Assembly: GCF_000154845.1 (NCBI RefSeq)
Contig: NZ_DS981495.1
Span: 1-64,000 of the forward strand
From: Phocaeicola coprocola DSM 17136
GTDB lineage: Bacteria > Bacteroidota > Bacteroidia > Bacteroidales > Bacteroidaceae
Reading direction: 5' to 3'
Length of the DNA stretch: 64,000 bases
In this document: positions 1-64,000 of the stretch, piece by piece
Layout of the letters: every line of letters starts with the position of its first letter
Position numbering within the stretch: position 1 is the first letter of the stretch
Notes under the pieces: generated by a model
The model's input: only the letters and a program-made list of their open reading frames with translations
Database searches by the model: none
What the model was told of the DNA's origin: nothing
Made by a program: the position numbers and the translations under genes

Positions 1-1
1 G

Positions 2-247
2 GAAATATCGAACAACCTCTGTGAGCAAAGGATGAAACCTGTAAAGCTGCTGCTCAAGAACTGTATGAACATCGGCAGTGAGGATGCAGCAGGAAACTCG
101 GCATTCATCTTTTCTCTGATAGAAAGCTGCAAGCTTAATGATATAGCCCCTCAGGATTACCTGAAGCACTTGTTTGAATGTATTCTTCATGGTAAGGACT
201 GCGACAAGAAGGTCCTTCTGCCATGTTTTTATAAATCGGAATGTTAA
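2..247 (+). CDS. IS66-family transposase, C-terminal fragment (cut by window edge)
   Basis: The frame is open from the first bases of the window and ends at a stop at 247, so this is the tail of a longer gene. The translated piece has the layout of the C-terminal end of IS66 TnpC: an N-N-L-x-E-Q/R-x-x-(K/R)-P segment, then a G-S-x-x-A-x-x-x-A segment, then an (I/V)-E-S-C-K-x-N-x-(I/L)-x-P-x-x-Y-L-K block. In the family this follows the last catalytic Glu of the DDE domain. An ATG at 32 would give a 71-residue product but is internal to the real gene. Whether the transposase is intact upstream cannot be seen. Confidence 0.8.
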   Translation, partial: EISNNLCEQRMKPVKLLLKNCMNIGSEDAAGNSAFIFSLIESCKLNDIAPQDYLKHLFECILHGKDCDKKVLLPCFYKSEC

Positions 248-274
248 AACTAAACTATTTTCTTGCGGACATTT

Positions 275-661
275 TTATTTTATCGGCTGAAAAACAGCCG
301 ATAAAATTGTCGTGGCGGAAAATAGAATGGTTACAGTTCCAACATGTCCTAAAAAACCTCCGTTTTCAAGTACTCTAGTAGTATTTGCTAAATCTGTTTT
401 TTTAATAGGCTTAATGCTTTTTATGTCAGTGATTTTTATAGAGCCAAATACTTGTTTTACAATAATAGTTTCCTTTTCAATATAGGTACAATAAGGTGTT
501 TTTAGAATAAAAAGGATGAAAAGCCCAATTGCTAAAATTGTAGGAATAGTAGAATACCATTCGTGTGCATTGATAACATAAGTTATCATGAAATAAATTC
601 CTATTGCGCACAATATTGATATTGTAATAACAGTTTTATCAGGAATAAAAAAAAATTTCAT
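275..661 (-). pseudogene. PH-like two-helix membrane protein, C-terminus truncated
   Basis: Product of 128 residues. Two membrane segments near residues 11-32 and 38-54 are followed by a beta-rich stretch resembling bacterial PH-like domains, with a G-G-F-L-G-H-V-G turn near residue 101. Family members normally continue for several more strands after this G-G-(F/L)-F-G-Y motif. Here the sequence turns into unrelated hydrophobic residues and stops inside the inverted repeat next to the IS66 tail. I infer that a mobile element insertion removed the 3' end. Its ATG overlaps the stop of the preceding small ORF as ATGA, suggesting translational coupling. Function unknown; an immunity role is only a possibility. 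Confidence 0.5.
277..307. terminator. Perfect 13-bp inverted repeat, likely bidirectional terminator
   Basis: Arms at 277-289 and 295-307 (core ATCGGCTG / CAGCCGAT) enclose a 5-base A loop, and A/T runs lie on both sides. It sits between the IS66 transposase stop and the truncated minus-strand gene, so it could stop transcription from either. Confidence 0.6.
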
Positions 662-894
662 TTTTCAATATTTTTATGATTAATAGTTCCTTCTAATACT
701 TCATGAATGGTTTCTTGCTCTTCTTTTGTTAAATTATTAATATTGGCAATATCTGTGGCTAATTTATTAATAGCATTGTGTAAGTTATTTGTGATATCGT
801 ATGTATGTGTATCGTTCCCTCGAAGTCGCCACGGCTTTATTACATTCTTTTCGGTAACTTGTGTTTGATCTAGTTTTGAGCTGTTTCTAAACTT
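658..894 (-). pseudogene. Small ORF fragment without start codon, ATGA-coupled to the next gene
   Basis: An open minus-strand frame from about 894 to the TGA at 658-660 encodes roughly 78 residues, including a K-P-W-R-L-R-G-N-D-T-H-T-Y-D segment and an acidic, helical C-terminus rich in N, I and E. No in-frame ATG is visible, and a stop lies just upstream, so this looks like the 3' end of a larger, broken gene. The tight ATGA overlap with the following membrane protein gene is the arrangement often seen for toxin C-terminus/immunity pairs, but no toxin motif is recognised. Confidence 0.4.
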
Positions 895-1140
895 TTACCC
901 CAATGACCATTGGATACAATTCTTGTCTTAAGACCAAGATTAGTACAAAAACAAATTGCGGATATCAAGTCGTCTTTTAATAAGGTACATTCTCCACCTG
1001 TAAAGACAACAACTTTTATACTAGGGGAAGTGGCTTTACAGGTGGATATATATTCTTTTATTTCTGAGATAACATTAATCTAGGATATTGTGTACTACAG
1101 TTGAAGCAGCAATTTTCACATGCGGCAATTTATATGTAGT
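870..1140 (-). pseudogene. Decayed radical-SAM enzyme fragment
   Basis: Two minus-strand frames together read like a radical-SAM protein. Near 1092-1127 is a Cys cluster (C-E-N-C-C-F-N-C) ending in a premature stop. From about 1069 to 873 a second frame reads V-V-V-F-T-G-G-E-C-T-L-L followed by S-N-G-H-W-G-K. The T-G-G-E motif and the downstream S-N-G strand are hallmarks of the radical-SAM TIM barrel, where T-G-G-E helps bind SAM. Frameshifts and stops separate the pieces and neither end is complete, so this is a relic. Original substrate unknown. Confidence 0.6.
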
Positions 1141-1227
1141 TATAAGTGTTAATATTGAGGATTTATTATGTCCATATGAATAGAGAATAGTATAAAATAG
1201 ATTAATGAATCAATGATTGTGAAAAAA

Positions 1228-1860
1228 TTAAGGAAGCTGTAATTTCAGCTTTACGAATTGTTTGATGAATTCAACAGTTCCGTCAATGCCTAAAACCGAA
1301 GAATCGATGCAAAGGTGATAGGTTGCAGCTGCTCCCCATGTCTTATAGCTGTAGTAGTTGTAATATGAAGAACGTTTTTTGTCTGCTTTCTCCATCAGTT
1401 CTTCTGCTTTTTCTGCACTGATGTTATGCAGTTTCATCAGTCTTTCAATGCGCGCTTCGGGAGAAGCTGATACGAAAATGTTGGCACAACGCGGGAAATC
1501 GCGTAAAATATAATCTGCACAGCGTCCTACAAACAGACACGACTTTTGTTCTGCCAGATGACGTATCACATCACTTTGTATCTTGAACAACGAATCGTTG
1601 CTTAAATAAGAGTTATATGGATAAGCTCCTTCTGTTATAAAAGGAAAACGTGTTCCGAACAATCCTCCCAAGATGCTTTGCGAAGCTTTCTCGTCTGCTT
1701 TTTCAAAGAACTCTTTACATAGTCCGCTTTCTTTAGAAGCCAGATTGATCAGTTCTTTATCGTAGAAAGCTATACCTAAGTCTTTAGCCAGTTTTTCACC
1801 AATTTCCTTTCCGCCGCTGCCCAGCTGACGTCCGAGGTTAATTATATAGTGATTGTTCAT
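1228..1860 (-). CDS. Cytidylate kinase-like family protein
   Basis: 210 residues. The N-terminus carries a P-loop variant, G-R-Q-L-G-S-G-G-K-E-I-G, near residues 10-21, followed by the F-Y-D-K-E-L-I segment typical of the cytidylate kinase-like (AAA_26) family of small nucleoside monophosphate kinases. A central F-V-G-R-C-A-D-Y-I-L and a later R-I-E-R-L-M block match the core and lid regions. A canonical cmk is also present near 18.3 kb, so this paralogue probably does not supply the essential CMP kinase activity; its substrate is unknown. A minus-strand -7 motif (CAAATATA on the plus strand, 1887-1894) lies just upstream, so it may have its own promoter despite following the MATE gene. Confidence 0.8.
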   Translation of the reverse strand: MNNHYIINLGRQLGSGGKEIGEKLAKDLGIAFYDKELINLASKESGLCKEFFEKADEKASQSILGGLFGTRFPFITEGAYPYNSYLSNDSLFKIQSDVIRHLAEQKSCLFVGRCADYILRDFPRCANIFVSASPEARIERLMKLHNISAEKAEELMEKADKKRSSYYNYYSYKTWGAAATYHLCIDSSVLGIDGTVEFIKQFVKLKLQLP

Positions 1861-1911
1861 AATTGAATGAGGTTTGGTTTGTAAGGCAAATATAAATAAA
1901 AATTTTTGCTT

Positions 1912-3273
1912 TTAATTTATTTCTGCTGCCTTTTGCTTGAATTGCTTAAACTGGTTGTATAGCATAAATCCTGCAATCAGGCTGGCTAGGATATCGGATA
2001 TCGGCATGCTGAACCAGATTCCGTCTGCTCCCCAGAATAAAGGAAGTATCAGCAGGCATGGGATAAGAATCAGCACCTGTCGGCTTAATGAAAGGATAAT
2101 GGCCTTTTTTGCCATTCCGATACTCTGGAAGAAGTTGGATGTCACCATCTGGAATCCGATAATCGGGAAGAACATGACTGTTATTCGGAGTCCCCGTGCG
2201 GACAGTTCGATCAACTTGCTGTCGGTTGTAAAAGCCGATACAGCAAGTTCCGGCATCAGTTCTCCTACCAGAAAACCGCTGGTGGTGACAATCGTAGCTG
2301 CTATGACGGTCAGTTTCATGACATGGTTTACCCGATGAAATTGACGTGCCCCGAAATTGTATCCGGCAATAGGTTGCATACCTTGGTTTAACCCCATGAC
2401 AATCATTACGAAAAGAAATACAATTCGGTTTACTATACCGAAGGCTCCTATGGCAAGGTCGCCGTCGTACAGTTTCAGCCCTTTGTTGATCAGAATTACT
2501 ATCATACAAGAGGCTACGTTCATGAAGAAAGGAGCAAGACCGATTCCGATAATATTTTCTACCAACACGCCTTTCAATCGGTAAATACCGCGGCGGAAAT
2601 GTAAAAGTTCGTTTTTATTGCAAAATATTTTAATTAGCCAGCATAAAGATATAATCTGTGCCAGAATGGTTGCTATAGCTGCTCCACGTATTCCCATACC
2701 GAATCCGTAAATGAACAAAGGGTCTAATAGGGTATTGATGACGACGGTCAGTATGGTTGCTGCCATTGCCTTTTGCGGATGGCCGGCAGAACGCAGTACG
2801 GAGTTTAGTCCCAGATACATATGAGTAACTACGTTTCCGAGAAGAATGGTTACCATATAGTCGCGTGCATAGGGTAGAGTAACTTCACTGGCTCCGAAAA
2901 AGTACAGGATAGGATCAAGAAAAGCAAGTGTCAGTATCGTAAACAAGATACCGATAATCAGGTTTAGGGATACTACATTCCCTAAAATCTGTTGGGCTGT
3001 GGAATAATCTTTTTGTCCTAACTTAACAGAAACAAGGGTAGAGGCTCCTACACCTACCAGTGAACCGAAAGCAGCAGCCAGGTTCATCAGAGGGAAAGTA
3101 ATGGCAAGACCCGAAATAGCCATGGCACCTACTCCATGTCCGATAAAAATACTGTCTACCATGTTATAAAGTGAAGATGCTGTCATCGCGATAATGGCCG
3201 GAATGGCATACTGCGTCAATAGTTTGCCGATGGGTTGGTTTCCCAGTTCGGTTGCTGTTCCTTTTTGTGTCAT
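1912..3273 (-). CDS. MATE family efflux transporter
   Basis: 453 residues with about 12 predicted membrane helices arranged as two similar halves, the usual size for the MATE family. The N-terminus (I-G-K-L-L-T-Q-Y-A-I-P-A-I-I-A-M) and the S-L-Y-N-M-V-D-S-I-F-I-G-H-G-V-G segment near residue 40 are highly characteristic. MATE proteins export cationic drugs or metabolites across the inner membrane using Na+ or H+ gradients. It diverges from xseA, with about 100 bases between the two start codons. Substrate cannot be predicted. Confidence 0.9.
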   Translation of the reverse strand: MTQKGTATELGNQPIGKLLTQYAIPAIIAMTASSLYNMVDSIFIGHGVGAMAISGLAITFPLMNLAAAFGSLVGVGASTLVSVKLGQKDYSTAQQILGNVVSLNLIIGILFTILTLAFLDPILYFFGASEVTLPYARDYMVTILLGNVVTHMYLGLNSVLRSAGHPQKAMAATILTVVINTLLDPLFIYGFGMGIRGAAIATILAQIISLCWLIKIFCNKNELLHFRRGIYRLKGVLVENIIGIGLAPFFMNVASCMIVILINKGLKLYDGDLAIGAFGIVNRIVFLFVMIVMGLNQGMQPIAGYNFGARQFHRVNHVMKLTVIAATIVTTSGFLVGELMPELAVSAFTTDSKLIELSARGLRITVMFFPIIGFQMVTSNFFQSIGMAKKAIILSLSRQVLILIPCLLILPLFWGADGIWFSMPISDILASLIAGFMLYNQFKQFKQKAAEIN

Positions 3274-3341
3274 AAAACTCTTTTTACGATTAAATTCGCG
3301 GTAAAGGTACTTAAAATTCCATACAAGGAAAAAACTTTCTT

Positions 3342-3349
3342 TATCTTTG
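3342..3349 (+). promoter_or_regulatory. Bacteroides -7 element for xseA
   Basis: TATCTTTG matches the consensus TAnnTTTG and lies 23 bases before the ATG at 3373. No clear -33 TTG is seen. The position supports the 3373 start over the upstream in-frame codon at 3235, which lies inside the divergent MATE gene. Confidence 0.45.
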
Positions 3350-3372
3350 CATCATCGAAAGTGTCAGATTTT

Positions 3373-4671
3373 ATGGAACATTCATCTTTATCTTTGCAAG
3401 AACTGAACTCACTGGTACGCAAAAGTATTCGTACTTGTCTTCCTGATACTTATTGGGTACAGGCGGAGCTTAGCGATGTGCGGGCAAATTATTCCGGCCA
3501 TTGTTATCTGGAGTTTGTGCAGAAGGATGCAAAAAGCAATGCCCTGATTGCGAAGGCAAGGGGGATTATCTGGAGTAATGTATATTATCAGCTGAAAGCT
3601 TATTTCGAACGGGAAACCGGTCAGGCATTCGTTTCGGGTATTAAGGTATTGGTGAAGGTCAGTGTCGATTTTCATGAACTTTATGGATATTCGTTGACCG
3701 TAACAGATATAGATCCTACTTACACGCTGGGTGATATGGCACTTCGCCGGAAAGAAATTCTGAAACGTCTGGATGAAGAGGGTGTCCTGACACTGAATAA
3801 GGAACTGGAATTGCCGGAACTTACACAGCGTATCGCGGTTATATCTTCGGCTACAGCAGCCGGTTATGGTGATTTTTGTAATCAATTGGAGAACAACGCC
3901 TTTGGCTTTGCTTTCCATTCTCGATTGTTTCCGGCAGTCATGCAGGGAGAAGCTGTAGAAAGTTCTATTATTTCTGCTCTGGAACGGATCAATGCAGAAT
4001 GCGACCGTTGGGACGTCGTTGTCATTATCCGTGGAGGAGGGGCTACATCCGATTTGTCCGGATTCGATACGTATGAGCTTGCTACACACTGTGCACAGTT
4101 TCCATTACCTGTCATAACCGGCATTGGTCATGAACGTGATGATACGGTACTCGATATGGTATCGCATACACGAGTTAAAACTCCGACTGCTGCTGCCGAG
4201 TTTCTGATAAATCATTTGAGGCAGACAGCAGAACGCCTTGAACGCTATACACAATTTATCTATCAGGAACTGCCGGTTTTGTTTACTCGTAAAAAGGAAC
4301 AGTTTGAGCATTGGGTATCTCGCATTCCTGTACGGGTACAGATGCGCCTCCAGCATGAACATTTCCGTCAGGAAAGACTGACCAAGCAGATACAGATGGG
4401 ATGGCAGACACGTTTCCTGAAAGAAGAACACCGGTTGCAGATTGACCGTCGTATAGCTACGGCTTTGGAGGTGATTCTACAACGGGAAAAGCATCGTCTG
4501 GCACTGATCGAACAACAAGTCAAGGCCTCTTCTCCGGAACTGTTGTTAAAGAAAGGGTACAGTATTACCTTAAAAAATGGGAGAGCGGTAACGGATGCAA
4601 CACAACTTCTTCCCGGTGATGAAGTTGTTACTAAAGTAGCGAAAGGAGAATTTAAGAGTAAAGTGATATAA
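3373..4671 (+). CDS. xseA: Exodeoxyribonuclease VII large subunit
   Basis: 432 residues from the ATG at 3373. The longer frame to 3235 was rejected because it overlaps the divergent gene and would start upstream of the promoter motif. The N-terminal ~110 residues form the OB-fold nucleic-acid-binding domain (Y-W-V-Q-A-E-L-S-D near residue 26). The catalytic core has R-G-G-G-A-T-S-D-L near residue 220 and G-I-G-H-E-R-D-D-T near residue 251, both diagnostic. A helical region then leads to a conserved C-terminal K-G-Y-S-I-T segment. With XseB it degrades single-stranded DNA from both ends. The stop is two bases before the xseB ATG, so the two form an operon. Confidence 0.95.
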   Translation: MEHSSLSLQELNSLVRKSIRTCLPDTYWVQAELSDVRANYSGHCYLEFVQKDAKSNALIAKARGIIWSNVYYQLKAYFERETGQAFVSGIKVLVKVSVDFHELYGYSLTVTDIDPTYTLGDMALRRKEILKRLDEEGVLTLNKELELPELTQRIAVISSATAAGYGDFCNQLENNAFGFAFHSRLFPAVMQGEAVESSIISALERINAECDRWDVVVIIRGGGATSDLSGFDTYELATHCAQFPLPVITGIGHERDDTVLDMVSHTRVKTPTAAAEFLINHLRQTAERLERYTQFIYQELPVLFTRKKEQFEHWVSRIPVRVQMRLQHEHFRQERLTKQIQMGWQTRFLKEEHRLQIDRRIATALEVILQREKHRLALIEQQVKASSPELLLKKGYSITLKNGRAVTDATQLLPGDEVVTKVAKGEFKSKVI

Positions 4672-4673
4672 TT

Positions 4674-4892
4674 ATGGCAACAAAAAAAGAAACTTATACC
4701 GAAGCAATGAAACGCCTGGAAGCTATCGTGGCACGAATAGAAGGCAACGAACTCGATATAGACGAGCTGGGCGATAATCTGAAAGAAGCTCAAAAACTGA
4801 TAAAGTATTGTCGGGATAAACTGTATAAAGCAGATGCTGAAATCAAAAAGATGCTCGATGAGGGTGATAAAGTGGAAAAAAGCTGTGATTAA
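4674..4892 (+). CDS. xseB: Exodeoxyribonuclease VII small subunit
   Basis: 72 residues, all helical. The T-Y-x-E-A-M-K-R-L-E-A-I-V segment at residues 7-19 and the following L-x-I-D-E-L motif are the family signature. Several small subunits coat the helical region of XseA. The ATG lies two bases after the xseA stop, so translation is probably coupled. Confidence 0.93.
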   Translation: MATKKETYTEAMKRLEAIVARIEGNELDIDELGDNLKEAQKLIKYCRDKLYKADAEIKKMLDEGDKVEKSCD

Positions 4893-4893
4893 G

Positions 4894-4924
4894 TTGGATT
4901 TTGCAAATATAAACTTTACTTTTG
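4894..4924 (+). promoter_or_regulatory. Promoter for ilvE
   Basis: TTGG at 4894-4897 (-33 element) is separated by 19 bases from TACTTTTG at 4917-4924 (-7 element), matching Bacteroides sigma-ABfr spacing. A leader of roughly 40 bases precedes the ATG at 4971. Confidence 0.6.
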
Positions 4925-4970
4925 CTTAAATACTTGTAACGGAATGTAAAACATAAACATTATATTAACA

Positions 4971-5990
4971 ATGAAAGAAATAGATTGGTCTAAACTGTCT
5001 TTCGGCTATATGAAGACAGATTACAATGTACGTTGCTACTATCGCGACGGACAATGGGGTGAACTGGAACTTTGTTCGGAAGAAACATTGAATATTCATA
5101 TGGCTGCTACTTGTCTGCATTACGGACAGGAAGCTTTCGAAGGATTGAAGGCTTATCGTGGAAAAGATGGAAAAATCCGTGTATTCCGTCCGCAGGCTAA
5201 TGCAGAACGTCTGCAAAGTACTTGTAGAGGTATTCTGATGCCGGAACTGTCGACTGAAAAGTTCTGTGAAGCTGTACGTATGGTTGTAAAGGCAAACGAG
5301 CGTTTCATTCCTCCTTATGAAAGCGGTGCATCTCTTTATATTCGTCCGTTGCTGATCGGTACGGGTGCACAGGTAGGTGTTCATCCGGCAAGCGAATATC
5401 TTTTTGTCATTTTCGTTACTCCGGTAGGTCCTTATTTCAAAGGTGGTTTTGCAACCAATCCTTATGTTATTATTCGTGAGTTCGACCGTGCTGCTCCGCT
5501 GGGAACCGGTACATTCAAGGTCGGTGGTAACTATGCTGCCAGTCTTCGTGCCAATAAGATGGCTCACGATGCAGGTTATGCCAGTGAATTTTATCTGGAT
5601 GCCAAGGAAAAGAAATATATTGATGAGTGTGGAGCTGCCAATTTCTTCGGTATCAAAGATAACACATATGTTACACCGTTGTCTTCTTCTATTCTTCCTT
5701 CTATTACAAACCGCAGCTTGATGCAGCTTGCAGAAGATATGGGTATGAAGGTAGAACGCCGTCCTATTCCGGAAGAAGAACTTGCTACATTCGAAGAAGC
5801 AGGTGCATGTGGAACAGCAGCCGTTATCAGTCCGATTGAACGTATCGACGATTTGGAAAACCATAAATCGTATGTCATCGCAAAAGACGGTAAGCCGGGT
5901 GCTATCAGTGAAAAGCTTTACAACAAACTGCGTGCTATCCAGTATGGTGATGAAACAGATCCATACGGATGGGTAATGATTGTAGAGTAA
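4971..5990 (+). CDS. ilvE: Branched-chain amino acid aminotransferase
   Basis: 339 residues, fold-type IV PLP enzyme. It interconverts Leu, Ile and Val with their 2-oxo acids, using glutamate/2-oxoglutarate. The PLP lysine is K183 in F-K-V-G-G-N-Y-A-A-S. Other family marks are H-Y-G-Q-E-A-F-E-G-L-K-A-Y near residue 48, R-P-L-L-I-G-T-G near residue 125, and the E-C-G-A-A-N-F-F cofactor-phosphate motif near residue 222. The length is typical of the bacterial/eukaryotic-like BCAT subgroup. It has its own promoter and is followed by a DUF975 gene 30 bases later. Confidence 0.95.
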   Translation: MKEIDWSKLSFGYMKTDYNVRCYYRDGQWGELELCSEETLNIHMAATCLHYGQEAFEGLKAYRGKDGKIRVFRPQANAERLQSTCRGILMPELSTEKFCEAVRMVVKANERFIPPYESGASLYIRPLLIGTGAQVGVHPASEYLFVIFVTPVGPYFKGGFATNPYVIIREFDRAAPLGTGTFKVGGNYAASLRANKMAHDAGYASEFYLDAKEKKYIDECGAANFFGIKDNTYVTPLSSSILPSITNRSLMQLAEDMGMKVERRPIPEEELATFEEAGACGTAAVISPIERIDDLENHKSYVIAKDGKPGAISEKLYNKLRAIQYGDETDPYGWVMIVE

Positions 5991-6020
5991 ATGAATTATT
6001 AACCTTTAAAATCTAATACT

Positions 6021-6632
6021 ATGTTAAAACTTAATTCTGAATTGCGCGCAGCTTCACGTACTACACTGTCGGGTAACTGGACGATAGCTGCACTTGTTAC
6101 GTTGCTATATTTACTGATAGCAGGAGGTGTTAGTTCTATTCCTAAGGTGGGAACTGTTGTTTCACTTATAATAACGTATCCGCTTGTGTATGGATTTGCC
6201 ATATTGTTCCTCGACTTGTTCCGCGAAGGAAAACCGCTTGAGATTGGAAAACTGTTTGATGGATTCAAGGATTTCGGAAGAATTTGGGGTACGGGTATTT
6301 TAGTTGCTATTTATACGGTGTTATGGACTTGTCTGCTGATTGTTCCGGGTATTATCAAATCGTATTCTTATGCTATGACTTATTATATATTAAAAGATGA
6401 ACCGGAATTGAAATACAATGCTGCTATCGAAAAAAGTATGAGCATGATGAACGGTTATAAGATGAAGTTATTCTTGCTTAATTTGAGTTTTATCGGCTGG
6501 ATGATTTTATCTGTATTGACTTTGGGTATCGGATTACTGTTTTTGCAGCCTTATATGTCTACTGCACGTGCAACTTTTTATGAAGATCTGAAAGCAGAAT
6601 TGAGCGGTAGAAACGCCAGCGAAGAAGTATAA
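6021..6632 (+). CDS. DUF975 family membrane protein
   Basis: 203 residues with five or six membrane helices. The N-terminal motif (L-R-x-x-A-R-x-x-L-x-G-N-W) is followed by a central L-I-V-P-G-I-I-K-S-Y-S-Y-A-M-T-Y-Y-I-L segment and K-S-M-S-M-M-N-G-Y-K, which define the DUF975 family. Function is unknown in Bacteroidetes; in other bacteria the family consists of integral membrane proteins of unclear role. It follows ilvE by 30 bases and may be cotranscribed, and a strong hairpin lies just downstream. Confidence 0.8.
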   Translation: MLKLNSELRAASRTTLSGNWTIAALVTLLYLLIAGGVSSIPKVGTVVSLIITYPLVYGFAILFLDLFREGKPLEIGKLFDGFKDFGRIWGTGILVAIYTVLWTCLLIVPGIIKSYSYAMTYYILKDEPELKYNAAIEKSMSMMNGYKMKLFLLNLSFIGWMILSVLTLGIGLLFLQPYMSTARATFYEDLKAELSGRNASEEV

Positions 6633-6661
6633 TACGGATAGTTGTAATCATTGTATATATA

Positions 6662-6699
6662 ACGGGCAGGCAGAGAGGTTGAAATCTCTGTCTGCCCGT
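6662..6699 (+). terminator. Hairpin after DUF975 gene
   Basis: Fifteen-base arms at 6662-6676 and 6685-6699 (core CGGGCAGGCAGAG / CTCTGTCTGCCCG) contain a single G-T pair. The T-tract is weak (GTTTTCTG), so termination efficiency is uncertain. Confidence 0.55.
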
Positions 6700-6723
6700 G
6701 GTGTTTTCTGTAGTAAATCTTTT

Positions 6724-6754
6724 TTGTCCGTTCCGGTGAAAAAACGTAACTTTG
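6724..6754 (+). promoter_or_regulatory. Promoter for trmB
   Basis: TTG at 6724-6726, a 20-base spacer, then TAACTTTG at 6747-6754 fit the Bacteroides -33/-7 consensus. The trmB ATG follows 30 bases later. Confidence 0.55.
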
Positions 6755-6783
6755 TGCCCAAAACAAGAAGAACTCAGTAAAAA

Positions 6784-7542
6784 ATGGGAAAAGGAAAGCT
6801 GGCAAAGTTTGCAGATATGGCGGAGTATCCGCATGTGTTCGAATATCCATATTCGGTGGTAGATGATGTTCCGTTCGAGATGAAAGGAAAATGGAACAAG
6901 GATTTCTTTAAGAACGATAATCCGATTGTATTGGAATTGGGGTGCGGTCGCGGTGAATATACCGTGGGACTGGCACGACGTTATGCCGACAAAAACTTTA
7001 TCGGAGTAGATATAAAAGGTGCACGTATGTGGACAGGAGCTACCGAAGCCTTGAATGAAGGATTGAAAAACGCTGCTTTTCTGCGTACCAATATCGAAAT
7101 TATCGACCGCTTCTTTGCTCCGGGAGAAGTGAGTGAAATCTGGCTGACTTTCTCTGATCCGCAGATGAAGAAGGCTACCAAGCGACTTACTTCTACCTAT
7201 TTCATGAACCGTTACCGTAAGTTTCTTGTGCCCGACGGACTGGTACATCTCAAGACCGACAGTAATTTCATGTACACTTACACCAAATACATGATAGAAG
7301 CCAATAATCTGCCGGTAGAGTTTATCACCGATGACCTGTACCATTCGGGTATGGATGATGATATTCTGAGTATCCGTACCTATTACGAACAGCAATGGCT
7401 GGATCGTGGCTTAAATATAAAGTACATCAAGTTCCGTCTGCCTCAGGAAGGAGAGTTGCAGGAACCGGATGTAGAAATTGAACTGGATGATTATCGCAGT
7501 TACAACCGCAGCAAACGCAGCGGGCTGAAAACAAGTAAATAA
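6784..7542 (+). CDS. trmB: tRNA (guanine-N7-)-methyltransferase
   Basis: 252 residues. It methylates G46 in the variable loop of tRNAs using SAM. The Rossmann SAM site is [11 protein letters not shown] near residue 50, followed by F-I-G-V-D-I-K-G near residue 74. The catalytic-region motif [11 protein letters not shown] near residue 121 corresponds to the classical F-P-D-P-W-x-K-K. A Bacteroidetes-type C-terminal extension after residue 215 is rich in basic residues. It is followed after 23 bases by the Mrp gene, probably as an operon. Confidence 0.92.
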
Positions 7543-7565
7543 TAATAATAATAATTTGAGATATT

Positions 7566-8666
7566 ATGACACTTTATCCAAAACTTATTCTTGATGCGCT
7601 GGCAACGGTGCGTTATCCGGGAAATGGAAAGAATATTGTAGAAGCCGAAATGGTGGCCGATAATATTCGTATTGACGGGATGAAGGTGAGCTTCTCATTG
7701 ATATTCGAGAAACCGACCGATCCGTTTATGAAATCGGTAGTTAAATCTGCCGAAACTGCTATTCATACTTATATATCAAAGGATGTAGAAGTGACGATTG
7801 CTACAGAAAGTCGTCAGGCTGCCCGTCCGGAACCGGGAAAGATGCTTCCGCAGGTAAAGAACGTGATTGCCGTTTCTTCCGGTAAGGGTGGAGTAGGAAA
7901 GTCTACCGTAGCGGCCAATCTGGCAGTAGCACTTTCGAAACTGGGTTATAAAGTAGGTTTGCTCGATGCGGATATCTTCGGACCTTCTGTACCTAAAATG
8001 TTCCAGGTAGAAGATGCTCGTCCTTATGCTGAAATGGTAGATGGTCGTGATTTGATTGTTCCGATTGAAAAGTATGGTATCGAACTGCTTTCTATCGGCT
8101 TCTTTGTCGATCCGGATCAGGCTACTTTATGGCGTGGAGGTATGGCTAGCAATGCCTTGAAACAGCTGGTCGGTGATGCCAAATGGGGCGATTTGGATTA
8201 TTTTATTCTCGATACTCCTCCGGGAACAAGCGATATTCATCTGACTTTGCTTCAGACGTTGGCTATTACAGGAGCTGTTATCGTCAGCACTCCTCAGCAG
8301 GTTGCTCTTGCCGATGCACGCAAAGGTATCAATATGTACATGAACGATAAGGTAAACGTACCTATTCTCGGACTGGTAGAGAATATGTCGTGGTTTACTC
8401 CAGCAGAGCTGCCTGAAAACAAATATTATATTTTCGGAAAAGAAGGAACAAAGAAACTGGCCGAAGAACTGAATGTTCCGTTGCTGGGACAGATTCCTAT
8501 CGTACAGAGTATCTGTGAAAACGGAGATAAAGGTACACCGGTTGCGCTGGATGAAAACTCTGTGACCGGACAAGCTTTCCTTGAACTGGCACGTAACGTT
8601 GTAGCACAGACTGAAAAGCGTAATGCCGAACTAGCTCCGACTCAAATTGTAAAAACGCATAAATAA
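7566..8666 (+). CDS. Mrp/ApbC-type iron-sulfur carrier P-loop ATPase
   Basis: 366 residues. An N-terminal MIP18/DUF59-like domain (residues 1-95) precedes a P-loop NTPase with the deviant Walker A S-S-G-K-G-G-V-G-K-S-T near residue 103, A-D-I-F-G-P-S-V-P near residue 138, and a Walker B-like D-Y-F-I-L-D-T-P-P-G-T-S-D near residue 215. Family members transfer Fe-S clusters to apoproteins. The C-x-x-C motif many relatives carry after E-N-M-S is absent: the sequence reads E-N-M-S-W-F-T-P-A-E-L-P. It shares an operon with trmB and ends at a clear terminator. Confidence 0.9.
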   Translation: MTLYPKLILDALATVRYPGNGKNIVEAEMVADNIRIDGMKVSFSLIFEKPTDPFMKSVVKSAETAIHTYISKDVEVTIATESRQAARPEPGKMLPQVKNVIAVSSGKGGVGKSTVAANLAVALSKLGYKVGLLDADIFGPSVPKMFQVEDARPYAEMVDGRDLIVPIEKYGIELLSIGFFVDPDQATLWRGGMASNALKQLVGDAKWGDLDYFILDTPPGTSDIHLTLLQTLAITGAVIVSTPQQVALADARKGINMYMNDKVNVPILGLVENMSWFTPAELPENKYYIFGKEGTKKLAEELNVPLLGQIPIVQSICENGDKGTPVALDENSVTGQAFLELARNVVAQTEKRNAELAPTQIVKTHK

Positions 8667-8697
8667 GAATATCTTTATAACAGATATTGAAAGGAAA

Positions 8698-8738
8698 ACA
8701 CCATCTTTTGCATGTGCAGAAGATGGTGTTCTCTTTTT
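8698..8738 (+). terminator. Rho-independent terminator after the Mrp gene
   Basis: Arms ACACCATCTT (8698-8707) and AAGATGGTGTT (8720-8730) are followed by CTCTTTTTAG, downstream of the Mrp stop. Confidence 0.7.
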
Positions 8739-8755
8739 AGAGGTATGGTGTACTG

Positions 8756-8863
8756 AAAACATCAGCATGTTTTTGAAAAATATGGGCAAAAGTTCTGTAA
8801 AACATCAGCATCTTTTTGGGAAAACATGAGCATCTTTTAGAAGAAACATCAGCATGTTTTTTT
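8756..8863. repeat. Five-unit tandem repeat, about 22-bp period, palindromic core
   Basis: Units begin near 8756, 8778 (degenerate), 8799, 8821 and 8843. The consensus is AAAACATCAGCATGTTTTT, with an imperfect dyad (AAACAT...ATGTTT). The period of 21-22 bases equals about two helical turns. The array lies between convergent genes, and its last unit overlaps the 3' end of ogt. A spurious minus-strand ORF with repeating K-H-A-D-V words runs through it. Confidence 0.7.
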
Positions 8864-9397
8864 AACGTGTATGAAATCAGTTGTGGATATGAGGTATTTT
8901 GCAATGTCAGCACCCTCAAGAGCTAGTAAGTTTATTTTCCGGTCAAGCCCTCCTGCATATCCCGTCAGGTTACCGTTACTTCCTATTACACGGTGGCAAG
9001 GAATGATAATACTGATAGGGTTGTGTCCTACTGCTCCTCCTATAGCTTGTGCCGACATGCTTGAAATACCTTTCTGTCGGGCTATTTCTTGAGCAATATC
9101 TTTATAAGTAACTGCTTCTCCATAAGGTATTTGTTGCAGGATTTTCCATACAGCAATTCGGAAGGGTGTGTCATTCAGCTGGAGAGCAGGTGTAAAGTCA
9201 GGTTTCTTTCCACTGAAATAGCAATCCAGCCATTCGGATGTTTGGTGAAAAACGGGAAGATCTTTTTCTTGAGTGCAATTGGCCAGCGTACGTGCAAAAA
9301 ACTTTTGGCCTTCGAACCATAAACCGGTGAGGCATGTTCCGTTACTGGCTAAAGTGATCTGTCCGAGTGGAGAATTATAATGGCTGGTGTATTCCAT
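8849..9397 (-). CDS. ogt: Methylated-DNA--protein-cysteine methyltransferase
   Basis: 182 residues from the ATG at 9397 (M-E-Y-T-S-H-Y-N-S-P-L-G). An upstream codon at 9436 would add 13 non-conserved hydrophobic residues and was rejected. The protein repairs O6-alkylguanine by suicidal transfer to Cys in the I-I-P-C-H-R-V-I-G-S-N-G motif. The helix-turn-helix region F-R-I-A-V-W-K-I-L-Q-Q-I-P-Y-G-E-A-V-T-Y is also clear. The last residues before the stop (H-V-K-K-T-C) are encoded by the final unit of the 22-bp repeat array, so the natural C-terminus may have been altered. Confidence 0.92.
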   Translation of the reverse strand: MEYTSHYNSPLGQITLASNGTCLTGLWFEGQKFFARTLANCTQEKDLPVFHQTSEWLDCYFSGKKPDFTPALQLNDTPFRIAVWKILQQIPYGEAVTYKDIAQEIARQKGISSMSAQAIGGAVGHNPISIIIPCHRVIGSNGNLTGYAGGLDRKINLLALEGADIAKYLISTTDFIHVKKTC

Positions 9398-9404
9398 AGA
9401 TAGA

Positions 9405-9478
9405 AAAGCAGAAAATAAAAAGAAGAGATAAAACAATCTTCCCTGTTACGTGGCGACAGAAGATGTTTTATCTCTTCG
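9405..9478 (-). terminator. Terminator downstream of asd
   Basis: Long arms at 9422-9440 and 9460-9477 (GAAGAGATAAAACAATCTT against AAGATGTTTTATCTCTTC) are followed on the minus strand by a T-rich stretch. It ends asd transcription before ogt. Confidence 0.65.
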
Positions 9479-9502
9479 TGTATAATGAATGGAATTGGTT
9501 TC

Positions 9503-10510
9503 TTAGATGTTCTTTACTTTAATCAAGTATTCGGCAATCTGTACAGCATTCAGCGCAGCACCCTTCTTTATCTGGTCACCAACAATCCAGAATGTCAGAC
9601 CGTTTTCGTCTGCAAGATCCTTACGGATACGTCCTACATATACAGGATCTTTACCTGCGAGGAACAACGGCATCGGATATTCTTTCTTTTCAGGATTATC
9701 CATCAGTACCAGACCCTCTCCTTCAGCAAAAGCCTGACGAGCTTCTTCTACAGAAACCGGACGTTCTGTTTCTACCCAGATGCTTTCTGAGTGAGAACGA
9801 AGAGCCGGAACACGTACACAAGTTGCACTTACTTTTACGTCAGAGTGCATGATCTTACGTGTTTCGTTGAACATTTTCATTTCCTCTTTAGTATAACCGT
9901 TGTCGGTAAATACGTCGATTTGAGGTATCAGGTTGAACGCAAGCTGGTAAGCGAACTTTTCAACAGTTACAGGTTCGCCGGCAAGTACCTGACGGTATTG
10001 TTCGTAGAGTTCGTCCATTGCAGCTGCACCAGCTCCACTGGCAGCCTGATAAGTAGAAACATGTACACGTTTGATATGTGACAGTTTTTCGATAGCCTTC
10101 AATGCTACCACCATCTGTATAGTAGTACAGTTCGGGTTAGCGATAATACCACGCGGACGGTTTAAAGCGTCTTCAGCATTTACTTCGGGTACTACCAAAG
10201 GAATATCAGCATCCATACGGAATGCACTTGAGTTGTCTATCATTACAGCGCCGTATTTGGTGATAGTTTCGGCAAATTCCTTAGAAGTACCTGCTCCTGC
10301 AGAAGTGAAGGCAACATCAACACCTTTGAAGTCATCATTGTGTTGCAGCAGTTTCACTTCGATTTCTTTTCCGCGGAACGTGTATTTTCGTCCTGCACTG
10401 CGTGAAGAACCGAATAATAACAATTCGTCTATCGGAAAATTTCTCTCATCAAGCACACGCAGGAACTCCTGTCCTACTGCTCCGCTTGCACCAACAATAG
10501 CTACTCTCAT
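9503..10510 (-). CDS. asd: Aspartate-semialdehyde dehydrogenase
   Basis: 335 residues. It reduces aspartyl phosphate to the semialdehyde with NADPH, at the branch point to Lys/diaminopimelate, Thr and Met. The NADP-binding motif [10 protein letters not shown] is at residues 7-16. The catalytic Cys lies in [10 protein letters not shown] near residue 130, and the substrate-binding R-V-P-x-x-R-S-H-S-E block near residue 235 holds the catalytic His. Monocistronic, with a possible promoter (CAAAAATA on the plus strand at 10640-10647) and a terminator at 9405-9478. The gene metA at 53.3 kb acts downstream in the same pathway. Confidence 0.95.
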
Positions 10511-10639
10511 TTTCTTTTACAAATTCTTAAACTGTTAATACTTACATTTTCTTACTGTGCAGACTGTTTTATCTTCTCTTTGTTAAGAAACTTATTTGTT
10601 TTTGAAACGATGTGTTTCGTCTGCCAATATTTCCGATTG

Positions 10640-10647
10640 CAAAAATA
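10640..10647 (-). promoter_or_regulatory. Possible -7 element for asd
   Basis: Reverse complement TATTTTTG fits TAnnTTTG. It lies 130 bases upstream of the asd start, so the leader would be long. The -33 box is not convincing. Confidence 0.3.
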
Positions 10648-10727
10648 AAACATTCTGAATTATTAATACGGAAAATAGGAAGTTTTTTTGTATTTTTGTT
10701 TCTAAAATGAAATAGTAACGCCTATTT

Positions 10728-12872
10728 ATGAAAGAAGTGCTCGATTTTGTAAACTTTGATTTTCATCTTCCTGTCACCGACCCTACGTGGATTTTTTTCC
10801 TGGTGCTGGTTATTATATTGTTCGCTCCCATTGTTTTGGAACGGTTGCGTATTCCTCACATTATCGGTATGATTCTGGCGGGAGTCGTTATCGGTGAGCA
10901 TGGATTCAATATATTGGCACGTGACAGCAGTTTTGAGCTGTTTGGCAAGGTGGGACTTTATTATATCATGTTCCTTGCCGGACTCGAAATGAACATGGAG
11001 GATTTTAAGAGCATTCGTGTAAAGGCTACCGTGCTGGGACTGCTGGCTTTTATTTTTCCGTTGGGAATAGGTATATGGACCAATCTTCACCTGCTTGGTT
11101 ATAGTCTGGCTACTTCGGTTTTGCTGGCCAGTATGTATGCGTCGCATACGTTGATTGCTTATCCTATTGTAATCCGCTATGGCATTAACCGTCAGCGGGC
11201 TGTAAGCATTGCCGTGGGAGGTACTGCTGTGACAGATACACTGACATTGCTGGTTCTGGCAGTAGTGGGAGGTATGTATAAGGGTGAAACTTCCGAAATG
11301 TTCTGGATATGGCTGGTGCTGAAAGTTGTTGTGCTGAGCGTAGTCATTATGTATGCTTTCCCTCGTATCGGACGGTGGTTCTTCCGTCGTTACAGTGACA
11401 ATGTAGTGCAGTATATCTTTGTAATGGCAATGGTTTTCCTCGGAGCCGGACTGATGGAGTTTGTGGGAATGGAAGGTATTTTGGGTGCTTTTCTTGCCGG
11501 TCTGGTATTAAACAGGCTGATACCTCATGTTTCTCCGCTGATGAGTCATCTGGAGTTTGTAGGAAACGCTTTGTTTATTCCTTATTTCCTTATCGGTGTG
11601 GGAATGTTGATCGACGTAAATGTCTTGTTCGGTCATATAGATTCTGTCAAGGTAGCTGTAGTGATGATTATTGTTGCACTGTTGGGTAAATGGATTGCTT
11701 CATGGCTTACACAGAAGATATATAAGATGCGTGCTTTGGAGCGTGAACTGATGTTCGGCTTGAGCAATGCACAGGCAGCTGCTACACTGGCAGCCGTACT
11801 GGTGGGATATAATATCATTCTTCCCAATGGAGAACGTCTGTTGAACGAAGATGTACTGAATGGAACAATCTTACTTATTCTGGTGACCTGTGTGGTTAGT
11901 TCGTTTATTACAGAGCATGCAGCCAAACGTATTGCAATGGACGATGCGGAAGTGAGTGACGAGAAGGCTCAGGAAAAAGAAAAATTCCTGATTCCAGTAG
12001 CAAATCCTGAAACGCTGGAAAGTCTGATGAGTCTGGCTATGGTGGTACGCGACGAAAAGCAGCCGGATAATCTGGTAGCTCTAAACGTAATCAACGATAA
12101 TAACGGTTCGGTAAAACAGGAAATGCGTGGCAAACGCAGTCTGGAACGTGCAGCACAGATAGCGGCTTCGACCAGCGTAAGGCTGAAAACCGTATCGCGT
12201 TTCGACTTGAATATTACTACCGGTATCTTGCATACTGCGAAGGAATACGAAGCGACGAATATCATCATTGGTCTGCATTGTAAAATGAGTATCGTCGATT
12301 CTTTCTTTGGTAATCTGACAGAAAATCTGCTGAAAAATACTTATCTGCAAGTGATGGTAGCACGCTTCCTGATTCCTGTCAATACGTTGAGGCGTATTAT
12401 CGTGGCTGTACCTCCGAAAGCTGAGTTCGAACACGGATTTATGAAATGGATAACTCACATGTGTCGTATGAGCAGCCGGTTGGGATGTAGGGTACACTTC
12501 TATGCTCATCCCCAGACATTGGGTTATATACGTGGATATATACAGAAAAAGCATAAGGATACGCGTGTGGCTTATTCTGAGCTGGAGGACTGGGATGACT
12601 TGCTTCTTTTGACCGGACAGGTGAACTATGATCATTTGCTGGTAATCATCAGTGCACGCCGTGGCTCTATCTCATATGATTCAGCTTTTGAGCGATTGCC
12701 GATGCAGATATCTAAATATTTTAATAATAACAGCATCATGTTGCTTTATCCCGAACAGAAGGGTGATCCGAATGAAAGTCTGTCGTTCTCCGATCCGCGC
12801 GGATGGGCTGAAACACAATATTATGATAAGGTGGGCAACTGGTTCTATAAATGGTTTAAAAAGAATTCATGA
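10728..12872 (+). CDS. CPA2-family cation:proton antiporter with C-terminal cytosolic domain
   Basis: 714 residues. The first ~390 residues contain about 12 membrane helices of the Na+/H+ exchanger (KefB/NapA-like) fold, with R-I-P-H-I-I-G-M-I-L-A-G near residue 45 and a conserved G-L-x-x-A-Q-A-A-A-T-L-A-A block near residue 345. The remaining ~320 residues are soluble and include segments resembling universal stress protein domains (for example N-I-I-I-G-L-H near residue 514). It likely exchanges Na+ or K+ for H+ at the inner membrane, with the cytosolic part acting as regulator. The stop overlaps the tcdA ATG by 4 bases (ATGA), so the two are translationally coupled. A -7-like TATTTTTG is at 10691-10698. 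Confidence 0.88.
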   Translation: MKEVLDFVNFDFHLPVTDPTWIFFLVLVIILFAPIVLERLRIPHIIGMILAGVVIGEHGFNILARDSSFELFGKVGLYYIMFLAGLEMNMEDFKSIRVKATVLGLLAFIFPLGIGIWTNLHLLGYSLATSVLLASMYASHTLIAYPIVIRYGINRQRAVSIAVGGTAVTDTLTLLVLAVVGGMYKGETSEMFWIWLVLKVVVLSVVIMYAFPRIGRWFFRRYSDNVVQYIFVMAMVFLGAGLMEFVGMEGILGAFLAGLVLNRLIPHVSPLMSHLEFVGNALFIPYFLIGVGMLIDVNVLFGHIDSVKVAVVMIIVALLGKWIASWLTQKIYKMRALERELMFGLSNAQAAATLAAVLVGYNIILPNGERLLNEDVLNGTILLILVTCVVSSFITEHAAKRIAMDDAEVSDEKAQEKEKFLIPVANPETLESLMSLAMVVRDEKQPDNLVALNVINDNNGSVKQEMRGKRSLERAAQIAASTSVRLKTVSRFDLNITTGILHTAKEYEATNIIIGLHCKMSIVDSFFGNLTENLLKNTYLQVMVARFLIPVNTLRRIIVAVPPKAEFEHGFMKWITHMCRMSSRLGCRVHFYAHPQTLGYIRGYIQKKHKDTRVAYSELEDWDDLLLLTGQVNYDHLLVIISARRGSISYDSAFERLPMQISKYFNNNSIMLLYPEQKGDPNESLSFSDPRGWAETQYYDKVGNWFYKWFKKNS

Positions 12873-13591
12873 GCGAAGATAGTAAGGCCTGGCAGCAACG
12901 CACCGAGTTGTTGTTGGGAAAAGATAAGACCGACCGTTTAAGACAGGCACATGTACTGGTGGTCGGACTCGGAGGAGTGGGAGCCTATGCAGCGGAAATG
13001 ATTTGCCGTGCTGGAGTAGGCCGGATGACTATTGTAGATGCCGATACAGTACAACCCAGCAATATTAACAGGCAGCTCCCTGCTACACACTCTTCACTAG
13101 GCAGACAGAAGGCTGAGGTTCTGGCAGAGCGTTTTCTCGATATAAATCCGGAACTTCAACTTACGGTATTGCCAGTGTATCTGAAGGATGAAGCAATACC
13201 TGAACTGCTTGACAGTGCCAAATTCGACTTTGTGGTTGATGCAATTGATACGGTAGCTCCCAAGTGTTATCTTATTTACCATGCCTTGCAGCGTGGTATT
13301 AAGATTGTAAGCAGCATGGGGGCCGGAGCCAAACGAGATATTACGCAGGTGCGTTTTGCTGACTTATGGGAAACTTATCATTGCGGACTGAGTAAGGCAG
13401 TGCGTAAACGTTTGCAGAAAATGGGAATGAAACGTAAGTTGCCGGTAGTGTTCAGTACCGAACAGGCAGATCCGAATGCTGTTATACTGGTAGACGATGA
13501 ACAGAATAAAAAGTCTACAGCCGGAACAGTGAGCTATATGCCCGCCGTATTTGGCTGTTATCTGGCAGAATATGTAATACGAAAATTGTAG
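12869..13591 (+). CDS. tcdA: tRNA threonylcarbamoyladenosine dehydratase
   Basis: 240 residues, ThiF/E1-like fold. It dehydrates t6A37 of tRNA to the cyclic form ct6A using ATP. The nucleotide site is [13 protein letters not shown] near residue 32, followed by [15 protein letters not shown] near residue 56. The [12 protein letters not shown] motif near residue 117 and a conserved late Y-M-P-A-V-F-G segment distinguish TcdA from ThiF/MoeB; the zinc Cys pairs of the latter are missing. It overlaps the antiporter gene by 4 bases and precedes an ABC ATPase by 4 bases. Confidence 0.9.
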
Positions 13592-13595
13592 AACG

Positions 13596-14246
13596 ATGAT
13601 TCAGTTGGAAGGAATAACCAAGAGCTTTGGTTCACTGCAGGTATTGAAAGGGATAGACCTTATAATAAATAAAGGAGAAGTAGTAAGTATTGTCGGACCT
13701 AGCGGGGCAGGAAAGACTACCTTGCTTCAGATAATGGGTACGCTCGATAAACCTGATAGCGGAAGGATAGTGCTGAATGATACGGAAGTAAACCGTCTGA
13801 AAGAGAAAGAACTGTCGGCTTTCAGAAACAAGGAAATCGGATTCGTTTTTCAGTTTCATCAGCTGTTGCCTGAATTTACGGCATTGGAGAATGTAATGAT
13901 TCCTGCTTTAATTCAGGGAATTTCTGCTTCTGAGGCAAAGAAAAATGCCCGTGAAATGTTGGATTTTCTGGGACTTGCCGAACGTGCCTCGCACAAACCG
14001 GCTGAACTGTCGGGAGGAGAAAAACAGCGTGTTGCCGTAGCGCGTGCACTGATAAATCATCCTTCTGTCGTACTGGCAGATGAACCTTCTGGCAGTCTGG
14101 ATACACAGAATAAGATTGAACTTCACCGCTTGTTCTTCGATTTGCGTGATAAACTGGGACAGACTTTTGTTATTGTAACCCACGATGAGGAACTGGCTGC
14201 GCAGACTGACCGTACAATTCACATTGTAGATGGAATGATAAAATAG
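13596..14246 (+). CDS. LolD/MacB-type ABC transporter ATP-binding protein
   Basis: 216 residues, a single nucleotide-binding domain. Walker A is [11 protein letters not shown] near residue 36, the signature [10 protein letters not shown] near residue 138, and Walker [13 protein letters not shown] near residue 158. The sequence resembles LolD, which extracts lipoproteins from the inner membrane, and the closely related MacB/FtsE ATPases. No permease gene is adjacent, so the partner must be encoded elsewhere. It forms the end of the antiporter-tcdA operon, closed by a terminator. Confidence 0.85.
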
Positions 14247-14268
14247 CAAGCTACATCTTTACATATGC

Positions 14269-14322
14269 AGATTTGCATCAGAATTGACTTTGAACAGTCT
14301 TTTCTGATGCAAATCTTTTTTA
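14269..14322. terminator. Terminator between convergent genes
   Basis: Perfect 15-base arms at 14269-14283 and 14302-14316 (AGATTTGCATCAGAA / TTCTGATGCAAATCT) are followed by a T run on the plus strand. Confidence 0.75.
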
Positions 14323-14332
14323 TAAAATCCAT

Positions 14333-15202
14333 TTAGAATGACAGATGAACTACCTCAGGGTTGTGGTCAGACAAGAATTGTCCGGCTTCTTCAGCTTCTT
14401 GAGGAATATAGCTGCTTTCAACTTTGATCTGTGGGGTAACAAAGATGAAGTCAATCTGGTCGCAAGAGTCGGCAGGGATACGTCCGAAGTCGTGGAAGGT
14501 GTAATCTACTCCTTCGCGTTGTGCAGCTTCTTTATACGCATCTTTCAGTACAAACTCATTGGTTGTTATAGTTTCATAAGCTTCCGACTGGTCTGTTACG
14601 TTGAAATCTCCAGTCAGTACAGCCGGCTGATCGCCCACAATTTCTTTAATTTTTTCAATGATCAGCAGGGCTCCTTTTCTTCTGGCTTCCGTTCCTACAT
14701 GGTCGAAATGGGTATTTACTGCCATAAAGATCTTTCCGGTTTTCTTGTCCTTCAGTTTTGCCCATGTTGCAATGCGGCTGCAAGCTCCGTCCCATCCGAT
14801 AAATCCTACACTGTCCGGATATTGTGAGAGCCAGAAAGTGTTACTGTCGAGTACTTCGAAGCGGTCTTTCTTGTAGAATAGAGGTGAGTATTCTCCCTTT
14901 GTTTTTCCATCTTCACGTCCTACACCAACTTCTGCATATTCTGGCAGGCGTGATTTTAAATCCTCCAGCTGATTGTGAAGAACCTCTTGCATACCAACGA
15001 TGTCGATGTCCTGTGATTTGATGAATTGAGCTACATTGTCTTTCCGGTATTGCCAGTTGTTCAGGCTGTCGCCTGGATTATCATAACGGATGTTGAATGT
15101 TCCCCAAGTAACTTCTGTAGGCTGTTGTTGAGTTGTGCACGAAAGAGTGGCGACAGAAAGTGAAGCTGCCACGATTCCCAAAGTGAAAAGTGAGTGTTTC
15201 AT
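14333..15202 (-). CDS. Exported endonuclease/exonuclease/phosphatase-fold lipoprotein
   Basis: 289 residues. A signal peptide ends in the lipobox-like S-V-A-T-L-S-C with Cys at residue 22, so the protein is probably a lipoprotein. The EEP fold motifs are G-T-F-N-I-R-Y-D near residue 35, the metal-binding Glu in I-V-G-M-Q-E-V near residue 70, G-D-F-N-V near residue 200, and the terminal S-D-H-N-P motif with catalytic His. Substrate could be a sugar phosphate, phospholipid headgroup or nucleic acid; the family does not tell. Convergent with the ABC ATPase gene. Confidence 0.85.
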   Translation of the reverse strand: MKHSLFTLGIVAASLSVATLSCTTQQQPTEVTWGTFNIRYDNPGDSLNNWQYRKDNVAQFIKSQDIDIVGMQEVLHNQLEDLKSRLPEYAEVGVGREDGKTKGEYSPLFYKKDRFEVLDSNTFWLSQYPDSVGFIGWDGACSRIATWAKLKDKKTGKIFMAVNTHFDHVGTEARRKGALLIIEKIKEIVGDQPAVLTGDFNVTDQSEAYETITTNEFVLKDAYKEAAQREGVDYTFHDFGRIPADSCDQIDFIFVTPQIKVESSYIPQEAEEAGQFLSDHNPEVVHLSF

Positions 15203-15401
15203 AGAATAAAAAATTTAATGATATGCTATATGTTGTTTTTCGTTTGAAAATGTTCCGCTAAGTAAAACAATTTTATGATGTTTTTCACTTATAGGCGGAA
15301 TAAATTTTCTGATAAAAATAACCATAAAACTTTATTTCATGACTTTCAGACTTAGCAAATGTAGTCAATAGGTTTGTCAGACTTTCTTTTGTAGCTCTCA
15401 T

Positions 15402-15435
15402 TTGTCGGGTATATAAGTTTTTTGTGCTATCTTTG
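15402..15435 (+). promoter_or_regulatory. Promoter for the CvfB-like gene
   Basis: TTG at 15402-15404 and TATCTTTG at 15428-15435 are separated by 23 bases, slightly longer than usual. The ATG is 20 bases further on. Confidence 0.5.
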
Positions 15436-15454
15436 GCAGAAATAAGTGATTGTT

Positions 15455-16297
15455 ATGAGTCATATACAGTTAGGAAGATATAATCAGTTGGAAGTTGTTA
15501 AGGAAGTTGATTTCGGCATGTACCTTAATGGTGATGAAGATGGCGAAATATTGCTTCCCAAGCGTTATGTGCCTCAGGGATGTAAACCGGGCGATGTGCT
15601 GAACGTGTTCATTTATCTTGATATGGATGAGCGCTTGGTAGCTACTACGCTGGAGCCCTATGTTCAAGTAGGAGAATTTGCCTGTCTGGAAGTAGCATGG
15701 GTAAACCAGTATGGTGCATTTCTGGATTGGGGACTGATGAAGGACCTTTTTGTTCCGTTCCGTGAGCAGAAGGCCAAGATGCAGAAAGGAGGACGATATC
15801 TGGTGCATGTACATCTGGATGAGGAAAGTTACCGTATTGTGGCATCGGCTAAGATAGAGCATTATCTGTCGAAGGAACGTCCTGAGTATAATCAGGGTGA
15901 TGAAGCTGAGGTGCTTGTATGGCAGAAAACCGATTTGGGATTCAAGGTTATTGTAGATAACAAATATTCGGGCATGTTGTTTCATAATGAGATTTTCCAG
16001 CCGCTGGAGCCGGGAATGCGTTTGCATGCTTATGTGAAACGTGTGCGTGAAGATGGAAAAATAGACCTGGAACTTCAGAAAAGAGGAGTGAAGAAGGTCG
16101 ATGATTTTGCAGAACTTCTGTTGCAGTATATCAAAGATAACGACGGATATACACCGATAAATGACAAGACAGATGCCGAACAGATATATAATACGTTCGG
16201 GGTAAGCAAGAAGACATTTAAGAAGGCTGTCGGAGATTTATATAAAAAGCGTCTGATAGTATTGGAAGATGACGGTATAAGGCTCGTAAAAGAATAA
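15455..16297 (+). CDS. CvfB-like S1-domain RNA-binding protein
   Basis: 280 residues from the ATG at 15455; a GTG at 15446 is also in frame, but M-S-H-I-Q-L-G-R-Y-N-Q matches the family start. Three S1-like beta-barrel segments are seen: one containing F-G-M-Y-L, one with V-N-Q-Y-G-A-F-L-D-W-G-L near residue 80, and one with L-G-F-K-V-I-V-D near residue 162. A C-terminal winged helix (residues ~215-280) contains Y-N-T-F-G-V-S-K-K-T-F-K-K-A-V-G. CvfB proteins bind RNA and influence virulence factor expression in firmicutes; the role here is unknown. Confidence 0.85.
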   Translation: MSHIQLGRYNQLEVVKEVDFGMYLNGDEDGEILLPKRYVPQGCKPGDVLNVFIYLDMDERLVATTLEPYVQVGEFACLEVAWVNQYGAFLDWGLMKDLFVPFREQKAKMQKGGRYLVHVHLDEESYRIVASAKIEHYLSKERPEYNQGDEAEVLVWQKTDLGFKVIVDNKYSGMLFHNEIFQPLEPGMRLHAYVKRVREDGKIDLELQKRGVKKVDDFAELLLQYIKDNDGYTPINDKTDAEQIYNTFGVSKKTFKKAVGDLYKKRLIVLEDDGIRLVKE

Positions 16298-16306
16298 CTA
16301 CCTCAT

Positions 16307-16343
16307 AAAAAACTCCTTCATGAAAACAATGAAGGAGTTTTTT
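16307..16343. terminator. Bidirectional terminator between CvfB-like gene and pfkA
   Basis: Arms AAAAAACTCCTTCAT (16307-16321) and ATGAAGGAGTTTTTT (16329-16343) pair perfectly and give U-tracts on both strands. Confidence 0.8.
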
Positions 16344-16363
16344 ATATATATAACTTCTATTTA

Positions 16364-17344
16364 TCAGATTGATAATTCGTGGAGAACATTGACAAGTTCA
16401 TGGTCGATAGGCTTGTCGTTTTTGATAGCCTTTGTAAACGGAACATAAACAATCTGGTCATTTTCTATACCGATCATTACATTGCGCTGTCCTTCCATCA
16501 AAGCCTGAATACTTGCTACACCCATTCGGCTGGCAATGATACGGTCGTGTGCAGTCGGTTTACCACCACGTTGCAAGTGTCCCAGAATAGTTACACGTAC
16601 ATCATATTGCGGATATTCGTTCTTTACACGTTCTGCATAATGCATAGCTCCACCTGTGATTTCACTTTCGGCTACCAGTACGATAGAGCTGCTCTTTGAT
16701 TTACGGAATCCGTTCTTAATGAACTCTTCCAGCTGGTCGACTTCTGTATTGAATTCAGGAATGATTGCAGCTTCGGCACCTGCTGCAATAGCTCCGTTCA
16801 GCGCCAGGAAGCCGGCGTCGCGTCCCATAACCTCTACGAAGAACAAACGTTCGTGTGAAGTTGCAGTGTCGCGGATTTTGTCGACTGCATCCAGAATTGT
16901 GTTCAGAGCTGTATCATATCCGATTGTTGTATCTGTTCCGTACAAATCGTTATCGATTGTTCCAGGCAATCCGATACAAGGAACATCGAATTCTTGTGCC
17001 AGCAGACGTGCTCCGGTAAGTGAACCGTCACCACCGATGACTACCAGTGCGTCAATGCCTTCACGCTGCATGGTTTCGTAAGCTATTTTACGTCCTTCCG
17101 GAGTCTTGAATTCCTGACAGCGTGCAGTTTTCAGGATAGTACCTCCCTGCTGTATGATATTGCTGACATTTTGGGTTTTGAACTCTTGAATTTCACCGGT
17201 GATGAGGCCTTTGTATCCTCGATAAATACCTTTTACGGTCAGTCCGTTGTATATAGCCGAACGAGTGACGGCGCGGATTGCAGCATTCATTCCAGGAGCA
17301 TCGCCACCTGAAGTCAAGATACCAATACATTTAATAATTCCCAT
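16364..17344 (-). CDS. pfkA: 6-phosphofructokinase
   Basis: 326 residues, standard length for the bacterial ATP-dependent enzyme. It phosphorylates fructose 6-phosphate in glycolysis. Motifs seen: [15 protein letters not shown] near residue 10, [10 protein letters not shown] near residue 102 (the glycine after G-G-D is the residue that favours ATP over PPi), P-G-T-I-D-N-D near residue 127 with the catalytic Asp, and V-E-V-M-G-R-D-A-G near residue 170. It has its own promoter and terminator, indicating a single-gene unit. Confidence 0.95.
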
Positions 17345-17374
17345 ATGTTATTTCTTTATTAAAATCTTTTGGAG

Positions 17375-17406
17375 CAAAAGTATTAAAAAACTAGTTTACA
17401 AGCAAA
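17375..17406 (-). promoter_or_regulatory. Promoter for pfkA
   Basis: On the minus strand, a -33 TTTG (17403-17406) precedes TACTTTTG (reverse complement of 17375-17382) by 20 bases, fitting the Bacteroides consensus. Confidence 0.5.
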
Positions 17407-17428
17407 TAAAAGTCTGTATTTTTGGATG

Positions 17429-18298
17429 TCAAGAATACGACAAAATTGTTTCTCGGCAGGCTTCCATCAACCATTTCGGTGTGGAGGTTGCCCCACATAT
17501 TCCGATGGACTGCACGCCTTCCAGCAGTTTCCGGTCGATTTCCTCTGGTCGGTCTATCTGATAAGAATTAGGATTTACCTTGAGACATTCCTGAAACAAA
17601 ATCTTCCCGTTTGAACTTTTATGTCCGCATACAAAGAATACCAGATCGTGGCGGGCTGCAAACTTGCGTATATCAGGCATGCGGTTTGCTACCTGACGGC
17701 ATATTGTATCGTAATACTGAAAAGTCGCATTGGGTGAAATATGTTCTTGAATGTATGCAACGATCTGCCGGAATTCATCCAGTGACTTGGTTGTCTGTGA
17801 GTACAGACGGATGTCTTTGCTGAAATCAAGCTTCTCGGCTTCTTCCAGATTTTCTATAATGATAGCCTGACCGTTGGTCTGGCCTACCAGTCCCAATACT
17901 TCAGCGTGTCCGTTTTTCCCGAATATTACGATTTGTTTTTCCCGTCCTTCCGGATTTGGAGTGTCGAATTCTTGTTTGATTCGCTTCTGCAGGCGAAGTA
18001 CGACAGGGCAGGTTGCATCAATAAGTTCTATATTGTTCTGTTTAGCCAGTTCGTAGGTGCGGGGAGGTTCTCCGTGAGCACGGAGCAGAACTTTGGTGTT
18101 TTTAAGCCGTGCAAACTCCTCGTGGTCGATTGTATTCAGTCCCAGTTGTTTGAGGCGTTCACATTCACGTCCGTTATGCACAATGTCTCCCAGGCAATAA
18201 AGCGTATCGCTCTTTGCCAGTTCCTCTTCTGTCTTCCGGATAGCAGTAGTTACTCCGAAACAGAAGCCTGACCCTTCGTCTATTTCTACTTTAAGCAT
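17429..18298 (-). CDS. ispH: 4-hydroxy-3-methylbut-2-enyl diphosphate reductase
   Basis: 289 residues. It performs the last step of the MEP isoprenoid pathway, forming IPP and DMAPP, with an iron-sulfur cluster. The three cluster cysteines appear in S-G-F-C-F-G-V (residue 13), D-A-T-C-P-V-V (near 95) and [11 protein letters not shown] (near 270). H-G-E-P-P near residue 75 provides a substrate-binding His. The start overlaps the end of cmk by 8 bases, so the two form an operon. The polyprenyl synthase at 19.9 kb uses its products. Confidence 0.94.
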
Positions 18299-18983
18299 GA
18301 GTTGCCTGAAGATATTGATTCATAAGCCATTCTTTCTGTTCTGCAATAGTCATGTTGCTGTTGTCCAGCAGTATTGCATCGTCTGCTTTGCGCAAAGGAC
18401 TTACTTCACGCGTCTGGTCTATGCGGTCGCGTTCTTCTACGTTATGCAGGATATCTTCGAAAGACGCTTCCTGTCCTTTGGCTTTCAGTTCGTCATAGCG
18501 TCGCTGTGCACGAATTTCGGCAGATGCAGTGACGAATATTTTCAGTTCTGCATCAGGAAATACCGCTGTGCCGATATCTCTTCCGTCCATTACGATACCT
18601 TTTTCTTTACCAAGTTCCTGCTGCTGGCGTACGAGAGCCTCACGTACAAATCCCAAAGCTGCAACAGGGCTGACAAGTGAGGATACCTCTAATGTCCGGA
18701 TCTGGTTTTCTACATCCGTTCCGTTCAGAAATGTACGAGGACGTCCGCTTTCTGTATCTAGACGGAATGATATATGAATATTGCTCATCTGCTGCTTTAG
18801 CTTATCTTCATCGATGCTTCCATCCGCCAGGAAAAGTCCGTGCTCGATACAGTAAAGAGTAACAGCCCGGTACATTGCTCCGCTGTCTATATATATATAA
18901 CCGATTTCTTTAGCCAGATCTTTTGCCATTGTACTTTTTCCGCAGGAAGAAAACCCGTCGATTGCAATGATGATTTTGTTCAT
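18291..18983 (-). CDS. cmk: Cytidylate kinase
   Basis: 230 residues. It phosphorylates CMP and dCMP. The P-loop is [12 protein letters not shown] near residue 8. [10 protein letters not shown] near residue 33 and [12 protein letters not shown] near residue 157 are diagnostic CMP-binding motifs, followed by the R-A-Q-R-R-Y-D-E-L lid. First gene of a cmk-ispH operon, with a -7-like element (CAAAGATA on the plus strand, 19020-19027) upstream. Confidence 0.94.
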
Positions 18984-19019
18984 ACCTTATTTATTATAGA
19001 GTTAAAAAGAATCAGAAGT

Positions 19020-19027
19020 CAAAGATA
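19020..19027 (-). promoter_or_regulatory. -7 element for cmk-ispH
   Basis: Reverse complement TATCTTTG, 37 bases upstream of the cmk start. No clear -33 box. Confidence 0.4.
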
Positions 19028-19089
19028 GTCTATTTTCGTGACAGATAGTACGGAATGAACGTATTTTGCAATTTTTCACCCTTATCTTG

Positions 19090-19119
19090 TTGCATATTCG
19101 AAGATTTGCACTACATTTG
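19090..19119 (+). promoter_or_regulatory. Promoter for tonB-like gene
   Basis: TTG at 19090-19092, a 19-base spacer, then TACATTTG at 19112-19119. The ATG at 19157 follows after 37 bases, which excludes the in-frame codon at 19055. Confidence 0.6.
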
Positions 19120-19156
19120 CCGAACAGAGAATTTATTAACCTATAAAAGTTTTTTT

Positions 19157-19843
19157 ATGGAAATTAAAAAATCGCCGAAAGCCGATCTTGAAGGCAAGAA
19201 GACCACTGGTTTACTGATCGGGCTCGTGCTGATATTGGCAGCAATGTTCGTTGCGTTTGAATGGACCAAACGTGATGTCGTAATCACTGCCGATAGTGGT
19301 ATTGTAGATGTGCCTTTTGAAGAAGAAATGGTTCCTATTACGGAACAGGAAGAACCAAAACAAGCTCCTCCACCTCCCGAAGCACCGAAAGTAGAAGAAG
19401 TTTTGCAGATTGCAGAAAATGATGCAGATGTAGAAGAATCTACTATTCAGTCTAACGAAGATAAAGGTGAAGCTATTGACATCAAGTATGTACCTGAAGT
19501 CGTAGAAGAAGAGGAAGTTGAAGAACAGCAGATCTTCCAGGTAGTAGAAGAAATGCCGGAATTCCCAGGTGGTATGGCAGAATGTTTGAAGTTCTTGGCT
19601 AAGAACATCAAGTATCCGACTATCGCACAGGAAAATGGTGTACAGGGACGTGTTATCGTACAGTTCGTTGTAAACCAGGATGGTTCTATCGTTGATCCGG
19701 TTGTTGTTCGTAGTGTTGACCCGTATTTGGACAAGGAAGCACTTCGCGTGATCCAGATGATGCCGAAGTGGAAACCAGGTAAGCAGCGTGGTAAAGCTGT
19801 ACGTGTAAAATATACCGTACCTGTAACATTCAAGTTGCAGTAA
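19157..19843 (+). CDS. TonB family energy-transducing protein
   Basis: 228 residues from the ATG at 19157; the longer frame begins upstream of the promoter. A cytoplasmic tail of ~15 residues is followed by one membrane helix (residues ~16-38), an acidic linker with a short proline run (A-P-P-P-P-E-A-P), and a C-terminal TonB domain (residues ~145-228) containing Y-P-x-x-A-Q-E-N-G-V-Q-G-R-V and M-P-K-W-K-P-G-K-Q-R-G. TonB couples proton motive force, via ExbB-ExbD, to outer-membrane receptors. ExbB/ExbD-like genes lie 2.2 kb downstream. Ends at a terminator. Confidence 0.9.
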   Translation: MEIKKSPKADLEGKKTTGLLIGLVLILAAMFVAFEWTKRDVVITADSGIVDVPFEEEMVPITEQEEPKQAPPPPEAPKVEEVLQIAENDADVEESTIQSNEDKGEAIDIKYVPEVVEEEEVEEQQIFQVVEEMPEFPGGMAECLKFLAKNIKYPTIAQENGVQGRVIVQFVVNQDGSIVDPVVVRSVDPYLDKEALRVIQMMPKWKPGKQRGKAVRVKYTVPVTFKLQ

Positions 19844-19864
19844 GCTTTTCCTAGATAATATTGT

Positions 19865-19919
19865 TTAGGCACGGATTGCGCAGAATTGAAAACTGTGCAT
19901 TCGTGCCTAAAAATTTTTT
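19865..19919 (+). terminator. Terminator after tonB-like gene
   Basis: Arms at 19865-19883 and 19892-19910 (TTAGGCACGAATGCACAG-type stem with two mismatches) are followed by AAATTTTTT. Confidence 0.65.
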
Positions 19920-19943
19920 ATAACCTTAATAAAAAGAAAAATC

Positions 19944-20927
19944 ATGGAGCAACAGACTTCAAAAGAATTATTGAAGCAAATTCATGCTTATATCGAATCA
20001 TTGCCTTATTCTCATGAACCTAAAGGATTGTACGACCCGATAGAATATGTGTTAGGACTGGGAGGTAAAAGACTGAGACCGGTGTTAATGCTGCTTGCCT
20101 ATAACCTGTTTAAGGAAGATGTGCAGGCAATATTCTCTCAGGCTGCGGCAATAGAAACTTATCATAACTTTACGCTTTTGCATGATGACTTGATGGATAA
20201 AGCGGATATGCGCCGTGGAAAACCTACCGTTCATAAAAAATGGGATGAAAATACAGCTATTCTTTCCGGAGATGCAATGCTGATACTTTCTTTTCAGTTT
20301 ATGATGCAGGGGTGTCCGGTAGAATATACACATCAGGTTATGGATATCTTCTCGCGTACGGCTCTGGAAGTTTGTGATGGACAGCAATGGGATATGGAAT
20401 TCGAATCCAGAGAAGATGTGACTGTTGATGAATATATGGAAATGATTCGCTTGAAAACTTCAGTTCTGCTTGCCGGTGCTTTAAAAATAGGAGCGGTGCT
20501 TGGAGGAGCTTCGGAAAAAGATGCACAGTTGCTTTATGATTTTGGTATACAGATAGGGCTTGCTTTCCAATTGCAGGATGACTATTTGGATGTATATGGT
20601 GATCCGCTGGTATTTGGCAAAAATATCGGAGGTGATATTTTATGTAATAAGAAAACGTTTATGCTGATAACAGCATTGGAAAAGTCGGATGACAAGACAC
20701 GTGCTTCCTTGCAAGAATGGTTGAAAGCTGAAGACTATGTACCAGCCCAGAAGATAGAAGCTGTTACTGCTATATATAATAAGGTGGGCTTGCAGAATAT
20801 ATGCCGAGATAAGATAAATGAATATTATCATGAAGGAATGAGGCTGCTGAAAGAGGTGAACGTGGAAGAAGAATACAAGAAAAAACTGTCTGATTTTGTA
20901 ATGAGTTTGATGGAACGTAATTTATAA
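19944..20927 (+). CDS. Polyprenyl synthetase (trans-isoprenyl diphosphate synthase)
   Basis: 327 residues, all helical. The first Asp-rich motif D-D-L-M-D is near residue 83 followed by R-R-G-K-P-T-V-H, and the second Asp-rich motif D-D-Y-L-D is near residue 212. G-G-K-R-L-R-P near residue 36 binds diphosphate. It elongates FPP/GPP with IPP to make a polyprenyl diphosphate for quinones or cell envelope carriers; chain length cannot be fixed from the sequence alone. Followed after 19 bases by a TatD gene. Confidence 0.9.
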   Translation: MEQQTSKELLKQIHAYIESLPYSHEPKGLYDPIEYVLGLGGKRLRPVLMLLAYNLFKEDVQAIFSQAAAIETYHNFTLLHDDLMDKADMRRGKPTVHKKWDENTAILSGDAMLILSFQFMMQGCPVEYTHQVMDIFSRTALEVCDGQQWDMEFESREDVTVDEYMEMIRLKTSVLLAGALKIGAVLGGASEKDAQLLYDFGIQIGLAFQLQDDYLDVYGDPLVFGKNIGGDILCNKKTFMLITALEKSDDKTRASLQEWLKAEDYVPAQKIEAVTAIYNKVGLQNICRDKINEYYHEGMRLLKEVNVEEEYKKKLSDFVMSLMERNL

Positions 20928-20946
20928 CGTTTAATAAATAAGCAAT

Positions 20947-21735
20947 ATGGTAGCTTTAATCGATACACATACACATCTCTTTGCAGAAGAGTTTGATGAA
21001 GATCGTGAGTTGGCAATTATTCGTGCTACAGAGGCCGGAGTGACACGTCTTTTTATGCCGAATATAGATGATACTTCAGTAGAAGCTATGTTGGCTTTAT
21101 GTAACTCTCACGATGGGTGCTATCCCATGATAGGTTTTCATCCGACTTCGGTAGATGAAAACTGGAAAGAACGTCTGGGTACGGTAGAAAAATGGTTGCG
21201 CTCGGAGCAAGTTTTCTATGGTATCGGAGAGGTAGGGATGGACTTATACTGGGATAAGACATTTAAAAAAGAGCAGATGGAGGTACTCGATATTCAGGTG
21301 AAATGGGCTCTTGAGTATGATTTACCGCTGATTATTCACTGTCGTGAGGCTTATCCGGAGTTGCTTGAAGTTCTGGAACCCTATCGTAAAACATCACTTA
21401 CCGGAATATTTCATAGTTTTACCGGTACAATAGAGGACGCACATAAGCTGATGGAGTATTCTGGATTTATGTTTGGCATAAATGGAGTCGTAACTTTTAA
21501 GAAAAGTATTTTGCCGGAAGTTTTGAAATCTGTACCTTTGAAGCGTTTAGCCCTGGAAACAGATTCACCTTATCTGGCACCAGTTCCTTATAGAGGAAAG
21601 CGCAATGAAAGTGCATACCTGGTAAAAGTGGCCGAAAAACTATCCGAAGTGTATGATGTTTCCTTGTCGGAAATAGGTCGTGTGACCTCGGAAAACGCGC
21701 TGAAAGTTTTTAAAAATGCCGAGAATAGTTTTTAA
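20947..21735 (+). CDS. TatD family metal-dependent hydrolase
   Basis: 262 residues, amidohydrolase-type TIM barrel. Metal ligands are visible in D-T-H-T-H-L (residues 6-11), G-E-V-G-M-D (near 96), H-C-R-E-A-Y (near 133), F-H-S-F-T-G-T (near 157) and E-T-D-S-P-Y-L (near 206). TatD enzymes are DNases or D-aminoacyl-tRNA/DNA-repair hydrolases, and the exact substrate here is open. It follows the polyprenyl synthase closely and precedes a tRNA gene. Confidence 0.9.
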   Translation: MVALIDTHTHLFAEEFDEDRELAIIRATEAGVTRLFMPNIDDTSVEAMLALCNSHDGCYPMIGFHPTSVDENWKERLGTVEKWLRSEQVFYGIGEVGMDLYWDKTFKKEQMEVLDIQVKWALEYDLPLIIHCREAYPELLEVLEPYRKTSLTGIFHSFTGTIEDAHKLMEYSGFMFGINGVVTFKKSILPEVLKSVPLKRLALETDSPYLAPVPYRGKRNESAYLVKVAEKLSEVYDVSLSEIGRVTSENALKVFKNAENSF

Positions 21736-21804
21736 AGTTTATTAATTTTAGGGGTATAAATAAACTTTTGGCTAGTGAATGTTATGTAAGACGAAAAAAA
21801 AGAA

Positions 21805-21812
21805 TACATTTG
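21805..21812 (+). promoter_or_regulatory. -7 element upstream of tRNA-Ser
   Basis: TACATTTG, 81 bases before the tRNA. A properly spaced -33 TTG is not seen. It may also feed the exbB operon. Confidence 0.4.
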
Positions 21813-21893
21813 TGGCTGAAATCGCTTGCCGTTCGCATTTTTATTTGTAATTTGCGTTCGATTTAAGAAAAAGGCTTTCAAGCGAGGTCATGA

Positions 21894-21981
21894 GGAGAGG
21901 TGCTCGAGTGGTTGAAGAGGCACGCCTGGAAAGCGTGTATACGCCAAAAGCGTATCACGGGTTCGAATCCCGTTCTCTCCG
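21894..21981 (+). tRNA. tRNA-Ser (anticodon GGA)
   Basis: 88 bases. The acceptor stem GGAGAGG pairs with TCTCTCC (one G-U), with discriminator G at 21981. The anticodon arm is CACGC-CTGGAAA-GCGTG, giving GGA. A long variable arm (TACGCCAAAAGCGTA) is typical of serine tRNA, and the T arm is ACGGG-TTCGAAT-CCCGT. CCA is not encoded. Confidence 0.95.
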
Positions 21982-22055
21982 CAGTGAGAAAAAGATGAAA
22001 CAATTAAAAACAATTTATAACTATTAATTATTTAATCTTAAAAATTAGACACACA

Positions 22056-22859
22056 ATGAAAAAGTTATTTGCAATTCTTGCAGTGATGGGAGTCCTCTCA
22101 TTTGGAATGACTCAGACAGCTATGGCTCAGGATTCTACAGCTACAGCAGCTCCAGAACAAACAGAACAGGTTGCACCTGCTGCAACTGAAGAAGTAGCTA
22201 CTGCTACAGTTGAAGAAGGCAGTATGCACAAAGAGTTGAAAACTAAGTTTATCGAAGGTGACGCTGGCTTTATGTCATTGGTTGCTATCGCATTGGTACT
22301 TGGTTTGGCTTTCTGTATCGAACGTATCATTTACTTGAGCTTGGCAGAAGTTGACGTTAAAAAATTGATGGCTAAAGTTGAAGCAGCTTTGGAAAAAGGT
22401 GATGTAGAAGGTGCTAAGACTATTTGCCGTAACACTCGTGGTCCTGTTGCTTCTATCTGCTATCAGGGTCTGATGAGAATCGACGAAGGTGTAGACGTTG
22501 TTGAACGTTCTGTAGTATCTTACGGTGGTGTTCAGGCTGGTTACCTTGAAAAAGGATGTTCTTGGATTACACTGTTCATCGCAATGGCTCCGTCTTTGGG
22601 ATTCTTGGGTACTGTAATCGGTATGGTTATGGCGTTCGATAATATCCAGCGTGCAGGTGATATCTCTCCGACAGTTGTTGCTGGTGGTATGAAAGTTGCG
22701 TTGATCACTACTATCTTCGGTTTGATTGTAGCATTGATTCTTCAGGTATTCTATAACTACATTCTTTCTAAGATTGAAGCTATCACAAGTCAGATGGAAG
22801 ATTCTTCTATCACATTGCTTGATATGATCATGAAATACAACTTGAAATACAAAAAATAA
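22056..22859 (+). CDS. MotA/TolQ/ExbB proton channel family protein, with signal-peptide extension
   Basis: 267 residues. An N-terminal signal-like segment (residues 1-24, ending A-M-A-Q) and an Ala/Thr/Glu-rich linker (25-60) precede the ExbB/TolQ core. Its three membrane helices lie near residues 72-90, 168-190 and 214-240. The G-F-L-G-T-V-I-G-M-V-M-A-F motif near residue 186 is typical of the channel. The family powers TonB or TolA with proton motive force. First gene of a four-gene cluster with two ExbD-type partners. Confidence 0.9.
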   Translation: MKKLFAILAVMGVLSFGMTQTAMAQDSTATAAPEQTEQVAPAATEEVATATVEEGSMHKELKTKFIEGDAGFMSLVAIALVLGLAFCIERIIYLSLAEVDVKKLMAKVEAALEKGDVEGAKTICRNTRGPVASICYQGLMRIDEGVDVVERSVVSYGGVQAGYLEKGCSWITLFIAMAPSLGFLGTVIGMVMAFDNIQRAGDISPTVVAGGMKVALITTIFGLIVALILQVFYNYILSKIEAITSQMEDSSITLLDMIMKYNLKYKK

Positions 22860-22869
22860 TTTTTGAACA

Positions 22870-23334
22870 ATGGCTAAATTATCATACAAAGTTTCTTACT
22901 ACGTATTCTATGTCTGCATCGCCCTTATCTTGGTTGTGCTTGGCATGTTCTTCGGAGTAGGATACAACGAAACAAATGCAGCAGGTTTGGTTGAACCTGC
23001 TAATACGCCAGCTCTGATGTACTTAATGTACGGAATGTTTGCTGTGACTGTTATTGCTACACTTATTGGTGCTATCGCTCAGTTTGGTGGAGCATTGAAA
23101 GATAATCCGAAAGGCGCTGTTAAATCTTTGCTGGGATTGATCTTATTGGTTGTACTGTTAATCGTAACTTACAATATCGGTTCTTCTGAAACTGTTGTTT
23201 TAGGTGACGGATCTGAATATTCAGATGTAACAATGTTGAAAGTTTCTGATATGTTGCTTTACTCTACTTATGTATTGTTCGGTATCGCAGCTATCGGTAC
23301 ATTGATTAACTTGTCTGGTATCTTTAAAAAGTAA
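22870..23334 (+). CDS. Small four-helix membrane protein between ExbB and ExbD genes
   Basis: 154 residues with membrane segments near residues 10-30, 53-74, 88-105 and 130-148. No known motif. It starts 10 bases after the exbB-like stop and is followed by the first exbD 36 bases later, so it is part of the operon. Proteins in this position look conserved in Bacteroidales Tol/Exb loci, from memory, and it may be an accessory subunit of the proton-channel complex. Function unknown. Confidence 0.75.
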   Translation: MAKLSYKVSYYVFYVCIALILVVLGMFFGVGYNETNAAGLVEPANTPALMYLMYGMFAVTVIATLIGAIAQFGGALKDNPKGAVKSLLGLILLVVLLIVTYNIGSSETVVLGDGSEYSDVTMLKVSDMLLYSTYVLFGIAAIGTLINLSGIFKK

Positions 23335-23370
23335 TTATCATTGAAGTTTAATTAAACGAAGTAAGTAAAA

Positions 23371-23958
23371 ATGGCAAAAAGGAATAGAAAAGTGCCGGGA
23401 ATTAATGCTAGTTCAACGGCAGATATCGCCTTCATGTTGCTTATCTTCTTCCTTATTACAACATCAATGGATACTGACCGTGGTTTGGCGAGACGTTTGC
23501 CGCCTCCACCAGAAAACAAAGATCAGAAAGATGATATCATTGTTAAGGAAAGAAACGTTCTCCAGGTTCGTTTGAACAAAGACGACCAGTTGATGGTTGG
23601 TGGAGAATGGTCTGATATTAAGCAATTAAGAGAAAAGGCTAAAGAATTCATTGCAAACCCGAATGATGATCCTAACATGCCTGAAAAGCATGCAAAGAAT
23701 ATCCCATTCTTTGGTGATGTGATGATTACTGAAAAGCATGTAATTTCTGTACAGAACGACGTTGGTACAAGCTATGAAGCTTACCTTCAGGTTCAGAATG
23801 AATTGGTAGCTGCATATAACGAATTACGTAGCGAACTTGCTAAGTCTAAGTTTGGTAAGGAATATGCAGAATGTTCAGAGGAAGAGAAGGATGCTATTAT
23901 GGATTACTATCCACAAAAGATTTCTGAAGCAGAACCTAAAAAATATGGAGGAAACTAA
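23371..23958 (+). CDS. ExbD/TolR family biopolymer transport protein (long form)
   Basis: 195 residues. The N-terminal motif P-G-I-N-A-S-S-T-A-D-I-A-F-M-L-L-I-F-F-L includes the conserved Asp of the single membrane helix that takes part in proton translocation. The periplasmic part is longer than classic ExbD and has an insertion rich in charged residues (~95-160). It partners with the ExbB-like channel. The second ExbD gene starts 2 bases after its stop. Confidence 0.9.
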   Translation: MAKRNRKVPGINASSTADIAFMLLIFFLITTSMDTDRGLARRLPPPPENKDQKDDIIVKERNVLQVRLNKDDQLMVGGEWSDIKQLREKAKEFIANPNDDPNMPEKHAKNIPFFGDVMITEKHVISVQNDVGTSYEAYLQVQNELVAAYNELRSELAKSKFGKEYAECSEEEKDAIMDYYPQKISEAEPKKYGGN

Positions 23959-23960
23959 TC

Positions 23961-24425
23961 ATGGGAAAATTTAATAAGAGTGGCAAGCGTGAGATGCCTG
24001 AATTGAACACCTCTTCTTTGCCTGACCTTATCTTTACCATGTTGTTCTTCTTCATGATTGTAACAACTATGCGTGAAGTTACATTGAAGGTTCAGTTTAA
24101 GGTTCCTCAGGCTACAGAATTGGAAAAGCTTGAAAAGAAATCTTTGGTTTCTTTCATCTATATCGGTAAACCTTTGCCGGAATTCCAGAAGAAGATGGGT
24201 ACTACTGACCGTATTCAGTTGAATGATAAGTTTGCTGAAGCATCAGAAGTTCAGGACTACATCTATCAGGAACGTGAAAACATGAAAGAAGCTGATAAGC
24301 CGTTTATGACTGTATCATTGAAAGTCGATGCTAAGACTAAGATGGGTATTGTAACAGAAGTAAAACAGGCACTTCGTCAGGCTTATGCTTTGAAGATTAA
24401 CTATTCTGCTACACAGCGTCAGTAA
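23961..24425 (+). CDS. ExbD/TolR family biopolymer transport protein (short form)
   Basis: 154 residues. The membrane-helix motif is E-L-N-T-S-S-L-P-D-L-I-F-T-M-L-F-F-F, with conserved Asp near residue 22. The periplasmic C-terminus is the usual length. A pair of different ExbD subunits with one ExbB is common in Bacteroidetes. Final gene of the operon, followed by a strong terminator. Confidence 0.9.
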   Translation: MGKFNKSGKREMPELNTSSLPDLIFTMLFFFMIVTTMREVTLKVQFKVPQATELEKLEKKSLVSFIYIGKPLPEFQKKMGTTDRIQLNDKFAEASEVQDYIYQERENMKEADKPFMTVSLKVDAKTKMGIVTEVKQALRQAYALKINYSATQRQ

Positions 24426-24447
24426 TAGTTTAAGATAAGCTATAATG

Positions 24448-24487
24448 AGAGAGGTTACTCCGTTGAAGAGTAACCTCTCTTTTTTTA
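24448..24487 (+). terminator. Terminator of the exb/tol operon
   Basis: Perfect 13-base arms AGAGAGGTTACTC (24448-24460) and GAGTAACCTCTCT (24468-24480) are followed by seven T. Confidence 0.85.
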
Positions 24488-24619
24488 TTGAGATAATCAA
24501 AGTATGCCGTTTCTTATTGTCTTTCAGGTTTATTCTTGCAGATTCTGTTAGATTAAAACGAATATTCAGAAATATTAAAGGGAGGTAAATCTATAATGAA
24601 AAGGCCAGTATGCTCCATT

Positions 24620-24810
24620 AAAATGGAGCTGTATCAAAATAAAAAACTGAGATAGGTTTACTTATCATCTATATAAATTACGACATAAAAAACTCCTGCT
24701 TTTAGTCCTATTATTATAATAAATAAAGACTAAAGCAGGAGATTTTATTTCTCAGTTTTAATCTGTAAGATTTTTACTTTCGCTGTTCTATTTTGAAACA
24801 GCCTCATTTT
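24620..24810. mobile_element. MITE-like foldback element, about 190 bp
   Basis: Terminal inverted repeats lie at 24621-24642 and 24788-24809; over 22 bases they differ at only a few positions (outer word ATGGAGCTGT against ATGAGGCTGT). Inside are a second inverted pair (AAAAAACTGAGAT near 24641 with ATTTCTCAGTTTT near 24747) and a strong central hairpin. There is no coding capacity. The GAGGCTGTTTCAAAA-type end resembles ends of Bacteroides insertion sequences, so it may be mobilised in trans. The rest of the 24488-24964 interval shows no gene. Confidence 0.6.
24691..24743. repeat. Strong hairpin inside the foldback element
   Basis: CTCCTGCTTTTAGTC and GACTAAAGCAGGAG form a near-perfect stem around an A/T-rich loop, flanked by A and T tracts, so it could act as a bidirectional terminator. 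Confidence 0.6.
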
Positions 24811-24964
24811 TAGAAAACACATTATCTTTTGGTAGCGTCTTTCTATTTTCGATAAAGATATTCAAGCGTCAACTTATACGATTATCTTTATGCAATTAGA
24901 GATTGATATATCTTCAGCTATATTTATGTGTTTATGAGAATTGCGATGGTAATTGAGGCCCTTT

Positions 24965-25510
24965 CTAATTTACATTATATACTTTTTGATAGATCTCATT
25001 TCTTATTTCAGGATATTGCGGATCTATGTTATCTGTTCCAATATACATCAGATATAAAGGTACTCCTTCACCTCCCTTTCTGTAGGCTGGCTGAATGTAG
25101 TCTTTTTCACAAAGAGAAAAGCCACATCGCTTATAAAATTCTATCCGGCGCTTGCTCATTTCATCTTCTGGTCTTTCTACTTCCAAGATGATAATTCCTG
25201 AGAATTTCTTTTTGAGAGTTTCCATGATAAGTTTACCATAGCCTTTATTACGTATGGCTGGTGAGGTAGCCAAATGTTCTACATATCGAAAACCATTTAA
25301 TTCCCAGACTGTAATCAATCCGATAAGACTCTCTTCTTTTTCATCCACGTTTTCTGTAATCAGATAGCAGTGGAATAACGGGTTATTGTCTGTATTAAAC
25401 CGTTGGCAATCATCATCTCTGCGCTCGTTAAGAGGAAATGACTGATGTAAAAGTTCTTCTACAAAGTCATAATGTTTGTGATTCGTTTGGATTTTGGTAA
25501 ATGTCAACAT
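24965..25510 (-). CDS. GNAT family N-acetyltransferase
   Basis: 181 residues. The acetyl-CoA pyrophosphate loop is R-N-K-G-Y-G-K-L-I-M near residue 92, preceded by V-E-H-L-A-T-S-P-A-I and followed by a conserved E-x-P-x-x-(E/D) strand and the F-Y-K-R-C-G-F motif near residue 130. It transfers an acetyl group from acetyl-CoA to an unknown amine acceptor. It lies 13 bases downstream of the M64 peptidase gene on the same strand, so cotranscription is likely. Confidence 0.88.
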   Translation of the reverse strand: MLTFTKIQTNHKHYDFVEELLHQSFPLNERRDDDCQRFNTDNNPLFHCYLITENVDEKEESLIGLITVWELNGFRYVEHLATSPAIRNKGYGKLIMETLKKKFSGIIILEVERPEDEMSKRRIEFYKRCGFSLCEKDYIQPAYRKGGEGVPLYLMYIGTDNIDPQYPEIRNEIYQKVYNVN

Positions 25511-25523
25511 GGTTTTAAATATT

Positions 25524-26813
25524 TTAATCGGTATAGAAATGAATTGTTTTTTCGAGTGAACGTTCGCAAACAGGACAGAAACGAGGTGCTTCGTTTATTT
25601 TCATTCTGCATTCTGTTGTCGGACGATAGATTCCTTTTAATGTATATCCTCCTCCTTCGTATACACCTACTTTAGTGTATATCGTATTAGGGTCTGTTTC
25701 TGCTGGAGTGGGGACAGGAGTTTGTGCCGGAAGCATATCTTTCCATTTGCTTTCAAAATCAACCAGTGTAGTTATATTAGGTTCCCATGGTTCTACGCTA
25801 TATGGGTATTGCGGACTGGGAGCTGTGTCATACGCATATTCGTCACCTAATCCTCCGAAACTATGGCCTAACTCATGTACTACTACGGGCTTAAACATCG
25901 GGTGATGTGCTGTAGTCAGCAAGTATGAATTATAGATACCTCCTCCACCGTAAGTGTCAGTATTGGCCAGAATAATGATATGCTCATAAGGAATGCCAGC
26001 AAGCCAGTTATGCATGGCTTTTACGCTGCGAGTTGTCAAGTAGCGGTCGGAATAGAATGTATCAAAATGAGAACTGACAGCAGTATTTTTCCATTTCCTT
26101 TTTCTCGGAATGCTCACTCCACTATCGTGAGAAGGTGTAGCTACTGCTACGACGTTGAAACGTTCTTTCAGATGCTTGAATGGTTCGTGAGCAAATATTG
26201 CTTCACAAGCAGTCTGGGAGTCTTTGTAGAAGGTTTCCATTTCGTCTTCGGTATATCCTTCAGCCATGATAGCGAGATCAATACATTTTTCGGGTGTACC
26301 GTTTTGAAGCAGATAGCGATGAGGAGTTATATGCGTTGTACCGCGTTGGTGAATAAGGATATCATCCGGATTGATTTCATGCGTGAGTGAAGCACAGGCC
26401 TGATGATAAACGTTCTTCAGTTCGATGGTTACCGTTGCTGGTTGTTTAGGATAGGGAAGTAAAAAAGTGTTTTCGAATCCCCTGGTCACACGGCTGGCTT
26501 CCTCTTCACTTACCCATTCTTGGAATAGGCTGGAAAAGGATGTACGGTATATTACCTTTCCAGATGCCTTATCTTTCATTGTAATCTGTCCGTTGCCTTC
26601 TAACGGAAGTTTATCAAGAAAATTTCTTCTTCCGGCCCATCCGGGAAGTGATACCAGTTCATCAAGGCTTATTTCTTGTTTTTGCGCATTTCCGTTGAAC
26701 AAATAATCTACTCTCAGTGTTTTATTAATAAAGAAATCATCGAAGTTTTGTGCATATGCTCCAATCTGCGTGCATGCTGAAATCAGCAATGCCGCCCATA
26801 TATTTTTTCTCAT
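25524..26813 (-). CDS. Secreted peptidase M64 (IgA-peptidase-like metalloprotease)
   Basis: 429 residues. A signal peptide (1-21) is followed by an N-terminal beta-domain found in the M64 family (residues ~25-150). The catalytic domain has the zinc motif H-E-L-G-H-S-F-G-G-L-G-D-E-Y near residue 305 and an upstream D-L-A-I-M-A-E-G-Y-T near residue 185. M64 includes Clostridium ramosum IgA proteinase; Bacteroides paralogues are common and their substrates are mostly unproven. The product is probably exported to the periplasm or surface. Confidence 0.9.
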   Translation of the reverse strand: MRKNIWAALLISACTQIGAYAQNFDDFFINKTLRVDYLFNGNAQKQEISLDELVSLPGWAGRRNFLDKLPLEGNGQITMKDKASGKVIYRTSFSSLFQEWVSEEEASRVTRGFENTFLLPYPKQPATVTIELKNVYHQACASLTHEINPDDILIHQRGTTHITPHRYLLQNGTPEKCIDLAIMAEGYTEDEMETFYKDSQTACEAIFAHEPFKHLKERFNVVAVATPSHDSGVSIPRKRKWKNTAVSSHFDTFYSDRYLTTRSVKAMHNWLAGIPYEHIIILANTDTYGGGGIYNSYLLTTAHHPMFKPVVVHELGHSFGGLGDEYAYDTAPSPQYPYSVEPWEPNITTLVDFESKWKDMLPAQTPVPTPAETDPNTIYTKVGVYEGGGYTLKGIYRPTTECRMKINEAPRFCPVCERSLEKTIHFYTD

Positions 26814-26836
26814 AATTCAAAAGATTTAAATTTTTA

Positions 26837-26844
26837 CAAAGATA
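26837..26844 (-). promoter_or_regulatory. -7 element for the M64 gene
   Basis: Reverse complement TATCTTTG lies 23 bases upstream of the ATG. A second identical word is at 26872-26879, so the active one cannot be chosen from sequence. Confidence 0.4.
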
Positions 26845-26919
26845 GGACTATCTGCCAATTTACTGCTAAAACAAAGATAAAAGTTATAATTGGTATCTAG
26901 CGTATGGAATAAATATACT

Positions 26920-26927
26920 ATATTTGT
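26920..26927 (+). promoter_or_regulatory. -7 element for the Lrp-type regulator
   Basis: TATATTTG lies 20 bases before the ATG at 26948. The nearest TTG is 25 bases further upstream, longer than usual. Confidence 0.45.
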
Positions 26928-26947
26928 ACCAAATAAAACATTAATCA

Positions 26948-27430
26948 ATGGGACATCATCAATTAGACAAATTAGACGAACAGATTTTGCGCTTGATTGC
27001 TGACAATGCTCGTATTCCATTTCTGGAAGTAGCTCGTGCTTGTAATGTCTCGGGTGCAGCGATTCATCAGCGTATTCAAAAGTTGACAAACTTGGGAATA
27101 CTGAAAGGCTCCGAGTTTATAATAGATCCTGAAAAGGTCGGTTATGAAACTTGTGCTTATATTGGTTTGTTTCTGAGAGATCCCGAACAATTTGATTCGG
27201 TGACAGAAGCTCTAAAATGTATTCCCGAAGTGGTAGAGTGTCATTATACAACCGGACAATATGACATGTTCATAAAGATTTACGCCAGAAACAATCATCA
27301 CTTGCTAAATATTATCCACGATAAGTTGCAGCCTTTGGGATTGGCGCGTTCGGAAACCATTATTTCTTTCCGTGAGGCTATTAAGCGTCAGATGCCGATA
27401 CAAGATTTGGTGGACGATGATGAAGAATAA
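26948..27430 (+). CDS. Lrp/AsnC family transcriptional regulator
   Basis: 160 residues. An N-terminal winged helix-turn-helix (L-D-E-Q-I-L-R-L-I-A-D-N-A-R, then V-S-G-A-A-I-H-Q-R-I) occupies residues 7-60. A RAM effector-binding domain (residues ~70-145) contains V-V-E-C-H-Y-T-T-G-Q-Y-D-M. Such regulators sense amino acids and oligomerise. The divergent neighbour is the M64 peptidase gene, with about 130 bases between starts, so autoregulation or control of that gene is possible but not shown. Confidence 0.92.
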   Translation: MGHHQLDKLDEQILRLIADNARIPFLEVARACNVSGAAIHQRIQKLTNLGILKGSEFIIDPEKVGYETCAYIGLFLRDPEQFDSVTEALKCIPEVVECHYTTGQYDMFIKIYARNNHHLLNIIHDKLQPLGLARSETIISFREAIKRQMPIQDLVDDDEE

Positions 27431-27462
27431 CCTGATATATTGAGTATAGAGATATAAAAAAG

Positions 27463-27520
27463 TTTCCCCACTTAAAAACAGACTTATCTGTAAAAAGAAA
27501 GTCTTTTTTAAGTGGGGAAA
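27463..27520. terminator. Long hairpin after the Lrp gene
   Basis: Arms of about 20 bases at 27463-27483 and 27501-27520 (TTTCCCCACTTAAAAA / TTTTTAAGTGGGGAAA core) lie between convergent genes. Confidence 0.7.
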
Positions 27521-27553
27521 TTATTTTGATATCCTTTGAATATTCTCAGTTTC

Positions 27554-27841
27554 TTATTCCTTTACCTCTTCAAAGTCAATATATTCACCCTCGTCACTTC
27601 CAAATATCTTTTTCCTGCCCGATGTAGTTTCATTGGGCTGACGCTGTGAATTGCTTTCGCTGGAAGATGATGAGTTATACTGACTGTTTCGTGAACTCGT
27701 ATTAGTCGAGGAAGATGCGTTTCCGGTTGTCATACGACGACCGATTCCTAATATTGTACGTATCACCTTGGAGATTAAGGCAAGTCCGATAACAAGAATT
27801 ATCAGAATGAAAAAAAATAGAAATCCTAAAATATGAAACAT
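27554..27841 (-). CDS. DUF4834 family small membrane protein
   Basis: 95 residues. One strongly hydrophobic segment (residues 4-24) is followed by a basic turn, a Ser/Asn-rich low-complexity linker (40-70) and an acidic tail ending G-E-Y-I-D-F-E-E-V. Size and layout match the Bacteroidetes DUF4834 family, of unknown function. It is downstream of pssA on the same strand. Confidence 0.7.
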   Translation of the reverse strand: MFHILGFLFFFILIILVIGLALISKVIRTILGIGRRMTTGNASSSTNTSSRNSQYNSSSSSESNSQRQPNETTSGRKKIFGSDEGEYIDFEEVKE

Positions 27842-27896
27842 AGTTATTGTTTTTATTCATAAAGTAACAATAACCGTGCCGCGATTATTGTTTTAA

Positions 27897-28601
27897 TTAT
27901 TTTTTACGTGTTGCCAATGACAGGAGAATATACCAGATAATGACCGCTGCTATACCGCTTAACTGGAAAATGATAAGCAATGGCAGACTGACAATCAAAA
28001 ATATATAACTGACTTTGTTGTGTCCCCAAGACAAATCTTTAAACTTCAATGAGAACATTGGCAGTTCTGCGACAAGCAGTAATGACATGACTACCACTAA
28101 TACAAAAAGATAGATAGCATTAAAATTGTCGGATATTAAAAAAGAATGTCCTCCTACAGCCAATGAAGCCCAGAATAATGCATTGGCAGGCGTAGGCATG
28201 CCGATAAAAGAACTGGTCTGGCGTTCGTCTATATTAAATTTGGCTAGTCTTAATCCCGAGAATACAGCAATCAGAAAAGCCGTGTATGGCATAATGCCTG
28301 CTACCGGCATTAAAAAATCCGGATAATATACTTCCTTGAACAAGGAAAAAGCAATGGCTGCCGGAGCCAGTCCGAATGTAATGTCATCAGCCAGTGAGTC
28401 TAGTTCTTTACCGATAGGAGATGATACATGTAGCAAACGTGCGGTCATTCCATCAAAGAAATCGAACATAGCACCTAATACAATGAATAATAAGGCTTCC
28501 TTATAATTGCCATGAAAAGCCATATACGCAGCTATACAACCTGAAAACAAGTTGCAGCTTGTAAGTGTATTGGGAATATTGCGAACGATTGCGTTTGCCA
28601 T
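27897..28601 (-). CDS. pssA: CDP-diacylglycerol--serine O-phosphatidyltransferase
   Basis: 234 residues with about seven membrane helices. The CDP-alcohol phosphotransferase motif D-G-x2-A-R-x8-G-x3-D-x3-D is seen starting near residue 50 (D-G-M-T-A-R ... G-K-E-L-D-S-L-A-D). It makes phosphatidylserine. The gene lies 20 bases after the decarboxylase gene that uses its product, forming a phosphatidylethanolamine synthesis operon. Confidence 0.93.
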   Translation of the reverse strand: MANAIVRNIPNTLTSCNLFSGCIAAYMAFHGNYKEALLFIVLGAMFDFFDGMTARLLHVSSPIGKELDSLADDITFGLAPAAIAFSLFKEVYYPDFLMPVAGIMPYTAFLIAVFSGLRLAKFNIDERQTSSFIGMPTPANALFWASLAVGGHSFLISDNFNAIYLFVLVVVMSLLLVAELPMFSLKFKDLSWGHNKVSYIFLIVSLPLLIIFQLSGIAAVIIWYILLSLATRKK

Positions 28602-28621
28602 GTTTTTGCTTCCTTCCTGTA

Positions 28622-29317
28622 TTACTTTAATTTTGCTATGACAGTCTGATTACCTGTTGTCTTTTGCCCCATCTTAACGCACACTTCAGTTCCCAGAGGC
28701 AAATATACGTCTACACGTGATCCGAATTTTATGAATCCCATGTGTTCGTCAATGTAGCAGTCTTCTCCTTTTTCTGCATAAGTAACGATACGGCGTGCTA
28801 CTGCTCCCGCAATCTGTCTGGCCATGACCGTATGTCCTTCCGGAGTATCTATTACCACCATCGAGCGTTCGTTTTCTGTACTCGCTTTCGGTAACCATGC
28901 TTTCATGAAACGTCCGTTATGATGATCAACGTGACGAATAACTCCATCTACCGGATACCAGTTGGCATGAACGTTTGTAATATCCATAAAGATAGAAATC
29001 ATCAGACGACGGTCATGAAAATATTCATGCTCATCTACTTCCTCTATCACAACGATACGACCATCGGCAGGGGCTACGACAATTTTTTCTGTTTCACCAT
29101 CGAACAGACGGATAGGGCAACGGAAAAAATTTGCCATCAGCAGGTAAAGAATGATGCTGGCAAAAGCTATGATGTAGAAAGGCATTTTGCACTCTAATCC
29201 CCAATACAATGCTGCGTTGACAATAAGCAATAAAAGTGCGCTGGTGATTAGAATGTGAGTACCTTCCCGGTGTAATCTTATTTTCTTTATCTTTTTTATT
29301 TTGTTCAATCGGGTCAT
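28622..29317 (-). CDS. psd: Phosphatidylserine decarboxylase family protein
   Basis: 231 residues, the short (Psd-II-like) form. Two membrane helices (residues ~22-60) precede the catalytic domain, with A-P-A-D-G-R near residue 82 and N-V-H-A-N-W-Y-P near residue 115. The F-G-S-R-V-D motif near residue 200 supplies the serine that self-cleaves to give the pyruvoyl group. It converts phosphatidylserine to phosphatidylethanolamine at the inner membrane. Promoter-like TATTTTTG is at 29338-29345 (minus). Confidence 0.92.
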
Positions 29318-29337
29318 AACAAAGTTTATTTATCGTG

Positions 29338-29345
29338 CAAAAATA
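29338..29345 (-). promoter_or_regulatory. -7 element for psd-pssA
   Basis: Reverse complement TATTTTTG is 20 bases upstream of the psd start. Confidence 0.4.
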
Positions 29346-29448
29346 TATTTAATTTAAAAACCTGCCAAATAAACAACCGTTAGAATTGTCCTTTATGCCT
29401 TTTTTTTACTAAAAAGTATTCATTCGTTACAAGTTTTATCGTTTGTAG

Positions 29449-29479
29449 TTGGTTGTTCTCCGAAAGCTCGGTATCTTTG
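29449..29479 (+). promoter_or_regulatory. Promoter for dnaE
   Basis: TTGG at 29449-29452, a 19-base spacer and TATCTTTG at 29472-29479. This places the ATG at 29504 as the start and excludes the in-frame codon at 29453, which lies inside the promoter. Confidence 0.6.
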
Positions 29480-29503
29480 AACTCTGTTTTTAATAATGAA
29501 AAT

Positions 29504-32500
29504 ATGCAAGATTTTGTTCATTTGCACGTCCATACTCAATATTCTATTCTCGATGGTCAGGCATCAATTCCCCGTTTAGTAGATAAAGCCATAGCCAACG
29601 GCATGCGAGGCATTGCTGTTACCGATCATGGTGATATGTTCGGTATAAAGGAATTCTTCAATTATGTAAATAAGAAGAATGGCGGGACCAACGGTGAAAT
29701 AAAGGATTTGAAGAAAAAGATAGCTGCACTGGAAAGTGGAAAAGCTGAGTCGGAGAATCCGGAAGTCGACCTTGCTGCTTGCCGTGAACAGTTGGAAGCT
29801 GCCAAGAAGAAGCTCTTCAAGCCGATTATCGGTTGTGAAATGTATGTCGCACGCCGTCGTCTGACTGATAAGGAAGGAAAGGCTGACCAGAGTGGATACC
29901 ACCTGGTGGTACTTGCTAAAAACCTGAAGGGTTATCACAACCTTATCAAACTGGTATCGAAAGCATGGACCGAGGGATTCTATATGCGTCCGCGTACCGA
30001 CCGTGTGGAACTGGAAAAATATCACGAAGGACTGATTGTCTGTTCGGCATGTTTGGGTGGAGAGATTCCACGCCGCATTACGGCAGGTCAGTTTGCAGAG
30101 GCAGAAGAAGCTATCCAGTGGTATAAGAATCTGTTTGGCGATGATTTTTATCTTGAACTTCAGCGTCACAAGGCTACTGTACCTCGTGCAAATCATGAAA
30201 CTTACAAGCTTCAGGAAGTTGTAAATCAAAAATTGGTAGAGTATTCAAAAAAATATAATATCAAACTGGTGTGTACAAACGATGTACACTTTGTCGATGA
30301 AGAAAATGCTGAAGCACACGACCGTCTAATCTGTTTGAGTACGGGTAAGGATCTGGACGATCCTAACCGTATGCTTTATACCAAACAGGAGTGGATGAAA
30401 ACCCGTGAAGAAATGAACGAAGTGTTTGCCGATGTGCCCGAAGCACTGGCGAATACTTGCGATATATGCGATCAGGTAGAGTTTTATTCGATCGATAATG
30501 CGCCTATCATGCCTACTTTTGCCATTCCCGAAGATTTCGGAACAGAAGAGGAATATCGTAAGAAATTCACCGAAAAAGATTTGTTCGATGAATTTACCCA
30601 AGATGAAAATGGCAATGTGGTCATGGATGAAGCGTCGGCAAAGGCCAAGATTGAGCGACTGGGAGGTTACGAAAAGCTGTATCGTATCAAGCTGGAAGCC
30701 GATTATCTGGCAAAGCTGGCATACGACGGAGCACGCCGCCGTTATGGTGAGCATCTGGAAGATGAAGTAAAAGAACGTATCAAGTTCGAACTTCATATCA
30801 TGAAAACCATGGGTTTCCCGGGTTACTTCCTTATTGTACAGGACTTTATTTCTGCGGCCCGCAATCAACTTGATGTATCTGTCGGTCCGGGACGTGGATC
30901 AGCAGCCGGTTCGGCTGTAGCCTACTGTCTGGGTATTACGCAGATCGACCCTATCAAATACGATTTGCTGTTCGAGCGTTTCCTGAACCCTGACCGTATT
31001 TCTTTGCCTGATATCGATGTCGACTTCGATGATGACGGACGAGGACGCGTGTTGAATTGGGTAACTGAGAAGTACGGACAGGAAAAGGTTGCTCATATTA
31101 TTACATACGGTACGATGGCTACCAAGCTTGCCATTAAGGATGTAGCACGTGTACAGAAATTGCCTCTTTCGGAGTCCGACCGTTTGTGTAAGCTTGTACC
31201 CGATAAGATTCCTGATAAGAAACTTAACTTGCCCAATGCAATAGCCTATGTGCCCGAGCTTCAGGCAGCCGAAGTATCGTCGGACCCTGTGCTTCGTGAT
31301 ACCATTAAGTACGCCAAGATGTTGGAAGGAAACGTCCGCAATACGGGTGTACATGCCTGTGGTACTATTATCTGCCGTGACGATATTACTGACTGGGTTC
31401 CTGTCAGTACGGCCGACGATAAAGAAACCGGCGAGAAGATGCTCGTTACCCAGTATGAAGGTTCGGTTATTGAAGATACGGGACTGATCAAGATGGACTT
31501 CCTGGGGCTGAAGACACTCTCCATCATCAAGGAAGCTCTCGAAAATATTAAGCAGAGTAAAGGAATTATCCTGAATATAGACGAGATACCTATCGACGAC
31601 CCTGCTACTTACCGCCTTTATAGTGAGGGTAGAACCATCGGTACGTTCCAGTTCGAATCGGCTGGTATGCAGAAATATCTTCGTGAACTTCAGCCGACTA
31701 CGTTCGAGGATTTGATTGCCATGAATGCCCTTTACCGTCCGGGACCGATGGATTATATCCCCGACTTTATCGACCGTAAGCAAGGACGTAAGCCTATCGA
31801 GTACGATATTCCCGTCATGGAGAAGTATCTGAAAGATACATACGGTATTACTGTCTATCAGGAGCAGGTGATGTTGCTGTCGCGTCTGCTTGCCGACTTT
31901 ACCCGTGGTGAATCGGATGCCTTGCGTAAGGCGATGGGTAAGAAGTTGCGCGACAAGCTGGATCATATGAAGCCTAAGTTTATCGAGGGAGGTAAGAAAA
32001 ACGGTCATGATCCGAAGATTCTGGAAAAGATCTGGGCAGACTGGGAAAAATTTGCTTCCTACGCCTTCAATAAGTCGCATGCTACCTGCTATTCGTGGGT
32101 TGCCTATCAGACTGCTTATCTGAAAGCCAACTATCCGTCGGAATATATGGCGGCTACCATGAGCCGTAACATTTCGAACATTACCGAAATTACCAAACTG
32201 ATGGACGAAAGTAAGGCTACCGGGGTGAATGTACTGGGTCCTGATGTAAACGAAAGTAGCCTGAAATTCTCTGTAAACCGTCATGGAGATATCCGTTTCG
32301 GACTGGGAGCTATTAAGGGAGTGGGAGAATCTGCTGTACAAAGCATCTTGACCGAACGGCAGAAAAACGGACCGTTTAAAGATATCTTCGACTTTGTGCA
32401 GCGTGTGAATCTTTCGGCATGTAACCGTAAGAATATCGAAAATCTGGCTTTGGCCGGAGCATTCGACAGCTTCCCGAACATTCATCGCGAAGACTTCTTT

Positions 32501-33301
32501 GTAAAGAATGCCAAAGACGAAACATTTGTCGAAGTACTGGTGCGTTATGGAAACAAATATCAGATGGATAAGGCAGCTGCCGCCAATTCGTTGTTTGGTG
32601 GTGAGCATGAGGTGGAAATAGCTACTCCCGAAATTGTCCGTGCATCGGCATGGAGCGATCTGGAACGCTTGAACAAAGAGCGTGAACTAGTAGGTATTTA
32701 TCTGTCTGCACATCCGCTGGATGAGTTTTCTGTAATACTTGAAAATGTATGCAATACCCATATGGCACAACTGTCTGATCTGACTCCGTTGCAGAATCAT
32801 GACCTGACACTGGGAGGTATCGTAACCGGTGTACGCGAAGGATATACCAAAACAGGAAAACCTTTTGGCGTGGCAAAAGTGGAAGACTATTCCGGTACGG
32901 CCGAATTTGCATTTTTTGGCAATGAATGGGTAGAAAAGAAAAACTTTTTTGCCGAAGGAATGTTTTTATTTATGCACGGTAAGTGTCAGCCTCGCCAGTG
33001 GAAGCAGGAAGAATGGGAAGTGAAGATCAATAACATCGAACTGCTGTCGGAAGTAAAAGACCGGCTGATAGAAAAGCTGACGGTTACCGCTCCTTTGTCT
33101 GCTGTCAACGACGAGATGATTATGGAGCTGAGTTCGCTGGTAAAAGAAAATCCCGGAAATGCCGAACTGTACTTCTATATCCGAGATGAAGACGGACAGA
33201 TGTATGTCAATCTGATGTCACGTACAATGAAAATATCAGTACGAAAAGACATTGTAAATTATTTAAAAAGTCAGCCATTGTTGGACTATAAAATAAATTA
33301 G
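29504..33301 (+). CDS. dnaE: DNA polymerase III subunit alpha
   Basis: 1265 residues from the ATG at 29504. The N-terminal PHP domain opens with F-V-H-L-H-V-H-T-Q-Y-S and has V-T-D-H-G-D-M-F-G near residue 42. The polymerase core shows G-P-G-R-G-S-A-A-G-S near residue 465, L-P-D-I-D-V-D-F-D-D-D-G near residue 503 with two catalytic Asp, and Y-R-P-G-P-M-D-Y-I-P near residue 745. A helix-hairpin-helix region and a C-terminal OB domain (residues ~1090-1160) follow. It is the replicative polymerase. A long antisense frame through it is a shadow. Confidence 0.96.
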   Translation: MQDFVHLHVHTQYSILDGQASIPRLVDKAIANGMRGIAVTDHGDMFGIKEFFNYVNKKNGGTNGEIKDLKKKIAALESGKAESENPEVDLAACREQLEAAKKKLFKPIIGCEMYVARRRLTDKEGKADQSGYHLVVLAKNLKGYHNLIKLVSKAWTEGFYMRPRTDRVELEKYHEGLIVCSACLGGEIPRRITAGQFAEAEEAIQWYKNLFGDDFYLELQRHKATVPRANHETYKLQEVVNQKLVEYSKKYNIKLVCTNDVHFVDEENAEAHDRLICLSTGKDLDDPNRMLYTKQEWMKTREEMNEVFADVPEALANTCDICDQVEFYSIDNAPIMPTFAIPEDFGTEEEYRKKFTEKDLFDEFTQDENGNVVMDEASAKAKIERLGGYEKLYRIKLEADYLAKLAYDGARRRYGEHLEDEVKERIKFELHIMKTMGFPGYFLIVQDFISAARNQLDVSVGPGRGSAAGSAVAYCLGITQIDPIKYDLLFERFLNPDRISLPDIDVDFDDDGRGRVLNWVTEKYGQEKVAHIITYGTMATKLAIKDVARVQKLPLSESDRLCKLVPDKIPDKKLNLPNAIAYVPELQAAEVSSDPVLRDTIKYAKMLEGNVRNTGVHACGTIICRDDITDWVPVSTADDKETGEKMLVTQYEGSVIEDTGLIKMDFLGLKTLSIIKEALENIKQSKGIILNIDEIPIDDPATYRLYSEGRTIGTFQFESAGMQKYLRELQPTTFEDLIAMNALYRPGPMDYIPDFIDRKQGRKPIEYDIPVMEKYLKDTYGITVYQEQVMLLSRLLADFTRGESDALRKAMGKKLRDKLDHMKPKFIEGGKKNGHDPKILEKIWADWEKFASYAFNKSHATCYSWVAYQTAYLKANYPSEYMAATMSRNISNITEITKLMDESKATGVNVLGPDVNESSLKFSVNRHGDIRFGLGAIKGVGESAVQSILTERQKNGPFKDIFDFVQRVNLSACNRKNIENLALAGAFDSFPNIHREDFFVKNAKDETFVEVLVRYGNKYQMDKAAAANSLFGGEHEVEIATPEIVRASAWSDLERLNKERELVGIYLSAHPLDEFSVILENVCNTHMAQLSDLTPLQNHDLTLGGIVTGVREGYTKTGKPFGVAKVEDYSGTAEFAFFGNEWVEKKNFFAEGMFLFMHGKCQPRQWKQEEWEVKINNIELLSEVKDRLIEKLTVTAPLSAVNDEMIMELSSLVKENPGNAELYFYIRDEDGQMYVNLMSRTMKISVRKDIVNYLKSQPLLDYKIN

Positions 33302-33345
33302 TATATATTTGCGTATATAATTGAATAACCTAAACAACTAGAATT

Positions 33346-33663
33346 ATGGCATTGAACATTAAAGATGACAATTTTGAAGCTATTGTAGCAGAAGGAAAAC
33401 CTGTAGTATTGGATTTCTGGGCTACTTGGTGTGGACCTTGTAAGCAGATTGCTCCTTACATCGAAGAATTGGCAGAAGAGTATAAAGATACTGTAAACAT
33501 CGGTAAATGTGATGTAGACGATAACGCTGATCTTCCTGCACAGTTTGGTGTACGTAATATTCCTACCGTATTGTTCATCAAGAACGGTGAAGTGGTAGAC
33601 AAACAGGTTGGTGCTACTACAAAGGCTGCTTTGAAAGAAAAAGTTGAAGCTTTATTGAAATAA
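33346..33663 (+). CDS. trxA: Thioredoxin
   Basis: 105 residues. The active site W-C-G-P-C is at residues ~28-32 after L-D-F-W-A-T, and the cis-proline motif I-P-T-V near residue 73. A general cytosolic disulfide reductant. No signal peptide. It follows dnaE by 44 bases and precedes a small conserved acidic protein gene by 24 bases. Confidence 0.95.
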
Positions 33664-33687
33664 AATAACTTAAAACGCGCTAAGACT

Positions 33688-34023
33688 ATGGGAATGGAAG
33701 ACGATTTCTTGTTGGAAGATGAGGACGATGAAAAAACCATCGAGTTTATTAAGAACTATTTGCCTCAGGATTTGAAAGAGAAGTTTACAGACGACGATTT
33801 GTATTACATTCTCGACTTGATAGTAGACTATTATACAACCAGCGGATGTCTGGACGCTCAACCTGACGAAGAAGGTTACATCAACATCGACCAGGATGAA
33901 ATTGTAAACTACATAGTCAAAGAGGCTGCAAAAGACGGTATGGGACCTTTCGAATCCGACGATGTGTTCTTTGTAGTTCAGGGCGAAATGGAATACGGAA
34001 ATTCATTGGGACAAGTCGATTGA
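33688..34023 (+). CDS. Conserved acidic hypothetical protein
   Basis: 111 residues; a second ATG two codons later is equally possible. The protein is very acidic, rich in Asp, Glu and Tyr, with Y-Y-I-L-D-L-I-V-D-Y-Y near residue 44 and no membrane segment. Closely linked to trxA and followed by a terminator. From memory, similar proteins are widespread in Bacteroidales without assigned function. Confidence 0.7.
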   Translation: MGMEDDFLLEDEDDEKTIEFIKNYLPQDLKEKFTDDDLYYILDLIVDYYTTSGCLDAQPDEEGYINIDQDEIVNYIVKEAAKDGMGPFESDDVFFVVQGEMEYGNSLGQVD

Positions 34024-34043
34024 TTTGTCAGCAAGAAATAGGG

Positions 34044-34084
34044 AAAAAGAGGCTTTCTTCAAAAATGAGGAAGCCTCTTTTTTT
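34044..34084 (+). terminator. Terminator after the trxA operon
   Basis: AAAAAGAGGCTTTCTT and AGGAAGCCTCTTTTTTT form a stem with a T-tract. Confidence 0.75.
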
Positions 34085-34150
34085 GATGTTTTTTTTAAGA
34101 ATTTTATATTTGTGTTATGCAGTTTTCTTGTGTAATAAGCTACTGCGAAT

Positions 34151-35779
34151 TTATTTTACAGGAGTGAGGGTAAAACAGTCTAAATCGGGAGACCAGCTGA
34201 ATCGGCTTCCTATTCTTATCACATTATATCCTTTTTGTAAATTTACGGTGAATGTCGTTTGAGCGACACCTTTAGAACGGTCTGTTTCCAATTTGTCGAC
34301 CACTGTCATGTTTCCGTTGACAGTAACTTCCAAGCGGCGGTCACTTATTTCACGTTCTTTCTTTTCGGCAGGTATGTATTGAACTGTCATCTGGTACGTA
34401 CCACCTTGTTCACTGAAAACTTCATTCCATTGTGCGTAGTTGTCTTTATGTCCGCCAAGATTGGTTATTGTCATGCCTCCGGATGCTGTTTCGAAAGGCA
34501 TGAAAGCTATTCCCCGTTTACGTTTTCCCAAGTCGTCAAACTGATTCAGATAAGCCTGTTCTGCCTCGTAGCGGGTAGGTTTCATACGTCTTTCACCTTC
34601 TACTCTCAGAATTTTTGTTCCGTGAGGGAGTACATCAAACTGTATGAAGTCTGTTACCGAACGTTCATCTTTTTGTTTCACAAGGTCGCGTATACGTGTT
34701 GTACCTTCCAGTTCGAGTACTGATAAGGGAACCCGGAAGGAACAGGTTTCTTCGGTCGGGTTATATAGAGCTACTGCCCGTACTGTTCCTCTTTTTTCTT
34801 CGATGTCTTTTACCAGTACATATCCTCTATGCTCGTGTTGCACTACATACGCCTGAAGTCCCAGCGGATCTTGGTTCAGTGCGATGAGTTCCTTATTTTT
34901 CAGCAGTTGCAGTGAAGATGCCGGGATGGCAGTCAGATCGCAGCCGATCAGCAGTGGTGAACTCATTATGCACCACATGCCAAAGTGAGTTTCCTCCTCT
35001 TCCGGCTTTAATCCTCGTCCTATTTCCAGCATGTCCATATCATTGTAATGTCCGTTACCGGCAAAGGCTGAGAGATACAGATTTTTGTCGATTATATATT
35101 TGACAGATTCCCACGACGGATTGATATCTCCGCTGATTCTCCAGGAACGTGCCAGACTGCTTACCCATGTACCCGGATAAGCCCATCGGCAGATATTCAG
35201 AGAAATATTTCGTGGGCAAACTTCGCGGATGGCATTAACAATTTCCGTATATCTTTCTTGTTCTTCAAGGTCGAGCTGCTGTCCGGCTCCGCAGTAGTCA
35301 GTCTTGATAAAATCGAATCCCCATTCGTTGAAGAAAAGGTTGGCGTCCTGATGTTCAAATCCATAAAGACCAACCCCAATTCCGTTTTTATCTCCATCCC
35401 AAAGCGAACCGCATGTGTTGGCTCCCGCTTCCGAATAAATACCAGCTTTCAGTCCCAGTGAATGGATATAGTCGGCTATTCCTTTCATTCCGTTTGGAAA
35501 ACGTTGTGGATGGGTATGCAGGATACCTTTCTCATCGCGGAATCCGAAGAATCCGTCATCGATGTTTATGAAATGATAGCCAACCTTGTCAAGGCCCTGT
35601 GAAATCATGGCATCTGCCTGTTTCTTGATCAGCTCTTCGTTGATATTGACGCGGTAAGTGTTCCATGAACTCCATCCCATTATAGGTGGTTCTACGTAAT
35701 TGACTTGTGCATAGCCTCCCAGTGCAATGATTCCGAGTAAGCTTGCTGTGAAGCATTTTTTGAGGTTGGTGTTTTTCAT
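34151..35779 (-). CDS. Glycoside hydrolase family 27 alpha-galactosidase with C-terminal carbohydrate-binding domain
   Basis: 542 residues. A signal peptide (1-24) is followed by the GH27 barrel: M-G-W-S-S-W-N-T-Y near residue 34, I-N-I-D-D-G-F-F near residue 71, the nucleophile Asp in F-I-K-T-D-Y-C-G near residue 160, and the acid/base region R-I-S-G-D-I-N near residue 213. A beta-sandwich domain follows (~320-400), then a CBM35/CBM6-like module beginning Y-E-A-E-Q-A near residue 405. Likely removes terminal alpha-galactose from dietary or host glycans. No SusC/D pair is adjacent. Confidence 0.9.
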   Translation of the reverse strand: MKNTNLKKCFTASLLGIIALGGYAQVNYVEPPIMGWSSWNTYRVNINEELIKKQADAMISQGLDKVGYHFINIDDGFFGFRDEKGILHTHPQRFPNGMKGIADYIHSLGLKAGIYSEAGANTCGSLWDGDKNGIGVGLYGFEHQDANLFFNEWGFDFIKTDYCGAGQQLDLEEQERYTEIVNAIREVCPRNISLNICRWAYPGTWVSSLARSWRISGDINPSWESVKYIIDKNLYLSAFAGNGHYNDMDMLEIGRGLKPEEEETHFGMWCIMSSPLLIGCDLTAIPASSLQLLKNKELIALNQDPLGLQAYVVQHEHRGYVLVKDIEEKRGTVRAVALYNPTEETCSFRVPLSVLELEGTTRIRDLVKQKDERSVTDFIQFDVLPHGTKILRVEGERRMKPTRYEAEQAYLNQFDDLGKRKRGIAFMPFETASGGMTITNLGGHKDNYAQWNEVFSEQGGTYQMTVQYIPAEKKEREISDRRLEVTVNGNMTVVDKLETDRSKGVAQTTFTVNLQKGYNVIRIGSRFSWSPDLDCFTLTPVK

Positions 35780-35793
35780 AGATTAGTTGTTAC

Positions 35794-36015
35794 TTAGATG
35801 CATCCCTGAATGGAAAGGAAGAAGAATACTCCCGTAGCTATCATCAGCAGACCGATGGCGGCATAAAACAGACGTGCACGGTTTCTGCCGGCATTGGCTA
35901 CGATGAATTGTGTGTTATGGGCCGTAAAAAACCAGTCCCAGTTGAATAGGGCAGCCAGCAACGCCAGCAGCCCCACCAGGACAAATATGCCCTGTATGAT
36001 ATAGTGTGTCACCAT
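35794..36015 (-). CDS. Immunity 17-like small membrane protein
   Basis: 73 residues with two membrane helices (residues ~6-24 and 49-68) joined by a loop containing N-W-D-W-F-F and G-R-N-R-A-R-L-F-Y. The loop and size match the Imm17 family as I recall it. No toxin gene lies beside it; the neighbours are tsaE (6 bases upstream) and the GH27 gene. It may be an orphan immunity gene or simply a housekeeping membrane protein that the family model captures. Confidence 0.65.
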   Translation of the reverse strand: MVTHYIIQGIFVLVGLLALLAALFNWDWFFTAHNTQFIVANAGRNRARLFYAAIGLLMIATGVFFFLSIQGCI

Positions 36016-36021
36016 AATGCA

Positions 36022-36447
36022 TTATTCTTCGGCATCGAAGCGGACGGTACGAGTGCCGTCTTCGTTTTCTTCGATATATACCTTTACTGCATTGCCCGGA
36101 AGCAAGTCTTCTATCAGTTCAGGCCATTCGATAAAGCACAGAGCTCCACTGTAAAAATAATCTTCATACCCCATGTCGTATACTTCTTCCAGTTTCTTGA
36201 TACGGTAGAAGTCGAAATGATAAATCAGTTCTCCAGTAGTTTCCGAACGATACTCATTTACGATAGCGAATGTAGGTGAGTTGATGACATCTGTTACTCC
36301 CAGTTCTTCGCATACAGCTTTGGTAAAAGTAGTCTTTCCTGCTCCCATTTTGCCGTAGAAGGCAAATACTGTGTTATCGCCCATGGCTGCAATAAACTCT
36401 TTGGCAGCTTCGTGGATATGATCGAGTGAAGTAATTTTTATTTCCAT
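36022..36447 (-). CDS. tsaE: tRNA threonylcarbamoyladenosine biosynthesis ATPase
   Basis: 141 residues. Walker [13 protein letters not shown] is near residue 32, followed by [10 protein letters not shown] near residue 57 and the H-F-D-F-Y-R motif near residue 77. W-P-E-L near residue 108 is typical. It works with TsaB and TsaD in making t6A37 of tRNA; TcdA (12.9 kb) acts on the product. A minus-strand -7 element lies at 36472-36479. Confidence 0.94.
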
Positions 36448-36471
36448 AAGTATCTGTTTTTATTGTTCTTG

Positions 36472-36479
36472 CAAAAGTA
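36472..36479 (-). promoter_or_regulatory. -7 element for tsaE
   Basis: Reverse complement TACTTTTG is 24 bases upstream of the tsaE ATG. Confidence 0.4.
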
Positions 36480-36497
36480 AGTAAAAATCGCGAATAT

Positions 36498-37313
36498 TTA
36501 TTCCTGTTTACGGAACTGCCGGCAGATTTTTGCTGCGACATATATCAGTATGGATATAAAGATGATGGCTGCTCCTGAAGGAATCTGATATTTGTATGAG
36601 AACAGCAGTCCGCCCAGACAACTGATATAGCCGATGCCGATAGACAGCCAGATGATATTCTTGAAACGGCTGGTAAACAAGTTTGCCGTCATCTGTGGGA
36701 GAGTGAGTAGCGAGATGGCAAGCACGATGCCTACCATGCGCAGACATGATACGATAGTCAGAGCGATAAACATCATCAGCAGATACTCGAAAGTGGCTAC
36801 GGGAAGATGTTGTGAACGCGCGAACTCACGGTCGAAAGCGATAGCTACAATTGGGCGTAGAAACAGTGAAAAGAATATGATAAGCACTATACTCAGTATA
36901 CCAAGCAGCAGTATGTCACTTTGTGTGATGGTAAGTATATTTCCGAAAAGGAATGAAGAAAGGTCGGGAGTGAATCCCGGAGCAAGGAAACTGAAAATGA
37001 TTCCGATAGCCATTCCGAATGTCCAGAATACAGCAATGGCAGAATCTTCACGCATATCACTCCGCTTGCTGAGCCATTCTACTCCGAAAGCTGACAGCAC
37101 CGAAAAGATGGCTGCCGTGAGTAGGGGAGAAATACCCGTATAGAGTCCGATTCCGATACCTCCGAAAGAAGCATGTGTGATTCCTCCGCTGATAAAAACA
37201 AGCCGACGGGTGACAATGTAGGTTCCGATAATTCCGCAGGCGATGCTGGCAAACAGACTACCCAGTAAGGCATGTTGGAAAAAAGTATATTGTAACAGTT
37301 CTAATATATCCAT
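36498..37313 (-). CDS. Metal ABC transporter permease (ZnuB/MntB-like, ABC-3 family)
   Basis: 271 residues with 8-9 membrane helices. The N-terminal G-T-Y-I-V-T-R-R-L-V-F-I-S-G-G-I-T-H-A-S-F-G-G segment (residues ~29-51) defines the ABC-3 family of Zn/Mn/Fe permeases. The matching ATPase and binding protein are not adjacent, so they must be elsewhere. It lies 39 bases downstream of a small membrane-anchored protein gene on the same strand. Confidence 0.88.
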   Translation of the reverse strand: MDILELLQYTFFQHALLGSLFASIACGIIGTYIVTRRLVFISGGITHASFGGIGIGLYTGISPLLTAAIFSVLSAFGVEWLSKRSDMREDSAIAVFWTFGMAIGIIFSFLAPGFTPDLSSFLFGNILTITQSDILLLGILSIVLIIFFSLFLRPIVAIAFDREFARSQHLPVATFEYLLMMFIALTIVSCLRMVGIVLAISLLTLPQMTANLFTSRFKNIIWLSIGIGYISCLGGLLFSYKYQIPSGAAIIFISILIYVAAKICRQFRKQE

Positions 37314-37352
37314 GATAGTTGTATTCGGTAATGAGACAGACCGGCAGGAAGA

Positions 37353-37772
37353 TTAATGAAATCTTCGTTCTCCTACGATAAGGAAAAGTTCATCTTTCAG
37401 TTCGTCGGGCAATTCAATGCCGCGAAGTTGCAGACTCCGGCTCCATCCTGCCACATCCACTTCCTGCATGGAGTACAGAATGTCGCGGAACTCTTCGATT
37501 TCCTCTTCCGAATATCCGTCAGAAGGACGTCCTTTGAAGCGGTCCAGTTCTTCGTCGTCGTAATATTCTATTTGCTTGCTTACAGCTGCCAGCAGACTTT
37601 CTTTTTCACAAATCTGATGCTGACCGCAGCATTCACTGTCTACGGTTACTACAGGAGGAGCTTCTTCCAGCTCTCCACGATCGATTTTCTTTTGTATGTT
37701 CCGGTTATAGAAATATCCGGCTACCAGTCCGAATAATGCTACTCCTATCAGTATGACAATAAGTATCCACAT
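37353..37772 (-). CDS. Conserved membrane-anchored hypothetical protein
   Basis: 139 residues. One N-terminal membrane helix (residues 2-22), a short basic turn, then a soluble acidic region with a C-C-G-Q-H-Q-I-C cysteine cluster near residue 48 that could bind a metal or form disulfides. The C-terminal half contains Y-S-E-E-E-I-E-E-F-R-D-I-L-Y. No family function recognised. It starts 6 bases after the aroA stop and precedes the metal permease, so all three may be cotranscribed. Confidence 0.7.
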   Translation of the reverse strand: MWILIVILIGVALFGLVAGYFYNRNIQKKIDRGELEEAPPVVTVDSECCGQHQICEKESLLAAVSKQIEYYDDEELDRFKGRPSDGYSEEEIEEFRDILYSMQEVDVAGWSRSLQLRGIELPDELKDELFLIVGERRFH

Positions 37773-37778
37773 GATGAT

Positions 37779-39008
37779 TTATTCCTCCGTGATGTTGAAT
37801 CCCGCATGTATCAGGTTTTCCCAGTAATGCGGATATGATTTGGTAACTACTTGCGGATGATTGATGTATATATCTCCCAATCGGATGCAGACGGGAGCAA
37901 AAGCCATAGCCATGCGATGGTCTTCGTAAGTGTCTATGCAAGGGCTGGTGTCAGGAGTACAGCGTTCACCGTTCCACGACAGTACGGAACCTTCGCTTTC
38001 TGTAATGAGGTATCCCAGCTTTTTCATTTCGGCTATTAAAGCGGCTATGCGGTCGGTTTCTTTAATTTTCAGGCTCTGAAGTCCGGAGAAACGGAAAGGA
38101 ATACCCATTACGGCACAAGTCACTACAAATGTCTGGGCTAAGTCAGGCTGATTAACGAAATCGTATTCCATGCGTGCAGTGATTTTTCCTGTTTTTCGAA
38201 GAGTCACTTCACGTTCCCCATAAACTGTTTCTACCCCCAGCTGTTCGAATAACCGTGCTACTTCCGAGTCACCTTGCGGGCTTTCGCGGAATAATCCCGG
38301 CAGACAGACTGTTGCCTGTTCCGATAATGCGCAGATTTCATACCAGTACGAAGCCGCGCTCCAGTCACTCTCTACATAATAGGGAACAGCTTGATAAGGT
38401 TGAGGCTTTACTTCCAGTTGATTTTCACTGATCCAGGCAACATTGGCTCCAAAGTCGCGCATCAGTTTCAGCGTAAGGTCGATATATGGGCGAGATACAA
38501 TTTCTCCCGTCAGTGTAAGCTTTAGTCCGTTAGTCAGTGCCGGACCTATCATCAGCAAGGCAGAGATATATTGTGAACTTACATTTCCTGGCAAAGTCAC
38601 TTCACTGTTTACCAGCTTGCGTCCTACGATGCGCAACGGTGGAAAACCTTCATTGCCTGCATATTCTACGTCAGCTCCCAGTGCACGGAGTGCATTGACC
38701 AGTATGCTGATAGGGCGCTGCTGCATACGCTGTGTTCCGGTTATGATGTGTGTGCCTTCGCCTACGGCAAGAAAAGCCGTCAGGAAACGCATGGCCGTAC
38801 CGGCCGCCATAATGTCGATGATGGAAGGCATGTGTTGCAAAGCCTGTATCATCACCCGTGTGTCGTCGCAGTCGGACAGGTTTTCCGGGTGACAGTTTCC
38901 TTTGGCAAGGGCATTGATTATCAGTGCACGGTTGCAGATGCTTTTCGATGAAGGAAGCTGTATGCAAGTATTTATTCCGTGGGGGGAAGTGACTTTTATC
39001 CGCTTCAT
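37779..39008 (-). CDS. aroA: 3-phosphoshikimate 1-carboxyvinyltransferase (EPSP synthase)
   Basis: 409 residues from the ATG at 39008 (M-K-R-I-K-V); the in-frame codon at 39050 lies in the promoter. It joins PEP to shikimate 3-phosphate in chorismate synthesis. Substrate-binding residues are visible in L-P-S-S-K-S-I-C-N-R near residue 19, and catalytic-region motifs include K-E-T-D-R near residue 317 and the late D-H-R-M-A-M-A near residue 360. The classical L-P-G-A-K-S-x-S-N-R is modified, and the usual N-A-G-T-A-x-R is A-A-G-T-A-M-R. Both changes match a shorter Bacteroidetes-type enzyme. Confidence 0.92.
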   Translation of the reverse strand: MKRIKVTSPHGINTCIQLPSSKSICNRALIINALAKGNCHPENLSDCDDTRVMIQALQHMPSIIDIMAAGTAMRFLTAFLAVGEGTHIITGTQRMQQRPISILVNALRALGADVEYAGNEGFPPLRIVGRKLVNSEVTLPGNVSSQYISALLMIGPALTNGLKLTLTGEIVSRPYIDLTLKLMRDFGANVAWISENQLEVKPQPYQAVPYYVESDWSAASYWYEICALSEQATVCLPGLFRESPQGDSEVARLFEQLGVETVYGEREVTLRKTGKITARMEYDFVNQPDLAQTFVVTCAVMGIPFRFSGLQSLKIKETDRIAALIAEMKKLGYLITESEGSVLSWNGERCTPDTSPCIDTYEDHRMAMAFAPVCIRLGDIYINHPQVVTKSYPHYWENLIHAGFNITEE

Positions 39009-39047
39009 GCTATATCTTTTCTTGTTGTTTGCAAATTTGTTGTGTGG

Positions 39048-39055
39048 CAAAGATA
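39048..39055 (-). promoter_or_regulatory. -7 element for aroA
   Basis: Reverse complement TATCTTTG is 39 bases upstream of the aroA ATG and decides the start choice. Confidence 0.45.
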
Positions 39056-39071
39056 GAAAAAAACGAAGAAT

Positions 39072-39647
39072 TTATGAGGGCAACTCATTCAAATTCCGTC
39101 CCAATTCTATTTTCTCGAACTTGTATCCCAGACGTTTCAGCTCGATGGCTGCACCGATACGGAACATTGTGCGGCAGGCACGTGCGAAAACATGAAAAGC
39201 CATCGGACTCTGAGGTTCTATCTGTTCATGGCGTATCATGCTTACTGTAGCTTGTCCGCAGCGGCGGATAATGTCTTCCAGCTGACCCGCTTCTTTGCTG
39301 TCGAGCGGTAGCTGCAGCAGATCGCGTACGATGTGTTCGTCCATATCATCGAAACCTTGCTCACCGTAATACGACTGATAGCTGACCTGTGCGTAATATT
39401 CCCAGTCTTCATCCCATCCAAAAGCGACTCCCAGGCCAAGATAAGCAGCCCAAGCTACTGATACGACAGGATAATCACGAATTTGTCCTACTGCATCGGC
39501 TACATATTCGGGAGCCAGGTCGTGCCAGCGGTTGTCTATGTCATCGGCAGCAAGTAGCGTGCTGTCGAGCATGCCGTAATTGGTACACAAGTGCAGTAAC
39601 TCTTGCTGTAGTTTCTCTTCAAAGTTGTTTAAATATTCTGTATTCAT
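39072..39647 (-). CDS. Conserved hypothetical protein
   Basis: 191 residues, soluble, no signal peptide. It contains many aromatic residues, with V-A-W-A-A-Y-L-G-L-G-V-A-F-G-W-D near residue 63 and F-A-R-A-C-R-T-M-F-R-I-G near residue 153. No family function recognised; it appears to be a Bacteroidales-conserved protein. A -7-like element (reverse complement of 39667-39674, TATCTTTG) is upstream. Confidence 0.7.
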   Translation of the reverse strand: MNTEYLNNFEEKLQQELLHLCTNYGMLDSTLLAADDIDNRWHDLAPEYVADAVGQIRDYPVVSVAWAAYLGLGVAFGWDEDWEYYAQVSYQSYYGEQGFDDMDEHIVRDLLQLPLDSKEAGQLEDIIRRCGQATVSMIRHEQIEPQSPMAFHVFARACRTMFRIGAAIELKRLGYKFEKIELGRNLNELPS

Positions 39648-39876
39648 CTGTTTTCTTATTTTTTGCCAAAGATAGGCATTTTTACGTTTAGGAAATTAGG
39701 CATGAACAGAAAAACAGACATCAAACTTTAGGGAATTGGCAAAAAATACTGGCAGAATTTACTATCATAAATTCCGTTTGCGTACAAAATGTATGCATTC
39801 GGGTGAGTGATTCAGTTTTTTTTGTTAAAACTGTTTAATTGTAGGAACTATCTTTTATAGTCATGGAACATTGCGC

Positions 39877-39884
39877 TATATTTG
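39877..39884 (+). promoter_or_regulatory. Orphaned -7 element left of the IS1380 element
   Basis: TATATTTG points toward the CorC-type gene, but an IS1380 copy now lies between them. About 40 bases separate it from the left IS end. A short ATG frame at 39910 stops inside the IS. The interval from 39675 to 39876 shows nothing else. Confidence 0.45.
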
Positions 39885-40094
39885 TGAGGCAAACACACTT
39901 GTTTATTATATGGATGAGATAATCCTTAAATCCGCAACTCCATTCCCGAAGTGCTACCTACATAAAGAGAAATGGACTTTTGATTCGTAAGATAACCATT
40001 AAGTCCTCGCGTCCGTTTCAATGCGCATACCATCCCCTTACCCCATAAAGCGACTTGAGGCAATACGCAATCAGTGGCCATCAAGTGATGTAAA

Positions 40095-41381
40095 TCATCC
40101 GGAAGAAGTTTTGAAGGCTTCTGCATATGCATGGTTGTCGGTGTAGATATTCAGCACACATTGCCTTGCGGTCTTAATCCACTTGGCAGGTACTGAAATG
40201 AATTTGAAGACAAACGTCTTGATACGGCTGGTTTCCTTGAGCCCGAACTTCTTCACTTCAATCCTTTGCATGATGGCCTTGTAGAAATTGCGTATCAGTG
40301 CCGTCAGGAGCAGGAACACGGTATTTTCCGCCATGAAGGATTTAGGCAGTCTGTCCCATCCAAACCCATTGTTCATGTCATCAAAGACGCGTTCCTTGCC
40401 ACCGCGCATGTTATAGAACTCCACGATGTCCCTCATGGATGATTCGTAATCGTTGGTCAGGATGCAGCGGTATGTATATTCCCCCTCCCACAGGTCCGGT
40501 CCACTGCCCATGCGTCTCTGTCTCTGGATTACCAGGCGATACGGTTTGCCCTTCCACTTCTCAACGAGAATGGAGTTCAACTCAAACACGATGCCGTTTA
40601 TCTCTTCCTTCTTCCACCCTCTGAGCGCGAAGATGTCATCATAGAGCGAGCAGCAGCGGTTGGCGCGTATGTAGAATGTCCTGCAATGCTTCCTGACCTC
40701 ATCCACAATGTCTTCAGAGCATGAGCCGCAGTCGGCCCTGAAGCGTTTGACTGTCAGCTTCTTCTCTTCAAGTCTCTCCAAAATCCTCTTTAGCGTGTCC
40801 TTCTGGTGAAAGCGTACATTGGTGTTGCCGTCGCTGTTCTCTATGCCGACAATCATGTCGCCGATAACGGCCACACCGGACCTGTAACCAAGAAATTTCT
40901 TGTACGTGGGCTTTGCATCGTACTTCTCCGCCTCAATGAACTGGTGGTCAAAGTCAACGTCATACTCCCCGCCCTCTTTCAACTGCCCTGTGGACAACAG
41001 GCAATTCAGGAGCAATGTGTTGAGTGTGTCTGCCGTATTGAAATCATAGGACTTTCCGGCATCAGACGTGTATGAGATGTTTTCCCGGGTCAGTTCGTTT
41101 ATTGCCCTAAGGATGGTGTCGGCGCTACAGGTGCGGAGTGTGGGGTGAAGGGAAAGATGACTCATTAAGTGGGCGGTGACATCCTCAACGCAAGAACCGC
41201 CGCAGAAGTAAACGCATAGGAGGGAGCGGATGATTTCGCTGTATTGATAACCATAGAGTTTGCATCTCAACCCAAGTGTTGAGTCAATTGTAGAGGAGAG
41301 AAGGGAGGTAAATTGCTCCATGATTGGAAATATGCCTCCAAAAGGAGTGAGTCTTTCGGATTTTATTGCTACCTTTGCCAT
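40095..41381 (-). CDS. IS1380-family transposase
   Basis: 428 residues. The N-terminus I-K-S-E-R-L-T-P-F-G-G-I-F (residues 6-18) is the family hallmark. DDE-type catalytic regions include D-V-D-F-D-H-Q-F-I-E-A-E near residue 140, F-R-A-D-C-G-S-C-S-E near residue 214, and the late Y-N-M-R-G-G-K-E-R-V-F-D near residue 319 with the catalytic Glu. No frameshift is seen, so the gene looks intact. It is transcribed away from the CorC-type gene. Confidence 0.92.
   Translation of the reverse strand: MAKVAIKSERLTPFGGIFPIMEQFTSLLSSTIDSTLGLRCKLYGYQYSEIIRSLLCVYFCGGSCVEDVTAHLMSHLSLHPTLRTCSADTILRAINELTRENISYTSDAGKSYDFNTADTLNTLLLNCLLSTGQLKEGGEYDVDFDHQFIEAEKYDAKPTYKKFLGYRSGVAVIGDMIVGIENSDGNTNVRFHQKDTLKRILERLEEKKLTVKRFRADCGSCSEDIVDEVRKHCRTFYIRANRCCSLYDDIFALRGWKKEEINGIVFELNSILVEKWKGKPYRLVIQRQRRMGSGPDLWEGEYTYRCILTNDYESSMRDIVEFYNMRGGKERVFDDMNNGFGWDRLPKSFMAENTVFLLLTALIRNFYKAIMQRIEVKKFGLKETSRIKTFVFKFISVPAKWIKTARQCVLNIYTDNHAYAEAFKTSSG
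41370..41377 (+). promoter_or_regulatory. Possible outward -7 element in the IS1380 right end
   Basis: TACCTTTG matches TAnnTTTG and points out of the IS toward the CorC-type gene, 50 bases before its GTG. No good -33 box is seen. Confidence 0.3.
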
Positions 41382-41427
41382 GCCTGTTGCGGTTTTCTTT
41401 GTCTTTGGATTCGCAACACTAAGGTAA

Positions 41428-42807
41428 GTGAAAACGCTGACATGGCAAAAACCTGGGCAACAAAATGTTGCTCAGGAACTTATAAAAATAATTATCAATT
41501 ATGTTGCGGAATTAAGGATAATCATAATTATCGGATTGATAGTACTTAACGGTATTTTCGCTATGTCCGAGGTGGCATTAATATCAGCCCGTAAATCTCG
41601 GCTTTCTTCAGATGCAAAAAAAGGCAGCAAGTCTGCTAAAGTAGCTTTAAAGCTGGCTAACGACCCCGACCGCTTCCTTTCAACAGTACAAATTGGAATT
41701 ACCCTGATTGGTATTTTAACCGGTATCTATTCGGGAAACCGCATTGCTGCCGACCTGACCGAAACCATGATTTCGTGGGGAGTATCTGTTACCTATGCTT
41801 CGGCATTGGCTCAGGGTATCATTGTAGTCGTTGTAACTTACCTTACGATTATTTTCGGAGAACTCGTACCGAAGCGTATCGGATTGAGTGTTGCCGAAAA
41901 GGCTGCCAAAGTGGTTGCACGTCCCATGCGGGTACTTGCTTCTATCGCACTTCCTTTCGTTTGGCTGCTTTCCAAGAGTACTGAGATTATTTTCAATTTA
42001 CTGGGGATCAAGGAAACCGACAATAAGGTGACCGAAGAGGAAATCAAATCTATCATCGAGGAGGGAACCGAAGAAGGAGAGGTACAGCCTGTAGAGAAAG
42101 ATATCATGCAGCGTGTATTCTTGTTGGGAGATTTGAAAGTCAGCTCGATCATGACACACAAGAGTGATATTGTCTGGCTGGACATGGATATGACTGCCGA
42201 CGAAGTCAGAGCGGTAGTAAATGAAAACTTGTTTGAGTTTTATCCGATAGCCGACGGTGACCTGGATCATGTGAAAGGAATTGTAAACTTGAAAGATCTG
42301 GTTGTACATCTGTCTAATCCCGATTTTAAGCTGGCGTCTTTGATTCATGAGGCTACGTATTTTCATGAGAGCATGAACGTTTATAAAGTGCTTGAGCAGA
42401 TGAAGATGCAGAAAATCAGTCGTGCACTGGTTTGTGATGAATTTGGTATCTGTACCGGTATTATTACGCTGCGTGATATTCTGGAAGGATTAGTGGGTAA
42501 TGTAGACGATCCGGAGGAAGAACCGGATATCATCAAACGAGTAAATAAGGAAGGCTGGCTGGTAGACGGACAGTGTTCATTATATGACTTCTTGTGTTAT
42601 TTTAACCGCAGTGACTTATTCGAAGCTTCAGAGTATCATACGTTGGGAGGCTTGCTGCTGAAGGAATTGCAGCACATTCCTACCAGTGGTGAAACACTCC
42701 AGTGGAACGGATTTACTTTCGAGGTTGTCGATATGGACGGAGCGCGTATCGATAAGGTACTCGTCACCACACCGATAGCCGAAGATAACGGTGATGAAGA
42801 AGCTTGA
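41428..42807 (+). CDS. CNNM/CorC-type membrane protein with CBS pair (hemolysin-like)
   Basis: 459 residues from the GTG at 41428, the first possible start because a TAA precedes it directly. The first ~27 residues do not look like the family N-terminus, so the true start is uncertain. The CNNM domain (residues ~30-215) has A-M-S-E-V-A-L-I-S-A-R-K-S-R-L near residue 44. A CBS pair (~235-365) and a CorC_HlyC FAD-like domain (~380-450) follow. Relatives handle Mg2+ or Co2+ transport. It heads a run of genes ending in metal efflux. An IS1380 copy sits just upstream. Confidence 0.85.
   Translation: MKTLTWQKPGQQNVAQELIKIIINYVAELRIIIIIGLIVLNGIFAMSEVALISARKSRLSSDAKKGSKSAKVALKLANDPDRFLSTVQIGITLIGILTGIYSGNRIAADLTETMISWGVSVTYASALAQGIIVVVVTYLTIIFGELVPKRIGLSVAEKAAKVVARPMRVLASIALPFVWLLSKSTEIIFNLLGIKETDNKVTEEEIKSIIEEGTEEGEVQPVEKDIMQRVFLLGDLKVSSIMTHKSDIVWLDMDMTADEVRAVVNENLFEFYPIADGDLDHVKGIVNLKDLVVHLSNPDFKLASLIHEATYFHESMNVYKVLEQMKMQKISRALVCDEFGICTGIITLRDILEGLVGNVDDPEEEPDIIKRVNKEGWLVDGQCSLYDFLCYFNRSDLFEASEYHTLGGLLLKELQHIPTSGETLQWNGFTFEVVDMDGARIDKVLVTTPIAEDNGDEEA
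41452..41476. repeat. Short inverted repeat at the start of the CorC-type gene
   Basis: CCTGGGCAACA and TGTTGCTCAGG pair with one mismatch around a 3-base loop. It lies just inside the GTG start and could limit initiation there. Confidence 0.45.
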
Positions 42808-42826
42808 TATTATTAAGTGATACAGA

Positions 42827-43258
42827 ATGATGATGAAAAGGGAATTCAAATCATATTTTTTGTTGGCAATCTGCATGCTGATGCTGGTTGCTCAGGTTTT
42901 CCCACATCATCATCATTCGGAAATATTCTGTTTGTCGACCGATCTGGTGGCACATGAGGCTACTGCAACATGCAGCAGATATATGCATCATAGCGACGAT
43001 GCCGACCGCCATTCGTGTACCAGTGTGTGTGTTACCAATTTTCAATGCAGTACACCTGACCAGCATCTGTCTGACATAACTCCCGATTATTCTTTTTATT
43101 CCATACTTTATCCGTTGGTTAACGTATTGGGCGTACTGGCCTTACCGACTGACGATGCTGATGCCGACTGGGCGCTCTTTGTAGAAAGTCTGCATGCGTA
43201 CCAGTTTATTCAGACAGCTGGGTTACGTGCACCTCCCGCTTCTGTAATTCTTGTATAA
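42827..43258 (+). CDS. His-rich exported protein upstream of RND efflux genes
   Basis: 143 residues. A signal-like helix (residues 8-24) ends beside V-F-P-H-H-H-H-S-E. The mature part has many His and Cys (C-S-R-Y-M-H-H-S-D-D, then H-S-C-T-S-V-C), consistent with metal binding in the periplasm. It resembles small uncharacterised proteins found next to CusB-CusA genes in Bacteroidetes (possibly DUF6769). It starts 20 bases after the CorC-type gene and 88 bases before the adaptor gene. Role inferred: metal capture or sensing for the pump. Confidence 0.7.
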   Translation: MMMKREFKSYFLLAICMLMLVAQVFPHHHHSEIFCLSTDLVAHEATATCSRYMHHSDDADRHSCTSVCVTNFQCSTPDQHLSDITPDYSFYSILYPLVNVLGVLALPTDDADADWALFVESLHAYQFIQTAGLRAPPASVILV

Positions 43259-43346
43259 AAAACTGCAATCCGGTTGCAGGACAATGTCCGTACCTTTGCG
43301 GTGCGGAGAAATAAGTTTTTGTCTTTAATACATTAATTACATCATT

Positions 43347-44486
43347 ATGAAGCATTATATTTTTATGGGAGCTCTGGCAGCGTGTATGCTGGGCTCTTGT
43401 GGAGGTCATGAAGGACATGACCACGAAGCTGAGGGGGAAGCAAAAGAGGCGCATGCTGCCCACGCAGACGAAATAGTTTTAACTCCTGAAAAAGCTCAGG
43501 CCGCCGGTGTACAAGTAGAGGAAGTACAACCAGCTGCTTTTCGTAGTGTGATTCCTACCAGCGGACAGGTATTGGCTGCTCAAGGCGATGAAGCCACTGT
43601 CGTTGCTGCTGTTTCGGGTGTTGTGAACTTTACCCGTTCATTGATTGAAGGTACACAAGTATCTGCCGGTATGGCACTGCTTACAGTTTCTTCACAGCAT
43701 ATTCAGGAGGGGGATCCGGTAAAGCGTGCCCGTATTGCTTACGAAACGGCAAAGAGTGAATACGAACGTGCGGCCAAGCTGGTGGACAAGCAAATCGTTT
43801 CGCAGAAAGATTTTAATCAGCTGAAAGAAAATTATGAAAATGCCCGCATAGCTTACGAGGCACTTTCTCCCAGCAAGGACGGAAAAGGAGTGGCTGTCAA
43901 GTCGCCGATAGGAGGCTATGTCAAGTCGTGTCTGGTAAAGGAAGGCGACTATGTAACCGTGGGACAGCCTTTGCTTACCGTTACCCAGACTCGCCGTTTA
44001 CAGTTGAAAGCTGAAGTGTCCGAACGTTATTATGCTGGACTGAAATCGATTGTTTCGGCTAATTTCACAACTACTTACGATGACAAAGTATATCGGCTGG
44101 ATGATTTGAAAGGACGTCTGCTGTCGTATGGCAAATCATCGGGCGATGCATCCTATTACATCCCGGTAACTTTTGAATTTGATAACCGTGGCGACGTGAT
44201 ACCTGGTTCTTTCGTAGAGGTATATCTGTTGTCGGAAGAGCGTCAGGGAGTTATCGGTCTGCCTGTTTCGGCAATTACCGAAGAGCAGGGACTGAATTTC
44301 GTATACTTGCAGGTAGATGCGGAATGTTACAAGAAACAGGAAGTAAAGCTTGGCATGAACGATGGCTGCCGTGTGGAAGTTCTTTCAGGACTGAAAGGCG
44401 GAGAAAAAGTGGTGACTGTCGGAGCCATGCATGTGAAACTGGCTGCTGCCGGCAATACCATTCCGGGACATACACACAATCATTAA
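43347..44486 (+). CDS. RND efflux periplasmic adaptor (CusB/CzcB-like)
   Basis: 379 residues. Lipoprotein signal with lipobox L-G-S-C near residue 14-17, then a His-rich stretch (G-G-H-E-G-H-D-H) and a second His cluster before residue 45. The rest has the membrane-fusion protein layout: lipoyl halves around a coiled coil (residues ~115-175, V-K-R-A-R-I-A-Y-E-T-A-K), a beta-barrel and a membrane-proximal domain. It bridges the inner-membrane pump to the TolC-type channel. The His clusters favour heavy-metal substrates such as Cu, Ag, Zn or Co. Confidence 0.9.
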   Translation: MKHYIFMGALAACMLGSCGGHEGHDHEAEGEAKEAHAAHADEIVLTPEKAQAAGVQVEEVQPAAFRSVIPTSGQVLAAQGDEATVVAAVSGVVNFTRSLIEGTQVSAGMALLTVSSQHIQEGDPVKRARIAYETAKSEYERAAKLVDKQIVSQKDFNQLKENYENARIAYEALSPSKDGKGVAVKSPIGGYVKSCLVKEGDYVTVGQPLLTVTQTRRLQLKAEVSERYYAGLKSIVSANFTTTYDDKVYRLDDLKGRLLSYGKSSGDASYYIPVTFEFDNRGDVIPGSFVEVYLLSEERQGVIGLPVSAITEEQGLNFVYLQVDAECYKKQEVKLGMNDGCRVEVLSGLKGGEKVVTVGAMHVKLAAAGNTIPGHTHNH

Positions 44487-44533
44487 TCGTCGGACGTGTT
44501 TTGTTACAGACACGTATATCATTATAGAATATT

Positions 44534-47500
44534 ATGCTGAATAAAATCATACATTTTTCATTACAGAACCGCTTGCTGGTTCTGGTGGCTTCGATATTAT
44601 TGCTGATAGGAGGAACCTATACGGCATTTCATACCGAAGTGGATGTGTTTCCCGACTTGAATGCACCTACCGTAGTCGTAATGACGGAAGCGGGAGGCAT
44701 GGCTGCCGAAGAAGTGGAGCAGCTGGTTACGTTCCCTATCGAAACGGCAGTGAATGGTGCTACGGGAGTACGTCGTGTACGCTCATCGTCGACAACGGGA
44801 TTTTCTGTAGTATGGGTAGAGTTCGATTGGGATACGGACATTTACCTGGCACGTCAGATTGTATCTGAAAAACTGGCAACGGTAGGTGAGGATTTACCCG
44901 ATAATGTGGGCAATCCTACACTCGGTCCACAGTCATCTATTTTAGGTGAGTTGCTGATTGTGGGACTGACTGCCGACAGCACCTCTATGCTCGATTTACG
45001 TACACTTGCCGACTGGACTATCCGTCCGCGTTTGCTGTCTACCGGAGGAGTTGCTCAGGTTGCCGTGTTGGGAGGTGACATTAAAGAATACCAGATACTG
45101 CTGCATCCCGAGCGTATGAAGCACTACGGTGTGACATTGGGAGAAGTCATGGCAGTAACTCGTGGCATGAATCAGAATACCAACGGAGGAGTAATTTATG
45201 AATATGGCAACGAATACATCGTGCGTGGAGTCGTTTCTACGGATAATGTACGCCAGATGGCACGTTCGGTTGTAAAGACAGTCGACGGTGCTCCGGTCAC
45301 ACTGGAAGATATTGCCGACGTACAGGTAGGAGCCCAGCAGCCTAAACTGGGACTTGCTTCGGAAAAAGGTAAACCTGCCGTACTGATAACTGTTACCAAA
45401 CAGCCGAATACAGGAACTATCGAGCTGACGGAAAAGCTGGAAGCTGCTTTGAAAGACTTACAAAAGAATCTTCCGGCAGACGTAAAGGTTTCTACCGATA
45501 TCTTCCGTCAGTCACGTTTCATCGAAAGCTCTATTGGCAATGTACAGGAATCTCTTTACGAAGGAGCTATCTTTGTGGTTATCGTACTTTTCCTTTTCCT
45601 TGCCAACACACGTACTACCATCATTTCGCTGGTTACACTTCCCTTGTCGCTGGTGGTAGCTATTCTGGTACTTCACTATATGGGACTCAGTATCAATACC
45701 ATGAGTCTGGGAGGTATGGCCATTGCCATCGGTTCGCTAGTAGACGATGCCATAGTCGATGTGGAGAACGTATGGAAGCACCTGCGTGAAAACCGTATGC
45801 TTCCTGCCGGCGAACGTAAACCCGTATTGGATGTCGTATTCCATGCTTCGCGTGAAGTGCGTATGCCCATCCTTAACTCAACCCTGATTATCGTAGTGAG
45901 TTTTGTACCTCTGTTCTTCTTGAGTGGTATGGAAGGCAGAATGCTGGTTCCGCTGGGCATCGCGTTCATCGTATCATTATTCGCATCGACAGTCGTAGCG
46001 CTGACACTTACTCCCGTCCTGTGCAGCTATCTGCTGGGAGGAGATTTCAAGAAAAACGGGCTGCCCAAAGAGGCTTTTGTTGCCGTATGGATGAAAAAGT
46101 ATTACGAACGCGGACTGCTCTGGGCACTGGAACATAAGCGGACGGTGCTGGGTGGTACTATAGCCCTGTTTATCGTGGCACTGGGAGCGTTCTTTACGTT
46201 AGGACATAGTTTCTTGCCACCGTTCAACGAAGGTTCGTTCACCATCAATGTAAGCTCTCTTCCCGGTATCTCACTGGAAGAGTCTGATAAGATTGGTCGT
46301 CAGGCAGAGGAACTGCTGCTTACCATTCCCGAAATAAAGACCGTAGCACGCAAGACAGGACGTGCCGAACTCGACGAGCATGCACTGGGTGTAAACGTTT
46401 CGGAAATAGAAGCCCCGTTCGAACTGGACGGTCGTTCCCATCAGGAAGTACTCGAAGAGGTTCGTCATAAATTGTCGGTGCTGACTGGGGCAAATATCGA
46501 AATCGGTCAGCCTATCAGTCACCGTATTGATGCCATGCTGAGTGGTACGCAGGCAAATATCGCTATCAAGCTTTTCGGTGATGACTTGAACAAGATGTTC
46601 TCTTTGGGTAATCAGATAAAAGAGGCTGTAAGCGATGTGGAAGGTATTGCTGACTTGAATGTGGAACAACAGATTGAGCGTCCGGAACTGAAAATTATAC
46701 CTCGCCGGGAAATGCTTGCCAAGTATGGCATTTCACTGGCACAGTTCAATGAATTTGTTACGGTAAACATGGCCGGAGAAGTTGTTTCCCAGGTATACGA
46801 AAAAGGAAAATCTTTCAATCTTGTGGTACGTGCAGCGGAAGATAACCGTGGCTCGATGGAACGCATCAAAGACCTGATGATAGACGATGCTCAGGGACGC
46901 AAGATACCGTTGAGCTACGTGGCGCGCGTGGAATCGTCGATGGGACCGAATACCATTAACCGTGAGAACGTAAAGCGTAAGATTGTCATTTCGGCAAATA
47001 CCAGCGGACGTGACCTGCGCAGTGTAGTAAACGATATCCAGACACGGGTGAACGAAAAGATACAGTTGCCCGAAGGTTATCACATCGAATACGGCGGACA
47101 GTTTGAAAGTGAACAGGCCGCCAGTCGTACCTTATTGCTTACTTCCCTGATGAGTATTGTGGTCATCTTCCTGTTGCTATACATGCAGTTCCGCAATGCT
47201 TCACAGAGTGGCGTGATTTTGCTGAACCTGCCACTTGCCCTGATAGGCGGTGTATTTGCCTTGCTGTGCACTACAGGTGAAGTCAGTATTCCGGCAATCA
47301 TCGGATTTATATCATTATTCGGTATTGCTACCCGTAACGGTATGCTGCTTATCAGCCATTACAATACGTTGCGTGATGAACAAGGAATGGGATTGCGCGA
47401 AAGTATCCTTCGAGGTTCTCTCGACCGTCTGAATCCGATTCTGATGACCGCCTTATCGTCTGCTCTGGCATTGATACCTCTTGCTTTGCGTGGAGGTCTG

Positions 47501-47638
47501 CCCGGCAACGAAATCCAGAGTCCGATGGCAAAGGTTATCCTGGGAGGTTTGCTTACCTCAACTTTCCTCAATGCTTTTGTCATCCCTATTGTGTACGAAC
47601 TGATGAACCGCAAGAAGTCAGATGCTAATAAACAGTAA
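44534..47638 (+). CDS. RND heavy-metal efflux pump (CusA/CzcA family)
   Basis: 1034 residues, 12 membrane helices with two large periplasmic loops, the standard RND layout. The N-terminus I-I-x-F-S-L-Q-N-R-L-L-V and V-D-V-F-P-D-L-N-A-P-T-V near residue 36 are CusA/CzcA features. The proton-relay motif in helix 4 reads D-D-A-I-V-D-V-E-N near residue 400, with the Asp and Glu typical of metal pumps. The methionine triad of CusA cannot be confirmed by eye, so the metal is not fixed. Followed by the outer-membrane factor 2 bases after its stop. Confidence 0.92.
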   Translation: MLNKIIHFSLQNRLLVLVASILLLIGGTYTAFHTEVDVFPDLNAPTVVVMTEAGGMAAEEVEQLVTFPIETAVNGATGVRRVRSSSTTGFSVVWVEFDWDTDIYLARQIVSEKLATVGEDLPDNVGNPTLGPQSSILGELLIVGLTADSTSMLDLRTLADWTIRPRLLSTGGVAQVAVLGGDIKEYQILLHPERMKHYGVTLGEVMAVTRGMNQNTNGGVIYEYGNEYIVRGVVSTDNVRQMARSVVKTVDGAPVTLEDIADVQVGAQQPKLGLASEKGKPAVLITVTKQPNTGTIELTEKLEAALKDLQKNLPADVKVSTDIFRQSRFIESSIGNVQESLYEGAIFVVIVLFLFLANTRTTIISLVTLPLSLVVAILVLHYMGLSINTMSLGGMAIAIGSLVDDAIVDVENVWKHLRENRMLPAGERKPVLDVVFHASREVRMPILNSTLIIVVSFVPLFFLSGMEGRMLVPLGIAFIVSLFASTVVALTLTPVLCSYLLGGDFKKNGLPKEAFVAVWMKKYYERGLLWALEHKRTVLGGTIALFIVALGAFFTLGHSFLPPFNEGSFTINVSSLPGISLEESDKIGRQAEELLLTIPEIKTVARKTGRAELDEHALGVNVSEIEAPFELDGRSHQEVLEEVRHKLSVLTGANIEIGQPISHRIDAMLSGTQANIAIKLFGDDLNKMFSLGNQIKEAVSDVEGIADLNVEQQIERPELKIIPRREMLAKYGISLAQFNEFVTVNMAGEVVSQVYEKGKSFNLVVRAAEDNRGSMERIKDLMIDDAQGRKIPLSYVARVESSMGPNTINRENVKRKIVISANTSGRDLRSVVNDIQTRVNEKIQLPEGYHIEYGGQFESEQAASRTLLLTSLMSIVVIFLLLYMQFRNASQSGVILLNLPLALIGGVFALLCTTGEVSIPAIIGFISLFGIATRNGMLLISHYNTLRDEQGMGLRESILRGSLDRLNPILMTALSSALALIPLALRGGLPGNEIQSPMAKVILGGLLTSTFLNAFVIPIVYELMNRKKSDANKQ

Positions 47639-47640
47639 TT

Positions 47641-48816
47641 ATGAAACATACCTATATTACATTGGCTGCATGTCTGTTTTTTACGGCAGGCATGCAGGCA
47701 CAGAGCATCGATGAGGTGCTCCGTCAGATAGAACAGAATAATAAAGAATTGCAGTCACAGCAACATGCTACACGAGCTGCACAATTGGAAGTCCAGACGC
47801 AGAATAACCTGGAAGATCCTTCGGTAGAATATAGTCCGTTTTATACCAAAGGTATTACCGGTATGTCGAGTTCGGAACTGGTCGTGACACAGGGATTCGA
47901 TTTTCCCACCTTGTATGCGGCACGCAGCCGTTCGGGAAAGTTGCAGCGTGAAGCCCTTCACCGTCAGTATGAGGCTACCCGTCGCGATATACTGCTGAAT
48001 GCAAAGAATCTCTGCTTGGATCTTGTAATGCTGAATAAACAGCAAGGTCTGCTGGAAGAACGGAAAAAGAATGCCGACGAACTGCTTGCCTTGTTCGAAA
48101 AACGGCTGGAAGAAGGGGATGCCGGCATACTGGAAGTCAATAAAATCAAGATGGAACGGATGAGTGTGCAGACAGAAGTTTCGCTGAACAATGCGGCTCA
48201 TCGTACCGCCTTGCAGCAGTTGCTTGCCATGAACGGCAATCTTCCGATGGACTTTACCTCACGCGATTATCCGCAGGTGGAAGCACTGAAAGACTATAAC
48301 GCCTTGTACGATGAGGTGATGGCTACCGATGCTACGCTGCTGGCTGCTGATGCCGCTGCGCGTGCTGCCGAGAAGAACATCAGTGTAAGTCGTCAGAGCT
48401 GGTTGCCGAAACTGGAAATAGGCTATCGTCGCAACACTTCACTCGATGAAAAGAGCAACGGCTTCCTTATCGGAGGAAGTTTGCCGATCTTTTCGAATAG
48501 GAAGAAGCACCAGATAGCCCGTGCACAAGCTATCAGCGCCCAGTATCAGTTGGATAATGCCCGCTTGCAGGCAGAGGCTCAGGTCCAGAGCCAGTTCAAC
48601 GAAATGCAGCAGTTGACTACCGCCATGCAGGCATACGACGTGGAGCTGATGCATCAAACGCTGGACATGCTGAAAGAAGCCGTTACCGCAGGACAACTTT
48701 CTATCATCGATTACTATACGGAAGCCGACAATGTATACCGTAACTTGCAGGCTTACATGGAACTGGAGAATCAGTACCAGAAGCTGATGGCAAGCATTTA
48801 CAAAAATCGGTTGTAA
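47641..48816 (+). CDS. TolC family outer membrane efflux protein
   Basis: 391 residues. Signal peptide (1-20, A-G-M-Q-A-Q) then the long helical hairpins of the TolC fold, with the first repeat around residues 22-200 and the second from ~210. Q-I-E-Q-N-N-K-E-L near residue 30 and W-L-P-K-L-E-I-G-Y near residue 254 are family features. It forms the outer-membrane channel for the adjacent adaptor and pump. The protein is shorter than classical TolC, as usual for CusC/CzcC types in Bacteroidetes. Confidence 0.9.
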   Translation: MKHTYITLAACLFFTAGMQAQSIDEVLRQIEQNNKELQSQQHATRAAQLEVQTQNNLEDPSVEYSPFYTKGITGMSSSELVVTQGFDFPTLYAARSRSGKLQREALHRQYEATRRDILLNAKNLCLDLVMLNKQQGLLEERKKNADELLALFEKRLEEGDAGILEVNKIKMERMSVQTEVSLNNAAHRTALQQLLAMNGNLPMDFTSRDYPQVEALKDYNALYDEVMATDATLLAADAAARAAEKNISVSRQSWLPKLEIGYRRNTSLDEKSNGFLIGGSLPIFSNRKKHQIARAQAISAQYQLDNARLQAEAQVQSQFNEMQQLTTAMQAYDVELMHQTLDMLKEAVTAGQLSIIDYYTEADNVYRNLQAYMELENQYQKLMASIYKNRL

Positions 48817-48864
48817 AGTGGCTATAATTTGTTCTCTGAAAGTTGCTATTGGTAACAGAAGATA

Positions 48865-48895
48865 TTGTCAGATTAAGAGTTGTTTTGTATCTTTG
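48865..48895 (+). promoter_or_regulatory. Promoter abutting a possible leaderless small gene
   Basis: TTG at 48865-48867, a 20-base spacer and TATCTTTG at 48888-48895. The ATG at 48901 lies only 5 bases after the -7 box, so transcription would start at or very near the first codon. Confidence 0.55.
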
Positions 48896-48900
48896 CAAAT

Positions 48901-49089
48901 ATGAAGAAAGAATTAGGTAAATGGCTGATGGATATAGCCAAGTATTTGACGACAGCGGTTTTGTTGTCCTCTGTTTTCAACGACATAAAGGACTCTTGGA
49001 TAATTTACTTTGTTGTGTCTATTGCCATAGTATTAACACTACTTTCAGGCTTATGGCTTGTAAGAGAAGAAAAAAAGGAGGGAGAATGA
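48901..49089 (+). CDS. Small two-helix membrane protein (DUF6722-like)
   Basis: 62 residues from the ATG at 48901; a TTG at 48880 is in frame but lies within the promoter. It begins M-K-K-E-L-G-K-W-L-M-D-I-A-K-Y-L, has two membrane helices (~14-28 and 32-52) and a charged tail ending R-E-E-K-K-E-G-E. It resembles small Bacteroidales membrane proteins labelled DUF6722, from memory. Function unknown. Followed immediately by an even smaller ORF. Confidence 0.65.
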   Translation: MKKELGKWLMDIAKYLTTAVLLSSVFNDIKDSWIIYFVVSIAIVLTLLSGLWLVREEKKEGE

Positions 49090-49090
49090 T

Positions 49091-49201
49091 ATGGGAGCAA
49101 TTATCATGTCAGTACTTGTGTCGGTTATAGCTATTGTCGGTGTGATTTACTTTAATCATCAAGACAAGAAAGAAGCATTGAAAAATAATAATAAAGGATA
49201 G
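49091..49201 (+). CDS. 36-residue single-helix micropeptide
   Basis: ATG one base after the preceding stop, TAG at 49199-49201. One membrane helix (residues ~3-22, rich in Val and Ile) followed by a basic tail (H-Q-D-K-K-E-A-L-K-N-N-N-K-G). The tight spacing and single-pass layout suggest it is made with its neighbour. A terminator follows. Too short for family assignment. Confidence 0.5.
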   Translation: MGAIIMSVLVSVIAIVGVIYFNHQDKKEALKNNNKG

Positions 49202-49246
49202 TTTGTAACACACATTGGTTCGAACTACCTGAGTTTATAAAGTTAG

Positions 49247-49290
49247 AAAAGCTATTGGAGACGTATATTTCCAGTGGCTTTTCTTTTTTT
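49247..49290 (+). terminator. Terminator after the micropeptide gene
   Basis: AAAAGCTATTGGA (49247-49259) and TCCAGTGGCTTTT (49270-49282) pair, followed by CTTTTTTT. Confidence 0.7.
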
Positions 49291-49330
49291 GTGAATGGTT
49301 GTATTGATTCTGTTAAAGTAAAGGATCTTC

Positions 49331-49749
49331 TTAAATAATGATAGTCATTAATTCCATGATCAGTATGCTGAATAGAGGAAATAAAATAACAAATACAACG
49401 TAATATAATCCAATTTTATAGTTTTCCTTTCTTTTCTTTAAATCCATTTGTAAATATTCTTCGTGAATTGCCTGAACATATTTTTTTGTTTTAAGTGTTT
49501 TACGAAAAAATACTTAGCCGAAAAACATAATATTGTAACGCAAACAATAAGTGTGGAATTGTTTCTCAATTCATTAAATAATCGTACGGATAAAAAAAGC
49601 AATATAATTACTATATATGAGAATACAATCAAAAAACCTACTCCTATGTGGTTATATACTTCATTGTCATTATATTCCATTTTTTGCTTTTCTAAAGAAT
49701 ATATTTTATAGATAACTATTTTCTGTAAGCAGTTTTGTATTGCTTTCAT
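49331..49749 (-). pseudogene. Four-helix membrane protein, frameshifted at a 7-A tract
   Basis: The frame from the ATG at 49749 ends early at 49438. One extra A in the run at 49481-49487 (A7 on the coding strand) would restore a frame running to a stop at 49331-49333. The restored C-terminus (Y-V-Q-A-I-H-E-E-Y-L-Q-M-D) aligns with Y-V-Q-I-V-H-E-E-Y-L-K-M-N of the neighbouring gene, so the shift is real relative to its paralogue. Restored length is about 139 residues with four membrane helices. It could be a true pseudogene, a slippage-controlled gene or an assembly error. Confidence 0.7.
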
Positions 49750-49789
49750 AGGTACTTATTTATAAACAGTTACAGCTGAAAGAGTCAAC

Positions 49790-50224
49790 TTAAAAGATTA
49801 CAGTTATCAGCTTTAAGAACGCAATAATTATAATAGGATAAAAGAATATAGGTATTACTTTCCATAATCCACGCTTATAATGTTTTTTTCTTTCTTCTAC
49901 ATTCATTTTTAAATATTCTTCGTGGACTATCTGAACATAACTACTTTTCTTAAGCTTTTTCATAATTAAATGAACCGCTATTTGACACAAAATAACAACT
50001 CCTATGCCAGTTGCTAACGGATTTTGCAGAGTACCAAAGATGCGTATAAGAATAAAGATAAAACTTATGACAGTATATACAACAAATGTCTGTAAAGTTA
50101 CCCAAATTCCATCGTAAACACTGCTTTCATCATATTCTCGTTTGTTTATATCCAGCAAATAAATATTTGCAATTACAATCTCATAATAGAATGATTTTAT
50201 TTTTTCATACCCTTTTATGTGCAT
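49790..50224 (-). CDS. Four-helix membrane protein, paralogue of the frameshifted neighbour
   Basis: 144 residues with membrane segments near 45-62, 70-88, 120-132 and 133-143. Shared words with the downstream paralogue include (E/K)-I-V-I-x-x-I-Y-x-L, the Y-x-x-I/G-x-V core, and H-E-E-Y-L. No known family recognised. The ATG used here (50222-50224) lies inside the end of the IS21 element; before insertion the frame reads back to an in-frame stop without an ATG, so the native start may have been lost or used another codon. Function unknown. Confidence 0.6.
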   Translation of the reverse strand: MHIKGYEKIKSFYYEIVIANIYLLDINKREYDESSVYDGIWVTLQTFVVYTVISFIFILIRIFGTLQNPLATGIGVVILCQIAVHLIMKKLKKSSYVQIVHEEYLKMNVEERKKHYKRGLWKVIPIFFYPIIIIAFLKLITVIF

Positions 50225-50225
50225 A

Positions 50226-50270
50226 TTCCGGCGGATACCCGTTCAGCATTTCCGGTGATATCCGTTCAGT
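50226..50270. repeat. IS21 left-end terminal repeats (two copies)
   Basis: TTCCGGCGGATACCCGTTCA at about 50226-50245 and a shorter copy TTCCGGTGATATCCGTTCA at 50250-50268 match the inverted form of the right-end repeats. Such repeats are transposase binding sites in IS21-type elements. Confidence 0.8.
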
Positions 50271-50301
50271 CCCCAGTTAGTATTCAGTGTTGTTGGCAAA
50301 G

Positions 50302-51030
50302 TTAATACTTCTTTCTTAGGCTCTCTCCTTTAAGGTCAAATTTTATTGCCTTATGCACGATTCTGTCCAGACAGGCTTCCGCAATGAGCTCGCTTTGGAA
50401 CACATCATACCAGTCTGCAACGGGAAGCTGGCTGGCCGGGATGAGTGCCTTCCGGTTGTACCGGTCATCTATGATCTGTTCAAAGTCATGCTGTATCTGG
50501 CCGTCCAGCTTGACCATCCCAAAGTCATCGATAATCAGCAGGTCATGTGCGTTCAGCTTCCGGAAGAAGTTTGTTTCCCGTCCTTCCAGATGTGCAAGCT
50601 TCAGGTTCTCGATGAGCATGTTCATCGTGAAGTACAGTACCTTCCGGCCGTTCCTGCATGCCCTGTCACCCAGGGCACAGGCAAAGTAGGACTTCCCGGT
50701 TCCTGCCGGTCCGGTAATGATGACCGTCATTCCGCCCGTGATGTAATTTCCGGTTGCAAGGTCGGCTGCAGAGCAGGTCTGTATGCCCCTTGCCGTGTCC
50801 GTTTCAAGTTCTTCCATCGAGGCTCTCAGACGGAAGCCGGCATTCTTTATAAGACGCTGGATGCGGTTGTTCCCTCTCGTGTCACGTTCGTACTGGAGCA
50901 TGATCTGCATGCCTTCACGCAGGGTAAGCTTGTCCAACTGATGTGTTTCTTCCAGAGAGCTCCAGCAGCTTGCCATTCCCGGAAGCTTCAGCTTGTGCAG
51001 TGTTCTTTCTGTTTCGTTGCTCATAATCAT
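50302..51030 (-). CDS. istB: IS21 helper ATPase
   Basis: 242 residues; an alternative ATG two codons in gives M-S-N-E-T-E-R. AAA+ domain with Walker A I-T-G-P-A-G-T-G-K-S-Y near residue 105, Walker B L-L-I-I-D-D-F-G near residue 165, and a C-terminal S-Q-L-P-V-A-D-W-Y motif near residue 198. IstB regulates target capture for IstA. Its ATG lies directly after the istA stop. No frameshift is seen. Confidence 0.93.
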   Translation of the reverse strand: MIMSNETERTLHKLKLPGMASCWSSLEETHQLDKLTLREGMQIMLQYERDTRGNNRIQRLIKNAGFRLRASMEELETDTARGIQTCSAADLATGNYITGGMTVIITGPAGTGKSYFACALGDRACRNGRKVLYFTMNMLIENLKLAHLEGRETNFFRKLNAHDLLIIDDFGMVKLDGQIQHDFEQIIDDRYNRKALIPASQLPVADWYDVFQSELIAEACLDRIVHKAIKFDLKGESLRKKY

Positions 51031-52638
51031 TTATTGTTGTTGGTTTATGTCATTTCCTGTAAAATAGTCTTTTCCGCGCATGTTCCCGTGGTTTGACGGT
51101 GTAGGCGCATGGAAGATTACCGTCTCGTCTGCGGATGCATTCATGCCGTTACGTCTGAGTATGGCTTCAAACTTGCTGTAGGAGTAAATACCGTACTCCA
51201 TGCACTGACGGCAGGTAAGGTCAAACGTGGCAAGGTCATACTTCCTTCTGAGGCTGACTATGGAGTTGCACAGCTTGTAATACACCTCTTCAGGCTGTGC
51301 GGTACGTTTGGGGTCAAAGATTCTTTTTACATATTCATGGCAGTCAGGTGATATATCTTTTGCTTTCTCCACATAATAGGCTGCCGAACGCTCCATAATC
51401 ACCCTGCAGCTGGATGCGAGATGTTCCCTGACTGTGGTATAGCCGTATGTATGGCTGCGGATATGTGAGGCCACCAGTTTCTGCTCCACATAGACCTTGA
51501 CCCATGAACGCGTAAAGACTACTCTTGCCTGTTTTCCTACATGGATATAGGGGACGGAGTAAAAATGGGTCACCTTGTCCTGTCTCAGCTCCACATGGCA
51601 GTTTGCCTGTACTTTCAGATCGGCATACAGGCGCATCTCATAGGGTTCCGGTTTCAAGGGTTTCAGCAGCTCCTTCTCCATGGCATGAAAACGCTCCTCA
51701 CGGCTGTAGGGACGCTTCTGCATACGGGTCTGGTTGTGCCTTTCCATCAGCTCCCATACGGCACGGTTCAGTTCCAGGAGTGAATGGAAGGTACGGTTAC
51801 GCAATCTGGCATAGACACGGTTATATGTAATCCTTACGGAGTCCTCTACCAGAGCCTTCTGTGTCGGCGATGCCGGGTCGCATGGCAGTACCACGAAATG
51901 GTAGTAGTTGCCCATGTCCTCAAGAGCCTTGTTCAGCTTCGGCTCATGCCGGTCATTGCTGATTACAGCCGATTTGAGGTTGTCAGGAGTCAGTATGGAA
52001 GGTACACCGCCCAGATGTTCCAGACACATCCTTATGGCATACAGAAAGTCCTCCGTCTTCTGCGAAGGTACACATACCACATAGGTATAGTCGCTGTAAG
52101 GCATGCAGGCGACAAACACCTCCACCTTGACAATTTCTCCGGTTTCGGCATCCACATAGCTGAGCTTGTCACCGGCAAAGTCCACCATGAGCTTTTCACC
52201 CGGTTTGTAGGTGTTGGCCAGTACGGCCGTAACATCCTTCTTCGCAACGAGATTCTGCTTCAGATGGTAATAGAACTGTGACTTGCCGTAACCATCGGGA
52301 TGAGTCGCACGGTATTCATCGAACAGGACCTGACGGCTTACATGGGATTTGGGGTCCGCCAGCAGTTCCCTGTATCTGGGTAGCAGGATCAGAAACTCTT
52401 CCATTCTCCTGTCCGTATATGCCGGAGAACCAGCATGGAACATCCGTTCCAACTCGGGATCGTCAATCTCAAGGAGGTCGCTGATGTTCCATCCGTTGGC
52501 TTTTACTGTATTCACATAACCGTTGACGGTTTCCTTGTCAATCGGTAACTTGCGGCTTACACCGCGGTTGGATTCTCCGGCCTGCTTGAGCTGGAGTACT
52601 TGTTTTATCAGACTCATATCCTTTGTTGTTCCTGCCAT
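51031..52638 (-). CDS. istA: IS21 transposase
   Basis: 535 residues from the ATG at 52638 (M-A-G-T-T-K-D-M-S). The longer frame to 52893 runs through the terminal repeats and was rejected. An N-terminal helix-turn-helix (Q-A-G-E-S-N-R-G-V-S-R-K-L, residues ~18-30) binds the end repeats. The DDE core has L-M-V-D-F-A-G-D near residue 140, I-L-T-P-D-N-L-K near residue 220 and K-A-L-V-E-D-S-V near residue 257. A C-terminal beta-barrel follows. Intact. Confidence 0.93.
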   Translation of the reverse strand: MAGTTKDMSLIKQVLQLKQAGESNRGVSRKLPIDKETVNGYVNTVKANGWNISDLLEIDDPELERMFHAGSPAYTDRRMEEFLILLPRYRELLADPKSHVSRQVLFDEYRATHPDGYGKSQFYYHLKQNLVAKKDVTAVLANTYKPGEKLMVDFAGDKLSYVDAETGEIVKVEVFVACMPYSDYTYVVCVPSQKTEDFLYAIRMCLEHLGGVPSILTPDNLKSAVISNDRHEPKLNKALEDMGNYYHFVVLPCDPASPTQKALVEDSVRITYNRVYARLRNRTFHSLLELNRAVWELMERHNQTRMQKRPYSREERFHAMEKELLKPLKPEPYEMRLYADLKVQANCHVELRQDKVTHFYSVPYIHVGKQARVVFTRSWVKVYVEQKLVASHIRSHTYGYTTVREHLASSCRVIMERSAAYYVEKAKDISPDCHEYVKRIFDPKRTAQPEEVYYKLCNSIVSLRRKYDLATFDLTCRQCMEYGIYSYSKFEAILRRNGMNASADETVIFHAPTPSNHGNMRGKDYFTGNDINQQQ

Positions 52639-52696
52639 GACTGTGCTGTTTCTTGTTAGCTTACCAGCACAAAGGAAACTGAAACCGGGGAAAGAA

Positions 52697-52993
52697 TGAA
52701 CGGATATGCTCCGGAAACGAAGATATACGCTCACAATTCCATGCACGGCTGAACGGATATACTCCGGAAAATCTGAAAGCATACGTCTAAAGTGAACGGG
52801 TATGCTCCGGAAAAAGGGTGCTACAACCTGCAATTCTCGGAGGTGAACGGATATGCTCCGGAAAAATTGAGATTTTAATGTCTGGTTATCCATTTTTTCA
52901 TCCTTTTAGGGGATGAACGGATAAAAATTACGCTTTTAAGGTATGGTTTTATACCCTAATAAGCTGCCGGAAAGTGAACGGGTATGCTCCGGA
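52697..52993. repeat. IS21 right-end terminal repeats (five copies plus a partial)
   Basis: TGAACGGATATGCTCCGGAA or one- to two-base variants at 52697-52716, 52750-52769, 52793-52812, 52844-52863 and 52974-52993, with a partial (TGAACGGATA) near 52914. Spacing is 43-60 bases except for the longer gap at the partial copy. All share one orientation, inverted relative to the left end. Confidence 0.85.
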
Positions 52994-53007
52994 ATATGTA
53001 CTTTTAT

Positions 53008-53341
53008 GTTTAAATATTATATAAGTAGCTGTATAGATACTTAGGTTAATGGATTTTTTAAGTTTAGACTTATAGATTAGGTTATCGGCAAACTTATATG
53101 CAATATTCGTAAAATTTTTCAATATATGCAAGCTTGTGAGCGTTCGTTTGTGTTACGGAGAAAGTGTAATTGTGGCATGATTGTAATCGGTGGTTATTGT
53201 TGAGACAGAGAGAAAGTGTCCGGATAGCTCTGTAATGTTCAAATAATCTGTTCTCTCACTTAGTCTTTCCGGTGGAAGAATAAGGGAGATTTTATTTTTA
53301 TTTCCTAATTTTGCACTTGCAACTAATTAACGGATAAAGAA
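53008..53341. other. Intergenic region between IS21 and metA
   Basis: A/T-rich, no credible gene on either strand; a 60-residue minus-strand frame crosses the IS border and looks spurious. TAATTTTG at 53306-53313 is a plausible metA -7 element. Confidence 0.5.
53306..53313 (+). promoter_or_regulatory. -7 element for metA
   Basis: TAATTTTG matches TAnnTTTG, 28 bases before the ATG. No convincing -33 box. No SAM riboswitch-like structure was recognised. Confidence 0.4.
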
Positions 53342-54265
53342 ATGCCACTTAATTTACCAGACAAACTTCCGGCTATCGATATACTGAAGGAGGAAAATAT
53401 TTTCGTCATCGACAATTCACGCGCCAGTACGCAGGATATCCGTCCGCTGAAAATTGTTATCCTCAATTTGATGCCGATAAAAATAACTACTGAAACTGAC
53501 TTGATTCGTCTGTTGTCTAACTCACCGCTACAGATTGAGGTCAGCTTCATGAAACTGAAAAGTCATACTTCGAAGAATACGCCTATCGAACATATGAAGG
53601 CGTTTTATCGCGATTTCGAATGTATGCGGAATGAAAAGTTCGACGGAATGATTATTACGGGTGCACCGGTGGAGCATCTCGAATTTGAGGATGTGAACTA
53701 TTGGGACGAGATTCAGGATATCTTCAACTGGACACGTACACATGTCACTTCTACACTTTATATCTGCTGGGCAGCACAGGCAGGACTGTATCATCACTAT
53801 GGTATCCCCAAGTATCCGCTCGACAAGAAGATGTTCGGTATCTTCGAGCATCATATCTGCGAGGGTATGAGCAAGCTGCCTATCTTCCGTGGTTTCGATG
53901 ATGTGTTCTTCGTGCCTCACAGCCGCCATACGGAGGTACGCCGTGCGGATATCGAGAAACATCCTGGGCTGACTATTATTTCCGAGTCGGACGATTCGGG
54001 GGTACATATCGTTATGGCTCGTGGCGGACGTGAGTTTTACGTGACCGGACATTCGGAATATTCTCCTTATACCCTCGATACAGAATATCGCCGTGATCTG
54101 GGAAAAGGTCTGCCTATCGACATGCCGAAGAATTATTATCGCGATAATGATCTTGAAAAGGGTCCGCTGGTTCGCTGGCGGAGTACGGCAAACTTGCTGT
54201 TCTCCAACTGGCTGAACTATTATGTATATCAGGAAACTCCATACGATATTAATCAGATTAAATAA
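53342..54265 (+). CDS. metA: Homoserine O-acyltransferase (MetA type)
   Basis: 307 residues, class I glutamine amidotransferase-like fold. The nucleophile Cys is in Y-I-C-W-A-A-Q-A-G near residue 142, the catalytic His in P-H-S-R-H-T-E-V near residue 196-200 and the G-H-S-E-Y-S-P-Y motif near residue 236 supplies His and Glu. It activates homoserine with succinyl- or acetyl-CoA for methionine synthesis; MetA-type enzymes can use either donor and the sequence is not decisive by eye. Its stop overlaps the start of the U32 peptidase gene by one base. Confidence 0.93.
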   Translation: MPLNLPDKLPAIDILKEENIFVIDNSRASTQDIRPLKIVILNLMPIKITTETDLIRLLSNSPLQIEVSFMKLKSHTSKNTPIEHMKAFYRDFECMRNEKFDGMIITGAPVEHLEFEDVNYWDEIQDIFNWTRTHVTSTLYICWAAQAGLYHHYGIPKYPLDKKMFGIFEHHICEGMSKLPIFRGFDDVFFVPHSRHTEVRRADIEKHPGLTIISESDDSGVHIVMARGGREFYVTGHSEYSPYTLDTEYRRDLGKGLPIDMPKNYYRDNDLEKGPLVRWRSTANLLFSNWLNYYVYQETPYDINQIK

Positions 54266-56094
54266 TGATCAGACAACGTCCTATAGAACTTTTGGCTCCG
54301 GCAAAGAATCTGGAGTGCGGCATCGAGGCTATTAATCACGGTGCCGATGCGGTATATATCGGTGCTCCCCGTTTCGGGGCGCGTGCGGCAGCCGGCAATT
54401 CGCTGGAAGACATTGCTGCACTGGTGCAGCATGCGCATGTGTACAATGCTCGCATCTACGTTACAGTAAATACGATCCTGCGTGATGAGGAACTGAAAGA
54501 TACCGAGGCGATGATCTGGGATTTATATCGTGCCGGTGTAGATGCACTGATTATTCAGGATATGGGAATAACACGGCTCAATCTGCCGCCTATTCCGTTG
54601 CATGCCAGTACGCAGATGGACAACCGTACGGTACAGAAGGTGAAGTTTCTGGCTGATGTCGGTTTCCGTCAGGTGGTGCTGGCTCGGGAACTGACGCTCG
54701 ATGAGATTGCCAAAATTCATGCTGCCTGTCCCGATACGTTGCTCGAGGTTTTTGTGCATGGTGCATTGTGTGTGAGCTACAGCGGACAGTGCTATGTCAG
54801 TCAGGCATGCTTCGGCCGCAGTGCCAACCGTGGAGAGTGTGCGCAGTTCTGTCGCTTAGGTTTCGATATGGTAGATGCCGATGGAAAAGTCATTGCTCGA
54901 AACAAACACTTGCTGTCGCTTAAGGATATGAACCAGAGTGAGAATCTGGAGGCTTTGCTTGATGCTGGTGCTTCTTCGCTCAAGATAGAAGGACGTCTGA
55001 AGGATGTTTCGTATGTAAAGAATGTGACGGCTTATTATCGTCAGAAACTGGATGCCATTCTGAAACGTCGTAAGGAGTACATACGTGCCTCGTCGGGTAC
55101 AGTGAAGCTTGCTTTCCGTCCGCAGCTGGACAAGAGCTTCAGCCGTGGCTTTACCGACTATTTTGTTCACGGGCGTAATCCGGGAATTTTCTCGTTCGAT
55201 ACGCCGAAGTCACTGGGAGAAGAGGTAGGAACAGTAAAAGAGATTCGTGGCAATTACCTGACGGTAGCGGGAGTGAAGTCGTTCAGCAATGGCGATGGAT
55301 TATGCTATCTTGACGAGCGGGGTAAGTTGTGCGGATTCCGTGTGAACCGGGTAGACGGCAACAAGCTCTATCCGCAGGAAATGCCTCGTGTGAAACCTAA
55401 AACCAGACTTTACCGTAACTTCGATCAGGAGTTTGAGCGGGTGATGCAGAAAAAGTCGGCCGAACGGAAAATTGCCGTTACGCTGAGACTTGAAGAAAAT
55501 AATTTCGGATTTACCCTGTCGGTTGCTGATGAGGATGATAACCGTATCAGCCTGGCTATGCCTAGAGAGAAAGAACTGGCTCGTACTCCTCAGCTGGAGA
55601 ACCTGAAGAATCAGTTGAGTAAGCTGGGAAATACACCGTTCGAGGCGGAAAGTGTGGAAATCGTTTTATCGGACAACTGGTTTATTCCTTCATCCGAACT
55701 GTCAGACTTACGCCGACGCGCAGTAGAAAAACTGCTGGAAGCCCGCCGTATCAATTATCCGCGGGAAGTATGGCGTGTGCCTGAAACTCATCATGCTTTT
55801 CCGGCTCAGGAACTGACGTATCTGGGAAATGTCATGAATGGGGCTGCTGCTGCTTTCTATCATGACCATGGGGTACGTCGTATTGCACCGGCATTCGAGA
55901 AAGAAGCACCCGAAAAGGCTGTGCTGATGTTCTGCAAGCATTGTCTGCGTTATAGCATGGGCTGGTGTCCGGTACATCATAAGGTGCGTTCTCCTTATCG
56001 TGAACCGTATTTCTTGGTGAGCAGCGATGGCAAACGTTTCCGTTTACAGTTCGACTGTAAGCTGTGTCAGATGAAAGTATATGCAGAAGAGTAA
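54265..56094 (+). CDS. U32 family peptidase-like protein (RlhA/TrhP group)
   Basis: 609 residues. N-terminal U32 domain with E-L-L-A-P-A-K-N-L-E-C-G near residue 7 and H-G-A-D-A-V-Y-I-G near residue 25. The Cys-rich signature V-F-V-H-G-A-L-C-V-S-Y-S-G-Q-C near residue 165 is followed by C-F-G-R-S-A-N-R-G-E-C-A-Q-F-C-R; the cysteines likely bind a cluster. The S-L-K-I-E-G-R motif near residue 240 is also typical. A second Cys set lies near the C-terminus. E. coli relatives hydroxylate cytidine or uridine in rRNA/tRNA. Overlaps metA by one base. Confidence 0.9.
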   Translation: MIRQRPIELLAPAKNLECGIEAINHGADAVYIGAPRFGARAAAGNSLEDIAALVQHAHVYNARIYVTVNTILRDEELKDTEAMIWDLYRAGVDALIIQDMGITRLNLPPIPLHASTQMDNRTVQKVKFLADVGFRQVVLARELTLDEIAKIHAACPDTLLEVFVHGALCVSYSGQCYVSQACFGRSANRGECAQFCRLGFDMVDADGKVIARNKHLLSLKDMNQSENLEALLDAGASSLKIEGRLKDVSYVKNVTAYYRQKLDAILKRRKEYIRASSGTVKLAFRPQLDKSFSRGFTDYFVHGRNPGIFSFDTPKSLGEEVGTVKEIRGNYLTVAGVKSFSNGDGLCYLDERGKLCGFRVNRVDGNKLYPQEMPRVKPKTRLYRNFDQEFERVMQKKSAERKIAVTLRLEENNFGFTLSVADEDDNRISLAMPREKELARTPQLENLKNQLSKLGNTPFEAESVEIVLSDNWFIPSSELSDLRRRAVEKLLEARRINYPREVWRVPETHHAFPAQELTYLGNVMNGAAAAFYHDHGVRRIAPAFEKEAPEKAVLMFCKHCLRYSMGWCPVHHKVRSPYREPYFLVSSDGKRFRLQFDCKLCQMKVYAEE

Positions 56095-57037
56095 GTACAT
56101 ATTGATTCTCCTGTTGCTGGTAGGGCTTGTGGCTTGTTATTATCATCCGGATCTGCCGGCAGACGGGACTTCGGAGAATAAGACAGATTCAGTTCCGGAG
56201 GCCTTACACAAGCGTGCCTATGCACTGAGCAGCAATTTTGAAGTTGAGGCTGATACTTTGTGGCTTCATCAGTTGCCGTTTATGGATACTATTCCCGTTG
56301 TGAAAGGGAACCAGCTTGTGGTGGCGGAGTTTGATGTACATCCTCAGGATTCAGTCGATTCGGTATGGGTAAAGGTCGCGCGTGACCAGGAAACTATCGG
56401 CTGGATTCAGGAACATAAGCTGCTGGAGAATATCGTACCGATCGATCCTATTTCGCAGTTTATTCATTTGTTCAGCAGTTCGCATACCTTGCCTTTCTTT
56501 CTGGTGCTGGCCGTATTCTTTCTATGGTTTGTCTATCGGGCAGTACAGAGGAAACAGATTAAGCTGATAGGTCTGAATGATATCGACAGTGTATTTCCTA
56601 TTATCCTGTCATTTCTACTGGCTGTGGCGGCTACCGTATATAACAGTATTCAGCATTTCGTTCCCGAAACGTGGGAGCATTATTATTATGATCCTACACT
56701 GAATCCTTTTGAAGTTCCTTTTATTCTCGGACTGTTCATCGTATGTGTAGGGATGATTTTGCTTTTTGGAGTGGCTATGCTCGATGACCTTTTCCATCAG
56801 GTAAAGCTTGAAACGGCTTTCTTCTATTTGCTGGGACTGGCTTCGTATTGTATTTTCTTATATATCTTCTTTACCTGCATCTGGGTATATGCGGCATACA
56901 TCTGCCTGGCAGTATATGCGGTGTGGTGTATCGAGCGTTTAAAGAAATCGGACAAATATCCGTACGCCTGTGGTGCGTGTGGAGCAAAAATGCGGACAAA
57001 AGGGATTTGTCCGCATTGTGGTGCACTGAATGAATAG
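56081..57037 (+). CDS. Lipoprotein-like multi-pass membrane protein with C-terminal zinc ribbon
   Basis: 318 residues. Starts with a lipobox-like L-V-A-C (Cys near 19), then a soluble region (~25-125) that looks SH3-like (W-V-K-V-A-R-D-Q-E-T-I-G-W-I-Q). About five membrane helices follow (residues ~137-155, 175-195, 214-235, 243-262, 262-280), then a cytosolic zinc ribbon C-x2-C ... C-x2-C near residues 298-313. The gene starts 14 bases inside the U32 gene, so it is translationally coupled. Function unknown. Confidence 0.7.
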   Translation: MQKSKYILILLLLVGLVACYYHPDLPADGTSENKTDSVPEALHKRAYALSSNFEVEADTLWLHQLPFMDTIPVVKGNQLVVAEFDVHPQDSVDSVWVKVARDQETIGWIQEHKLLENIVPIDPISQFIHLFSSSHTLPFFLVLAVFFLWFVYRAVQRKQIKLIGLNDIDSVFPIILSFLLAVAATVYNSIQHFVPETWEHYYYDPTLNPFEVPFILGLFIVCVGMILLFGVAMLDDLFHQVKLETAFFYLLGLASYCIFLYIFFTCIWVYAAYICLAVYAVWCIERLKKSDKYPYACGACGAKMRTKGICPHCGALNE

Positions 57038-57048
57038 GAAAAATGATT

Positions 57049-57411
57049 TTAGTTTGATACGCTTCTGCGTGCCTTGCGGGTACAGTAACGCTTGCATTGT
57101 GCACAAATATCATATCCCAGCATAGCTCCCAGAATAAAGTCTTCTTCGGGCGTAAGCAGATTTAAAGGGCGGGTTACCATCAGCCGGATAGCATTGATAC
57201 ATTCTGCCTTACCAAAAAACAGGTTGATACGTTCCTCATCTACCGGTTGAATCACAAACTTAATGCGCTGGCTTTTCAGTCGGTTTACGGCGAATGCTTC
57301 GTATTTTCGGTTGGTGGTGTAGAGCACCATCTGGCGTACACCTTTCTTGTATTCGTAGATGTGGTTTAGAAAAACTTTCAGTTCTACGGGATTTATATCA
57401 GGAGCTGTCAT
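57049..57411 (-). CDS. DUF2023 family protein
   Basis: 120 residues. [19 protein letters not shown] near residue 8 is the family signature. The C-terminus contains [13 protein letters not shown], a C-x2-C-x3-C cluster that could hold a metal or iron-sulfur cluster. DUF2023 genes typically sit beside flavodoxin genes, as here (37 bases downstream of fldA), suggesting a role in flavodoxin-dependent redox chemistry. Confidence 0.8.
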
Positions 57412-57448
57412 GGAGATTAGGTTTTAGTGACGTTTGTTTTCAAGGCTT

Positions 57449-57955
57449 TCAGGCCAGTTCAGTCTTTAATTTTTCAGTCCAGGCCGTTACACGTTCGTCG
57501 GTTTTGTCGCTTTCGTTGATGTCGTCGATGGCGAGTCCCACGAAATTACTATCAGTTACAGCAATGGAAGAGCTGTATGTATAGTCTGCATCCGGAACGA
57601 CACCAATGAAGCGGCAGCCACTGTTTTTCAAGTCTTCGAACAAGATACCCATGCCGTCGCAGAACGTATCGGAGTAAGATTCAGAATCACCGCATCCGAA
57701 CAGGGCAACCGTCTTGCCGGAGAGGTCCATTCCTTTTAAAACCTTGATGCCGTCGTACCAGTCGTCCTGCAATTCACCGTCGCCCCAGGTAGAAGTTCCC
57801 AAAATCAGTGCTTCATAACTTCCTGCTACATCGGCAGTCATTTTGCTTACATTGTATACATCGCTTGAAGGAATGCCAAGCTTCTCTGCTATCGTACGTG
57901 CAACAGACTCGGTTGTGCCTGTTGTAGAACCGTAAAATACACCAGTTTTTTTCAT
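57449..57955 (-). CDS. fldA: Flavodoxin
   Basis: 168 residues, the long-chain flavodoxin type. The FMN phosphate loop is Y-G-S-T-T-G-T-T-E near residue 8, the 50s loop G-T-S-T-W-G-D-G-E near residue 53 and the 90s loop G-C-G-D-S-E-S-Y-S-D near residue 87. A low-potential electron carrier that can replace ferredoxin under iron limitation. Paired with DUF2023. Confidence 0.94.
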   Translation of the reverse strand: MKKTGVFYGSTTGTTESVARTIAEKLGIPSSDVYNVSKMTADVAGSYEALILGTSTWGDGELQDDWYDGIKVLKGMDLSGKTVALFGCGDSESYSDTFCDGMGILFEDLKNSGCRFIGVVPDADYTYSSSIAVTDSNFVGLAIDDINESDKTDERVTAWTEKLKTELA

Positions 57956-58104
57956 TGCTTTATACTTTTAGTTGATTTGACATTGCAAAGTAACGGTGTA
58001 TGGAGGAGTTTTGAAATACCTAAAAATAATGATTTTGCGCGCATTTCCAAGGAGGAATACAGTGTGAATATAGGCGGAAGGTAATAGCTGGTATGAAAAT
58101 ATAA

Positions 58105-58155
58105 AAAGCAAGGCTTTCTCATTTTTTTTTCTATGTTTGAGAAAGCCTTACTAAT
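58105..58155 (-). terminator. Terminator downstream of the TonB-dependent receptor
   Basis: AAGGCTTTCTCA and TGAGAAAGCCTTA form a 12-base stem around a T-rich loop, with GCTTTTTAT following on the minus strand. The rest of the 57956-58199 gap shows no gene. Confidence 0.65.
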
Positions 58156-58199
58156 AAAATATCGGTTAGAAAATAAAAAACTTCTGTTTAATCCTTAGC

Positions 58200-60575
58200 T
58201 TAGAAGCGGCAGCGGATATCCACACCTACCTGAAGCGGACGACCTTTCTGTGCAAAGCCTCTGTTCATGGTTTCGAAGTAGAACGCCTGATAGTCGGTGT
58301 TGAGTGCGTTATTTATCCAGAAAGCCAGCTGTCCGTTGCCTTTGTTGAAACTTACACGTCCGTTGAGTGTGCCGTACAGTGCTTGACTGGCATTGTTCTG
58401 TTCTGTCCAGTAGATACGTCCGGCAGCCTTGTAGTTGGCATTTACAGTAATGTTGTCGAATATAGCTCCGTTACGCAGACCGAACACATACTGTGCTCCT
58501 GCATTAAATGTATGTTTGGGAACGAAAGGCACATAGTTGCCGTTATAGTTTTCTTCATCGCTCACTACGTAATCGGTAAAGGTAGCGTATGTATATCCGT
58601 AGCTTCCGTTCAGGCTGAAAGCGTCAGTCACCTGTGCACGCAGGGAAGCTTCAGCTCCCAGACTGCGGCTCTTTCCTGCATTGACCGTGATACGTCCCAG
58701 TCCGCTTTCGGCAAAACGTGAGATTTGCTGGTCGTGAGTATCCATGTAGAAGAGAGCGACGTCGGCTTGCAGTCTGTCATCAAACCAAGTGGTGTGTGAA
58801 CCAACTTCATAGTTCCATGAATATTCAGGTTTATAAAGTGTTGCATCCGATACGTTTACATCAGAGGCTGGTACGTCAGGCATCATACCTGCGAACTTTC
58901 CGAGTACTTCGTCCTGCTTGATGGCGTTCATCATGTCGCTTCGCATGTTGTTTTGTATCAGGTCGGAAAACATCTGGATGTTGTATCCTCCCGAACGATA
59001 TCCTTTGCTGACAGTAGCATATACATTGTTCTTACTGTTCCATGCATACTGTATAGTGAATTTGGGGAGCAGTTGAAGGTAGTCGGTCGATTCTTTTCCG
59101 ATGAACTGTGTCTTGGCATTCAGTTGTCTGACAATCGCCGTTGGAAGGAAAGGAGCCGATACACTGAAATCGAAGTTCATGTCGCATACTGAGTTATAAT
59201 CCAGTTTCAGCTTTTCGTAGTCCAGGCGAAGTCCTGCTGTAACAGACAGTCCTTCTACCAGCACATCATTGATAGTAGACTGATGATAGATAGCTCCGTT
59301 TAATATAGGTGTATCGAATACCCCCGAAACAGGCAAGGGACGTGTGGTAATCTTTGCTGCCAGTGTAGGTGCTCCGGCAGGAAGATGAGAAAGCCCTGCA
59401 TTGATATTGTCTTCAATCAGACTCTGTATACCAGCTTCCTGGAAAGTAACCGGTCCGTCGGTTTTCAGCCACTGGTAGAATCCGCTCACTCCCGTAGTCC
59501 ACTGCCAGCGATTGCCCGGTTTCGATTTCAGCACCAGTTCTTCACTGATAGTCTTGGAGTTCTGCTTCTGCATGATGGTATAAATGTCAGCTTCCGTAAA
59601 ATCCTGGTCCAGATTCATCTGGTCATACAGATACTGGAAACCAGTCACACTGCTCAGAATAAAGTTGTCTGCCTGATGTTCCAGATTCAATCCACCGTTC
59701 AGCAGGTTACGCTTGTAGCCACATTCACGGTTATAAGATATTTTTCCGATATATTCACCGCGGTCTTCTGTCTTGTCATCGGTACGTCCGGTATATTCGT
59801 ATGGATATCCTCCCTGATTGGTATATTCATAATTCAGCGTGAAGTCCAGCTTCAGATTTTCCGAAGGCAGATAAATGGCGCGGAAACGTCCTCCGAACTC
59901 ATCGTCTGTATCAATGCGCTTGTTGTTGAAGTTGTTCTTGAAGAAACCTCCCTTGTGTTCGTAGAAGAGTCCCGTAGAAAACGCAAACTGTGAAGAAATG
60001 CGGTGATAGTGGGTAAGAGAAGCCTTATAGTCATTGTATGTAGCTGCGCTGAGACGGATATCTGTTCCCTGATAAGTGAAAGGTGATTTAGTGAACACAC
60101 GAATCAGTCCCCCCATCGTATTTCGTCCGTACAGTGTTCCCTGCGGACCACGCATCACGTCTATTCGTTCGATGTCAGAGTAGTTGAAGTCGAATGCCGA
60201 CTTGTCGATGAATGGGATATTGTCGACATACAGACCTACGGCTGGGGTATTGATGCGCGAACCGATACCGCGTACATATACCGAAGTTGTCAACTTCGAG
60301 CCGTAATCAGGGATGAACAGATTGGGTACAAGTCCCGACAACGCTTTGACCGAGGTCACCGAGTTGTTACGCATTTCATTTTGCGAAAGCGATGTTGACG
60401 AAATGGCCTGTTGGCGCAGACGATTGTTTTCCTTCGGGGTAGCGATGACAACTACTTCCTCGATGTCTATCACTTTAGTTGTATCTTTGACCAATGCATT
60501 GTCTGTATCAGTCGGGGCAGCAAAAACGGTTGTTGTCACGGCTGCTGCCAGCGAAGCGAGAATTGTACGTTTCAT
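58200..60575 (-). CDS. TonB-dependent outer membrane receptor
   Basis: 791 residues. Signal peptide (1-20), then a TonB-box-like I-E-E-V-V-V-I-A-T near residue 38, a plug domain (~45-165) with V-Y-V-R-G-I-G-S-R and G-P-Q-G-T-L-Y-G-R-N-T-M-G-G, and a 22-strand barrel ending R-C-R-F with a terminal Phe. There is no SusD partner and no N-terminal carboxypeptidase-like domain, so it resembles siderophore or vitamin receptors rather than SusC. The substrate is not evident. The nearby flavodoxin pair makes an iron-related role conceivable. Confidence 0.92.
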   Translation of the reverse strand: MKRTILASLAAAVTTTVFAAPTDTDNALVKDTTKVIDIEEVVVIATPKENNRLRQQAISSTSLSQNEMRNNSVTSVKALSGLVPNLFIPDYGSKLTTSVYVRGIGSRINTPAVGLYVDNIPFIDKSAFDFNYSDIERIDVMRGPQGTLYGRNTMGGLIRVFTKSPFTYQGTDIRLSAATYNDYKASLTHYHRISSQFAFSTGLFYEHKGGFFKNNFNNKRIDTDDEFGGRFRAIYLPSENLKLDFTLNYEYTNQGGYPYEYTGRTDDKTEDRGEYIGKISYNRECGYKRNLLNGGLNLEHQADNFILSSVTGFQYLYDQMNLDQDFTEADIYTIMQKQNSKTISEELVLKSKPGNRWQWTTGVSGFYQWLKTDGPVTFQEAGIQSLIEDNINAGLSHLPAGAPTLAAKITTRPLPVSGVFDTPILNGAIYHQSTINDVLVEGLSVTAGLRLDYEKLKLDYNSVCDMNFDFSVSAPFLPTAIVRQLNAKTQFIGKESTDYLQLLPKFTIQYAWNSKNNVYATVSKGYRSGGYNIQMFSDLIQNNMRSDMMNAIKQDEVLGKFAGMMPDVPASDVNVSDATLYKPEYSWNYEVGSHTTWFDDRLQADVALFYMDTHDQQISRFAESGLGRITVNAGKSRSLGAEASLRAQVTDAFSLNGSYGYTYATFTDYVVSDEENYNGNYVPFVPKHTFNAGAQYVFGLRNGAIFDNITVNANYKAAGRIYWTEQNNASQALYGTLNGRVSFNKGNGQLAFWINNALNTDYQAFYFETMNRGFAQKGRPLQVGVDIRCRF

Positions 60576-60898
60576 ATCTGTCTAGTGGTTTTTTGTAATT
60601 CGGTTGCAAAGTAACGTCAATTCTCTTTATCCGGCAATCCTAATTTATGAGGATTATGTGGGAAAAAGTATATGAAGTTTAGGGAAAAACATCGGCTTGT
60701 TTTTTTTTATTTTTTGTACAGATTCATTGGAAAAATGTTAATACCACTTTGTCGAAAGTGTATGGATAGTTCAAAGACGTTCTTCATTATGTGCTATAAA
60801 GATTCTTATTGATATATGATGGGATCTTTATTACTCAGGTTGTCTTTTGTCTATTTTACACTAGTGTCTCTTAATAATTGTAAATAGACTCGTTAATT

Positions 60899-60944
60899 AC
60901 TAAAGTTTCCCACCCTCTTTATTGGGGGTGGGAAACTTTAGTTA
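60899..60944. terminator. Strong hairpin following a gene remnant
   Basis: AACTAAAGTTTCCCACC and GGTGGGAAACTTTAGTT pair almost perfectly around CTCTTTATTGGG. It sits just past the stop of the minus-strand remnant at 60942, as expected for its original terminator. Confidence 0.7.
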
Positions 60945-61070
60945 ATCAATAAAATGAGGCTTGAAGTTGTTGGTTTCAGCCTGGCGTGTTACCGGGCCTT
61001 CTACAATTTCAGCTTTGCTGTAGTCCTTCGGATCCGGACATTCATATAGATGTGCACATTCTCCTTTCTT
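60942..61070 (-). pseudogene. 3' remnant of a lost gene
   Basis: A 42-codon minus-strand frame ends at a TAA (60942-60944) directly before a terminator hairpin. The peptide has coding-like composition (C-A-H-L-Y-E-C-P-D-P-K-D-Y-S-K, then P-V-T-R-Q-A-E-T-N-N-F-K-P-H-F), much less A/T-rich than its surroundings. An in-frame stop lies immediately upstream with A/T-rich DNA beyond. I infer that the 5' part was deleted. The parent family is not recognised; the paired Cys may be metal ligands. Confidence 0.5.
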
Positions 61071-61396
61071 TTATTTCTAAATCTATCATAAAGTCTTAAT
61101 AAGCCTTTATATTATCTATGAAACCTTATCTTTAACTTACTTTTATATGCTAAGATGCTTTTTCATTGTGTCAAAAAGATAGTTGTACTAAATCGTCGTA
61201 TACAAATATTTGGATTTATGCCGTTAAATGATATTAAAAATACCTGCTTACTTTTATTAATATATTTTTTTTAATGTAAAATTGTAAAAAATTTAGATGA
61301 CGACATAGCTATTGCATAGTATTGAAATAATAAAATACTATGAGAATTCTATATCTTTCAATAAAAATAAAATTTTTATACTTATTAAAAACAACT
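61071..61396. other. A/T-rich intergenic region
   Basis: No credible gene, RNA or clear promoter box seen. An in-frame codon at 61340 could extend the next gene but adds a segment without signal-peptide character. Confidence 0.4.
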
Positions 61397-61876
61397 ATGA
61401 GAAGATGTATTTTTAGTGTAGTGCTTTTATTTGTCTCTTTGGCAATCTTTGCACAAATGCCTTCAGTGAAGGTGGAAAATGAGAAAGGTGAGTTAATCAA
61501 CACAACCACTTTATTAGATGGTAAAACTCCCCTCATTGTTTCTTTCTGGTCTACTACTTGTAAACCTTGCATCAGAGAATTGGATGCTATTCATGAGGTA
61601 CTTCCGGATTGGTTGGAAGAAGCTAATTTCAAAGTTGTTGCAGTCTCTGTAGATGATAATCGTTTTACGGCAAAAGCCCACTCTTTAGTTCAAGGTCATG
61701 GTTGGAGCGATTTTACAGTATTATATGATAAAAAACAAGAATTGATGAGAGCTATGAATGTAACCTTAACTCCACAGGTTTATGTACTTGATGGTAATGG
61801 TAAGATAATCTACTCTCACACTGGTTATACTCCAGGTAGTGAACAGGAATTGCTTGAAACAATCAAGAAATTGTAA
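61397..61876 (+). CDS. Exported TlpA/thioredoxin-like protein
   Basis: 159 residues from the ATG at 61397 (M-R-R-C-I-F-S-V-V-L-L). Signal peptide ends near A-I-F-A-Q (residue 20). Thioredoxin fold with S-F-W-S-T-T-C-K-P-C near residue 52 (C-K-P-C active site), then V-V-A-V-S-V-D-D near residue 88 and the cis-Pro segment T-P-Q-V-Y near residue 128. Probably a periplasmic thiol-disulfide oxidoreductase. The next gene begins 30 bases after its stop. Confidence 0.88.
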   Translation: MRRCIFSVVLLFVSLAIFAQMPSVKVENEKGELINTTTLLDGKTPLIVSFWSTTCKPCIRELDAIHEVLPDWLEEANFKVVAVSVDDNRFTAKAHSLVQGHGWSDFTVLYDKKQELMRAMNVTLTPQVYVLDGNGKIIYSHTGYTPGSEQELLETIKKL

Positions 61877-61906
61877 TTTTAGTCCTTCACTTAAATATCT
61901 TTTTTA

Positions 61907-63535
61907 ATGTTACGTAAAATTTCTTTGCTGACTCTTTTTGCAGCCGGCATCTCCACTGCGTCTTTAGCGCAAGATATAGATAAGGGATACCTTACAGGTA
62001 GTTTTGAAACGAATACGAATTATTATGCTAATGATGGCAAGACAAATGCCACGGTTCCTGATGGTCACTTTGGTTCCAATAACTATCTGAAACTGGACTA
62101 TTACAAGAGTAAATTTGCTATCGGCGTACAGCTTGAAGCGTATGCGCCGGCATTGGTAGGCTATCCTAATGAATTAGAAAAGGCCAAACTGACTAATTAT
62201 TATGTATCATGGACAGATGATGACTTCTCTATTACAGCAGGTTCTTTCTATGAGCAGTTTGGTAGTGGTTTGTTGTTCCGCGCTTGGGAAGATCGTGCTT
62301 TAGGTCTTAATAATGCTATTATGGGTGCTCGCTTCACTTATAATTATAAAGACTTAGTGAGTGTAAAAGCTATTTGGGGTATGCCTCGCTTTGGTATGGA
62401 ATATTCTGATACACAGGTGAGAGGAGCAGATATCAGTTTTTCTTTATCTAATTTGCTGAAGTGGCAAAAGACATCTTTAAGTTTAGAGGCTTCGGCTTTG
62501 AACCGTACGTTTAAGGAAATACCGGTAGATTTGGAAGAAGAAGGTGGAAAATCTTATAATAACGGTTTTTCCGGTCGTATCAACTTGGAGCGTTCCGGTT
62601 TTTCTATGAAGGCTGAATATGTAGATGCTGGTAATAAATTTTATGAAAACCCTCGCTATGGCAGCAGTGAACAAGAAGAAAATTTCTTCTTGAAGAAACG
62701 TGGTAATGCTCAGTTGTTGGAATTGGGATATAATCGTAATGGCTTGGGTATCAATCTTACAGGTCGCCGTTTGGAATGGATGGACAATAAGATTCTTTAC
62801 GGAAACGGTTCTACTTCCAACCTGATTAATTATGTACCGGCTATGTGTACGCAGTACACTTATATGCTGACTACTTTGCACCCTTATACTTCTATGACCA
62901 GTTGGTTGTCTGGTAACCACATCAGTAGTGGTGAAATGGGTGCTCAATTGGATGTATATTACAATTTTAAGCGCGGTACGGCTATTGGCGGTAAGAGAGG
63001 TATGAAAGTGCATGCAAACTTTTCTACTTATTATACATTGGATGAGGAAAAGAGTTTAAAAGCAGGTCAAATGCTGTTCCGTGATTTTAGTATTGATATT
63101 GAAAAGCAATGGTCACGCGATTTCAAAATGCTCTTCCTCTATTCTGCTCAGGAAAAGAGTACTAGCTATGGTGCTAATAAGAATACCATGGTGCAGAATA
63201 TCTTTGTAACTGATATGCAGTATAAGTTTACTCCGAAACTGTCAGCTCGTATGGAGTTGCAGTATTTGCTGACCCATGAAGAAGAAAAAGATTGGATGGC
63301 TGCATTGCTTGAAATCAACTTTGCTCCGAAGTGGAGTATCTATGGCAGTGATATGTATAACCATGGTTCTACCAAGATTCATTATTATAATGCAGGTGTA
63401 AGCTATGCCAAGAGTCGTACACGCGTAGCTTTGAGCTATGGCCGTTTCAAAGCAGGTTATATCTGTTCTGGTGGTGTGTGCCGTACAATCCCGGCTTATA
63501 CAGGTGCTAACTTGTCTATCACTACTTCTTTCTAA
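61907..63535 (+). CDS. DUF6029 family outer-membrane beta-barrel-like protein
   Basis: 542 residues. Signal peptide (1-21, S-L-A-Q), then alternating amphipathic strands rich in Tyr, Gly and Asn, as in porin-like barrels, ending L-S-I-T-T-S-F with a terminal Phe. F-Y-E-Q-F-G-S-G-L-L-F-R near residue 113 and the C-terminal C-S-G-G-V-C-R near residue 522 match Bacteroidetes DUF6029 proteins. Role unknown; being between a TlpA-like gene and an Omp28-like gene it is likely part of an envelope redox or maturation module. Confidence 0.8.
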   Translation: MLRKISLLTLFAAGISTASLAQDIDKGYLTGSFETNTNYYANDGKTNATVPDGHFGSNNYLKLDYYKSKFAIGVQLEAYAPALVGYPNELEKAKLTNYYVSWTDDDFSITAGSFYEQFGSGLLFRAWEDRALGLNNAIMGARFTYNYKDLVSVKAIWGMPRFGMEYSDTQVRGADISFSLSNLLKWQKTSLSLEASALNRTFKEIPVDLEEEGGKSYNNGFSGRINLERSGFSMKAEYVDAGNKFYENPRYGSSEQEENFFLKKRGNAQLLELGYNRNGLGINLTGRRLEWMDNKILYGNGSTSNLINYVPAMCTQYTYMLTTLHPYTSMTSWLSGNHISSGEMGAQLDVYYNFKRGTAIGGKRGMKVHANFSTYYTLDEEKSLKAGQMLFRDFSIDIEKQWSRDFKMLFLYSAQEKSTSYGANKNTMVQNIFVTDMQYKFTPKLSARMELQYLLTHEEEKDWMAALLEINFAPKWSIYGSDMYNHGSTKIHYYNAGVSYAKSRTRVALSYGRFKAGYICSGGVCRTIPAYTGANLSITTSF

Positions 63536-63565
63536 TTTATTATAGGAGGATAATACAAAATATTA

Positions 63566-64000
63566 ATGCTTATGAATTTTTTTAAATATGCTCTTTCTGC
63601 CCTAATGATTGCCGTATTGGCTTCTTGTAAGGGATATTTGGAGGATATCACAGATGACCCCTCGGGGGGTGATGATCCATCTCAGCCGGGACTGACTATT
63701 TCTGTTGATAAGGATGTGATTGAGGCAGATGGTAAGGATAAGGCGGTCTTTTCGTTAGTGGATGCTGATGGCCGCGAATTGACAACCGATGCTGAGATTC
63801 GTAATGTCTATTTTTATAATAAGGCTACTGGTAAGGCACTGCCTCGTAAGTCGGTTTCATTCTCAGCCATTATAAATGGCGAATATGAGTTTTATGCTAA
63901 GTACAAAGGTCAGCAGTCTAAAAACACGGTAGTGATCAAGGTACAGAACCGTAAGAAATATGAAGAGTTCAGTCGTAAGGTAGTGATTTATAAACTTACG
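63566..64000 (+). CDS. Omp28-like outer membrane lipoprotein, N-terminal part (cut by window edge)
   Basis: 145 codons are visible before the window ends; an ATG two codons later is equally plausible. Lipoprotein signal with lipobox L-A-S-C near residue 20-23, an acidic G-G-D-D-P linker, then an Ig-like beta domain (L-T-I-S-V-D-K-D-V-I-E-A-D-G-K-D) typical of the N-terminus of Omp28-related proteins, whose thioredoxin-like C-terminal domain would lie beyond the edge. Third gene of the TlpA-DUF6029 cluster. Confidence 0.75.
   Translation, partial: MLMNFFKYALSALMIAVLASCKGYLEDITDDPSGGDDPSQPGLTISVDKDVIEADGKDKAVFSLVDADGRELTTDAEIRNVYFYNKATGKALPRKSVSFSAIINGEYEFYAKYKGQQSKNTVVIKVQNRKKYEEFSRKVVIYKLT

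Follow-up and report, generated by a model that had tools for sequence, protein, structure and literature searches.

Among described genes broken at a run of A, tssM of Citrobacter rodentium is interrupted after a tract of eleven A, and the sections of the report that deal with this tract give proof that slippage rescues the gene (PMC4256274). In the relevant part of a bacterial survey, a large share of genomes avoid slippery runs once these reach nine nucleotides, and eight A are discussed for one IS group (PMC1088944). Gene B, described here, is likewise interrupted after an A tract, although its tract has seven A. Together with a neighbouring paralogue, gene A, it lies between a TolC-like outer-membrane efflux gene and metA (both named by Pfam) in a stretch of 64,000 nucleotides of Phocaeicola coprocola DSM 17136, referred to below as the window. 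The two genes probably represent an accessory, low-GC, horizontally moving pair from an undescribed membrane-protein family, caught in the course of decay.

Frame breaks in genes A and B

On the forward strand the tract in gene B reads as seven T, the A7 tract itself being on the minus strand (Table 1). The minus-strand ORF of gene B has 103 codons (49438-49749) and ends at a stop about 14 codons beyond the tract. The adjacent frame is open from ahead of the tract until a stop at 49331-49333, and encodes a C-terminus with the motif YVQ..HEEYL. As the original prediction had it, the ORF therefore quits the paralogue-like frame at A7, and this frameshift is real in the assembly. The description of the two genes as tandem membrane paralogues also holds. 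Searched against gene A within the same genome, the N-terminal part of gene B matches with an E-value of 6.3e-9 and the C-terminal part with 2.9e-10, with position-matched identities of 30/87 and 25/57 (stop counted), respectively. None of 10,000 shuffles reached the observed identity in either part. Compared with paralogue A and with the relatives of A, gene B has lost its frame relative to intact homologues. The C-terminal part carries no further stop codon, which fits a single recent lesion. As no intact B orthologue was found, the ancestral tract length follows from the paralogue and the frame alone.

Table 1. Features of the gene A/gene B locus (positions in the window).
Feature	Position	Strand	Remarks
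Gene B	49331-49749	-	Paralogue of gene A, neighbouring
Gene B, N-terminal part	49489-49749	-	Own frame, 87 codons; 30/87 residues identical to A
A7 tract, site of gene B frame change	49481-49487	-	From sequence and frames
Gene B, C-terminal part	49331-49501	-	Adjacent frame, 56 codons to stop, YVQ..HEEYL; E 2.9e-10 to A
Gene B segment without counterpart in B. ilei (G016)	49332-49717		blastn pieces 49147-49331 and 49718-50220 abut
Gene A, open frame	49790-50224	-	144 codons; first five bases from IS tip
Gene A, native start codon	50206-50208	-	By alignment with four relatives; now out of frame
A6 tract after native start of gene A	50200-50205	-	A7 in G016, G020, G025 and G059
IS21-like element	50220-53000		Ends inferred where copies and duplication meet
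IstB	50302-51030	-	Pfam E 6.9e-55
Transposase-like ORF with Mu-transpos_C_2 domain	51031-52893	-	E 8e-10
Target duplication, 8 bp, left copy	50212-50219		CTTTTATG; right copy 53001-53008

Some full-length B could still be made by -1 ribosomal frameshifting on A AAA AAT, or by polymerase slippage on A7. The slippery heptamer is present with the frame right for a -1 slip, the required frame being the one that such a slip on CAA AAA AAT would give. However, RNA folding downstream of A7 revealed no stimulating structure better than shuffles in two stretches (z +2.24 for 120 nt and z +0.37 for 67 nt, pseudoknots lying outside the method). No second gene B in which the arrangement might recur was found among the 61 genomes of the genus. 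In the portions of the two reports that concern it, published slippage usually takes place at longer runs (PMC1088944, PMC4256274). Recoding of this kind is considered highly improbable.

A second lesion, overlooked in the original prediction, affects gene A. Its native start codon is out of frame because it is followed by six A where relatives carry seven, and a stop codon lies two codons beyond this start. Gene A is intact in four relatives: Bacteroides ilei Marseille-P3208 (G016), Bacteroides sp. An322 (G020), G025 and a metagenome bin (G059). All four carry A7 after the start, although with three of the four genes identical this amounts to about two independent witnesses. The gene A copies of B. 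ilei (L009/L024) and An322 (L010/L025) are 68% and 64% identical to that of the window, respectively, and the former has the same location, between the TolC-like gene and metA. Unlike the window, both genomes have the native start in frame ahead of its A7 tract, no IS at the gene and no complete gene B.

The open frame of gene A begins at 50224, within the tip of an IS21-like element. The span originally listed runs to 50224, but its first five nucleotides (50220-50224) belong to the element and not to the gene. The element lies upstream of gene A, 11 nt from the native start, and separates the gene from the DNA further up. It is flanked by an 8-bp target duplication, CTTTTATG. The empty site in B. 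ilei holds a single copy with one base different, CTTCTATG. The left end of the element matches six other places in the genome. Gene A may be expressed as a fusion with the IS tip, or not at all. At the right end of the element, five 27-nt repeats (78-100% alike, 52697-53001) are possibly binding sites of the transposase.

The locus in Bacteroides ilei and the distribution of the pair

In B. ilei, gene B consists of its ten initial codons, MKAIQNCLQK, which run straight into the DNA that lies downstream of B. The blastn pieces on either side of the missing segment overlap by seven bases at their junction in the B. ilei sequence, and the locus is a net 394 bp shorter between shared anchors. Insertion of gene B into a B. 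ilei-like ancestor was considered and rejected, as the remnant retains the start of B and its first ten codons; for the same reason, a deletion in B. ilei is simpler than an insertion. With gene B reduced in B. ilei and frameshifted in the window, one relative no longer has the gene and the other no longer has it in frame. A small DUF6722 gene (window 48901-49089, Pfam E 4.1e-18) is located directly downstream of the TolC-like gene.

Gene A has a patchy distribution, being found in 5/61 genomes of the genus, that of the window included. A sixth match in the genus (G011) was dismissed as chance, as it lies antisense in a gene that we read as SusC-like. The N-terminal part of gene B also matched five of the 61 genomes, but outside its own genome these matches are to gene A copies only (31-33% identity), so that gene B itself is found in 1/61. 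At the family level, a gene A profile matched six of 399 sampled genomes (that of the window, G016, G020 and G025, with weak matches in G153 and G240), and at the order level a C-terminal profile matched two of 393 (that of the window and G558), the genus, family and order samples overlapping. The match in G240 has an E-value of 8.3e-6 in its genome and runs antisense across the start of another ORF, and that in G558 covers 50 residues of a 447-aa frame; both were dropped as chance. G153 (L021) was retained solely as a possible distant relative. At the sensitivity used, the genes had no match among plasmids, phages or viral contigs. The pair is dispensable in relatives, given that ten codons of B remain in B. 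ilei and that A is found in five and B in one of the 61 genomes.

The original prediction had raised a homopolymer switch, rather than decay, as the meaning of the A7 tract. Slipped-strand mispairing at the A tracts would then toggle gene B, and perhaps gene A as well. Both neighbouring genes do carry homopolymer lesions, and the tract of gene A comes directly after its start codon, which is a usual position for a phase switch. Runs of A or T of this size are, however, common in the genome: the 421,611 bases sampled hold 463 of six, 146 of seven, 33 of eight and seven of nine, so that lengths of six and seven are unremarkable here and A7 is not unusually long. The start tract of gene A is A7 in 4/4 relatives (about two independent observations), and the tract lesions are accompanied by an IS insertion and a deletion. 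Given the short tract of the neighbouring gene, the IS21-like element that cuts off gene A, the deletion of B in B. ilei and the ordinariness of sevens, a switch in place of decay is not supported, and we regard phase variation as very unlikely. A search of the literature on Bacteroides phase variation and on frameshifts at homopolymeric tracts found nothing on the gene A/B pair.

Assembly soundness and the case for decay

The strongest rival to decay is an undercall in the assembly: sequencing would have missed one base at either A tract, or at both, and the organism itself would carry intact genes. The AT content of both genes is very high (28% GC in gene A and 24% in gene B, versus 42% in the 421,611 sampled bases), and they contain two and five runs of six or more, respectively, as would suit such an error. 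Moreover, IS21-like copies at N gaps or contig ends of this draft (C57 (L070), C63, C78 and C70 of G000 at N runs, and C6 at a contig end) differ by single bases in short homopolymers, mostly deletions, with 1 to 15 gaps each. This is an assembly error signature of the draft. The contig of the window (121.6 kb), however, has no N gap, and the IS copy inside contig C60 (L059) carries no such error within the element.

Homopolymers outside these copies were assessed by comparing 940 kb of the B. ilei genome with the 421,611 bases of this genome, which gave 96 orthologue-like matches covering 97,626 bases. This set supersedes an earlier, smaller one (38 intact, 4 partial, 2 split). Intact matches number 89, with six partial and one split, the last being an IS copy close to a gap. 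Of the partial matches, three were inspected and have differing tails or are apparently non-coding, rather than frameshifted; among the other three, one is an IS copy near the C57 gap. Gene A is itself one of the 96, with two runs including the start lesion, and was left out. The remaining 95 matches contain 95 runs, and, the split IS copy near a gap apart, no tract frameshift was found at the 78 sixes or at the 17 sevens, the latter being a small sample. Being at the extreme end of its match, the start lesion of gene A went unflagged, and thus the comparison is blind to lesions at gene ends. Neither the shortened B of B. ilei nor the IS insertion at gene A depends on how the tracts were called. 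An undercall is therefore unlikely, and would be a concern above all for sevens and near gene ends.

Decay is favored by the conjunction of two tract lesions in adjacent genes with an IS that cuts gene A off from its upstream DNA, by the retention of A in B. ilei beside a gene B cut to MKAIQNCLQK, by the patchy distribution of gene A, and by tracts that look sound elsewhere in the sampled assembly. It is also favored by the history of gene A, which was under purifying selection (dN 0.175 and dS 0.735 between the window and B. ilei; dN 0.039 and dS 0.167 between B. ilei and G025). We infer that the lesions are real in the cell and have cost the genes their function. Gene B would have been frameshifted when its A tract, a mutation hot spot, changed length by one base, and in gene A a difference of one base in a second A tract would have put the native start out of frame. 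Then or earlier, as far as the order can be inferred, the IS21-like copy would have inserted 11 nt upstream of the gene A start, leaving gene A with an open frame that now begins only from an ATG in the IS tip. Some observations run counter to decay. Each gene has a single lesion with its downstream frame kept, and a switch or a recoding site would look alike; gene A retains an open frame of 144 codons; and undercalls do occur in the draft, at IS copies by gaps and contig ends.

Movement of gene A, its possible relatives and described immunity arrays

G020, G025 and G059 share one gene A sequence across the 400 nt compared, whereas their flanking topB and rsmF genes (Pfam names) differ: identity is 85-86% when G025 is set against G020 or G059, and 95-97% between the latter two. 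In these three genomes, gene A lies within a block of approximately 0.9 kb between topB and rsmF (L012 1184-2096 in G025). The block is 98-99.7% identical among them, ends in 19-nt inverted repeats (84% complementary) and is absent from this position in B. ilei and in the genome of the window. Between B. ilei and G025, gene A is 94% identical. Nine pieces of the topB-rsmF region align between these two genomes, but six of them are only 74-79% identical; the remaining three, each shorter than 90 bp, are 83-90% identical. A dispersed repeat of about 120-180 bp (L012 about 1314-1500) has 12 to 26 matches per genome in G017, G020, G025 and G059, some of these being to neighbouring parts of the query.

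Compared with those of B. ilei and G025, the gene A of the window has 88-90% identity over its first 50 nt and 92-100% over its final 100 nt, falling to 48% in the lowest 50-nt stretch between. Values of dS are 0.23-0.40 at the ends; in the middle of the gene dS is 2.9 with B. ilei, which is saturated, and is not computable with G025. Saturated silent change in the middle but not at the ends points to exchange rather than uneven constraint. At the sequence level, gene A bears signs of having recently moved between Bacteroides species and of having had its middle segment swapped.

The pair had been predicted to belong to no recognised family, and the searches agree. Taking as the criterion a score over the curated cut-off or, for models that lack one, a convincing E-value, neither gene was assigned by Pfam, NCBIfam, PHROGs or PADLOC. 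The best weak matches, both found with relatives, are PHROG 15839 (E 0.002) and DUF4408 (E 0.0022; 18.2 bits, cut-off 22). A PDB sequence search gave nothing convincing, and Foldseek gave no match at E <= 0.001 against PDB or against viral models. An AlphaFold model (mean pLDDT 79, pTM 0.69) is all helical with five helices, three of which are predicted, by our own reading of the model, to span the membrane.

A possible distant relative is the L021 family, membrane proteins of approximately 155 aa from another genus, g14, of the same taxonomic family; it is present in 8/45 genomes of g14. Sixty-six C-terminal columns align with gene A, whereas the N-terminal half does not. The hhalign score is 36.8, against maxima of 18.7 for 30 other membrane ORFs, 16.5 for the reversed profile and 20.9 for 200 shuffles, but it is inflated by selection, since L021 was first picked from 399 genomes; another member, L145, scores 24.9 alone. 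Homology of this family to gene A is therefore suggestive only. Like genes A and B, L021-family genes occur in tandem, with a triple array in G410 (L142 394-1983). Broken or partial copies are seen in G258, G326 and G424 (L146, L147 and L150).

In G417 (L153 1219-7103), an ABC transporter gene, a glycosyltransferase-like gene and two ORFs precede an L021-family copy cut by the contig end. By our reading, the two ORFs may be GG-leader bacteriocins; Pfam names neither, and an NCBIfam leader model for one falls below its cut-off (E 0.092). Four other L021-family neighbourhoods were read and contain no such transporter and bacteriocin cluster, with the surroundings in G245, G825 and G326 viewed only close to the gene. 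As the bacteriocin-like cluster is seen in G417 alone, a membrane immunity or resistance function for genes A and B is a guess. In its fullest form, the guess is that A and B belong to an unrecognised Bacteroidaceae family, horizontally moving, tandemly amplified and segmentally shuffled, that would confer immunity to membrane-acting bacteriocins or effectors and be lost by tract mutation once the attacker is gone. The hints are the identical gene A amid divergent topB and rsmF, the mosaic middle, the triple tandem in g14 and the putative bacteriocins of G417, and we hold this to be doubtful.

The frameshift as such is ordinary, with two accessory genes apparently eroding at A tracts and by an IS insertion. 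The interest lies in the gene A family, which has no name in the libraries searched. If gene A does give resistance to a rival's toxin, it would be a readily tested handle on gut competition. A close comparison is with the rAID orphan immunity arrays of gut Bacteroidales, as set out in the pertinent sections of PMC12247911. Unlike in those arrays, genes A and B have no associated recombinase, immunity domain or recognised toxin partner, the only recombinases that Pfam finds among the ten neighbouring ORFs being IS transposases. What the two systems share is their arrangement: in both, diversifying accessory genes are set in arrays (PMC12247911).
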